Shown here: positions 1 to 37,385 of the stretch, piece after piece
How positions within the stretch are numbered: the stretch's first letter is position 1
Layout of the letters: every line of letters begins with the position of its first letter
Assembly (NCBI RefSeq): GCF_014202895.1
Contig: NZ_JACHHV010000017.1
Coordinates: 1 to 37,385 of the forward strand
Direction of reading: 5' to 3'
Length of the DNA stretch: 37,385 nt
Source of the DNA: Lactovum miscens
GTDB taxonomy: Bacteria > Bacillota > Bacilli > Lactobacillales > Streptococcaceae
Translations under genes and position numbers: made by a program
The notes under the pieces: generated by a model
The model's database searches: none
The model's input: the letters and a program-made list of their open reading frames with translations, nothing else
Told to the model about the DNA's origin: nothing

Positions 1-93
1 AGACTTGGATGAATTGTTATCCAAGAAAAATGTTCAAGTATCAGACACCATTTCAGATGTATCGGGGTGGCTAAATTAAATTTGCAATTTGCC
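1..93 (+). mobile_element. 3' end of an IS30-family insertion sequence (partial)
   Basis: The first 93 bases recur, perfectly inverted, at 37291-37383. Frame 3 is open from base 3 to a TAA at 72-74 and ends with NCYPRKMFKYQTPFQ followed by a few residues. This resembles the C-terminal N-x-x-PRK-x-x-x-Y-x-TP pattern of IS30-type DDE transposases. The last 25 bases (69-93, ending GCAATTTGCC) would be the terminal inverted repeat, because identity between the two copies stops exactly there. The transposase reads into the window and the rest of the element lies outside. Family assignment rests on this short tail only. Confidence 0.7.
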
Positions 94-149
94 ATCATTT
101 ATTATTTATTAATAACTTGAAGTTTTTATAAATTATGCTTTTAAAATTG

Positions 150-158
150 TGCTAAAAT
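150..158 (+). promoter_or_regulatory. Extended -10 promoter element of luxS
   Basis: TGCTAAAAT (TGn followed by a TATAAT-like hexamer) lies about 32 bases before the luxS start. No good -35 hexamer stands at the normal distance, which is typical for extended -10 promoters. A ribosome site (GGAG at 181-184) lies between it and the ATG. Confidence 0.5.
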
Positions 159-190
159 GAGTTTTATATTATAGAAAATAGGAGATAATT

Positions 191-667
191 ATGGCAGAAG
201 TAGAATCATTTCAACTGGATCACACAAAAGTCCTTGCCCCTTACATCCGTTTAATCGATGCTGAAGTCGGCTTCCACGGAGATATCATCTCAAACTTTGA
301 TGTACGATTTGTTCAACCCAATCAAAATGTTATTGGAATGGCGGCACTCCACACAATTGAACATAGTATGGCCAGTTTAATCCGCGATCGCATTGATGGG
401 ATGATTGATTTCTCACCATTTGGTTGCCAAACTGGCTTTCACATGATTATGTGGGGTGAGCATAATCCAGAAGAAATAGCTAAGGTTATTAAGTCTTCCT
501 TGGAAGAAATTGCAAGCGATGCTTTTGATTGGCCACAAGTTCCTGGTGTAGCTGAAAAAGAATGTGGCAATTACAAGAATCACAGTGTCTTTGGAGCAAA
601 AGAATGGGCCAAGAAAATCTTGTCAGAAGGGATTTCTTCAGATCCTTATGAAAGAAAAGTTATCTAA
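191..667 (+). CDS. luxS: S-ribosylhomocysteine lyase (LuxS)
   Basis: Cleaves S-ribosylhomocysteine to homocysteine and DPD, the precursor of autoinducer 2, as part of the activated methyl cycle in the cytosol. The 158-residue length is normal for the family. The metal site is visible as H54-x-x-E57-H58 plus C125 in the ECGNYK motif, with the catalytic Cys at C79 in FGCQTGFH. The ATG is preceded by GGAG at a suitable distance. It appears to have its own promoter, and a 52-codon frame starts directly at its stop codon. Nothing suggests inactivation; all catalytic residues are present. Confidence 0.97.
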
Positions 668-826
668 ATGGGAAAATATCAACTCGACAATAAAGGCGAA
701 GCTGCCATTGGAAAGTTTCATGAAAAAAATTCAGGAGCTGGCGGCATAGGGAGCAAAGCCCAAAATGTAACCAAGATCAAAATTACTGAACTCCGCGAGA
801 AAATGAAAAAAAAAGGCGCCAAATGA
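668..826 (+). CDS. Small basic protein of unknown function downstream of luxS
   Basis: A 52-codon frame starts with ATG immediately after the luxS TAA (no gap) and ends with TGA at 824-826. It begins MGKYQLDNKGEAAIGKFHEK and is rich in Lys and Gly with a basic C-terminus (KMKKKGAK). I recall similar short 'MGKYQLD...K.FHEKN' proteins in streptococci and lactococci but know no function. No ribosome site of its own is evident, so translation would be coupled to luxS. Its last codons form the 5' arm of the terminator hairpin, which is unusual for a real gene but not prohibitive. Confidence 0.6.
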   Translation: MGKYQLDNKGEAAIGKFHEKNSGAGGIGSKAQNVTKIKITELREKMKKKGAK

Positions 827-838
827 GTGCCTTTTTTT
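808..838 (+). terminator. Intrinsic terminator after luxS
   Basis: A run of A plus GGCGC pairs with GTGCC plus seven T across a 7-base loop (one G-T pair). The A-run/T-run symmetry makes it usable in both directions, so it may also end the opposing gene at 852-1388. Confidence 0.85.
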
Positions 839-851
839 CATTTTTGACTTT

Positions 852-1388
852 TCAGACAAGAGCTTTTTGAATGTACAGTTTAAATGACTTAAATGGAAAA
901 TAAAGCATGAGCATAAAGACAGCACTTCCAAATCCATGCATCAAATCATAAGAAATTCCAACTGAGTAATAAGCCCAAAAAACACCAAAATTCAATGTGA
1001 AAACCATGAACCACGAAATAATAAAACCATAAGCCATAGAGCTAATGAAGGCGATCCCAACTAAAATAATAAAATTCTTAAAAAGCCCCAAGCGGATGAG
1101 CAGACTAAACAAGATCAAGACAAGGCTGTAGGCAAGCATTTGTCCAAAAACCCAATAGCCCATTCCCAAGTAGAGAGCAGTTGCCAGCATTGTAAGATTG
1201 GCAACAATGATTGCATCAACGGTGCCTACATTTAAACAGATTAACAAGAACAACGTCGTAACTGGTGTAAAATTTGGAACCCACGTAAAAGCCATACGTC
1301 CAACCGAACAAATTGCTACAAGCAAGGCAAGCATTGTCAAATGTTTAATTGTTAATTTATACTTTCGATTGTAAAATTTTGAATTCAT
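852..1388 (-). CDS. ECF transporter S component (substrate-binding membrane protein), substrate unknown
   Basis: A 178-residue, very hydrophobic protein with five to six predicted membrane segments and a short basic N-terminus. The segment around residues 35-85 (PNFTPVTTLFLL, then LGMGYWVFGQMLAY) resembles the 'P-x-x-x-P-x-T ... G-x-G-W-x-x-x-QM' pattern of vitamin-type ECF S components. Such proteins capture a vitamin or precursor and work with a shared EcfAAT energising module, which is not in this window. The substrate cannot be told from sequence; a cobalamin/CbrT-like relation is only a guess. The start codon lies 9 bases from a strong -10 box and has no ribosome site, so the mRNA may be leaderless. 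It could instead start at an internal ATG (residue 19). Confidence 0.75.
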   Translation of the reverse strand: MNSKFYNRKYKLTIKHLTMLALLVAICSVGRMAFTWVPNFTPVTTLFLLICLNVGTVDAIIVANLTMLATALYLGMGYWVFGQMLAYSLVLILFSLLIRLGLFKNFIILVGIAFISSMAYGFIISWFMVFTLNFGVFWAYYSVGISYDLMHGFGSAVFMLMLYFPFKSFKLYIQKALV

Positions 1389-1397
1389 AACTGTTTC

Positions 1398-1406
1398 ATT
1401 ATAGCA
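1398..1406 (-). promoter_or_regulatory. Extended -10 promoter next to the ECF S-component start
   Basis: On the minus strand TGCTATAAT ends 9 bases before the ATG at 1386-1388. Transcription would begin at or within about 2 bases of the start codon, implying a leaderless message. Confidence 0.6.
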
Positions 1407-1753
1407 AGAAGTCCCGAAATTTTTTAATTTATAAATTTCGTTAATCTAAGCCTATTACAAAATAACTTCATTGAAACTTGATAAATTATCGCTTGAAAGA
1501 TGATGATTCTTCCTTATATCTCCCTATGATATATTTAGCGTTTCAGTAAGAACAGAATATCTGCCCTTAATATTGCCTAGACTTGAGAACAAGTTCCTTG
1601 AATTGTTATTAACTTGGCATAAATTTCACTCATCAAACGAGTGTTTCGTGAAATTCTGTCTTTTTTGACATGATCAAAAGGTTATTAACTTATTTAAAAA
1701 AATATAGACTTTAATCCTTATAAGAAACTAATTTATAACTCAGTTATTTGATC

Positions 1754-1783
1754 AAACTTTCGATGATTTCGAAAGTTTTTCTT
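1754..1783 (+). terminator. Terminator-like hairpin upstream of purA
   Basis: AAACTTTCG, a 7-base loop, then CGAAAGTTT followed by a T-rich run: a perfect 9-bp stem. No gene is read into it from the left on the plus strand, so it either ends a small untranslated RNA or attenuates purA transcription. Confidence 0.6.
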
Positions 1784-1931
1784 TCTCAGAAATTATAAAA
1801 GCCCAAAGTATAATTTGAAACACGAATATTAACTGATTTATTTTATCAATATTTGGTTATTTTCTAAACCTTTATAAAGTTTTCGGTAAAATTAAGAGTA
1901 AAATCCTTTTTTGGAAATTTTAAGGAAGTAG

Positions 1932-4551
<2,620 letters not shown>

Positions 4552-4553
4552 TC

Positions 4554-5543
4554 ATGAGTATGACACTTGACATCTTCGACTATGAAGATATTCAATTGAT
4601 TCCAAACCGTTGCGTGATCCAATCACGTTCTGAAGCGGATACTTCAGTTATACTGGGCAAGCACAGCTTTAAGCTTCCTGTAGTTCCCGCCAACATGCAA
4701 ACTATCATTGATGAAAAAATTGCTGAAATGCTCGCTCGAGAAGGATATTTCTACATCATGCATCGCTTTGAGCCTGAAAAGCGCATAGCTTTTGTTGAAA
4801 GAATGCAAAAAGAAGGTTTGATTTCATCTATTTCAGTTGGCGTAAAAGCTGAAGAACGTAAATTTGTCAAGCAGCTTGCCGAAAAGGCGCTGGTTCCTGA
4901 CTATGTTACAATTGATATTGCGCATGGTCACGCGGACTCCGTCATTGATATGATCCAATTGATCAAACGTGTGATGCCAAGCACTTTTGTCATTGCAGGA
5001 AATGTTGGAACTCCTGAAGCAGTTCGTGATCTTGAACGTGCTGGTGCAGATGCTACAAAAGTAGGAATCGGCCCTGGTAAAGTTTGTATTACGAAGGTAA
5101 AAACTGGATTTGGCACTGGTGGTTGGCAATTGGCCGCTGTTAAATGGTGTGCTAAGGCAGCTAGCAAACCAATTATTGCTGATGGTGGCATCCGGACACA
5201 TGGTGATATAGCCAAGTCTATTCGTATGGGAGCAACTATGGTAATGATTGGAAGCCTCTTCGCTGCCCACGAAGAATCTCCTGGTGAAACCATTGAAATT
5301 GATGGCAAACTATTCAAAGAGTACTTTGGTTCAGCCAGCGAGTATCAAAAAGGTGAGCATAAAAATGTTGAAGGAAAAAAAATACTTCTTCCACATAAAG
5401 GTTCCCTCAAATCTACTTTGAAGGAAATGCAAGAAGACCTTCAATCTGCAATTTCTTACGCAGGTGGTCGTGATATCGAAAGTCTGCGCAAAGTTGACTA
5501 CGTCGTTGTGAAAAATTCAATTTGGAACGGCGACAGCATCTAA
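4554..5543 (+). CDS. guaC: GMP reductase
   Basis: NADPH-dependent deamination of GMP to IMP, letting the cell turn guanine nucleotides back into IMP and then, with the two preceding enzymes, into AMP. An IMPDH/GMPR-type barrel of 329 residues without CBS domains, as expected for the bacterial GuaC type. The catalytic Cys is C178 in the loop [20 protein letters not shown] and IIADGGIR-type phosphate-binding segments are present. It starts 2 bases after the purB stop; a second in-frame ATG two codons later is an equally possible start. It is distinguished from IMP dehydrogenase by length and by KVCITK instead of the IMPDH loop. Confidence 0.93.
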
Positions 5544-5560
5544 AATTTAATATTCTATAA

Positions 5561-5680
5561 CTTATTTATATCCAGGATAGGGCTGGACGTTTCTACCTCG
5601 CGACCATTGTAAAGGCGAGACAATAAGCTACTTTTTGTTTCTTATTTTTAACGTCTGCTTTTTTTGCGGGCGTTTTCTAA
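5561..5680 (+). promoter_or_regulatory. Guanine-class purine riboswitch (aptamer 5561-5627 plus expression platform) controlling xpt-pbuX
   Basis: The aptamer matches the purine riboswitch: P1 CTTATT/AATAAG, P2 CCAG/CTGG with loop GATAGGG, the invariant J2/3 GTTTCTACC, P3 CTCGC/GCGAG, and C at the position equivalent to C74 of the B. subtilis xpt aptamer (5621), which reads out guanine or hypoxanthine rather than adenine. L2 GG and L3 CC are kept for the loop-loop contact, but L3 is about 13 nt instead of 9. The P1 pair next to the pocket is U21-A75 instead of the usual A21-U75. A terminator at 5650-5678 follows. GACGTT of J2/3 (5586-5591) can pair with AACGTC of the terminator 5' arm, a plausible antiterminator, so the switch should be OFF with ligand. 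Confidence 0.93.
5650..5678 (+). terminator. Riboswitch-controlled terminator before xpt
   Basis: AACGTCTGC, seven T as the loop, then GCGGGCGTT and TTTC: a 9-bp stem with two G-T pairs and a U-tract, 80 bases before the xpt start. Confidence 0.88.
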
Positions 5681-5758
5681 TTCTTAAGCCCTCCTTATTC
5701 ATTTGCCTATTTAAAGAATATAGAATTAAACTTACACTTACATAAGAAGGGAAAATAC

Positions 5759-6352
5759 ATGAAATTACTTGAAGATAAAATTAAGAGGGATGGTCTCATT
5801 TTAGGAGATGATATTCTCAAAGTGGATAGCTTTATAACACATCAAATTGATATTGAATTGATGAAGGCGATTGGGCAACGTCTTGCTACTGTTTATACAG
5901 AAAACAAAATTACAAAAGTTGTAACCATTGAAGCCTCAGGTATCGCTCCAGCAATCTATGCAGCTGACTTTCTCCATGTTCCACTGGTTTTCGCAAAGAA
6001 ATCAAAAAACGTTACTTTGACTGATGAACTTTTAACAACAGAAGTCTTTAGTTTCACTAAAAAAGTCACTTCAACAGTTTCCATATCTCATAAATATTTG
6101 AGTCCTGAGGATAATATTTTGATTGTCGACGATTTCCTTGCCAATGGTCAAGCGGCTTCAGGCCTAGTTGACATCATTCAACAGGCTCAAAGTAATATTG
6201 CAGGTGTTGGCATCGTGATTGAAAAATCTTTTCAAGATGGACGAAAGCTCTTACAAGATAAAGGACTTCAAGTGACGGCGCTAACAAGGATTGGTAAATT
6301 TGAAAATAGACAAATCAATTTCTTAGAAGCTGATGACGCTTACCTTGATTAA
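5759..6352 (+). CDS. xpt: Xanthine phosphoribosyltransferase
   Basis: Converts xanthine (and less well guanine) with PRPP to XMP. At 197 residues it has the usual Xpt length. The PRPP-binding motif [14 protein letters not shown] is visible around residues 121-134, and the N-terminal [12 protein letters not shown] is typical of the family. The ATG is preceded by AGAAGGG. It lies 25 bases before pbuX and downstream of a guanine-class riboswitch, so it is expected to be shut off when guanine is plentiful. Confidence 0.96.
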
Positions 6353-6377
6353 ATAGGTATTACTAAAGGAGAAAATA

Positions 6378-7643
6378 ATGGAAATTCAAAAACAAGGAAA
6401 TGTAAAATCAGCCGTTCTCGGTTTACAACATCTCCTCGCTATGTACTCAGGCTCAATACTTGTGCCCTTAATGATTGCCGGCGCACTTAAATACAGCGCA
6501 ACACAGTTAACTTATCTTATTGCAACTGACATCTTTATGTGCGGCTTAGCCACCTTCTTACAACTTCAACTGCGGAAGCAATTTGGTGTTGGACTTCCAA
6601 TTGTTCTTGGTGTGGCTTTCCAATCAGTCTCACCTCTAATTTTGATCGGTAGCCGTCATGGCGCTGGTGCCATGTTTGGCGCTCTCATCGCATCTGGTAT
6701 CTTCGTCATCTTAATCTCTGGTGTTTTCTCAAAAATTCGCTCCCTCTTCCCTCCTATCGTGACTGGCTCAGTTATCACAACTATAGGTCTTAGTCTGATT
6801 CCTGTTGCTATCGGTAATATGGGCAACAATGTCCCAAAGCCAACAAGTTCAAGCTTAATTCTTGCTATTTTTACAATTGTCGTTATTCTTTTGATAAACA
6901 TTTTTACAAAAGGTTTCATCCGCTCAATCTCAATATTAATTGGTTTGATAGCTGGAACAATCCTTGCTTCATTTCTTGGTGTTGTTGATTTCAACGCTGT
7001 AGTGACAGCACCTTGGGTTCATTTACCACAACCCTTCTACTTTGCCATGCCAAAATTCTACTTTGAAGACATTCTCATGATGTGTATTATCGCTGTTGTT
7101 TCTCTTGTTGAGTCGACTGGTGTTTACTTAGCCCTAGCTGACATTACAGGTGAAGAACTGGATGAAAAACGGATGCGTAATGGTTACCGCGCTGAAGGTT
7201 TTGCAGTTCTCCTCGGCGGTATCTTTAATACTTTCCCTTATACAGGCTTTTCACAAAACGTGGGACTCGTTCAATTATCTGGAATTAAGAGTCGCAAACC
7301 TCTTTATTTCACTGCCGCCTTCTTGGTTGTCCTAGGATTAATTCCTAAGTTTGCTGCCATGGCACAACTCATTCCAAGCCCAGTGCTTGGAGGAGCCATG
7401 CTTATCATGTTTGGTATGGTCGCTACTCAAGGTATCCGTATGCTAGGAAAGGTAAATTATGACGGAAATCAAAACCTGCTAATTGCTGCTGTCTCAGTTG
7501 CCATGGGTGTTGGCTTTAACTCAACTAATCTCTTCGTTAGCCTTCCAACATTCATACAACCTTTCGTTTCAAACGGAATCGTCATGAGCACTATAAGTGC
7601 AATCATCTTAAACTTAATTTTCAATCATAGCAAAAAGGATTGA
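6378..7643 (+). CDS. pbuX: Xanthine permease (NCS2/NAT family)
   Basis: Proton-coupled uptake of xanthine to feed Xpt. A polytopic membrane protein of 421 residues with the NAT hallmarks: a QH motif near the start (LGLQHLLAMYSG, residues 16-27), an acidic signature helix ending ESTGVYLAL, and YTGFSQNVGLVQLSG. A ribosome site AAAGGAG lies 7 bases before the ATG. Cotranscribed with xpt. Assignment to xanthine rather than uracil or uric acid rests on the xpt linkage and the family motif. Confidence 0.93.
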   Translation: MEIQKQGNVKSAVLGLQHLLAMYSGSILVPLMIAGALKYSATQLTYLIATDIFMCGLATFLQLQLRKQFGVGLPIVLGVAFQSVSPLILIGSRHGAGAMFGALIASGIFVILISGVFSKIRSLFPPIVTGSVITTIGLSLIPVAIGNMGNNVPKPTSSSLILAIFTIVVILLINIFTKGFIRSISILIGLIAGTILASFLGVVDFNAVVTAPWVHLPQPFYFAMPKFYFEDILMMCIIAVVSLVESTGVYLALADITGEELDEKRMRNGYRAEGFAVLLGGIFNTFPYTGFSQNVGLVQLSGIKSRKPLYFTAAFLVVLGLIPKFAAMAQLIPSPVLGGAMLIMFGMVATQGIRMLGKVNYDGNQNLLIAAVSVAMGVGFNSTNLFVSLPTFIQPFVSNGIVMSTISAIILNLIFNHSKKD

Positions 7644-7783
7644 GCTTGACCTTCTACCTTATTTTTAATTCGCTGAGTTACTACCAACAAGCCTTCTTGA
7701 ATATATTTGAAAAATTTTTAAGCTTATTTTATGCTAGCTTTTAGCTTTCGTTAAGCTCAGATTTCTATAATACAAGCATAGAG

Positions 7784-7834
7784 ATGAGGCTACTCCTAAA
7801 GCTTCATCACTTAGTGGTCCTCCTAACCACTTAA
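7784..7834 (+). CDS. Possible 16-residue leader peptide upstream of the MFS exporter
   Basis: The ATG frame encodes MRLLLKLHHLVVLLTT, seven of whose 16 residues are Leu. The stop codon immediately follows the 3' arm of the first hairpin, and a terminator follows 22 bases later. That is the layout of translation-dependent attenuation of drug-efflux or amino-acid genes. Against it: no clear ribosome site, and an independent promoter after the terminator. It is offered as an alternative reading of the same RNA. Confidence 0.25.
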   Translation: MRLLLKLHHLVVLLTT

Positions 7835-7856
7835 AACTTTTTCATAATAACTCCTA

Positions 7857-7899
7857 AAACTAAAGAAGTCTATCATAAGATAGGCCTCTTTAGTTTTTC
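7857..7899 (+). terminator. Strong intrinsic terminator upstream of the MFS exporter
   Basis: Outer arms AACTAAAGA (7858-7866) and TCTTTAGTT (7887-7895), inner arms CTATC and GATAG around an ATAA loop, followed by TTTC. It ends the xpt-pbuX transcript or the candidate RNA. Confidence 0.88.
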
Positions 7900-7915
7900 T
7901 CAAAATTCTTCTTTC

Positions 7916-7924
7916 TGATATAAT
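7916..7924 (+). promoter_or_regulatory. Extended -10 promoter of the MFS exporter
   Basis: TGATATAAT, a perfect extended -10, lies 17 bases before the ATG at 7942. The leader would be only about 11 bases, with AAGAAAG as a weak ribosome site. Confidence 0.65.
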
Positions 7925-7941
7925 TTACTAAGAAAGTAATT

Positions 7942-9240
7942 ATGAAAAATATAGAAAATTTTTCTGAAAAAAAAGAACTAACCTTTGGGCAACAATTCAT
8001 TAGTGTATTTCTACCAACGATGGTCTATGAGATTGGAATTGGGGCAGTAACTCCTGTGATTCCTCTCTTTGCATTAGAATTACATGCTAGTCCGGGTGTT
8101 GCTGCTTTAATTGTTGCATTACTGGGAATCGGTCAGGTAGCAGGTGATGTACCTGCAGGAATACTTGCCACACGTCTGGGTGATCGAAAAGCAATGCTCT
8201 ATGGATCTATAGCCACATTGATTCTGCTTATCCTATGCGCCTTTACACCAAACTGGTGGATTTTTGCGATTGCAACTTTTTTCTTAGGCATGATCAATTC
8301 ACTATTTGTACTAGCAAGGCAGTCTTATCTTACTGAAGTTACTCCTGTTCATCGACGCTCTCTCTCCTTATCAATGCTTGGTGGTATGCAACGCATTGGT
8401 TCCCTCATCGGTCCTTTCCTTGGTGGCCTCATCATGTCTATCTTTGCCATTCAAACCAGCCATGGATCTCAAGATTGGTTACAGGGGGCTTATTGGATTG
8501 CAGCCATTTTGACTTGTGTAACCTTTCTAGTTGTTTTTATGATTCCCGAAATTGAACATTCAACAGGTAAAATCATAGGTGAAAAAAAGTCCGTTAAGCA
8601 AAGTTTTATTCTTAAAAACCATGCAAGAATGTTTGCTACATTGGGCATTGCTATCATTTTAGTAGGGGCGGTTCGCCAGACGTCAAGTACTGCCATTCCA
8701 CTTTGGGCTGCCCACATTGGGCTGAATGCCTCAACTACATCTTATGTCTTTGGCTTAGCTAACCTACTTGATGCCATGCTATTCTATCCAGCTGGAAAGA
8801 TAATGGATCGCTATGGACGTATGTGGGTAGCTGTTCCGTCCATGATTATCTTGGGATCAGCCATCCTCTTTATTCCTTTGACTCACTCAGCTTGGTCAAT
8901 AGCAATCGTTTCTCTCGTCATGGGACTTGGTAATTCAATCGGAGCCGGAATGATTATGACCATTTCTGCTGACATTGCCCCTGTTGAATATCGTCCACAA
9001 TTTCTGGCAACAACTCGTCTTTTCGGAGATGTTGGCGCAGCAGCTGGTCCCTTGATTGTCGCAGCCGGTGCTGCAATTAGTTGGTTAGCTGGTGGTATTT
9101 GGCTCCTTGGTGCATCAGGCATTACTTCAGCGGGTATTATGGCTATTACTCTTGAAAAATTTACACCTCATGCCAATCAACGCACCCGTTTAAAGTATGG
9201 ATTCACAAAAGATGGACGTATTTCTAGAAGACAAAAATAA
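7942..9240 (+). CDS. Major facilitator superfamily transporter, probable drug exporter
   Basis: A 432-residue membrane protein with about 12 hydrophobic segments and a central hydrophilic loop (residues ~205-225). MFS features include GDVPAGILATRLGDRKAM in the loop between segments 2 and 3 (motif A-like G-x-x-x-D-R-x-x) and GRMWV after the sixth/seventh segment pair with DRYGR. The GPFLGG motif in segment 5 is of the motif C type found in antiporters (exporters). The C-terminal tail is basic. It converges on a multidrug ABC exporter and shares a terminator with it. The substrate cannot be named. Confidence 0.85.
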   Translation: MKNIENFSEKKELTFGQQFISVFLPTMVYEIGIGAVTPVIPLFALELHASPGVAALIVALLGIGQVAGDVPAGILATRLGDRKAMLYGSIATLILLILCAFTPNWWIFAIATFFLGMINSLFVLARQSYLTEVTPVHRRSLSLSMLGGMQRIGSLIGPFLGGLIMSIFAIQTSHGSQDWLQGAYWIAAILTCVTFLVVFMIPEIEHSTGKIIGEKKSVKQSFILKNHARMFATLGIAIILVGAVRQTSSTAIPLWAAHIGLNASTTSYVFGLANLLDAMLFYPAGKIMDRYGRMWVAVPSMIILGSAILFIPLTHSAWSIAIVSLVMGLGNSIGAGMIMTISADIAPVEYRPQFLATTRLFGDVGAAAGPLIVAAGAAISWLAGGIWLLGASGITSAGIMAITLEKFTPHANQRTRLKYGFTKDGRISRRQK

Positions 9241-9241
9241 T

Positions 9242-9284
9242 ATTAGATTAAAAAAAACTCAACTTGAGTTTTTTTTAATCTAAT
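9242..9284. terminator. Bidirectional terminator shared by the MFS and ABC exporters
   Basis: A perfect 19-bp inverted repeat, ATTAGATTAAAAAAAACTC with its complement at 9266-9284, around a 5-base loop. A-runs and T-runs on both sides serve both strands. The 3' arm contains the stop codon of the minus-strand ABC gene (9280-9282). Confidence 0.95.
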
Positions 9285-11094
9285 GTGCAAATTGTGAATT
9301 ATAAAGATCAGCATACATTCCTCCTGAATTCAGTAAGGAATGATGGGTCCCTATTTCAACAATATTTCCGTGATTCATTACCAGAATTTGATCTGCATCA
9401 CGAATTGTTGAAAGACGGTGCGCCACCACAAAACTTGTTCGTCCATGCAATAAGCGAGCCATAGCATCTTGGATCATACGTTCAGTTCGGGTATCGACAG
9501 AGGAAGTTGCCTCATCAAGAATAAGAATTTCTGGATTCACGAGGAAAGCACGGGCAATTGTCAAGAGTTGACGCTGCCCTTGAGATATGTTGCTTGCTCC
9601 TTCATTCAAAGTTGTGTCATAGCCTTTAGGTAAAGTTTTAATAAATTCATCAGCATGAGCCATCTTAGCTGCCTTATAAATTTCCTCATCAGTAGCTTCT
9701 AAATTACCATAACGTAGATTATCACGAACCGTACCTGAGAAAAGCCAAGTTTCTTGAAGTACCATAGCGAAATTACTGCGAAGTTCCTCTTGACTCAGTG
9801 CCTTAGTATCTTGTCCGTACAGACGAATTGTCCCTCCCGTAGTTTCATAGAAGCGCTCAAGTAAGTTAATCAGAGTTGTTTTACCAGCACCAGTTGGCCC
9901 CACAATGGCAACCATTTGTCCTACAGCAACATCAATCGAGACGTCAGTCATCAAAGGTTGATTTTCACTATAGGAGAAAGCTACATCTTCAAAACGGATA
10001 ATGCTGTCCGTTTTGATAGCAGTTTTGGCATTAGGTTTTTGCATCTCTGACTCATCAAGAACTGCAAAAACTCGTTCAGCAGAGGCTACAGTTGCTTGAA
10101 TCGTATTGATCAAGTTTGACATGTTAGTAATAGGTTGGCTAAATTGATTCGTGTATTGAAGCATGGCCTGAACATCACCAATATTTACTTGACCACTAAC
10201 GACACGAATCCCCCCAATTACTGCCATTGCTAAATAATCAAAGTTATTCAGAAAACGCATGGTGGGGAAAATCAAAGTTGAAACAAACTGGGCTTTCCAG
10301 GCGGCATTAAAAAATGCTACATTTCTCTTATTAAAATCTTCCAAAGACGTTTTCTGGTGGTTAAAGGTTTTGATTACTGTGTGTGCCGTATAGTTTTCCT
10401 CAATTTGGTTATTCAACAATCCTAAATTACGTTGTTGAGTTGAGAAAAATCTTTGCGACATTGGGGCAATTACACGGACTAAAATTAATGCCAAAGGAAC
10501 GGTAATAAAAGCAACCAAAGCCAGTACCCAACTAATTGTCAACATGAAATAGCAAACACCAATAAATTGTAACGCTGAGGTAACCACCTGAATCAGCGTT
10601 TGATTTAATGTAGATGAAATATTATCCATATCATTAATCATACGAGACATCACGTCACCATTTGAATGAGTATCATAATAACTAATAGGGAGCTTTGCCA
10701 TTTTATTCTTGAATTGCTTGCGCAGACGATAGACTGTGCGTTGAGAAATCCGAGTCATAATTTGTTGTTGCAGTATACCAAAAACAAAGCTAACTGAATA
10801 AATTATTCCAACTGTGATTAAGATTGAACCAACCCTGCTGTAATCAATCCCAGTTTTTGAAGTAACACCCGCGGCTATAACTGTTGTTGCATTACCAAGA
10901 ATTTTTGGTGCCTGAACAGAAAGAATAACGGAAACAGCTGCAATAAACAAACTGAAAATAACTCCCCACTTATCACGATTCATATAAGAGAAAAGACGTG
11001 TTATCGTTGGCCAGAACTTAACTGGTTTCTGTCCACCATTACCAAAACGAGCGGCGGCGCCTCCCCCACGATTTAAATAATTTCCACGCATCAT
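9280..11094 (-). CDS. Heterodimeric multidrug ABC exporter, subunit with the canonical ATP site residues
   Basis: A half-transporter of 604 residues with a membrane domain (~35-330) followed by a nucleotide-binding domain. Walker A GPTGAGKT at 399-406, signature ISQGQ at 503-507, Walker B LILDE with catalytic E528, and H-loop H559. The preceding gene overlaps by 4 bases (ATGA) and encodes the partner with degenerate catalytic residues, so the pair forms an EfrAB/LmrCD-type heterodimer in the cytoplasmic membrane. The start may be either of two adjacent ATGs; AAGGTGAT lies upstream inside the partner gene. The N-terminal Gly/Asn-rich tail (1-25) is typical of this subunit. Confidence 0.92.
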   Translation of the reverse strand: MMRGNYLNRGGGAAARFGNGGQKPVKFWPTITRLFSYMNRDKWGVIFSLFIAAVSVILSVQAPKILGNATTVIAAGVTSKTGIDYSRVGSILITVGIIYSVSFVFGILQQQIMTRISQRTVYRLRKQFKNKMAKLPISYYDTHSNGDVMSRMINDMDNISSTLNQTLIQVVTSALQFIGVCYFMLTISWVLALVAFITVPLALILVRVIAPMSQRFFSTQQRNLGLLNNQIEENYTAHTVIKTFNHQKTSLEDFNKRNVAFFNAAWKAQFVSTLIFPTMRFLNNFDYLAMAVIGGIRVVSGQVNIGDVQAMLQYTNQFSQPITNMSNLINTIQATVASAERVFAVLDESEMQKPNAKTAIKTDSIIRFEDVAFSYSENQPLMTDVSIDVAVGQMVAIVGPTGAGKTTLINLLERFYETTGGTIRLYGQDTKALSQEELRSNFAMVLQETWLFSGTVRDNLRYGNLEATDEEIYKAAKMAHADEFIKTLPKGYDTTLNEGASNISQGQRQLLTIARAFLVNPEILILDEATSSVDTRTERMIQDAMARLLHGRTSFVVAHRLSTIRDADQILVMNHGNIVEIGTHHSLLNSGGMYADLYNSQFAH

Positions 11095-12866
11095 GAGCGA
11101 TCACCTTCCGTCACTTCTTCTATTTTCAGAGAAATCCCCATACTTTCTAGATCCTTTTCAGACAATTGAGAACGCATAATATCTTGATATGCTGAGCAAT
11201 TTTTTGCAAGGCTTGCATGATCTCCCAGGCCAACCACCTCTCCTTTATCAAGCACAAGGATCTGGTCAGCATTCATAACTGTCGCAATACGTTGAGCCAC
11301 AATAATTTTTATTTTGTCTTGAAATTGAGGGCTGGAATTAATTGCAGTCCTCAATTTTGTATCTGTTGCAAAATCAAGGGCGGAAAATGAATCATCAAAG
11401 CAATAATAATCAGCATCTTTAATCAATGTTCGGGCAATAGCTAGTCTTTGCCTTTGTCCCCCAGAGAAGTTACCTCCATTTTGCTCAACAGTCATTTCAA
11501 GTCCACCCTGTTCCTTAACGAAATCTGTTGCCTGAGCAATGTCTAGTGCTGTCCAAATCATAGCGTCTGTCGCTTCGGGTCGGCCATAAAGCATATTACT
11601 CTTGACTGTTCCCGAGAACAGAACCGCTTTTTGTTGAGTCAGAGAAATCTTTTCGTGCAAGTTATATTGGCTCAAAGAACGAATATCTCGGCCAGCAATT
11701 AAAATTTCTCCTGAGGTAACATCCATCAACCGGGCAATCAGACTTAATAGAGTTGATTTACCTGAACCAGTACCACCAATAATAGCCAAGGTCTGACCTT
11801 TTGTAACAGTAAAATTAATCCTAGATAGGGCAGGACGCTCAGCGTTGCTGAAAGCGTAGCTAACATCAATAAACTTCATCTCAATCGGAGCTGACAAACT
11901 TTCTGAATTCTCAGGGTCAACGATTTTTTCTTCAGTATTCAAAATTTCATTGGCACGCACTGCTGAAACCTGGGCACGTGGCACCATAACCATGACTGCA
12001 GTGAGCTGCATAAAACTTAAAAGAATCTGAGTGGCATAGGTTAAGAAGGCAACCAAATTTCCCAGTCCCATTAATCCTTTTCCGATCAATTGAGCTCCAA
12101 ACCAAACAATTGCAAGATTAGTCGCAGAAAGAATCACGGTCATAATCGGGCCGAGCATGGCGACAGTAGCCATTACAAATTGGCTGATTTTTGTAAGGTC
12201 CTTATTAGCCCTATCAAACTTTTCGATTTCATAATTATCTCGATTAAAAGCACGAATGACCCGCACACCTGTTAACCCCTGCTGGAAGATGAGATTAATT
12301 TTATCAATCTTTTCTTGCATGAGACGAAAACGAGGCATCACCATGGCAATATTAACTACTGCAACGATTGCAAGCAAAGGTAAAGCCACGATGAAGACCC
12401 ATATTAGATTGTGGTCTAAATTCCAAGCCATAAAAATAGAACCAATCAGCATTAGGGGCGACATCAACATCATACGAAGAGCCGTCTGATATACATTTTG
12501 AAGCTGGGTAACATCATTAGTCGTACGTGTGATTAAAGTCGCATCACCAAAGTCAGAGAACGCAGATTCATCCATTTTAATTACCTTTTCAAAAAGGTCT
12601 GAACGAAGCCTCATACCAAGACGTTGTGATTGAATTGAAGCATAGTAGACATTTAAGACAGCTGCTAGCCATGAGACTAAAGCCACAATTAACATCGTTC
12701 CGCCTTGAGCCCAGATATAATTCAAGTCTGACTTAGCGATCCCCTTATTAATAATATCTGAGGTGAGATTGGGTAATAATAAATTAGTTACCACCTGGAC
12801 AATTAAAAAGAAAATTGCCAAGAAGACTGGTAAGGGTTGAAGATATTTTTTTCCAATTATAATCAT
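11091..12866 (-). CDS. Heterodimeric multidrug ABC exporter, subunit with a degenerate ATP site
   Basis: First gene of the two-gene exporter operon, 591 residues. The membrane domain spans ~1-310. Nucleotide-binding domain: Walker A GGTGSGKST at 364-372, signature FSGGQ at 467-471, Walker B CFDD with Asp (D492) where the catalytic Glu normally stands, and Gln (Q525) instead of the H-loop His. This asymmetry is the known hallmark of heterodimeric exporters with one non-hydrolysing site, not a defect. I cannot decide from sequence between the LmrC and EfrA lineages. No local regulator gene accompanies the operon. Confidence 0.92.
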   Translation of the reverse strand: MIIIGKKYLQPLPVFLAIFFLIVQVVTNLLLPNLTSDIINKGIAKSDLNYIWAQGGTMLIVALVSWLAAVLNVYYASIQSQRLGMRLRSDLFEKVIKMDESAFSDFGDATLITRTTNDVTQLQNVYQTALRMMLMSPLMLIGSIFMAWNLDHNLIWVFIVALPLLAIVAVVNIAMVMPRFRLMQEKIDKINLIFQQGLTGVRVIRAFNRDNYEIEKFDRANKDLTKISQFVMATVAMLGPIMTVILSATNLAIVWFGAQLIGKGLMGLGNLVAFLTYATQILLSFMQLTAVMVMVPRAQVSAVRANEILNTEEKIVDPENSESLSAPIEMKFIDVSYAFSNAERPALSRINFTVTKGQTLAIIGGTGSGKSTLLSLIARLMDVTSGEILIAGRDIRSLSQYNLHEKISLTQQKAVLFSGTVKSNMLYGRPEATDAMIWTALDIAQATDFVKEQGGLEMTVEQNGGNFSGGQRQRLAIARTLIKDADYYCFDDSFSALDFATDTKLRTAINSSPQFQDKIKIIVAQRIATVMNADQILVLDKGEVVGLGDHASLAKNCSAYQDIMRSQLSEKDLESMGISLKIEEVTEGDRS

Positions 12867-13662
12867 TGATTAATTCTACTACTTTTCTTTCTCAGAAATA
12901 TAGTGTAAATAGTTATTATTAAATATTTCCACATTTTTACTTAGTAATTAAACACTTTTGAAAATCCGTAAATAATATTTTCTGAAAAAATGATATACTA
13001 CCTTCATACTCCTTACAAGTGTTACCGACTTGTTCATAAACACTCCTCAAAAAGTTGTCTTTTTAAGACGATTTTTTTATCTCACAAAAATTTTCAGATT
13101 TTTGTTATTCCAAAACAACTTTCGTATCAAATATCAAGTTACAGTTCCCCCTAAGAAAAACAATTATTTAAATTTCACTTTTAATATTGACATAACATTT
13201 TGAAAAATCAATATGTATGATTGCTTAATGCTATGTCATCTCAGAGTTTGTTACTCTTCTAAGAAATTCCTCAAAAAATGCGTCTGATAAAATACTCCTA
13301 TAATGGATATTCACCATAACAAAAAATACGCATTCCTTTCCAATCTCTCACAAGGCTTTTAACCAGTGCATCCCTATCGAAAGCTTACTTAGTAATATTA
13401 ACAAAATAACTTTTCTTAATTTTTTTCTCATAATTATTTGTTGCAAAAATATCATTTTTATTAATAAGTGACTTCCTTTTTTAAGTATAATAGTTATTTT
13501 CTTCGTGATAAACTCAATAATTGAACTTTCTCCATACCTATTGAATTAAAAGCCGTCAAGTTTAAAACTTTACAAGCCATTTCTTTGATTTTAGTTGAAA
13601 ATTTCGGTAAATTAAAATAGGTTAACTTTTTAACGTTCTAATATATTTTTTAAGGAGAAGAT
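12867..13662. other. 796-bp intergenic region between the ABC exporter and trhO
   Basis: Divergent, AT-rich, with no credible protein gene. Contents: a candidate small RNA (13006-13079). An AT hairpin ACAAAAAT/ATTTTTGT (13084-13105). A hairpin TGACATA...TATGTCA (13189-13238). A short stem AGAGT/ACTCT (13243-13257). The inverted pair ATGCGT...ACGCAT spanning about 13278-13338. A TATAAT (13486-13491) that could start the trhO message. Its length and amount of structure are unusual for this compact genome. Confidence 0.6.
13006..13079 (+). ncRNA. Candidate small RNA with two anti-Shine-Dalgarno motifs
   Basis: The extended -10 TGATATACT (12991-12999) would start an RNA near 13006. It contains ACTCCT (13008-13013), the hairpin ACAAGT/ACTTGT around a 7-base loop (13015-13033), a second ACTCCT (13042-13047) in a single-stranded linker, and a 13-bp terminator stem (13049-13061 with 13065-13077, two G-T pairs) ending in T7. 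No open frame with a ribosome site lies inside. ACTCCT is complementary to AGGAGT-type ribosome sites. It faces away from the ABC exporter and ends about 580 bases before trhO, so it looks free-standing. Confidence 0.55.
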
Positions 13663-14619
13663 ATGACTCAAAATTTTAGAGTATTACTATACTATCAATA
13701 TGTCCCAATTGAAAATGGGACTGAATTTGCTCAAAAACACCTCAAAGATTGCGCAGAACTTGGCTTAAAAGGGCGTATCCTCGTTGCTGACGAAGGAATC
13801 AATGGTACTGTTTCTGGTAACTTTGAGCAAACAGAAGCTTACATAGATATGATGCATGCTGACCCTCGTTTTCATTCAATTATCTTCAAAATTGATAACG
13901 TTGCTGAAAATGCATTTTCAAAAATGTACGTACGTTATCGGCCAGAACTTGTCAATCTTAGTCTTGAAGATGATATCAATCCTCTAGAGATTACTGGTGA
14001 ATATCTAAGCCCAGCTGAATTCCGTGAAGCAATGATGGATGAAAATTCAGTTGTGATTGACGCACGAAATGACTACGAATATGACCTCGGTCACTTCCGT
14101 GGTGCTATCAGACCTGACATCCGTAATTTCCGTGATCTTCCACAGTGGATTCGCGATAATAAAGAGCAATTCTTGGAGAAGCGTGTTTTAACATATTGTA
14201 CAGGTGGAGTCCGATGTGAAAAATTCTCTGGCTGGCTTGTACGTGAGGGGTTTAAAGATGTTGGGCAACTGCACGGAGGAATTGCGACCTATGGTAAAGA
14301 TCCCAAAGTTCAGGGCGACCTGTGGGATGGGCTAATGTATGTTTTTGATAATCGTATCTCAGTTCCAATTAATCAAAAAGAGCATACCATCGTAGGCCGT
14401 GACTGGTTTGATGGTACACCCTGTGAACGGTATATAAATTGTGGAAACCCTGAATGTAACCGCCAAATAATTGCTTCTGAGGAAAACGAAGAAAAATTTC
14501 TTGGTGGTTGCTCACATGAATGCCGTGTTCACCCACGAAATCGTTATATCATTAGCCATAACTGGTCTACGGAAGAGGTCGCAGAGCGACTCGAAAAAAT
14601 TGAAGAACTTACCGTTTAA
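13663..14619 (+). CDS. trhO: tRNA uridine(34) hydroxylase, rhodanese family
   Basis: TrhO (formerly YceA) uses O2 to make 5-hydroxyuridine at the wobble position of certain tRNAs. The 318-residue protein has the N-terminal acylphosphatase-like domain (~1-95, with [11 protein letters not shown]), the central rhodanese domain (~115-215) with active Cys C179 in [15 protein letters not shown], and a C-terminal Cys-rich region ([17 protein letters not shown]) that probably binds metal. Ribosome site AAGGAG lies 6 bases before the ATG. It stands alone after a long intergenic region. Confidence 0.94.
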
Positions 14620-14750
14620 AAATTAACATGTAAAGCCCTCTCTGATTTGAACTTTACCAATATGAGGAGTTTCTTATCACTTCAAAATTAATGTTATTTT
14701 TTCAATTTTCAAAATTTTCTAATTTATCTATATTTTGGCTTAAATTATTA

Positions 14751-14759
14751 TGTTATAAT
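14751..14759 (+). promoter_or_regulatory. Extended -10 promoter of the Na+/H+ antiporter
   Basis: TGTTATAAT lies 68 bases before the antiporter start at 14828, with no canonical -35. The region 14620-14815 holds no other clear element; a weak stem GTAAAG/CTTTAC follows trhO. Confidence 0.5.
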
Positions 14760-14827
14760 TATGCAACAATAATATTTATGTATTTAAAAGTTTTATTTTA
14801 TAACAATGATGAGAAATGGAGGACTTA

Positions 14828-16864
14828 ATGTTAGATAGCCTTATATATGCCATCATTTTCTTACTTTCTTTAGTTATTTCAAACATCTTAAATAAAGTCT
14901 TCCCGAAGCTTCCATTGCCACTTATTCAAGTCCTAATGGGTTTGGCTTTGGGATTTTTTGGTGCAGCAAAAATCATCCAAATTGAGCCAGATGTCTTTCT
15001 TGCCTTTATCATTGGCCCCTTACTATTTCGTGAAGCTCAAGAAGCCAATGCTTTAGCCATTTTAAAATTTACCCGACTAATTCTTATTTTAATCTTTCCA
15101 CTTGTTTTCATTACAGCTTTAGGAATTGGTTATCTTTCACATGCCCTTTACGCTGGAATTCCTTTGGCAGCTGCATTCGCACTCGGTGGAGCACTGGCTC
15201 CAACTGATGCTATTGCAGTATCTAGCCTATCTGCTCGTCTTAATTTTCCTAAATCAATTAAGACTATTTTAAAAGGGGAGGGAATGCTTAACGACGCCTC
15301 CGGTATAATTGCATTTCAGATTGCTTTGACTGCTTTGACTACAGGTTACTTCTCACTCTTTAAAGCCTCAGAAAACCTTGTTATTTCAGCTCTAGGAGGG
15401 TTTCTTGTCGGAATTATTTTAGTATGGCTTAAGGATATTTTTTTAAAAGTTCTTGAAGATGTTGCAATCCAAGATGTTCCAGGTTATCTAATGATTGAAC
15501 TTTTGCTTCCACTCGTTGCTTTTCTGATTGCAGATATTGCCCATGTTTCAGGAATCATTGCAGTTGTTGTAACAGGAATTTTATCGGAAAATGGTGTTAA
15601 AAGAACAAGTTTATTTGATGCTCAAATTGCCCAAGTTAAGAATACGGTATGGTCAACTCTCTCCTTTATACTTAACTCTTTAGTCTTCCTTTTTCTCGGA
15701 ATTGAACTTTACCAATTCGTTCCTCCTCTTATTAAGTCACCTGCATATCCAACGACTTTGCTCATATTTCTCTCGGTTTCTTTGACAGTGTTATTATTTG
15801 TTATTCGTTTCTCAGTTATTTCCATTAGCTTCCTATTCCGTTCCATACGCTGGCACCACCATTATAGAAAGTCTTTCAAAGATACTTTAATTTTAACTTT
15901 TTCTGGATCAAAAGGAACAGTTTCGATTGCAGCCATCTTGTTGATTCCTTCTAGTGCGACGCTGACCCATTCTCTTCTAGTCTTTTTGTGTACCGCAGTA
16001 ACAACTCTTAGTTTTCTTACTGGAATGCTCCTACTTCCACTTTTTGCCACAAAGAAAAACATAACTAAAAACAATCTCACTCGTATTTCGATTTTATCTG
16101 ATGTTATCACTGAGCTTGAACACGACATGGAAGAACTTGAACTTCCCAAGCATTGGGGTTACCTCATGACAATTAATTCCTTCCAAGAACGTATCAAAAC
16201 CTTAATTATTGAACAAGAAAATTTCTCATCTGACTATAATTCTTTAAAGTTTATGATGTTGCACATTGAAAGTGACAATCTAGTATCTAGCTTCCGATCC
16301 GGCAATATCTCAGAGACAACATATAAAATATATCAACGTTATCTTTATTCTCAGGAAAAAGTAGTTCTTCATCACATCGTTTCTTCTCTACAATTTACTT
16401 TTCTTCTTATTAAGCGAATGACAAATGATATTATTCGTCGGACTCTCCATATAGACTTTTCAGCCTCAAAAAAATCAATTCATCAATTTGAAAATTATAA
16501 GAGTGAGATCGCTGAGATTTATGTGTCAAGTACAAATTTAATTCTTGAATCTTTGGTAAGCCTCAAAGATAAATATGATGAAAGACTTCTCAACTTCTTA
16601 AAGTTAGAACGTTTAAGAACCACAAAAATTGTTCTTGAGACAAAACTAATACCTAATAATTCTTCATCAAACCTTATAGAATTAATTCGAGGTTATTATC
16701 TAGAACGTAAATTTATCTTGGAGTATGAAACGCGCGGTAAGCTTTCTATGGAAGAGGCCATGGATCTCAGAAAAAATGTCAACATAATGGAGGATTTCTC
16801 TATTCGCACATCTGATGACTCAAACTTTCTAGTAACTCTATTTACGAATTTCCCAAAAAAATAA
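14828..16864 (+). CDS. Sodium/proton antiporter, CPA1 (NhaP) family
   Basis: Exchanges Na+ or K+ for H+ across the membrane for pH and salt tolerance. About 12 membrane segments occupy residues 1-415, followed by a ~260-residue hydrophilic, largely helical cytoplasmic tail. CPA1 motifs: LAPTDAIAVS near residue 125 and the ion-binding Asn-Asp in GEGMLNDASG (N155, D156). The start is taken at 14828 because GGAGG (14818-14822) sits 5 bases upstream. An ATG 12 bases earlier overlaps that ribosome site. The product is 678 residues. Confidence 0.92.
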   Translation: MLDSLIYAIIFLLSLVISNILNKVFPKLPLPLIQVLMGLALGFFGAAKIIQIEPDVFLAFIIGPLLFREAQEANALAILKFTRLILILIFPLVFITALGIGYLSHALYAGIPLAAAFALGGALAPTDAIAVSSLSARLNFPKSIKTILKGEGMLNDASGIIAFQIALTALTTGYFSLFKASENLVISALGGFLVGIILVWLKDIFLKVLEDVAIQDVPGYLMIELLLPLVAFLIADIAHVSGIIAVVVTGILSENGVKRTSLFDAQIAQVKNTVWSTLSFILNSLVFLFLGIELYQFVPPLIKSPAYPTTLLIFLSVSLTVLLFVIRFSVISISFLFRSIRWHHHYRKSFKDTLILTFSGSKGTVSIAAILLIPSSATLTHSLLVFLCTAVTTLSFLTGMLLLPLFATKKNITKNNLTRISILSDVITELEHDMEELELPKHWGYLMTINSFQERIKTLIIEQENFSSDYNSLKFMMLHIESDNLVSSFRSGNISETTYKIYQRYLYSQEKVVLHHIVSSLQFTFLLIKRMTNDIIRRTLHIDFSASKKSIHQFENYKSEIAEIYVSSTNLILESLVSLKDKYDERLLNFLKLERLRTTKIVLETKLIPNNSSSNLIELIRGYYLERKFILEYETRGKLSMEEAMDLRKNVNIMEDFSIRTSDDSNFLVTLFTNFPKK

Positions 16865-16903
16865 GGCAAACAGCTTCTTATCTCAAATTATTATGAACAA
16901 AGA

Positions 16904-16925
16904 AAAAACCGCAATCGCGGTTTTT
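16904..16925. terminator. Bidirectional terminator between the antiporter and rpsU
   Basis: AAAAACCGC, loop AATC, GCGGTTTTT: a 9-bp perfect stem with A- and T-runs serving both converging genes. Confidence 0.93.
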
Positions 16926-16939
16926 CAATAAATTTTATT

Positions 16940-17116
16940 TTAGAATTTTTTACGCTTACGAGCAGCTTCTGATTTTTTCTTACGTTTTACAGATGGCTTT
17001 TCATATTGCTCACGCTTACGAAGTTCTTGAAGCGTACCAGCTTTCAAAGTATCGCGTTTAAAACGGCGGAGTGCGTCTTCGAGAGATTCATTCTTACGAA
17101 CTAAAGTTCTTGACAT
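16940..17116 (-). CDS. rpsU: 30S ribosomal protein S21
   Basis: A 58-codon frame encoding a very basic protein, start [20 protein letters not shown], end [11 protein letters not shown], the standard bS21 sequence. It helps the small subunit in initiation. GGGGTGA lies 7 bases before the ATG, and a near-consensus promoter precedes it. It is monocistronic, bounded by the terminator at 16904-16925. Confidence 0.97.
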
Positions 17117-17166
17117 ATTTATTCACCCCATTTCATTTTGATAGTCGTTTAAAAAACGCTTCATTC

Positions 17167-17195
17167 AGTCTATCAATTTTATAAACTTTTGTCAA
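17167..17195 (-). promoter_or_regulatory. Promoter of rpsU
   Basis: On the minus strand TTGACA (17195-17190), a 17-base spacer, then TAGACT (17172-17167). Near-consensus -35 and good spacing suit a highly expressed ribosomal protein gene. Confidence 0.85.
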
Positions 17196-17233
17196 GCTTC
17201 GCAAAAAATGTCAGCTTGTTTTTATTCAATATG

Positions 17234-18289
17234 CTAAATTTTTTCAAGATGGTAGACACTTGGGCTGGGTGCTGTAAACCCATTTTCTAGGATTTCTATT
17301 GCAGTGATCGCTTGCTCTTCTGTTATAAGACGATCTGCTCCATTGACTAAAGTATCATAAAGTGAATCATAGAACCGACCATAGTCACCATTTGGAGTCT
17401 TGATTTGTTTTTCAATCCAATCACCATTTGAATTACGATATTTAGCAATACCATAAAGCATTGGAGAATCTTCCCCAAAGCCCTCTGTTTCAGGCATGAT
17501 TCCAGCTTTCAAATCATTTTCTTGTTGGTCTTCACCATACTTGATGAAAGTACCTTGCGTTCCAACCACGCGGAAACGTGGATAATTTGAGGCCACTGTA
17601 TAATTTGTCTTCACTTTAACCTTAAGTGCATTATCATAATGCAAGTCAACGTCAAAGTAATTATCAACGGCTTGATCATCTTTTGTTTCGTTATTACGAA
17701 TATCATAAGTCACAGTATTTGGACGACCAAATAGGGAAATCATACGATCCATTTGGTGAATTCCTAAACCATAAAAGGCACCTACCTCTTTAGGTCCTTG
17801 TTTTGCTGTTGTGCCCGGGCGGTAGTAGTCAATATGGCTCTCAACTTCTAGAATATCTCCTAGGAATCCTTGTTCAACAACCTGTTTCACGGCCAAAAAG
17901 TCACCATCAAAACGACGGTTTTGGTAGGGAGTCACCAACACCCCGTGCTCGTGCGCCAGAGCAAATAGTTCACGGGCATGCTCAACAGAGTCACAGAATG
18001 GCTTTTCAACAACAACTGATTTTCCAGCTTCAATCACCTGCTTTGCAAGTGAATAATGACTTGATGGAGGTGTACAAATCGAAACTAAAGAAATTTCCGG
18101 ATCATTCAATAATTCGTCAATATCAGTTGTAAAAGCAATTCCCTTTTCACGATAAGGACGCGCCATTTCTTCATCCAAATGTAAAGCTAAAATTGTCTTA
18201 ACCTGAATATTCTTGCGTAAAAGTACGTAAGGTAGGTGGTAACGTGTTGCCGACTTTCCAAAACCAATAAAACCAATTTTTAAAATCAT
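17234..18289 (-). CDS. Gfo/Idh/MocA-family NAD(P)-dependent oxidoreductase
   Basis: 351 residues. The N-terminal Rossmann fold has GFIGFGKSATRYH (residues 6-18), followed by the family marker EKPF near residue 95 and a C-terminal alpha/beta dimerisation domain with YYRPG and GLGIHQMDR, whose His and Asp likely act in catalysis. Such enzymes oxidise or reduce sugars, inositol or related polyols; the substrate is not predictable. Closest in style to YvaA/IolW scyllo-inositol dehydrogenases. A strong AGGAGG lies 7 bases before the ATG. It is transcribed alone. Confidence 0.88.
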   Translation of the reverse strand: MILKIGFIGFGKSATRYHLPYVLLRKNIQVKTILALHLDEEMARPYREKGIAFTTDIDELLNDPEISLVSICTPPSSHYSLAKQVIEAGKSVVVEKPFCDSVEHARELFALAHEHGVLVTPYQNRRFDGDFLAVKQVVEQGFLGDILEVESHIDYYRPGTTAKQGPKEVGAFYGLGIHQMDRMISLFGRPNTVTYDIRNNETKDDQAVDNYFDVDLHYDNALKVKVKTNYTVASNYPRFRVVGTQGTFIKYGEDQQENDLKAGIMPETEGFGEDSPMLYGIAKYRNSNGDWIEKQIKTPNGDYGRFYDSLYDTLVNGADRLITEEQAITAIEILENGFTAPSPSVYHLEKI

Positions 18290-18407
18290 TTTTTCCTCCT
18301 AATGTTTGGCTATCTTATTTTATCAAAAAGATTTCCTATAAGTTATCAAAAATCTAATAATTTCATTGTTTATCCATCAAATTCATTTGCTAATGAAAGA
18401 AAAAATT

Positions 18408-18417
18408 GAAACGTTTC
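18408..18417. promoter_or_regulatory. LacI-type palindrome upstream of the oxidoreductase
   Basis: GAAACGTTTC, embedded in TTGAAACGTTTCGAA, is a perfect 10-bp palindrome with the central CG typical of LacI/GalR operators. It does not fit the catabolite-response consensus well. It lies about 120 bases upstream of the oxidoreductase start and 60 bases past the end of the UvrA-like gene, so a regulatory role is uncertain. Confidence 0.3.
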
Positions 18418-18475
18418 GAATTGTTTTGAAGTAACCAACGTAATCTCCAATTTAATTTATCATTAAAATCAATTT

Positions 18476-20695
18476 TTATAAATATTTTGCAGTGGTTGAA
18501 AATTTACAATTTTTCAAATCTCCAACAGTTCCTTCAAAAACAATTCTTCCACCTGCATCACCACCATCTGGTCCTACATCTATAATCCAATCCCCTTGCT
18601 TAATGATATCCGACTGATGTTCGATGACAATGACAGTATTACCGTTATCCACAAAATGATTTATGATTTTAATTAGACGTTCAATATCAGACAAATGAAG
18701 CCCCGTCGAAGGCTCGTCCAAAATATAAATTGATCCTTTTTGATAAAACTCAGTCGCTAGTTTTAGTCTTTGCTTTTCCCCTCCCGACAGCGTTGATGTT
18801 GCTTGACCAAGGCTAATATAACCTAGCCCCAATTCATTCAAGGCTTTTATCGCTTTTCGAATCATTGGGACTTCATAAAAAAATTCAGTTGCCTCTTCAA
18901 TAGTTAAATCTAAAACATCAACAATATTACGGCCTTTGTAGCGGTAATCCAGTACTTCTAGTTTATAACGTTTCCCTCCGCAAACCTCACAAGTCTCATG
19001 CACTGTTTCCATGAAGGCTAAGCTACTTTCAGTGTAACCTTTACCTCCACAAAATTCACAAGCACCTGCTGAATTATAGCTAAATAAATTAACTTTTTGA
19101 CCTGTTTCTTTCGAAAATAGTTTTCGGATTGGTTCCATAATCCCAATAAAAGTGGCCGAGTTACTTCGTGAATTTCCATTCACACCTGATTGATCTACAA
19201 AAACAGCATTAGGATATTTTACGCGGAAGCTTGAATCAATCAAAGTTGATTTACCTGACCCTGAAACGCCCGTTAGCACCGTCAGCGTATTTTCTGGAAT
19301 TCTCAATTTTTGATTCTTTAGATTATGATCAGAACTTTCAACTCCTTCTAAAAAATTGTTAACAGGTCGAGGATTATCATTAAGTTTAGTCTTCTTTGAC
19401 AAATATTTCCCTGTTAATGTGTCCGAGAGGAACAAGTCCTCATAAGTCCCCATAAACATAATTTCTCCACCATGTATACCTGCTTTGGGACCGAGTTCAA
19501 TAACCCAATCTGCAATCTTAATCACATCTGGATCATGCTCAATAATCAATACTGTATTTCCTTTATCCCGCAGCTTAATGAAAATATTATTCAAAGAAGC
19601 CACATCTCGAGGATGAAGACCAATTGATGGCTCATCAAAGATATAAAGCATGTCTGTCAGAGAATTATTTAGGTGCTTTCCTATTTTTACACGCTGAGAT
19701 TCACCACCCGACAATGTTGAAGTCTCACGATTCAAAGTGAGATAACCCAATCCCAACTCCACTAAATGATTAATCTGCTCTACCAAGATGCTGATTGAGT
19801 TCGTATCATCAAGTGGCAAATCAAGCAAAACCTCTGGAAGTTCATTCAACTGCATTTCCATTAAATCAAAAATATTAAAATCTCCAATTTTTACTGAAAG
19901 AGCCTCCTCTGATAAACGTTTCCCCTGACAGGTTGGACAAAGTGCGTTTATGGTCATTTCGTCAATTGTTTTCTGCTTTTTCTCGGTCATTTCATAGGGA
20001 TTCTCTAAGAAACCGCGATTGAAACGGTCAATCAATCCTGCATAAGTGATCTTGAAATTACCATTTGGAACTTTTCCCACATCACGACCGTAGTAAAGGC
20101 GCTCAAGCTCATCCTCACTATAATCTTTGATTTTTTTATCTCCGTCAAGCACACCTGCACCTACGTAAACTTCTTCCAATTTCTGGTAAGGTTTGAAAAG
20201 AACCGCACCGTCATTGAGAGAAAGATTTGGATCAATCATTTTTTCCAGTCGTAAAGTCAACTTTCTGCCAATTCCTTGACATTCTCGACACATGCCTGCT
20301 GGCATATTGAATGAAAAATGATCTACTGCTCCAATATGAGGTTTCCCAGCTCTCGCAAAAAGTGCCCGCATAATTGGTGCAATATCCGTGATTGTCGCCA
20401 AAGTACTTCGTGCATTTCCTCCCAATTGTTTCTGATCAATCACAATTGACGCGGGAAGGTTTTCAATTGCCTCAACCTTTGGGCGCTCATATTTAGGCAT
20501 AAATTGTCTCACGAAACTTGGATAAGTCTCATTCAAAAGTCGTTGTGACTCGTTCGCTAATGTATCAAAGATCAAAGATGACTTTCCAGAGCCAGAAACA
20601 CCTGTAAAAATTGTGATTTTATGTTTGGGAATATCAACCGTGACATCTTTCAGATTATTTTCATTATCACCTACGACTCGAATAAAATTCGTCAT
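18476..20695 (-). CDS. UvrA-like ABC ATPase (UvrA2 / drug-resistance type)
   Basis: A soluble tandem ABC protein of 739 residues, shorter than the ~940-residue UvrA of nucleotide excision repair; the UvrB-binding insertion appears to be missing. Two P-loops (GVSGSGKSSL near residue 32 and GVSGSGKSTL near 470), two signatures (LSGGESQRVKIG, LSGGEKQRLKLA) and zinc-binding CxxC pairs (CRECQG, CPTCQG, CEFCGG, CEVCGG) are visible. Members bind DNA and are linked to resistance to DNA-intercalating drugs. The start is ATG 20693-20695, because GGAGG lies 7 bases upstream; a TTG two codons earlier would sit on the ribosome site. Confidence 0.9.
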   Translation of the reverse strand: MTNFIRVVGDNENNLKDVTVDIPKHKITIFTGVSGSGKSSLIFDTLANESQRLLNETYPSFVRQFMPKYERPKVEAIENLPASIVIDQKQLGGNARSTLATITDIAPIMRALFARAGKPHIGAVDHFSFNMPAGMCRECQGIGRKLTLRLEKMIDPNLSLNDGAVLFKPYQKLEEVYVGAGVLDGDKKIKDYSEDELERLYYGRDVGKVPNGNFKITYAGLIDRFNRGFLENPYEMTEKKQKTIDEMTINALCPTCQGKRLSEEALSVKIGDFNIFDLMEMQLNELPEVLLDLPLDDTNSISILVEQINHLVELGLGYLTLNRETSTLSGGESQRVKIGKHLNNSLTDMLYIFDEPSIGLHPRDVASLNNIFIKLRDKGNTVLIIEHDPDVIKIADWVIELGPKAGIHGGEIMFMGTYEDLFLSDTLTGKYLSKKTKLNDNPRPVNNFLEGVESSDHNLKNQKLRIPENTLTVLTGVSGSGKSTLIDSSFRVKYPNAVFVDQSGVNGNSRSNSATFIGIMEPIRKLFSKETGQKVNLFSYNSAGACEFCGGKGYTESSLAFMETVHETCEVCGGKRYKLEVLDYRYKGRNIVDVLDLTIEEATEFFYEVPMIRKAIKALNELGLGYISLGQATSTLSGGEKQRLKLATEFYQKGSIYILDEPSTGLHLSDIERLIKIINHFVDNGNTVIVIEHQSDIIKQGDWIIDVGPDGGDAGGRIVFEGTVGDLKNCKFSTTAKYL

Positions 20696-20824
20696 GGACA
20701 ACCTCCAGATTTTCCCTAATTATATCAAAAGAAAATCAAAAAATTTTCAAAGCATTCAGCTATCATCTTCTATTCGTTTTATTGAGGTTATATCTTCTTT
20801 CCAATTAATTCACAAGCGGAAAAT

Positions 20825-20853
20825 TTGAGAATAAAGGCATAAAGCTCTATACT
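20825..20853 (+). promoter_or_regulatory. Promoter of the OsmC-family gene
   Basis: TTGAGA (20825-20830), 17-base spacer, TATACT (20848-20853), 44 bases before the ATG. Good match and spacing. Confidence 0.75.
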
Positions 20854-20897
20854 GAAATTGTAGAAAAACACTTACAAATTGAAAGGAAATTACGGAT

Positions 20898-21335
20898 ATG
20901 TCAAATATTTCAAAAGCTTCTGCACATTGGGAAGATAGTATCGAAAATGGTTTTGGTACAATCAGCGCTGAATCTTCACAACTTTTCACTGAAGCGCCTT
21001 ATAACTTCAAAGCTCGTTTAGACAGTCAAGCTCATATTACAACTCCCGAAGAATTAATTGGTGCAGCTCATGCAGCCTGCTTCTCGATGGCTTTTAGTTC
21101 TGTTCTTGATGCAAAAAAACTAGTTGCTAAATCAATTGACACTGAAGCGGCAGTCACTTTCGAAATAACAGCCGAAGGCCCTGCAATCACTTCTATTCAT
21201 CTCATTAATCATAGTGAAATCGAAGGTTTAACAGATGATGTATTCCAAGAAATCGCCCAGGAAGTTAAAGCAACTTGTCCAGTTTCTAGAGCTTTGGCCG
21301 GTGTTAACATAACGCTTGATGCGAGTCTGAACTAA
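20898..21335 (+). CDS. OsmC-family peroxiredoxin (organic hydroperoxide reductase)
   Basis: Reduces organic and lipid hydroperoxides in the cytosol using a redox pair of cysteines. 145 residues with the peroxidatic Cys C61 in GAAHAACFSMAF, the resolving Cys C127 in ATCPVSRAL, and the catalytic Glu in PEELIGAAHAA (E51/E52). This order matches OsmC rather than the unrelated 2-Cys peroxiredoxins. GAAAGGA precedes the ATG. It has its own promoter and terminator and is divergent from the UvrA-like gene. Confidence 0.92.
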   Translation: MSNISKASAHWEDSIENGFGTISAESSQLFTEAPYNFKARLDSQAHITTPEELIGAAHAACFSMAFSSVLDAKKLVAKSIDTEAAVTFEITAEGPAITSIHLINHSEIEGLTDDVFQEIAQEVKATCPVSRALAGVNITLDASLN

Positions 21336-21355
21336 ATTCAACTAAAATATTATAA

Positions 21356-21380
21356 AAAAATCAGCTCTAGGCTGATTTTT
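21356..21380. terminator. Bidirectional terminator after the OsmC gene
   Basis: AAAAATCAGC, loop TCTAG, GCTGATTTTT: a 10-bp perfect stem between converging genes. Confidence 0.93.
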
Positions 21381-21472
21381 CTTTTTCTTGCCTAAAAACT
21401 TATTCTAAAGCACTTATCCCTCAACGTATGAGGTATATCTTACATAACTTAGATTAAATTTTACTGTAAACA

Positions 21473-22048
21473 TCATTGAATAGTGTGAATTTGTTCAATA
21501 AACGTAAAACTTTTATCTTCTGAATCGTAGGAAAACATTAAAATATCTAGATTATGAATATCCTGAAAGCTATCAAACTTTCCTTGTTTTGCAATATCGT
21601 TTGTGAAATAAAGTGAAGCAGCACCATGTGTTGCACACAAAACTTCATAATGATCTTCTCTTTCCATTAATTCAATCAAAGTTTTAGAAATACGTGTGGC
21701 GACTTTTTCTCGCAAAGGATCCTTCAATTTTGAAATCCATTCAGACCGTTTCTCTGGGTCAAGTCCATCAGACTGACCGTCGAGCAGGCCAAAGTTACCT
21801 TCTTTTAGGCCATCTAATTTGATATAATCTTCTCCAGGGAACACTAGCTCAAGCGTATCTGAAGCTCGCGACAAAGGAGAAGAGTAAAAATGATCAAACT
21901 TCAAGGGATAAGTCAACATAAACTCGCCAGCTTCACGTGCTTGGTAACGACCTAGACCAGTTAAAGGCGAGTCCGTCCAGCCTTGAATTCGATGTTGAAG
22001 ATTAAAAACGGTCTGACCATGACGCATTAGATAGATATGCTTTTTCAT
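21473..22048 (-). CDS. Histidine phosphatase family protein (phosphoglycerate-mutase-like)
   Basis: 191 residues beginning with LMRHGQTVFN, the catalytic RHG motif with phospho-accepting H10. A second catalytic His lies in ATHGAAS (about 140), with Glu in EGNFGLLDG near 83 and the FDHFYSSPLSRASDT phosphate-pocket segment. This is the broad-specificity phosphatase branch (PhoE/GpmB-like) rather than the glycolytic mutase, judging by its length. Monocistronic, minus strand. Specific substrate unknown. Confidence 0.9.
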   Translation of the reverse strand: MKKHIYLMRHGQTVFNLQHRIQGWTDSPLTGLGRYQAREAGEFMLTYPLKFDHFYSSPLSRASDTLELVFPGEDYIKLDGLKEGNFGLLDGQSDGLDPEKRSEWISKLKDPLREKVATRISKTLIELMEREDHYEVLCATHGAASLYFTNDIAKQGKFDSFQDIHNLDILMFSYDSEDKSFTFIEQIHTIQ

Positions 22049-22127
22049 GGTTTTATTATAGCACTCAGTATTTCCGCAGAATTTTTAATACATTCCAATT
22101 TTTAGTTTCATCCTTTGGAATTCAATA

Positions 22128-22156
22128 TAAAAAAACTCAGATTATTAAACCAGAGT
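22128..22156 (-). terminator. Weak terminator after add
   Basis: On the minus strand an ACTC/GAGT stem with one extra G-C pair across a mismatch is followed by seven T. A second inverted pair, ATTCCAA/TTGGAAT, lies just beyond (22092-22121). Confidence 0.5.
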
Positions 22157-22164
22157 CAACTTTA

Positions 22165-23142
22165 TTATTTAATGAAGGTCGCTGCATGAGAGCGAGCGTT
22201 GGCAGCTTTTAATTCTTCCAAAGTCAAAATTTCATTATCAAGCAACAATTGGTACTCTTTTGGCAGAGTCGTATTTTGCAAGATTGGACCATCTGTATTA
22301 ATTGTAAAAGGTACGCCATGCTCTACCAAAGTCCGATAGTTGAACTTCATCTCTTCAAGATCTTTTACAGCCAATGTCTGCAAGTTTGAAGATGGGCAGG
22401 TTTCTAGAATAATGTTGTGATCAACCAAGAACTTCATGAGGTCTTCGTCATGTACCGCTGCCACACCATGTCCAATACGATCAGGACGAAGTTTTTGAAC
22501 AACTTCCCACATTTCGTCAGCCTTAGTCGCTTCACCCGTATGTATAGTTAAGCCAAGCCCTTCAGCATGAATACGATTTGCTAAACCAGTTATGTCATCA
22601 ATTGAGAAGTTTGGGTCTATTGGTCCAGCTAAATCAATCCCAACAACGCCACGATCTTTATATTTAATGGCTTTTTTTACTATGATTGTATTAATTTCCT
22701 TACTAAAGCGACGATCCATTGAGAGAATCAAGCCAGTCCGAAGCTTTGGAAACTTAAGGGAAGCGCGTTCCAACCCTTGCAAAGTGTAGACTATAATGTG
22801 ATCGAGGTCGATTTTCCCACCACGTGAACGAAGCATCGGATTCATACGAATTTCGACCAAATCAATTTGATCATGTTGGTAAAGGTGTGTCGGTACGGAC
22901 TCCGCTAAGTGAAACATTGACTCTGGTGTTGATTGGATTTCTTCAAGCATATCATACATCTTTAAATAGTCTTCATAACCCACTTGTCCATTAATCGTAA
23001 CTAGTTTCGAAAATTCAAAGTAATCACGGGCAGGTAACTTCATTCCTTGCTCATGTGCCAAGTCCCAAAGTATCTCCGGTGTAACTGATGATGAGATGTG
23101 CATGTGAAGCTCAGCAAGATCTGATATAGGGAATTTGTCCAA
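22165..23142 (-). CDS. add: Adenosine deaminase
   Basis: Hydrolyses adenosine (possibly adenine) to inosine (hypoxanthine), feeding IMP via salvage. 325 residues of the metal-dependent amidohydrolase type. Zinc ligands H13 and H15 in LAELHMH, H201 in HTGEA with catalytic E204, GHGVA (H225), and D284 in NTDGP; ETCPSSN is also diagnostic. The start is TTG (23140-23142), because AGAGGT stands 5-6 bases upstream and no ATG precedes the first motif. It is controlled by a guanine-class riboswitch. Adenine deaminase of the same family is the main alternative. Confidence 0.9.
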   Translation of the reverse strand: MDKFPISDLAELHMHISSSVTPEILWDLAHEQGMKLPARDYFEFSKLVTINGQVGYEDYLKMYDMLEEIQSTPESMFHLAESVPTHLYQHDQIDLVEIRMNPMLRSRGGKIDLDHIIVYTLQGLERASLKFPKLRTGLILSMDRRFSKEINTIIVKKAIKYKDRGVVGIDLAGPIDPNFSIDDITGLANRIHAEGLGLTIHTGEATKADEMWEVVQKLRPDRIGHGVAAVHDEDLMKFLVDHNIILETCPSSNLQTLAVKDLEEMKFNYRTLVEHGVPFTINTDGPILQNTTLPKEYQLLLDNEILTLEELKAANARSHAATFIK

Positions 23143-23172
23143 AATTTACCTCTTTCTTCTATTTCATTGTAT

Positions 23173-23298
23173 AAAAAATCCCGTCAAATTTAGCAGGCGT
23201 TGCTTACAAAATAAAAGGTCAGTAAAAAGCACCTTTATTGTCCCACATTACTTTGGTGTGAGGTAGAAACGCCCTGCCATATCCAGGGTATAAATAAA
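23173..23298 (-). promoter_or_regulatory. Guanine-class purine riboswitch controlling add (aptamer 23298-23234, terminator 23201-23173)
   Basis: Read on the minus strand: P1 TTTATT/AATAAA, P2 CCCTG/CAGGG with the consensus-like loop GATATGG, J2/3 GTTTCTACC, P3 CTCACA/TGTGGG, then GAC with C at the position of C74, so guanine rather than adenine class. The P1 pair next to the pocket is U21-A75, as at xpt. Downstream, AACGCCTG can pair with CGGG before six T (weak terminator). GGGCGTT of J2/3 (23274-23268) can pair with AACGCCT (23201-23195) as antiterminator. P1's 3' strand can also form AATAAAGGT/ACCTTTTATT further down. Confidence 0.92.
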
Positions 23299-23306
23299 TT
23301 GGACTC

Positions 23307-23335
23307 ATCTTAACATGTTTTTGTGAGCGGGTCAA
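23307..23335 (-). promoter_or_regulatory. Promoter of the add riboswitch transcript
   Basis: On the minus strand TTGACC, a 17-base spacer ending TGT, then TAAGAT (also an extended -10). Transcription would start at the base of the aptamer's P1. Confidence 0.82.
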
Positions 23336-23357
23336 GGAGATAGACCAAGCTTTTATT

Positions 23358-24737
23358 TTACGACACAGTCTTAAGCTTTGTTTTTACCCATTCTCTCTGA
23401 TTATTTCTAATCTTTTTTCTAGCATAGAAAAAGATCATTAACTGAAAAATTCCTGCTAAGCCCCATGTAATCGGATAACAAATGAACAAAATAAGTTCAG
23501 TGTGCACTGTGGTAAAAATTGTAAGGAGCCAGACAATTCTAAAAAGACAAGCGCCAATAAGCGTTGCAAGCATTGGTGAAACTGAATAGCCCATCGCTCG
23601 AGTTAAGCCTGGGAAGACATTCATGACACCATTTGTGAAATACGCAATTATAATTACTGTTAAGCGTAGCACACCCAACTTAATGACTGCATTGTCTGTT
23701 GAAAAAATCCCAATAATTTGCTTATCAAATAAGAGAGTAAAACCACCCAGTAATATCCAAGTAGCAAAAATAAAAAGAAGGCAAATCTTGGCAATTCTAT
23801 CAATTCTGTCAAACTTTTTAGCTCCAAAATTTTGCCCAGTAAATGCAATTGCTGTATTGTAGTAAGCAGTCATTGGTGTCCCAATATAATTTTCAACATT
23901 ACTCGAAGCGGCACTAGCAGCCATCATTGTTGCTCCAAAAGAATTCACTGCCGATTGAATAAGGACATTTGAAAATGAAAAGAGGAAACTCTGCATACCA
24001 GCAGGTAACCCAATTTTTATTATTTCCATCATTTTATCCTTGTGAATTCTTAATTTTTTTAAATGAAGCCGGATCATATCATGAGCTACCAAAAGTTTAT
24101 GAATAAATAGATAAGCTGCAATATATTCTGAAATAACTGTTGCAATCGCAACACCAGCCACACTCATATGAAAGCCAATCACAAAAATAAAATTGAAAAT
24201 AAGATGAATCACACCAGCAATCAATAGAAAATACATGGCTGTCGAACTATCTCCAATTGCCCGCAAAATACCTGCAATAAAATTGTAAATCATAGTTGCA
24301 GGCATAGCAATAAAATAAATTGTCATATAAGTCTCTGACAAACCTATTACATTTTGTGGTGTCCCCATTGCAACAAGAATAGGACGACAAATAGCTATTC
24401 CCATTATCATGACAGCAATCCCTGCAAGAGCACCAATTACCATTGAAGTGTGAACTGTCTCACTTACATCTTTATACTTGCGAGCTCCCATGTCCTGAGC
24501 AACAGTTACAGTAATACCGACCGATAAGCCCATAAAAAGACCAATAATTAAATTGATGAGTGAACCTGTTGCTCCAACAGCAGCTAATGCATTACTACCA
24601 GAAAACCTACCGACCATCACCATATCAGTTGTATTAAAGAGGAGTTGCAAGATGTACATTCCCATTATTGGTAAAGAAAATACTAACATTCGTTTGAAAA
24701 GCGGACCTTCTAGCATGTTTGTATTGGGCGTAGCCAT
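23358..24737 (-). CDS. MATE-family multidrug/sodium antiporter
   Basis: Exports drugs or metabolites in exchange for Na+ or H+. 459 residues, ~12 membrane segments in two homologous halves, beginning TPNTNMLEGPLFKRML with the family's early LPIMGMYILQLLFNTTDMVMVG. The start is ATG 24735-24737, because GGAGAGG lies 7 bases before it; an ATG eight codons upstream would place that ribosome site inside the gene. Its own promoter region carries a 20-bp palindrome. No terminator is seen before the add promoter, so some readthrough into the riboswitch is possible. Confidence 0.9.
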   Translation of the reverse strand: MATPNTNMLEGPLFKRMLVFSLPIMGMYILQLLFNTTDMVMVGRFSGSNALAAVGATGSLINLIIGLFMGLSVGITVTVAQDMGARKYKDVSETVHTSMVIGALAGIAVMIMGIAICRPILVAMGTPQNVIGLSETYMTIYFIAMPATMIYNFIAGILRAIGDSSTAMYFLLIAGVIHLIFNFIFVIGFHMSVAGVAIATVISEYIAAYLFIHKLLVAHDMIRLHLKKLRIHKDKMMEIIKIGLPAGMQSFLFSFSNVLIQSAVNSFGATMMAASAASSNVENYIGTPMTAYYNTAIAFTGQNFGAKKFDRIDRIAKICLLFIFATWILLGGFTLLFDKQIIGIFSTDNAVIKLGVLRLTVIIIAYFTNGVMNVFPGLTRAMGYSVSPMLATLIGACLFRIVWLLTIFTTVHTELILFICYPITWGLAGIFQLMIFFYARKKIRNNQREWVKTKLKTVS

Positions 24738-24770
24738 TAAATAACCTCTCCTTTTTTTCATAGTAATAAT

Positions 24771-24790
24771 ATTTTATCAATTGGTAAAAT
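24771..24790. promoter_or_regulatory. Palindromic operator candidate at the MATE exporter promoter
   Basis: ATTTTATCAATTGGTAAAAT is a 20-bp palindrome with a single mismatched pair. On the minus strand it contains TGATAAAAT, an extended -10, so a bound dimeric repressor would block RNA polymerase. No TetR or MarR gene is adjacent. Confidence 0.5.
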
Positions 24791-24847
24791 GATTAATCTC
24801 AAAGCTTTGCATTAGGCCACAATAAATACTATTTGCAGTTCTAATTA

Positions 24848-24878
24848 AAAACTTCGACATTTCATCTGTCGAAGTTTT
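24848..24878 (-). terminator. Terminator of the DHFR-like/arsC/SDR operon
   Basis: AAAACTTCGAC, 9-base loop, GTCGAAGTTTT: an 11-bp perfect stem. On the minus strand it is followed by T5. Confidence 0.9.
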
Positions 24879-24970
24879 CATTTTTGTGGATTCGCAAAAA
24901 TTTAAAATCATTAACCCTGAAATAACCGATACTCATGACTCTATCACTTTTTGATCTATCGGTCAACTGA

Positions 24971-25729
24971 TTAGTTACGTTTGTAATCTCTGGCCGAAGC
25001 TTGTGCCTTCGGTAAAATCAGTAGATCAGCGATTTGAACATGATCTGGTTGGCTAATTGAATAGTAAATGCTATCAGCAATATCCTCTGCAACCAATGGC
25101 TCAAGTCCATCATAGGTCGCATTTGCCTTTTCTTCATTACCTTTGAAACGTACCAAAGAAAATTCAGTTTCAACTAAACCAGGTGCAATATTGGTAACTT
25201 TAACGCCTTCATTCAACAAATCAATACGCATGGCTTGAGAAATTGCATCTACTGCGAATTTTGATGCATTATAAATGTTTCCATTTGGGTATACTTGTTT
25301 ACCCGCAATTGAAGCAATGTTTACAATATGGGCTTGCTTGTTTTTCATCAAAAACGGTAAAACCGCCTTTGACACATAGAGAAGTCCTTTAACATTGATA
25401 TCTATCATAGCGTCAAAATCATCCAAATCCGCATCTTGGAAGCTCGCTAAACCATGTGCATTTCCTGCATTATTTACCAAGATATTGATGGCTGATTTCC
25501 AATCTTCTGACAAGCCGGTAATAGCTGCAAAAACAGCTGCACGATCACGTACATCAAAATTCAGAGTTTCCACCTTTACTTTAGTGGAAAGTTCTTCTTT
25601 CATTGCATTTAATCGTTCTTGTCTACGACCAGTAATAACAAGATCAATCCCGTGATCCGCAAAAAGTCGAGCAGTTGCTTGACCAATTCCGCTGGTTGCA
25701 CCTGTAATAAACGCTGTTTTCTTTGTCAT
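24971..25729 (-). CDS. Short-chain dehydrogenase, YdfG-like 3-hydroxy acid dehydrogenase
   Basis: 252 residues. NADP-binding TGATSGIG at 9-16, NNAG, and the catalytic Ser-Tyr-Lys set S140, Y153, K157. The C-terminal half (IAPGLVETEFSLVRFKG) is very like YdfG/L-allo-threonine dehydrogenase, which oxidises 3-hydroxy acids and reduces malonic semialdehyde. The start is ATG 25727-25729 with AGGAG 6 bases upstream. A longer reading from 25804 would overlap the preceding gene and has no ribosome site. Last gene of a four-gene minus-strand operon. Confidence 0.88.
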   Translation of the reverse strand: MTKKTAFITGATSGIGQATARLFADHGIDLVITGRRQERLNAMKEELSTKVKVETLNFDVRDRAAVFAAITGLSEDWKSAINILVNNAGNAHGLASFQDADLDDFDAMIDINVKGLLYVSKAVLPFLMKNKQAHIVNIASIAGKQVYPNGNIYNASKFAVDAISQAMRIDLLNEGVKVTNIAPGLVETEFSLVRFKGNEEKANATYDGLEPLVAEDIADSIYYSISQPDHVQIADLLILPKAQASARDYKRN

Positions 25730-25757
25730 TTTGTTCTCCTTATTTAATTGGCTTAAA

Positions 25758-26108
25758 TCACAAATCTTCATATTTTTCTTTGTTATACCCGATTTGCACA
25801 ACATGATCTTCTTTCAAGACCAATGGTCGCTTAACCAACATGCCATCCGAAGCTAACATTTTAGCCGCTTCTTTTATTGTAAAATTTGGAACCCTATCCT
25901 TCAAACCAAGCTCTCGATATTTAATTCCACTTGTATTGAAGAATTTCTTCATTTCAAAATCTCCCTGCTTCATCCATTTTTCGAATTGATCCGCTGAAGG
26001 AGTGTTTTGAATGAGATCACAGGTCTCATAACTAATATTCTTTAATTCCAATTGCTTTTTGGCTTTTTGACAGGTTGAGCACTTAGAATACCAGTAAAAT
26101 TGATACAT
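25758..26108 (-). CDS. ArsC/Spx/MgsR-family thioredoxin-fold protein
   Basis: 116 residues with the N-terminal CSTC motif (C10, C13) in YSKCSTCQKAKKQL and the RPLVL segment near residue 95 in a typical ArsC/Spx arrangement. Family members are either glutaredoxin-type arsenate reductases or Spx-like transcription regulators; a C-x-x-C with the conserved RP allows both. YffB/ArsC-related reductase is favoured by the arsC neighbour. It starts 4 bases after the arsC stop, with AGGAA very close to the ATG, so translation is probably coupled. Confidence 0.8.
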   Translation of the reverse strand: MYQFYWYSKCSTCQKAKKQLELKNISYETCDLIQNTPSADQFEKWMKQGDFEMKKFFNTSGIKYRELGLKDRVPNFTIKEAAKMLASDGMLVKRPLVLKEDHVVQIGYNKEKYEDL

Positions 26109-26112
26109 TTCC

Positions 26113-26526
26113 TTATACGCTTTCTATATCTTTCAGACGTTGTACACGTTGCTTTATGTCATCGCGTACCCGGCGAAATTCTTCCATAATTTCTTCTTTA
26201 GTCCCTATCGCCCTAGCTGGATCTGGTAAATCCCAATGTTGTTGAGCATGCCCTAATGGAATCATTGGGCATTTATCACGTGCATCTCCACATAAAGTTA
26301 CAATTAAATCTGCCGCGTTAAAATAGTCAAGATCAATTAGAGTTGATTTATATTTTGATATATCAAGCCCATCTTCAGCCATCACTTGTACTGCTTTAGA
26401 ATTCAATCCATGGGTTTCAACTCCAGCAGAACGAACCTCCCAGCCTTCCAAAAATTCATGACCATAGCCTTCAGCCATTTGGCTGCGGCATGAGTTCCCT
26501 GTACATAAAAAGTATATTTTTTTCAT
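26113..26526 (-). CDS. arsC: Thioredoxin-dependent arsenate reductase (LMW phosphatase type)
   Basis: Reduces arsenate to arsenite by a cysteine relay. 137 residues with the P-loop CTGNSCRS (C8, C13) and the redox cysteines C79 and C86 in TLCGDARDKCP, matching the C10/C15/C82/C89 set of the S. aureus pI258 enzyme. AGGAG lies 8 bases upstream. No arsR, arsB or acr3 gene is nearby, so arsenite export, if any, is encoded elsewhere. Confidence 0.92.
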   Translation of the reverse strand: MKKIYFLCTGNSCRSQMAEGYGHEFLEGWEVRSAGVETHGLNSKAVQVMAEDGLDISKYKSTLIDLDYFNAADLIVTLCGDARDKCPMIPLGHAQQHWDLPDPARAIGTKEEIMEEFRRVRDDIKQRVQRLKDIESV

Positions 26527-26536
26527 ATTAAATCTC

Positions 26537-27115
26537 CTAATCGCGGATTACTTTATAATCTAAGCTTAAAGCGCCTGAGGCTAAAACCTTACTTCGAACT
26601 AATTTCAAATTCTCTTGGTGCTCAAAATTTTTAAACAATTTCAAGCCTTGTCCCACAATCACAGGAGAAATTGTTAGTTTATATTCATCAATCAAGTTAT
26701 ACTTCATCAGCTCATGCGCCAGACGTGGGCTTCCCAGAATCAACATGTCTTGTCCAGGCAGTTCTTTCATTCTTCTGATTTCCCCAGATAAATCTTCTTT
26801 GACTAAGTGGCTATTTTTCCAATTGACTTGATCTAAAGTTCTTGAAAAGACAACCTTCTCAACATTTTCAATCCACTCAAGATGATTTTTTTCGTAATCT
26901 GTCGACTCAGGATTTGTACGAATCGTTGGCCAGTAGCTATACATGCCCTCATAAGTTCCACGCCCCCAAATCACTGTATCAACCGTTGACAAAATATGCT
27001 TTGTTTCCTTTTCCAAGTCATTATCATAAGCTACATAACCAATATCCATGGCTCCATTTGGTCCTTCAACAATACCATCAAGCGATGAATGCAAAAATAA
27101 TACAAGTTTCCTCAT
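26537..27115 (-). CDS. Dihydrofolate-reductase-fold protein (RibD C-terminal domain family)
   Basis: 192 residues of the RibD-C/YwjB-like family: MRKLVLFLHSSLDGIVEGP at the N-terminus, WGRGTYEGM near residue 52, and LILGSPRLAHELMKYNLIDEY with VIVGQGLKLF in the C-terminal half. The fold binds NAD(P)H, but the true substrate of these stand-alone proteins is generally unknown, and it is not a trimethoprim-target DHFR. First gene of the operon; AAGGAG lies 10 bases before the ATG. Confidence 0.85.
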   Translation of the reverse strand: MRKLVLFLHSSLDGIVEGPNGAMDIGYVAYDNDLEKETKHILSTVDTVIWGRGTYEGMYSYWPTIRTNPESTDYEKNHLEWIENVEKVVFSRTLDQVNWKNSHLVKEDLSGEIRRMKELPGQDMLILGSPRLAHELMKYNLIDEYKLTISPVIVGQGLKLFKNFEHQENLKLVRSKVLASGALSLDYKVIRD

Positions 27116-27482
27116 TTTAACTTAACTCCTTTTATTCTATTTAAGCATGATTCAGAGCCTCATTGTGCTTATGCCAATTTACAAAGAGCACACTTAGCAT
27201 TTATATACTAATTAATCTCTTTAAATTTATGCCAATCTTCTAAAAGTGAATTCCGAATGGCTAGAATTTCCTTTCATAGTTTGAGCCCCTTGGAACTAAG
27301 TCCACCAAAGTTAAATCACTAGCTTCTCAACCAAAGAAGGAACCAACCTTACCCTATTTACATTTGAAAGAAGCACAACTTGGGAAATCGGATTTTGTGA
27401 TGACTGACCATTTAATAGAATGGACAGTTGTTTGATTAAATAAAGATTACATCTTTAGAGCTGAGTTTTTTGATCTAGAATT
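27116..27482. other. 367-bp region with a possible gene remnant
   Basis: No intact gene. On the plus strand a stop-free frame of 51 codons (27280-27435) without a start codon ends SDFVMTDHLIEWTVV. The preceding stretch (MARISFHSLSP from 27257) is in another frame, as if one frameshift had split a gene. I cannot name the family. Two imperfect copies of TTATGCCAAT lie at about 27170 and 27228. The promoter of the DHFR-like operon must be in 27120-27200 on the minus strand. Confidence 0.35.
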
Positions 27483-28142
27483 TTACTTGCTCCAATCAAT
27501 CGGACTTTGACCACTTTTAATTAAAAAATCATTAGCTCTGCTGAAAACACCTGAACCAAAAAATCCACGACTAGCTGACAAGGGCGAGGGGTGCGCTGAT
27601 TGTAAAATTAAATGCTTACCCGAGTCAATCAAACTAGCTTTTTTTCGAGCAAACCCTCCCCAGAGAATAAAAACTTTTGGCCGTTCATCATCTGCCGCAA
27701 TCTTAATAAGCTCATCAGTCAGAGGTTCCCAAATTTTTCCAGAATGAGCATTAGACGAGAAGGCAGGAACTGTTAGTACAGCATTCAGTAATAAAACACC
27801 TTGTTCTGCCCAGCCGGTCAAATCTGAAGTTGTTTTATTAATCCCCTCCTCGGCCAATTCTTTTTTTATATTAACAATAGAGTCAGGCCTTGTAACTTTA
27901 AATGTCTCTGGATAAGAAAACGCCAGGCCCTGTGCCTTCCCAGGCTGCGGATATGGATCTTGGCCAACGATCACCACTTTAGTATCAGCCAAGGCAGTTA
28001 ATTCAATTGCTTTAAAAATTTTATCCTCTGCAGGAAAAGTTTGTCCATTTAGATAGGCATCGTTGATAAAAGCCAACATTCTAGTAAAATATTCCTTGGG
28101 TAAACGATGACGTAAACTTTGTGACCAATCCGTTTTATTCAT
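27483..28142 (-). CDS. ung: Uracil-DNA glycosylase
   Basis: Family 1 base-excision repair enzyme removing uracil from DNA. 219 residues with the water-activating motif VGQDPYP near residue 60, LLLNAVLTV near 118, and the DNA-intercalation loop [13 protein letters not shown] near 185. All three diagnostic motifs are intact. Monocistronic on the minus strand. Confidence 0.96.
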
Positions 28143-28458
28143 AGTCTAATTCTAACATAGCATGAGTATAGCTTACTATTTTTTTGTTTTTAATAGTAAA
28201 AATAGACATTAAAAGATATACTCTAGTACTTGTTTTTGGATATAAAGTACTCTTTTGCCCTTTTCTCTTCATAGCTCTATTTTGTTATTCAAGCTTATCA
28301 AATAATCTATCTGATCTGAATCCTATTAAGGATTATTGCAATAAAATGTTGCAAAAACAGCCAGAATATTATGGAAAAATATGCTAAAGCTTATTTCTTG
28401 ATAAAAGATTATGGAAGTATATAATATAGTTAGCTAGCAAATTAAATAAGGAGGTGTT
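28143..28458. other. 316-bp divergent intergenic region between ung and marR
   Basis: Contains a hairpin TTACTATT/AATAGTAA (28173-28199), a small stem AATCC/GGATT near 28318-28333, the repeated TTGCAA at about 28335-28354, and the promoter for the MarR gene. A 67-codon frame from a TTG at 28184 has no ribosome site and is not accepted. Confidence 0.5.
28398..28425 (+). promoter_or_regulatory. Promoter of the MarR-rhodanese operon
   Basis: TTGATA (28398-28403), 16-base spacer, TATAAT (28420-28425), 33 bases before the TTG start codon. Confidence 0.7.
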
Positions 28459-28980
28459 TTGGAAAATTTTAAATTTATAGATAGGCCAGATAGCGAGCGT
28501 ATAAAAGCTACTGCTGAAGAGTACCATGAAATTGATGAAAATTTAGTATTGAACTTTTTGAATTTTCAGTGGACCTATCGAGAGATGCAAAAACAATATG
28601 ATGCTTTATTAAGTCAATTTAACTTAACAGAGTCTAGATTTATTATATTAATGTTTTTGAAAAGATCTCCAGAAAATATGCTGCTCCCATCAGATATCTC
28701 TCTAAAGCTAGGCGCTTCTAGGCCTACAGTAAGTAAACTTTTAAAAGCTATGGAACAAATTGATTTGGTAGAAAAAATTACCTCTTCTAGCGATAAAAGA
28801 TCAGCTTATTTTAAGATTACAAATAAAGGTAATGAAACATTAAAAGCCTTTATGCCACACAATTTTGAAGCAGTTAAAACAATTTTTAGTCAGTTAGACT
28901 TAAAAGACCTTGAAAACCTCAAGCACTTATTAAAAGCAATTAACCAAGGAACTTTAAAATTACAGAAAGAAATGGAATAA
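28459..28980 (+). CDS. MarR-family transcriptional regulator
   Basis: 173 residues with an N-terminal extension (~1-35), helical dimerisation segments, and a winged helix at ~75-130 (LPSDISLKLGASRPTVSKLLKAMEQIDLV, then a wing SSSDKRSAYFKIT). This is the MarR pattern with the DKR wing. The start is TTG, because AAGGAGG stands 4 bases upstream and no ATG lies near. The rhodanese-like gene follows after 3 bases, so the regulator probably controls its own operon and senses a redox or sulfur signal (inference). Confidence 0.88.
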   Translation: MENFKFIDRPDSERIKATAEEYHEIDENLVLNFLNFQWTYREMQKQYDALLSQFNLTESRFIILMFLKRSPENMLLPSDISLKLGASRPTVSKLLKAMEQIDLVEKITSSSDKRSAYFKITNKGNETLKAFMPHNFEAVKTIFSQLDLKDLENLKHLLKAINQGTLKLQKEME

Positions 28981-28983
28981 ATC

Positions 28984-29349
28984 ATGGAAACAGAAAAAAT
29001 AGATTTATTAAAAACTTATCTTAGCTTATATATTAACCACACAGTCGTTTTGGCGGATCTTGATAAAGAAGATTCAAAATATGTCGTGCTTGATGTTAGA
29101 AACGCACCAGCTCAAATTAAGAAAGACCAAATAAAGGGAGCATTTGCCATACCGGCAAAAGACTTAAAAAATCACATCAAAGAATTTGATAAAGAAAAAA
29201 TTTATGTTGTTTATGACTGGACTGCGGGTACCACTTTAGGTAAAGAGGCATTGCTCATTCTTCTATCAGAAGGCTTCAAAGCCTATGAGCTTGCTTGTGC
29301 CTTAGAAGGATGGAAAGGAATGAACCTTCCTATCGAGGAAATACAGTAA
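28984..29349 (+). CDS. Rhodanese-fold protein with Asp at the catalytic Cys position
   Basis: 121 residues with the rhodanese layout: VVLDVRNA (CH2A-like, near 34-41), IKGAFAIPAKDL, and an active-site loop YVVYDWTAGTTLG followed by a C-terminal EGWKGMNLP. The loop position that holds the sulfur-carrying Cys in active rhodaneses is D78. Classical sulfurtransferase activity is therefore unlikely unless C109 or another Cys substitutes. I recall similar YDWT...GTTLG proteins in lactic acid bacteria without known function. Coupled to the preceding MarR gene and ended by a strong terminator. Confidence 0.8.
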   Translation: METEKIDLLKTYLSLYINHTVVLADLDKEDSKYVVLDVRNAPAQIKKDQIKGAFAIPAKDLKNHIKEFDKEKIYVVYDWTAGTTLGKEALLILLSEGFKAYELACALEGWKGMNLPIEEIQ

Positions 29350-29369
29350 AATACAATATTTTAGCTAAA

Positions 29370-29405
29370 AACCACTTGACATAAGTCAAGTGGTTACTTT
29401 TATTT
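29370..29405 (+). terminator. Terminator of the MarR-rhodanese operon
   Basis: AACCACTTGAC, loop ATAA, GTCAAGTGGTT: an 11-bp perfect stem, followed by ACTTTTATTTT. The rest of the gap up to 29568 shows nothing distinct. Confidence 0.88.
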
Positions 29406-29568
29406 TCAAGCCACTTTTGATTTTTTTATTGACAGGACGAGAAGTAAGCATAACAAGAGCTATTAGCATGCATTTTTTAATTAAAATGAACACTAAATAT
29501 CAACACTCAGCCAGCTGTATTATTTTGAGAAGTGCTTAGTATACCATCTTGATGATTAATAAAATTTT

Positions 29569-30711
29569 CTAGTGCCTATCTTTTGCTTTGCTCTTTATAG
29601 CTAACTTCATAAAGAAAGGAGCAAGTAGGGTAACCAGAATTATAACGATAACCAACTCGGAATATAAGTCATGACTAATAATTGACGCTGCAAGCCCAAT
29701 TTGTGCCACTATCAATGCCATTTCTCCCCTAGATATCATGCCTGTCCCAATCAATAAACTATCCTGATGGTTTAATTTTAAAGCTCGACTCGTAAGATAA
29801 ACCGGAAGAAATTTTGTCAACACCCCCAAAATTACAAAAAGTAAAATGATCATAGGGTTCTTTAAAACGCTATCCAACCGGACAGAAGTCGCTATTGAAA
29901 CAAAGAAGACTGGAATAAATACAACATAACCAATCACTGATGTATATTCTTCAATTTTATGCGATAGCTCAGTTTGGCTAACAGCAAGCCCAACGAAGAA
30001 GGCACCAATGACAGCTGACATACCAACAGCAGTCGCTAGCAAGCTCAAACTTAAGCACAAAATTAAAGCAACTGTTGTGTGTTTAGCATAAACAGGAATC
30101 ATTTCAACAAATTTCCATAATCTGGGAAGTATTCTGTGGAATAGAAAAAGAAATAGAAAGAAAAGAATTTCTAAACCAAATTTAACAATAAGATTGGCAT
30201 TACCTTCCTGAGTTGATGAAAAGATTGAAAGTAAAAATATAGCGAGAATGTCATCCACCACCGCTGCACCAAGAATTATAGAACCAGCCTTGGTCGAAAG
30301 TTTACCATATTCTTGCAGAACTTCCACTGTAATTGAAACTGAAGTAGCCGCAAAAACTATTCCATAAAAGAAACTCGTCGTTAGAGTATAATTCAAAATT
30401 TGGGCAACTAACCAAAAAACAATAAGTGGCCCAATTACTCCAGCTATCGCTACAAGCATTGAAAATTTAAAATTTTTCTTTAATAATGAAAGATCACTTT
30501 CAATACCTGCTAAAAACATTAACAAGATTACACCAATTTCGGATAAAACCTCAATCGTCTGACCGCCATGTATCCAGTTCAAAACAGAAGGAGACAAGAT
30601 AATGCCAACCAACATTTGACCCACAACTGCTGGAATTTTTAGTCTTTTTGAGCAGATCGTAGCAATTAGAGAAGCAATTAATATGATCGTAATTTGTAAA
30701 ATATCAGACAT
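29569..30711 (-). CDS. napA: Sodium/proton antiporter of the CPA2 (NapA) family
   Basis: 380 residues, nearly the length of Enterococcus hirae NapA, with about 12-13 membrane segments and no soluble TrkA domain. The paired aspartates D153-D154 in AAVVDDILAI are the electrogenic CPA2 ion site. FLAGIESDL after segment 2 is also typical. It lies 30 bases after the APC permease in a MarR-APC-NapA operon. This is a second Na+/H+ antiporter beside the CPA1 gene at 14828. Confidence 0.88.
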   Translation of the reverse strand: MSDILQITIILIASLIATICSKRLKIPAVVGQMLVGIILSPSVLNWIHGGQTIEVLSEIGVILLMFLAGIESDLSLLKKNFKFSMLVAIAGVIGPLIVFWLVAQILNYTLTTSFFYGIVFAATSVSITVEVLQEYGKLSTKAGSIILGAAVVDDILAIFLLSIFSSTQEGNANLIVKFGLEILFFLFLFLFHRILPRLWKFVEMIPVYAKHTTVALILCLSLSLLATAVGMSAVIGAFFVGLAVSQTELSHKIEEYTSVIGYVVFIPVFFVSIATSVRLDSVLKNPMIILLFVILGVLTKFLPVYLTSRALKLNHQDSLLIGTGMISRGEMALIVAQIGLAASIISHDLYSELVIVIILVTLLAPFFMKLAIKSKAKDRH

Positions 30712-30741
30712 AGCATGATTATAGCATTTTGAGAAATTAGA

Positions 30742-31965
30742 CTAGATAGCTTGTAATAATTTAATTACAAAATAAATAAATGAAAGTATGATTAAGATTC
30801 CAAAACCAAATTCAAGCACTTGAAGATTGAAACTAAACAATAATATAATCGAGAGCAGGATCGTTGCTAAACCAACTTTAAAAAATTTTTCCTTTATGTT
30901 TGAAATTCCCGTAGAAAGATATTGCACGAAACTCATAAATACAGTCAATCCACTTAGAAACACGAAATTTCCAATTGAAAATAGAATTGCTGCAGTGAAA
31001 ATCGTAAGAAGTATCGCCAGAGTTGCCGCGCCAAATTTGTTCTCCTGAGCAACAATGCTGGGCACATCTTCATGATCCTTTGCTAAGCTTGCCAAAATAA
31101 CTGGGGCATTGAAGGTTGCCGTAATGATAACTCCCAAAATTGAGATACATATTCCCACAATAATAACTGGAAGACCAAGATTGCCAAACAATTTTTCAAA
31201 GGCAATCGCTGCAGGAACTGCATAGTTAGGCAATGTTGAACCAAGTACTCCAATGGTAATTGCATGAATTGCCACATAAACCCCCATACAAGTCAAAATA
31301 ACAGCCACAAGCATTATTGGCAAGGTTCGTCTTGGATTCCTCATTTTCTCAGCATTAACTGGTAAAAAGGCAAAACCAGGGAAAAAGAAGAAAACTGCGC
31401 CATAAGCTGCTAGAAACCCGTTAATTCCTCCCGTAAATGCAACATTCGAAAAATTGACCTTATGCGTAAACCAGATAGTTCCAAAAACAAACAAGAGGAC
31501 GATAGCTATCTTTACAATTGATGTCAGGTTATCTAGCTTCGAAATTATACCAGACCCAAAATAAGAAACTAATCCTAATGCAAGAATGAGCCCTAGTCCC
31601 AATTCTTTAACTGGGAGCTTATTATCCAACATCTGGCCAGCCGTCATTAGAGCAGCCACTTCTGCTGCCAAAGTTACAGTGCTTTGAATCCAGACTCCCA
31701 TGCCAACGATATAACCTGCAAAAAGTCCAAACGTATCCTTGGCATAGACGAAAGCACCCCCATTTTCCGGGTAAATTCTTGCCATATTTGCATATGAAAA
31801 TGATATGACTAAAATCGACAAACTTGCTAATATTATTGCTAATAAAGATAGAGTACCTGCATCTTTATAGATTTTCCCAGCGAGAAGGAAAATACCAGAC
31901 CCGATGATTGAGTTAATTCCAAGCAAGAATACTGCAAACGGGGACATTAGTTTATCATTCTTCAT
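30742..31965 (-). CDS. APC-superfamily amino acid/polyamine permease
   Basis: 407 residues, about 12 membrane segments. The N-terminal GINSIIGSGIFLLAGKIYKDAG is the APC helix-1 glycine motif that binds the substrate carboxylate and amino groups. A Glu/Asn-rich segment YPENGGAFVYAKDTFG follows in helix 2-3. The substrate is not predictable. Its start overlaps the MarR stop by 4 bases (ATGA), so expression is tightly coupled. Coupling with napA suggests a pH-homeostasis or amino-acid/antiport pair (inference). Confidence 0.88.
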   Translation of the reverse strand: MKNDKLMSPFAVFLLGINSIIGSGIFLLAGKIYKDAGTLSLLAIILASLSILVISFSYANMARIYPENGGAFVYAKDTFGLFAGYIVGMGVWIQSTVTLAAEVAALMTAGQMLDNKLPVKELGLGLILALGLVSYFGSGIISKLDNLTSIVKIAIVLLFVFGTIWFTHKVNFSNVAFTGGINGFLAAYGAVFFFFPGFAFLPVNAEKMRNPRRTLPIMLVAVILTCMGVYVAIHAITIGVLGSTLPNYAVPAAIAFEKLFGNLGLPVIIVGICISILGVIITATFNAPVILASLAKDHEDVPSIVAQENKFGAATLAILLTIFTAAILFSIGNFVFLSGLTVFMSFVQYLSTGISNIKEKFFKVGLATILLSIILLFSFNLQVLEFGFGILIILSFIYFVIKLLQAI

Positions 31966-32435
31966 TCAGCAAACTCCCCATTAAGTTGCGCAAGGAAGCG
32001 AAAGACAGTTTTTAGATCTGACTCTGAAAACTGATCCGATACCTTTTTAAATCTGTGGCTTTGCTCACTATTATATAATTCTCTAACTTGAGCAATTGTT
32101 TCCCCATCAAGCGTATTTTGAATAAAAAATTCTTTTTTATTGCTTGGATGAGGGATTTTTATTACCAATCCATATTTTTCTAATCGTGCAATGGATTTTG
32201 AAATTGCACTTTGTGTAACGTCAATTCGTTCAACTATGTCTTTTGCGCGGAAATTTTCTCCCTTGTTAGCATACAGAACAGTCAAATCTGTCTTACTTAA
32301 CTTTTGGTAAACATCAAAAAGTGGGGCCGGAAGTTCCTCATGAAATAACTTTCTAAGTTTTTGAAGATCGTGATCTTTTGAAATAATACGCTTTAGTTCT
32401 TTACGAATTTCTACGCGAAGTTCTTTTTTCTTCAT
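31962..32435 (-). CDS. MarR-family regulator of the APC-NapA operon
   Basis: 157 residues. The winged-helix core FRAKDIVERIDVTQSAISKSIARLEKYGLV lies at ~68-97 with wing PHPSNKKEFFI. The N-terminal ~30 residues are basic (KKKELRVEIRKELKRI). First gene of the operon, overlapping the permease by 4 bases. A perfect palindrome lies 36 bases upstream, the expected place for autorepression. Confidence 0.87.
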   Translation of the reverse strand: MKKKELRVEIRKELKRIISKDHDLQKLRKLFHEELPAPLFDVYQKLSKTDLTVLYANKGENFRAKDIVERIDVTQSAISKSIARLEKYGLVIKIPHPSNKKEFFIQNTLDGETIAQVRELYNSEQSHRFKKVSDQFSESDLKTVFRFLAQLNGEFAE

Positions 32436-32454
32436 TTTAAATTCCTAGGATTCT

Positions 32455-32487
32455 ATTATAGTGCTGTGTTAATAATATCATATTATT
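32455..32487 (-). promoter_or_regulatory. MarR operon promoter with palindromic operator
   Basis: On the minus strand a TATAAT (32460-32455) lies 19 bases before the start codon. Plus-strand AATAATATCATATTATT (32471-32487) is a perfect 8-1-8 palindrome covering the spacer and -35 area. A bound MarR dimer there would block the promoter. Confidence 0.6.
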
Positions 32488-32834
32488 TATATATTCTAGG
32501 GAATTAAAATTTTAGCATCATTGAGCTTACTTTAAATGGTCAACTAACATACAGCTATATAGAAGTAATTGAGTTCCCTTCTACTAAGGTCAGCAGGTTT
32601 ACATTTTTCTAACTCTCGTTTTAAAGATTCAGAAAATGGTTGGCACATTAAATTTATACCTGAATGTAATCAACTTCGTTTAGCTCTTTTATCCATAAAG
32701 GACTTGGTCCTAAAAACTCTCGAAGCAATTATTTCAAATTATTACTCCCTTCTTGAACACATCTTTTTTAACCACTTGATCTCTCAAACAATTTCGTGTA
32801 AGCACTACTCCTATTAGCTAATCCAGCCTTCAAT

Positions 32835-32863
32835 TTGACAAAATTATCAAAAGGGGTTAGAAT
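32835..32863 (+). promoter_or_regulatory. Promoter of the trpS T-box transcript
   Basis: Consensus TTGACA (32835-32840), exact 17-base spacer, TAGAAT (32858-32863). The region 32488-32820 before it shows no gene or clear structure. Confidence 0.88.
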
Positions 32864-32869
32864 TTCACT

Positions 32870-33050
32870 ATCAGAAAAGTAGCTTTTGCCTGAATCTATA
32901 GAAAGTTGGTGGTTGTGCGAACCAACGTTTTCGGAAAGTGAAATTGGGTCTGAAATTTTTTAAGAATTTGTAAGCAAAAATCTCAAAAGATATAAATCAC
33001 GGTGGTACCGCGCTTAAGCGCCCGTTGGCAATTAGTTGCCATGGGTTTTT
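32870..33050 (+). promoter_or_regulatory. Tryptophan T-box riboswitch controlling trpS
   Basis: The leader senses uncharged tRNA-Trp. Stem I is closed by TCAGA (32871-32875) with TCTGA (32949-32953). The 5' side has the AGTA motif and the 3' side has GTGAAATTGGG, placing TGG (32945-32947) as the Trp specifier. The apical arm is GTTGGT/ACCAAC. The T-box GGTGGTACCGCG (33001-33012) carries the TGG bulge that pairs with the tRNA CCA end. The terminator CCCGTTGGCAA/TTGCCATGGG plus T5 (33021-33050) competes with the antiterminator. Stem I is short. Confidence 0.92.
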
Positions 33051-33076
33051 ATTTTATAAATTTTAAGGAAAATAGA

Positions 33077-34102
33077 ATGTCTAAACCAATTATTCTCACT
33101 GGAGATCGTCCAACCGGAAAACTCCATATCGGTCACTATGTTGGCTCCCTTCGTCGCCGCGTAGCTATGCAAAATGAAGGAATCTATGATACTTTCGTTA
33201 TGATGGCTGATATGCAAGCCCTGACTGATCATGCCAAAGAACCTGAAAAAATTATTGAATCTATAGGTAATGTTGGGCTTGACTACTTAGCCGCTGGGCT
33301 GGATCCTGCAAAGACAACCATCTTTTTACAAAGCCAGATACCAGAGTTGGCTGAACTCACCATGTACTATATGAATTTGGTCAGTCTTAGCCGCGTTTTA
33401 CGTAATCCAACTGTAAAGACAGAAATTGAACAGAAGAACTTTGGTGAAGGTGTTCCCTCTGGTTTTGCCATGTATCCAATTTCTCAAGCTGCTGATATTA
33501 CTGCCTTCAAAGCAACACATGTTCCTGTTGGTAATGATCAAGCCCCAATGATTGAACAAACACGTGAAATTGTTCGTTCCTTTAATCATACCTATAATTG
33601 CGAAGTTCTTGTTGAACCATCTGGGATTTATCCTGAAAATGAAACGGAAGGTCGTCTTCCCGGTCTTGACGGCAATGCTAAAATGTCAAAATCACTCAAC
33701 AATGGTATTTACCTAGCTGACGATGCAGACACCTTGAAGAAAAAAGTGATGAGCATGTATACCGACCCGACCCACGTCAACGTGGCTGACCCTGGTCACA
33801 TTGAAGGTAACATGGTATTTCACTACATGGATGTCTTCGGTCAAACGGAAGATCAAGCCCAAATTGCAAAAATGAAGGAGCACTATCAGATAGGGGGACT
33901 TGGAGATGTTAAGACAAAGAAGTTCCTGCTTGAAATTCTTGACCGCGAGCTCCGACCAATTCGCGAGCGACGGCTTGAACTCGCCAAAAATATGGATTAT
34001 GTTTACGAAGTACTGAAAAAAGGTTCCGAAAAAGCAGAAGCCAAAGCTTCCCAAACGTTAGACGAAGTAAAATCTGCTATGGGAATTAATTATTTTAAAT
34101 AA
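33077..34102 (+). CDS. trpS: Tryptophanyl-tRNA synthetase
   Basis: Class I synthetase charging tRNA-Trp, 341 residues. HIGH motif HIGH at 17-20 and KMSKS at 202-206. The [13 protein letters not shown] and MADMQALT segments are diagnostic for TrpRS. The start is ATG 33077 with AAGGAA 7 bases upstream; an in-frame GTG-like start at 33002 lies inside the T-box and is excluded. The upstream T-box with a TGG specifier agrees with the assignment. Confidence 0.97.
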
Positions 34103-34107
34103 ATTTG

Positions 34108-34140
34108 AATAAAGAAGTCCTTTAAGGCTTCTTTATTTTT
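34108..34140 (+). terminator. Terminator after trpS
   Basis: AATAAAGAAG (34108-34117), inner CC/GG pair, CTTCTTTATT (34128-34137), then T-rich: a 10-bp stem or longer. Confidence 0.93.
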
Positions 34141-34198
34141 TAATTCTGATGAATTTAAAAAAGATATAGGCTATAATTAAAATGAGAAGTTAAGTAAA

Positions 34199-34885
34199 AT
34201 GATTGGAATCGGAAAGATGATTGACCTAGATAAAATTGCAAACTTTGCACGAGAAATTCATTCTGTTAATAACAATGGGCATGCCTTTGATCATATTGAG
34301 CGTGTTGTTGCCTTAGCAAAAAAAATACTTATTGCTGAAACATCAGCTGATGACGAGTTAGTCCTTGTCTCCTGTTATTTGCATGATACGTATGATGAAA
34401 AACTAACCACGGATGTTCCAGCCCAAAAAGCAAATGTTAAGGCTTTTTTACTCACTCTTACGAATGAGGTATTCATTGAAAAAACTTTTGAGATTATCGA
34501 CCATATGAGTTTTTCCTCTAACTTGGAACAAAAATTCATTCTTGATATTAATGGAAAAATTGTTCAAGACGCCGATCGTCTTGACGCTATGGGAGCCTGG
34601 GGAATTGTTCGCACCCTCGAATATGGTTGGTCACGAGGACGTGAGTTTTACAATCCAGATATACAAGTACAAAAATATCTTTCCAAATCCGACTATCACG
34701 GTCAGGAAAAAAATACTACAATTAATCACTTTTATGAAAAGTTATTCTTGTTAAAAGACTTACTAAATACTGCAGAAGGTCAAAGACTTGGCTCTCAGCG
34801 TCACCAAATTATGCTAGACTTTGTTTCTTCTATTGAACGGGAATATGATGAAACTCACCCCTCAGCTTTTCATAAAAACTTGTAG
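34199..34885 (+). CDS. HD-domain metal-dependent phosphohydrolase
   Basis: 228 residues with the HD signature in order: H28/H32 in GHAFDHIERV, the HD pair in CYLHDTYDE (near 62-63), and the final Asp in VQDADRLDAMGAWG. The family (YedJ/YpgQ-like) hydrolyses nucleotides or phosphodiesters in the cytosol; the substrate is unknown. The chosen ATG has GAGAAG about 8 bases upstream. The second ATG, six codons later, is possible but lies too close to its GGAAAG. Confidence 0.88.
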   Translation: MIGIGKMIDLDKIANFAREIHSVNNNGHAFDHIERVVALAKKILIAETSADDELVLVSCYLHDTYDEKLTTDVPAQKANVKAFLLTLTNEVFIEKTFEIIDHMSFSSNLEQKFILDINGKIVQDADRLDAMGAWGIVRTLEYGWSRGREFYNPDIQVQKYLSKSDYHGQEKNTTINHFYEKLFLLKDLLNTAEGQRLGSQRHQIMLDFVSSIEREYDETHPSAFHKNL

Positions 34886-35303
34886 AAATGGCAAGACTCT
34901 TTACGGCCAGCCATATCTTGTAATCAAATCAGATTTTATTTTACTAGAAAATTCAACTTATTGTGATTTATGTAGAAAACATCAAACCAACAAGTATTTG
35001 GACGGAGGAACCAACAACACTCAACCTTTATTGTTAGAATAAGATCTTATGCACTAGTAGTAACTTTTGTGACTTTTATTGCCGGAAAACTCCCAGTTTA
35101 ATCAAAATATTTCATTTTATAATAAAGCCAAACTATTCTGATTTCCTTAACCTTGAAATAAAAAATACCACATAAGGTTTTCAATACCTTGATTTTTGAA
35201 ACCTTAACTTGACAGTTCACGAAAAAATCATATTGATTTTTTCTTTCAATACGATTTATTATAGAGTACTTATTATTTGCTTCTTATTTTTTTAAATCTT
35301 CAC
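34886..35303. other. 418-bp intergenic region with two hairpins
   Basis: A frame overlapping the end of the HD gene stays open to 35042 (ending NKYLDGGTNNTQPLLLE), but nothing supports it as a gene. Two structures are clear: AAGGTTT-TCAA...TTGA-AAACCTT at 35174-35205 and GAAAAAATCA/TGATTTTTTC at 35221-35243, the latter probably a bidirectional terminator for the HD gene and for the opposing gene at 35304. Confidence 0.5.
35221..35243. terminator. Bidirectional terminator before the F420-type reductase
   Basis: GAAAAAATCA, loop TAT, TGATTTTTTC: a 10-bp perfect stem with T-runs in both directions. Confidence 0.7.
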
Positions 35304-35879
35304 TTACCCAAAAATTCCAAATCCGCCGACCCAAGAGATTTTTTCAGAACCAGCTAAAGCAATTTGAAGGAATCCCATTGCTTCAAGCTCGCGAGCTCTC
35401 TTCAATGAACCAGCATCTAAAAGATTTAAGCCACTCCCATTAAGTGCAGCCACAAATTTTTCTTTAGCCTCATTACTATCACTTGCAAATAAAACTGTTG
35501 TCTGATGTTCATTTGCTACTTTTTTGGTTGCTAATGTATTCGCAAAGTTTGTATTAAAAGCTTTTAAAACTAATGAATTAGGTAATTCGCTCGAAATAAT
35601 AGCTGCTGCAGAACTATCAGCGGGTACAACTAAGCCATCAAATGTATCAAAGTTAACTGGATTAGTGATATCCACAACAACTTTTCCAGACAACTCTTCT
35701 TTATAAGCTCCAATAATCTTCGACACTGCTGAATAAGGCACAGCGAGAACTATCAAATCACCCAATTCGGTCTTCTCTGAATCAGACTGAATATAGTTTA
35801 CCTTATTTCCGGCCTGCTCAAAATTTCCACCTATTGCTTGCCCCATGTTTCCTTTTCCAAAAATAGTTACACTTACCAT
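35304..35879 (-). CDS. NADPH-dependent F420-reductase-like oxidoreductase
   Basis: 191 residues with an N-terminal Rossmann fold: VTIFGKGNMGQAIGGNF (residues 4-20) is the NADP-binding loop; LIVLAVPYSAV and VVVDITNPVNF follow. This is the NPD-type 'F420-dependent NADP oxidoreductase' family, common in bacteria that lack F420, where the true substrate (possibly a quinone or ferric compound) is unknown. AAGGTGAT precedes the ATG. Monocistronic. Confidence 0.85.
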   Translation of the reverse strand: MVSVTIFGKGNMGQAIGGNFEQAGNKVNYIQSDSEKTELGDLIVLAVPYSAVSKIIGAYKEELSGKVVVDITNPVNFDTFDGLVVPADSSAAAIISSELPNSLVLKAFNTNFANTLATKKVANEHQTTVLFASDSNEAKEKFVAALNGSGLNLLDAGSLKRARELEAMGFLQIALAGSEKISWVGGFGIFG

Positions 35880-36057
35880 GAAATCACCTTTTCCTTATTA
35901 ATTAAATTATTTTATTTAAAATTCAATAAAGGTATAAGTAAAATAGTCAGATTAAGTGATTCACCTTATTACCAGCAACAAAATCAAGAACTACTTAATA
36001 ACTTATCTTTATTATGAAATCATTATAACACCTAATTTTAAGAAAATAAACTATTTT

Positions 36058-36129
36058 GTTTACAAACGTAAACGAACAATAATCTTTATAAACTCTTTGA
36101 TAATAAGTAAACACTGTTTTGGCGTTTAC
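36058..36129. repeat. Two inverted pairs of GTTTAC/GTAAAC half-sites
   Basis: GTTTAC-AAAC-GTAAAC at 36058-36073 and GTAAAC-N11-GTTTAC at 36107-36129; a further single GTAAAC occurs at 36507-36512 in the leader of the next gene. The repeats look like binding sites for a dimeric regulator, identity unknown. Confidence 0.5.
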
Positions 36130-36451
36130 ATCAATTTCTTCCTATAGTGATAAGTTATCAATTAATAAAATTTTGCATACTACTTTCTTATAACTTATAT
36201 TTTTTTATAATTCTGCGCACCCAACTTTTTGTCTCTCATGAAATTGCTTCATCGGATTTGCAAGATATCTCCTCCATCAAAATTTTCTCTAACCACTTTG
36301 TTATAATCTAAAATACATCAATATCAATCAGTTGAGTTATTAAATATTTAAAGAATGCCTTTCGCATCTTTAAATGCAGACAAAGTGGATCAGTGGCAAG
36401 TTTTTTTCTAATGTCATAAAACCTTTCTCATTCTATGGTGCTTGCTTTTTC

Positions 36452-36481
36452 CAATATCCGCTTTCGATATTGTGCTATAAT
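36452..36481 (+). promoter_or_regulatory. Promoter and operator-like palindrome of the NmrA-like gene
   Basis: CAATATC, 7-base loop, GATATTG (36452-36472) is a perfect inverted repeat ending directly at the extended -10 TGCTATAAT (36473-36481). The ATG follows 81 bases later with GAGGT as ribosome site. Confidence 0.65.
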
Positions 36482-36562
36482 TTGAGAAACCTGATAAATG
36501 ACAAATGTAAACATTCTTTTTGAGTCAGAATCAGATAAATTTGAATTAAGAGGTCATAACTT

Positions 36563-37216
36563 ATGAAAATTGGAATAATAGGTGCTACTGGGATGGCTGG
36601 GTCTGCGATTTTTAAAGCTGCTCAAGAAGAACAATTTGACGTTACTGCAATTGTAAGAAACTCCGACAAAGCTTATAAATTATTAGGCAATAACATTAAC
36701 ATTTTAGAAAAAGATGCTTTCGATTTAACCAGAATTGATATTCAAAATTTTGATATCATTGTAAATGCTTTTGCGACGAGCCCTGATAAGGCTTATCTAC
36801 ACATTGATTTGGCTTCTAAGCTTGTAAGTCTTTTAAGAAACACAAGTGAACCCCGTCTAATTTTTATACTAGGCGCTGGAAGTTTATATACTGGTAATGG
36901 TGATGATCAACATCTTCTATTCGAGGATATCCAGAAAGACTCCTCAACTGCGGCTTGGAGAACCATACCTGAAAATCAGCTCTACGAACTTGAATTTCTA
37001 CAAAATGTTAAAAATGTAAATTGGACTGGGATCTCTCCTGGTGTCACTTTTGTTTCGGGTAAGTCATCCGATGAAATACTTTATGGAACTGATTTCCTTT
37101 TAAAGGATTCTGAGGGTAAATCCGAAACCACTTCGGGGACCATGGCTAAAGCTATTCTAAAAGAAATTAAACAGCCTGAACATTTAAAAACGCGGTTCAC
37201 GGTTGTGAATGGTTAA
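36563..37216 (+). CDS. NAD(P)-binding protein of the NmrA/atypical SDR family
   Basis: 217 residues. The N-terminal KIGIIGATGMAGSAI carries the GxxGxxG dinucleotide motif (residues 7-13). A second strand-helix ends VRNSDKAYKLL, and FILGAGSLY is the typical third segment. YwnB-like NAD(P)H-dependent oxidoreductases of this type are often controlled by redox-sensing repressors. The substrate is unknown. It is divergent from the F420-type reductase across a long regulatory region and is the last gene before the right-hand insertion sequence end. Confidence 0.87.
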   Translation: MKIGIIGATGMAGSAIFKAAQEEQFDVTAIVRNSDKAYKLLGNNINILEKDAFDLTRIDIQNFDIIVNAFATSPDKAYLHIDLASKLVSLLRNTSEPRLIFILGAGSLYTGNGDDQHLLFEDIQKDSSTAAWRTIPENQLYELEFLQNVKNVNWTGISPGVTFVSGKSSDEILYGTDFLLKDSEGKSETTSGTMAKAILKEIKQPEHLKTRFTVVNG

Positions 37217-37290
37217 TGATTATTTCCTGAGCTTAAGTGATTTAGCACAATTCGTAATAATAAATTCAAAATTGTAAAAATAGAAAAGTA

Positions 37291-37385
37291 GGCAAATTGC
37301 AAATTTAATTTAGCCACCCCGATACATCTGAAATGGTGTCTGATACTTGAACATTTTTCTTGGATAACAATTCATCCAAGTCTCA
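37291..37385 (-). mobile_element. 3' end of a second copy of the IS30-family element, inverted
   Basis: 37291-37383 is the exact reverse complement of 1-93. The transposase C-terminus is on the minus strand (stop at 37312-37310) and reads into the window. The terminal inverted repeat begins GGCAAATTGC at 37291. The two extra bases at the end keep the IS30-like frame open but create an in-frame TGA in the other candidate frame, which supports the chosen frame. Confidence 0.7.

Follow-up and report, generated by a model that had tools for sequence, protein, structure and literature searches.

A predicted csRNA and a csRNA-like small RNA beside exporter genes in Lactovum miscens, a member of the Streptococcaceae outside the genus Streptococcus

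The Cia-dependent small RNAs (csRNAs) of Streptococcus are built from stem-loops, an unpaired sequence complementary to Shine-Dalgarno sequences and start codons, the conserved nonamer [A/C]UCCUAAA[A/C] and a terminator (PMC3091779). Their promoters carry the consensus NTTAAG-N5-TTTAAG, with the -10 box ten bases further on (PMC3091779), and under the spacing rule [TTTAAG]-N5-[TTTAAG]-N22-[TSS] the transcript starts 22 bases past the repeat (PMC6560143). In S. pneumoniae, a translation block through covering of the start region has been reported for comC (PMC8186281, PMC11478796). Marx et al. (2010) described CiaRH as present in all streptococci and apparently absent from other bacteria, naming Lactococcus for CiaH (PMC3091779), and a 2021 inventory held csRNAs from Streptococcus species only (PMC8186281). 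In the open-licence literature we found no title or abstract reporting csRNAs in Lactococcus, although earlier reports may exist, and csRNAs and CiaR go unmentioned in the main text of a 2026 study of lactococcal small RNAs.

Here we analyzed a stretch of 37,385 nucleotides of L. miscens DNA (the window), which holds two RNA elements next to exporter genes (Table 1). In our assessment the element at 7778-7899 is very probably a csRNA and that at 13006-13079 a csRNA-like sister type whose promoter has no CiaR site; read in this way, the first RNA extends a known kind to a new host, whereas the second is a variant. The initial annotation had held that no described family has such a layout, but the layout is that of the Streptococcus csRNAs (PMC3091779), and the first RNA has the CiaR promoter too. 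Like the csRNAs and Ccn RNAs of Streptococcus (RF02379; PMC3091779, PMC8186281, PMC11478796), it combines a CiaR-type promoter, stem-loops and an anti-Shine-Dalgarno/anti-AUG linker, and it further resembles the csRNAs in its CUCCUAAA nonamer, its terminator, a length within the reported range and the occurrence of several copies per genome. Unlike them, it belongs to a host outside the genus, contains two hairpins, the first with a ACUCCUAA loop, and scores below the Rfam cut-off; the 13006 type differs from them in the missing CiaR site. RsaE and LhrC-type small RNAs likewise aim exposed C-rich motifs at ribosome sites, whereas here the motif is joined to an anti-AUG sequence and a CiaR promoter, and across 7600-13200 neither RsaE nor LhrC was matched by its Rfam covariance model at E values up to 10.

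Table 1. Coordinates of the two RNA elements, their parts and the flanking genes in the window
Feature	Position	Strand	Basis
CiaR direct repeat TTTTAG-CTTTC-GTTAAG (predicted)	7739..7755	+	exact csRNA register, 10 nt 5' of -10 box
-10 box TATAAT	7766..7771	+	expected RNA start 7778, N22 past repeat, C preceding
csRNA-type small RNA gene	7778..7899	+	fold z -6.4; RF02379 31.2 bits; model R2 E 1.5e-8
Hairpin 1, 9 bp, loop ACUCCUAA at 7792-7799	7783..7808	+	fold
Hairpin 2, 6 bp, loop CCUCCUA	7813..7831	+	fold
Unpaired anti-translation-start linker, UUUUUCAU 7838-7845 and ACUCCUAAAA 7850-7859	7832..7859	+	fold, pairing test
Intrinsic terminator of first RNA	7856..7897	+	fold
MFS efflux-type transporter gene	7942..9240	+	NCBIfam MFS efflux model matches, all below curated cut-offs
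Pair of genes for ABC exporters, 9280-11094 and 11091-12866	9280..12866	-	NCBIfam ABC exporter models, below named-subtype curated cut-offs
-10 box TATACT, no CiaR repeat upstream	12994..12999	+	-10 conserved in three G003 copies
csRNA-like small RNA gene, divergent from ABC exporter operon	13006..13079	+	fold z -3.9; three tandem orthologues in G003
5' ACUCCU motif	13008..13013	+	intact in 2 of 3 G003 copies, AUUCCU in the other
Hairpin ACAAGU/ACUUGU of second RNA	13015..13033	+	fold, G003 comparison
Unpaired anti-start linker UCAUAAACACUCCU, CAU 13035-13037 and ACUCCU 13042-13047	13034..13047	+	fold; conserved in G003
Intrinsic terminator of second RNA	13049..13077	+	fold

When the regions were folded and compared with shuffled sequences, 7778-7900 reached -39.0 kcal/mol and 13005-13079 reached -15.1 kcal/mol, and in each case none of 200 shuffles was as good. 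The first RNA is intergenic, with stem-loops and an intrinsic terminator, and a comparison of relatives showed the loop of its hairpin 1 to be preserved at loci L086 and L094 despite a differing stem sequence. In its module UUUUUCAU-AAUA-ACUCCU (7838-7855) the complement of a start codon comes first and that of a Shine-Dalgarno sequence second, and both CAU (7843-7845) and ACUCCU (7850-7855) are unpaired in the fold. Reverse-complemented, UUUUUCAU-n4-ACUCCU reads AGGAG-TTATT-ATGAAAAA, that is, AGGAG-n5-ATGAAAAA, which combines an ideal ribosome site with a start. The nonamer [A/C]UCCUAAA[A/C] is present as CUCCUAAAA at 7851-7859, and the final four bases of ACUCCUAAAA double as the foot of the terminator stem, so that the unpaired part of the linker is 7832-7855. 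Two intergenic RNAs of a common plan, each preceded by a TATAAT-like -10 box, had already been proposed at these places, and they are borne out by folds that beat all shuffles and by conservation in relatives at the same loci. The layout proposed for the first RNA needed correction: its elements exist, but the first ACTCCTAA (7792-7799) forms the loop of the 9-bp hairpin rather than preceding a hairpin, and the CCTCCT described as a loop is present as CCTCCTA in the second hairpin, the unpaired copy being ACTCCTAAAA at 7850-7859. The relatives were also searched for loss of motif and hairpins, which had been named as grounds for rejecting the proposal, and motif and hairpins are conserved.

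The sequence TTTTAG-CTTTC-GTTAAG-N10-TATAAT spans 7739-7771 and follows NTTAAG-N5-TTTAAG in register: compared with the consensus, both G positions are kept, A is changed to T once in the first half and the first T of the second half is G. The pattern NTTWAG-N5-NTTAAG-N10-TANNNT matched once in the window and in none of 100 simulated windows. CiaR sites were scored by the full register including the -10 box only; the repeat alone with one or two mismatches was discarded as unspecific, the reversed control pattern matching more often genome-wide. The same genome encodes a CiaR homologue, an OmpR-type regulator (C7:44853-45518) with an adjoining histidine kinase gene and the recognition helix VVEVYMSKIRKKL, to be set beside the published streptococcal helix VVEVYVSK[VI]RKKL (PMC3091779), and CiaR is present in 243 of 245 genomes of the family, in eight of nine genus groups. 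From the computed site and the presence of the regulator we infer that the first RNA is transcribed under the response regulator CiaR. That both elements are ordinary terminators which carry pyrimidine-rich stretches by chance is close to negligible as an explanation: the genome is AT-rich and the ACTCCT motif short, but the fold z-scores, the conservation of synteny and motif, and the CiaR register all speak against it.

The complementarity of the linkers to translation starts was examined with the genes of the window. The first linker paired with 30 start regions at a mean of -9.4 kcal/mol, compared with -6.5 kcal/mol for internal coding sequence (p 2e-6), and one of 200 shuffled RNAs matched its preference for start regions. 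For the linker of the second RNA the preference was weak (p 0.09), and hairpin loop 1 showed none in the same test. The most likely mode of action is translational repression. The unpaired anti-AUG and anti-Shine-Dalgarno sequence would be exposed to mRNAs in trans, and the RNA would cover translation initiation regions and so block translation of the mRNA. An exposed motif able to cover ribosome sites had been part of the initial annotation, and this part stands; the motif is not ACTCCT alone, however, the upstream anti-start-codon CAT (7843-7845, 13035-13037) having been overlooked. A motif search gave candidate targets, which are leads only. Among them are an accC-like gene at C8:20853 and a gene (C7:6106-6124, minus strand; L158) that encodes a small, serine-rich membrane protein and has a start region complementary to the C2b RNA along 19 bases; the start regions of the window genes at 26526 and 191 are candidates too.

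In the second RNA, which is expected to start near 13006, the module reads UUCAU-AAAC-ACUCCU (13033-13047). It would be made under another signal, from a promoter without a CiaR site. Because the register pattern search of the window gave no CiaR repeat match upstream of 13006-13079, we call this element csRNA-like only: it has the same design and another promoter, and csRNA membership is not claimed for it. In the relative G003 the second RNA is present at the same locus as three tandem copies, which diverge from the ABC exporter. Every copy shows TATACT, a 5' motif resembling CAUAyUCCU, a hairpin (partly decayed in the third) and, ahead of a terminator of its own, UUGUUCAUAAAUACUCCU; the RNA is absent from the exporter locus in two other relatives carrying that exporter. 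The proposal that the two RNAs are members of one family is half correct: they share a plan, but model R2 (see below) finds the first alone and the second lacks the CiaR site, so that they are not simple copies of each other. An unrelated family of small RNAs that converged on the anti-start design, with only the first RNA being a csRNA, would account for the missing CiaR site, for the absence of the UCCUAAA nonamer and for the failure of R2 to recover the 13006 RNA. We consider such convergence unlikely but far from negligible, as the order of parts is identical and a UUCAUAA-n-ACUCCU linker stands before the terminator as in csRNAs. Common descent of the 13006 type with csRNAs is unproven, the linker being short.

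At the first locus, the Rfam family that matches best, RF02379 (csRNA), does not reach the gathering cut-off of 57 bits. This is a curation cut-off and not a biological feature, and csRNA-type loci of relatives that do have CiaR sites fall short of it too; unrelated control genomes also give weak RF02379 matches at E up to 10, so that the match would be poor proof by itself. A model of our own, R1, built from five copies, found five places in the genome of the window: both loci of the window itself, a tandem pair on C2 and a single copy on C44. At E up to 0.01 it gave hits in 23 of 245 genomes of the family and in six of nine genus groups, likely a lower bound given the strict filters, a few of the weakest hits lacking the core. 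The CiaR register, which was not in the search model, occurs at most core-bearing loci, including those of groups g2, g4 (the largest, presumably Streptococcus), g8 and g9; examples from relatives are L086, L091-L094, L097, L103, L106, L107 and L119. A Streptococcaceae metagenome-assembled genome (L004) has a csRNA with TTTCAG-ATTGC-TTTAAG-N10-TATAAT about 290 bases upstream of an MFS gene orthologous and 79% identical to that of the window. Judged by such predictions, csRNA-type genes, most of them with CiaR sites, appear to occur in several further genus-level groups of the family.

A second model, R2, was built without the window loci, and from sequence only because RNAalifold found no consensus pairs in a mixed alignment, in which the hairpin sequences differ among copies and were misaligned. 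R2 recovers the first RNA (Table 1); since its training rows were first found with R1, which held the window loci, we count this as support and not as a fully independent test. The fifth csRNA-type gene of the genome (L078, G000 C44:3057-3157, minus strand) has TTTAAG-TTTCA-TTTAAA upstream, with the -10 spacing one base short. At L098 (group g7), two tandem csRNA-like genes at 1536 and 1911 carry TTTTTCATTAACTCCTAA and an unusual upstream sequence, in which the CiaR repeat was not found. A plasmid search for close copies returned two matches of 27-30 bases only, which we attribute to chance, and a pattern scan of viral contigs gave 46 hits. These were examined for opposite-strand reading frames only, which about half of them start, as expected for a start-site complement; no clear csRNA was seen among them, and they were left out of the analysis.

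The position of the elements beside exporter genes raises the question of whether they are cis-acting leaders or attenuators of these genes. Between the end of the first terminator and the MFS start codon lie 44 bases, and L004 has a csRNA-type gene 5' of the same MFS gene. There, however, the gap is about 290 bases, and in the window the MFS gene has a promoter-like site of its own at 7897-7924, past the terminator; moreover, further copies (C2, C44 and relatives) sit at other loci, and the second RNA is oriented away from the ABC genes. We therefore regard a role as cis-acting leaders as very improbable and retain the reading as a csRNA and a csRNA-like RNA acting in trans. Elsewhere in the window, the MFS and ABC genes converge on a hairpin of 20 pairs with T runs (9242-9284), likely a bidirectional terminator, and two purine riboswitches (Rfam RF00167, both above the cut-off) lie 5' of xpt/pbuX-like genes (5542-5643, plus strand) and 5' of an adenosine-deaminase-like gene at 22165-23142 (23218-23317, minus strand).

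Outside the window, the genome has two csRNA-type genes about 1.3 kb apart (L003; G000 C2:37525-37613 and C2:38884-38979). In place of a CiaR site, these copies have in common an upstream inverted repeat, GACTTAGGTC. Their counterparts in relatives (L087 and L090) carry TCAGTCTAAAGTTTGA and TCAGTCTAAAGTCTTA, both of which differ by a single mismatch from TCAGHCTnnAGDCTGA, the lactococcal CesR motif (PMC4447274). A CesR-like box also stands upstream of an ftsH-like gene in the genome of the window, and a putative CesR motif has been described for ftsH of Lactococcus lactis (PMC3139573). CesR/LiaR-like control of this third subtype, for which the relatives and one or two expected genes speak, is only a lead, because genome-wide matches to the box were barely above the control (46 compared with 37) and the C2 boxes of the genome itself depart from the CesR motif.

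As far as can be predicted, the finding is one of a known mechanism with a wider host range and partly rewired promoters. It is possible, and we suggest it tentatively, that csRNAs are ancestral to the whole Streptococcaceae and that in the lineage studied here the anti-start module stands under at least three promoter types, namely CiaR, CesR/LiaR-like and a further type at the exporter locus. If true, different stress sensors would feed a single pool of translation-blocking RNAs. Apart from this suggestion, the predicted CiaR and csRNA-type genes in other genus-level groups open the system to study in species beyond the pathogenic streptococci, include members that differ in promoter control, and may account for uncharacterized small RNAs observed in such bacteria.
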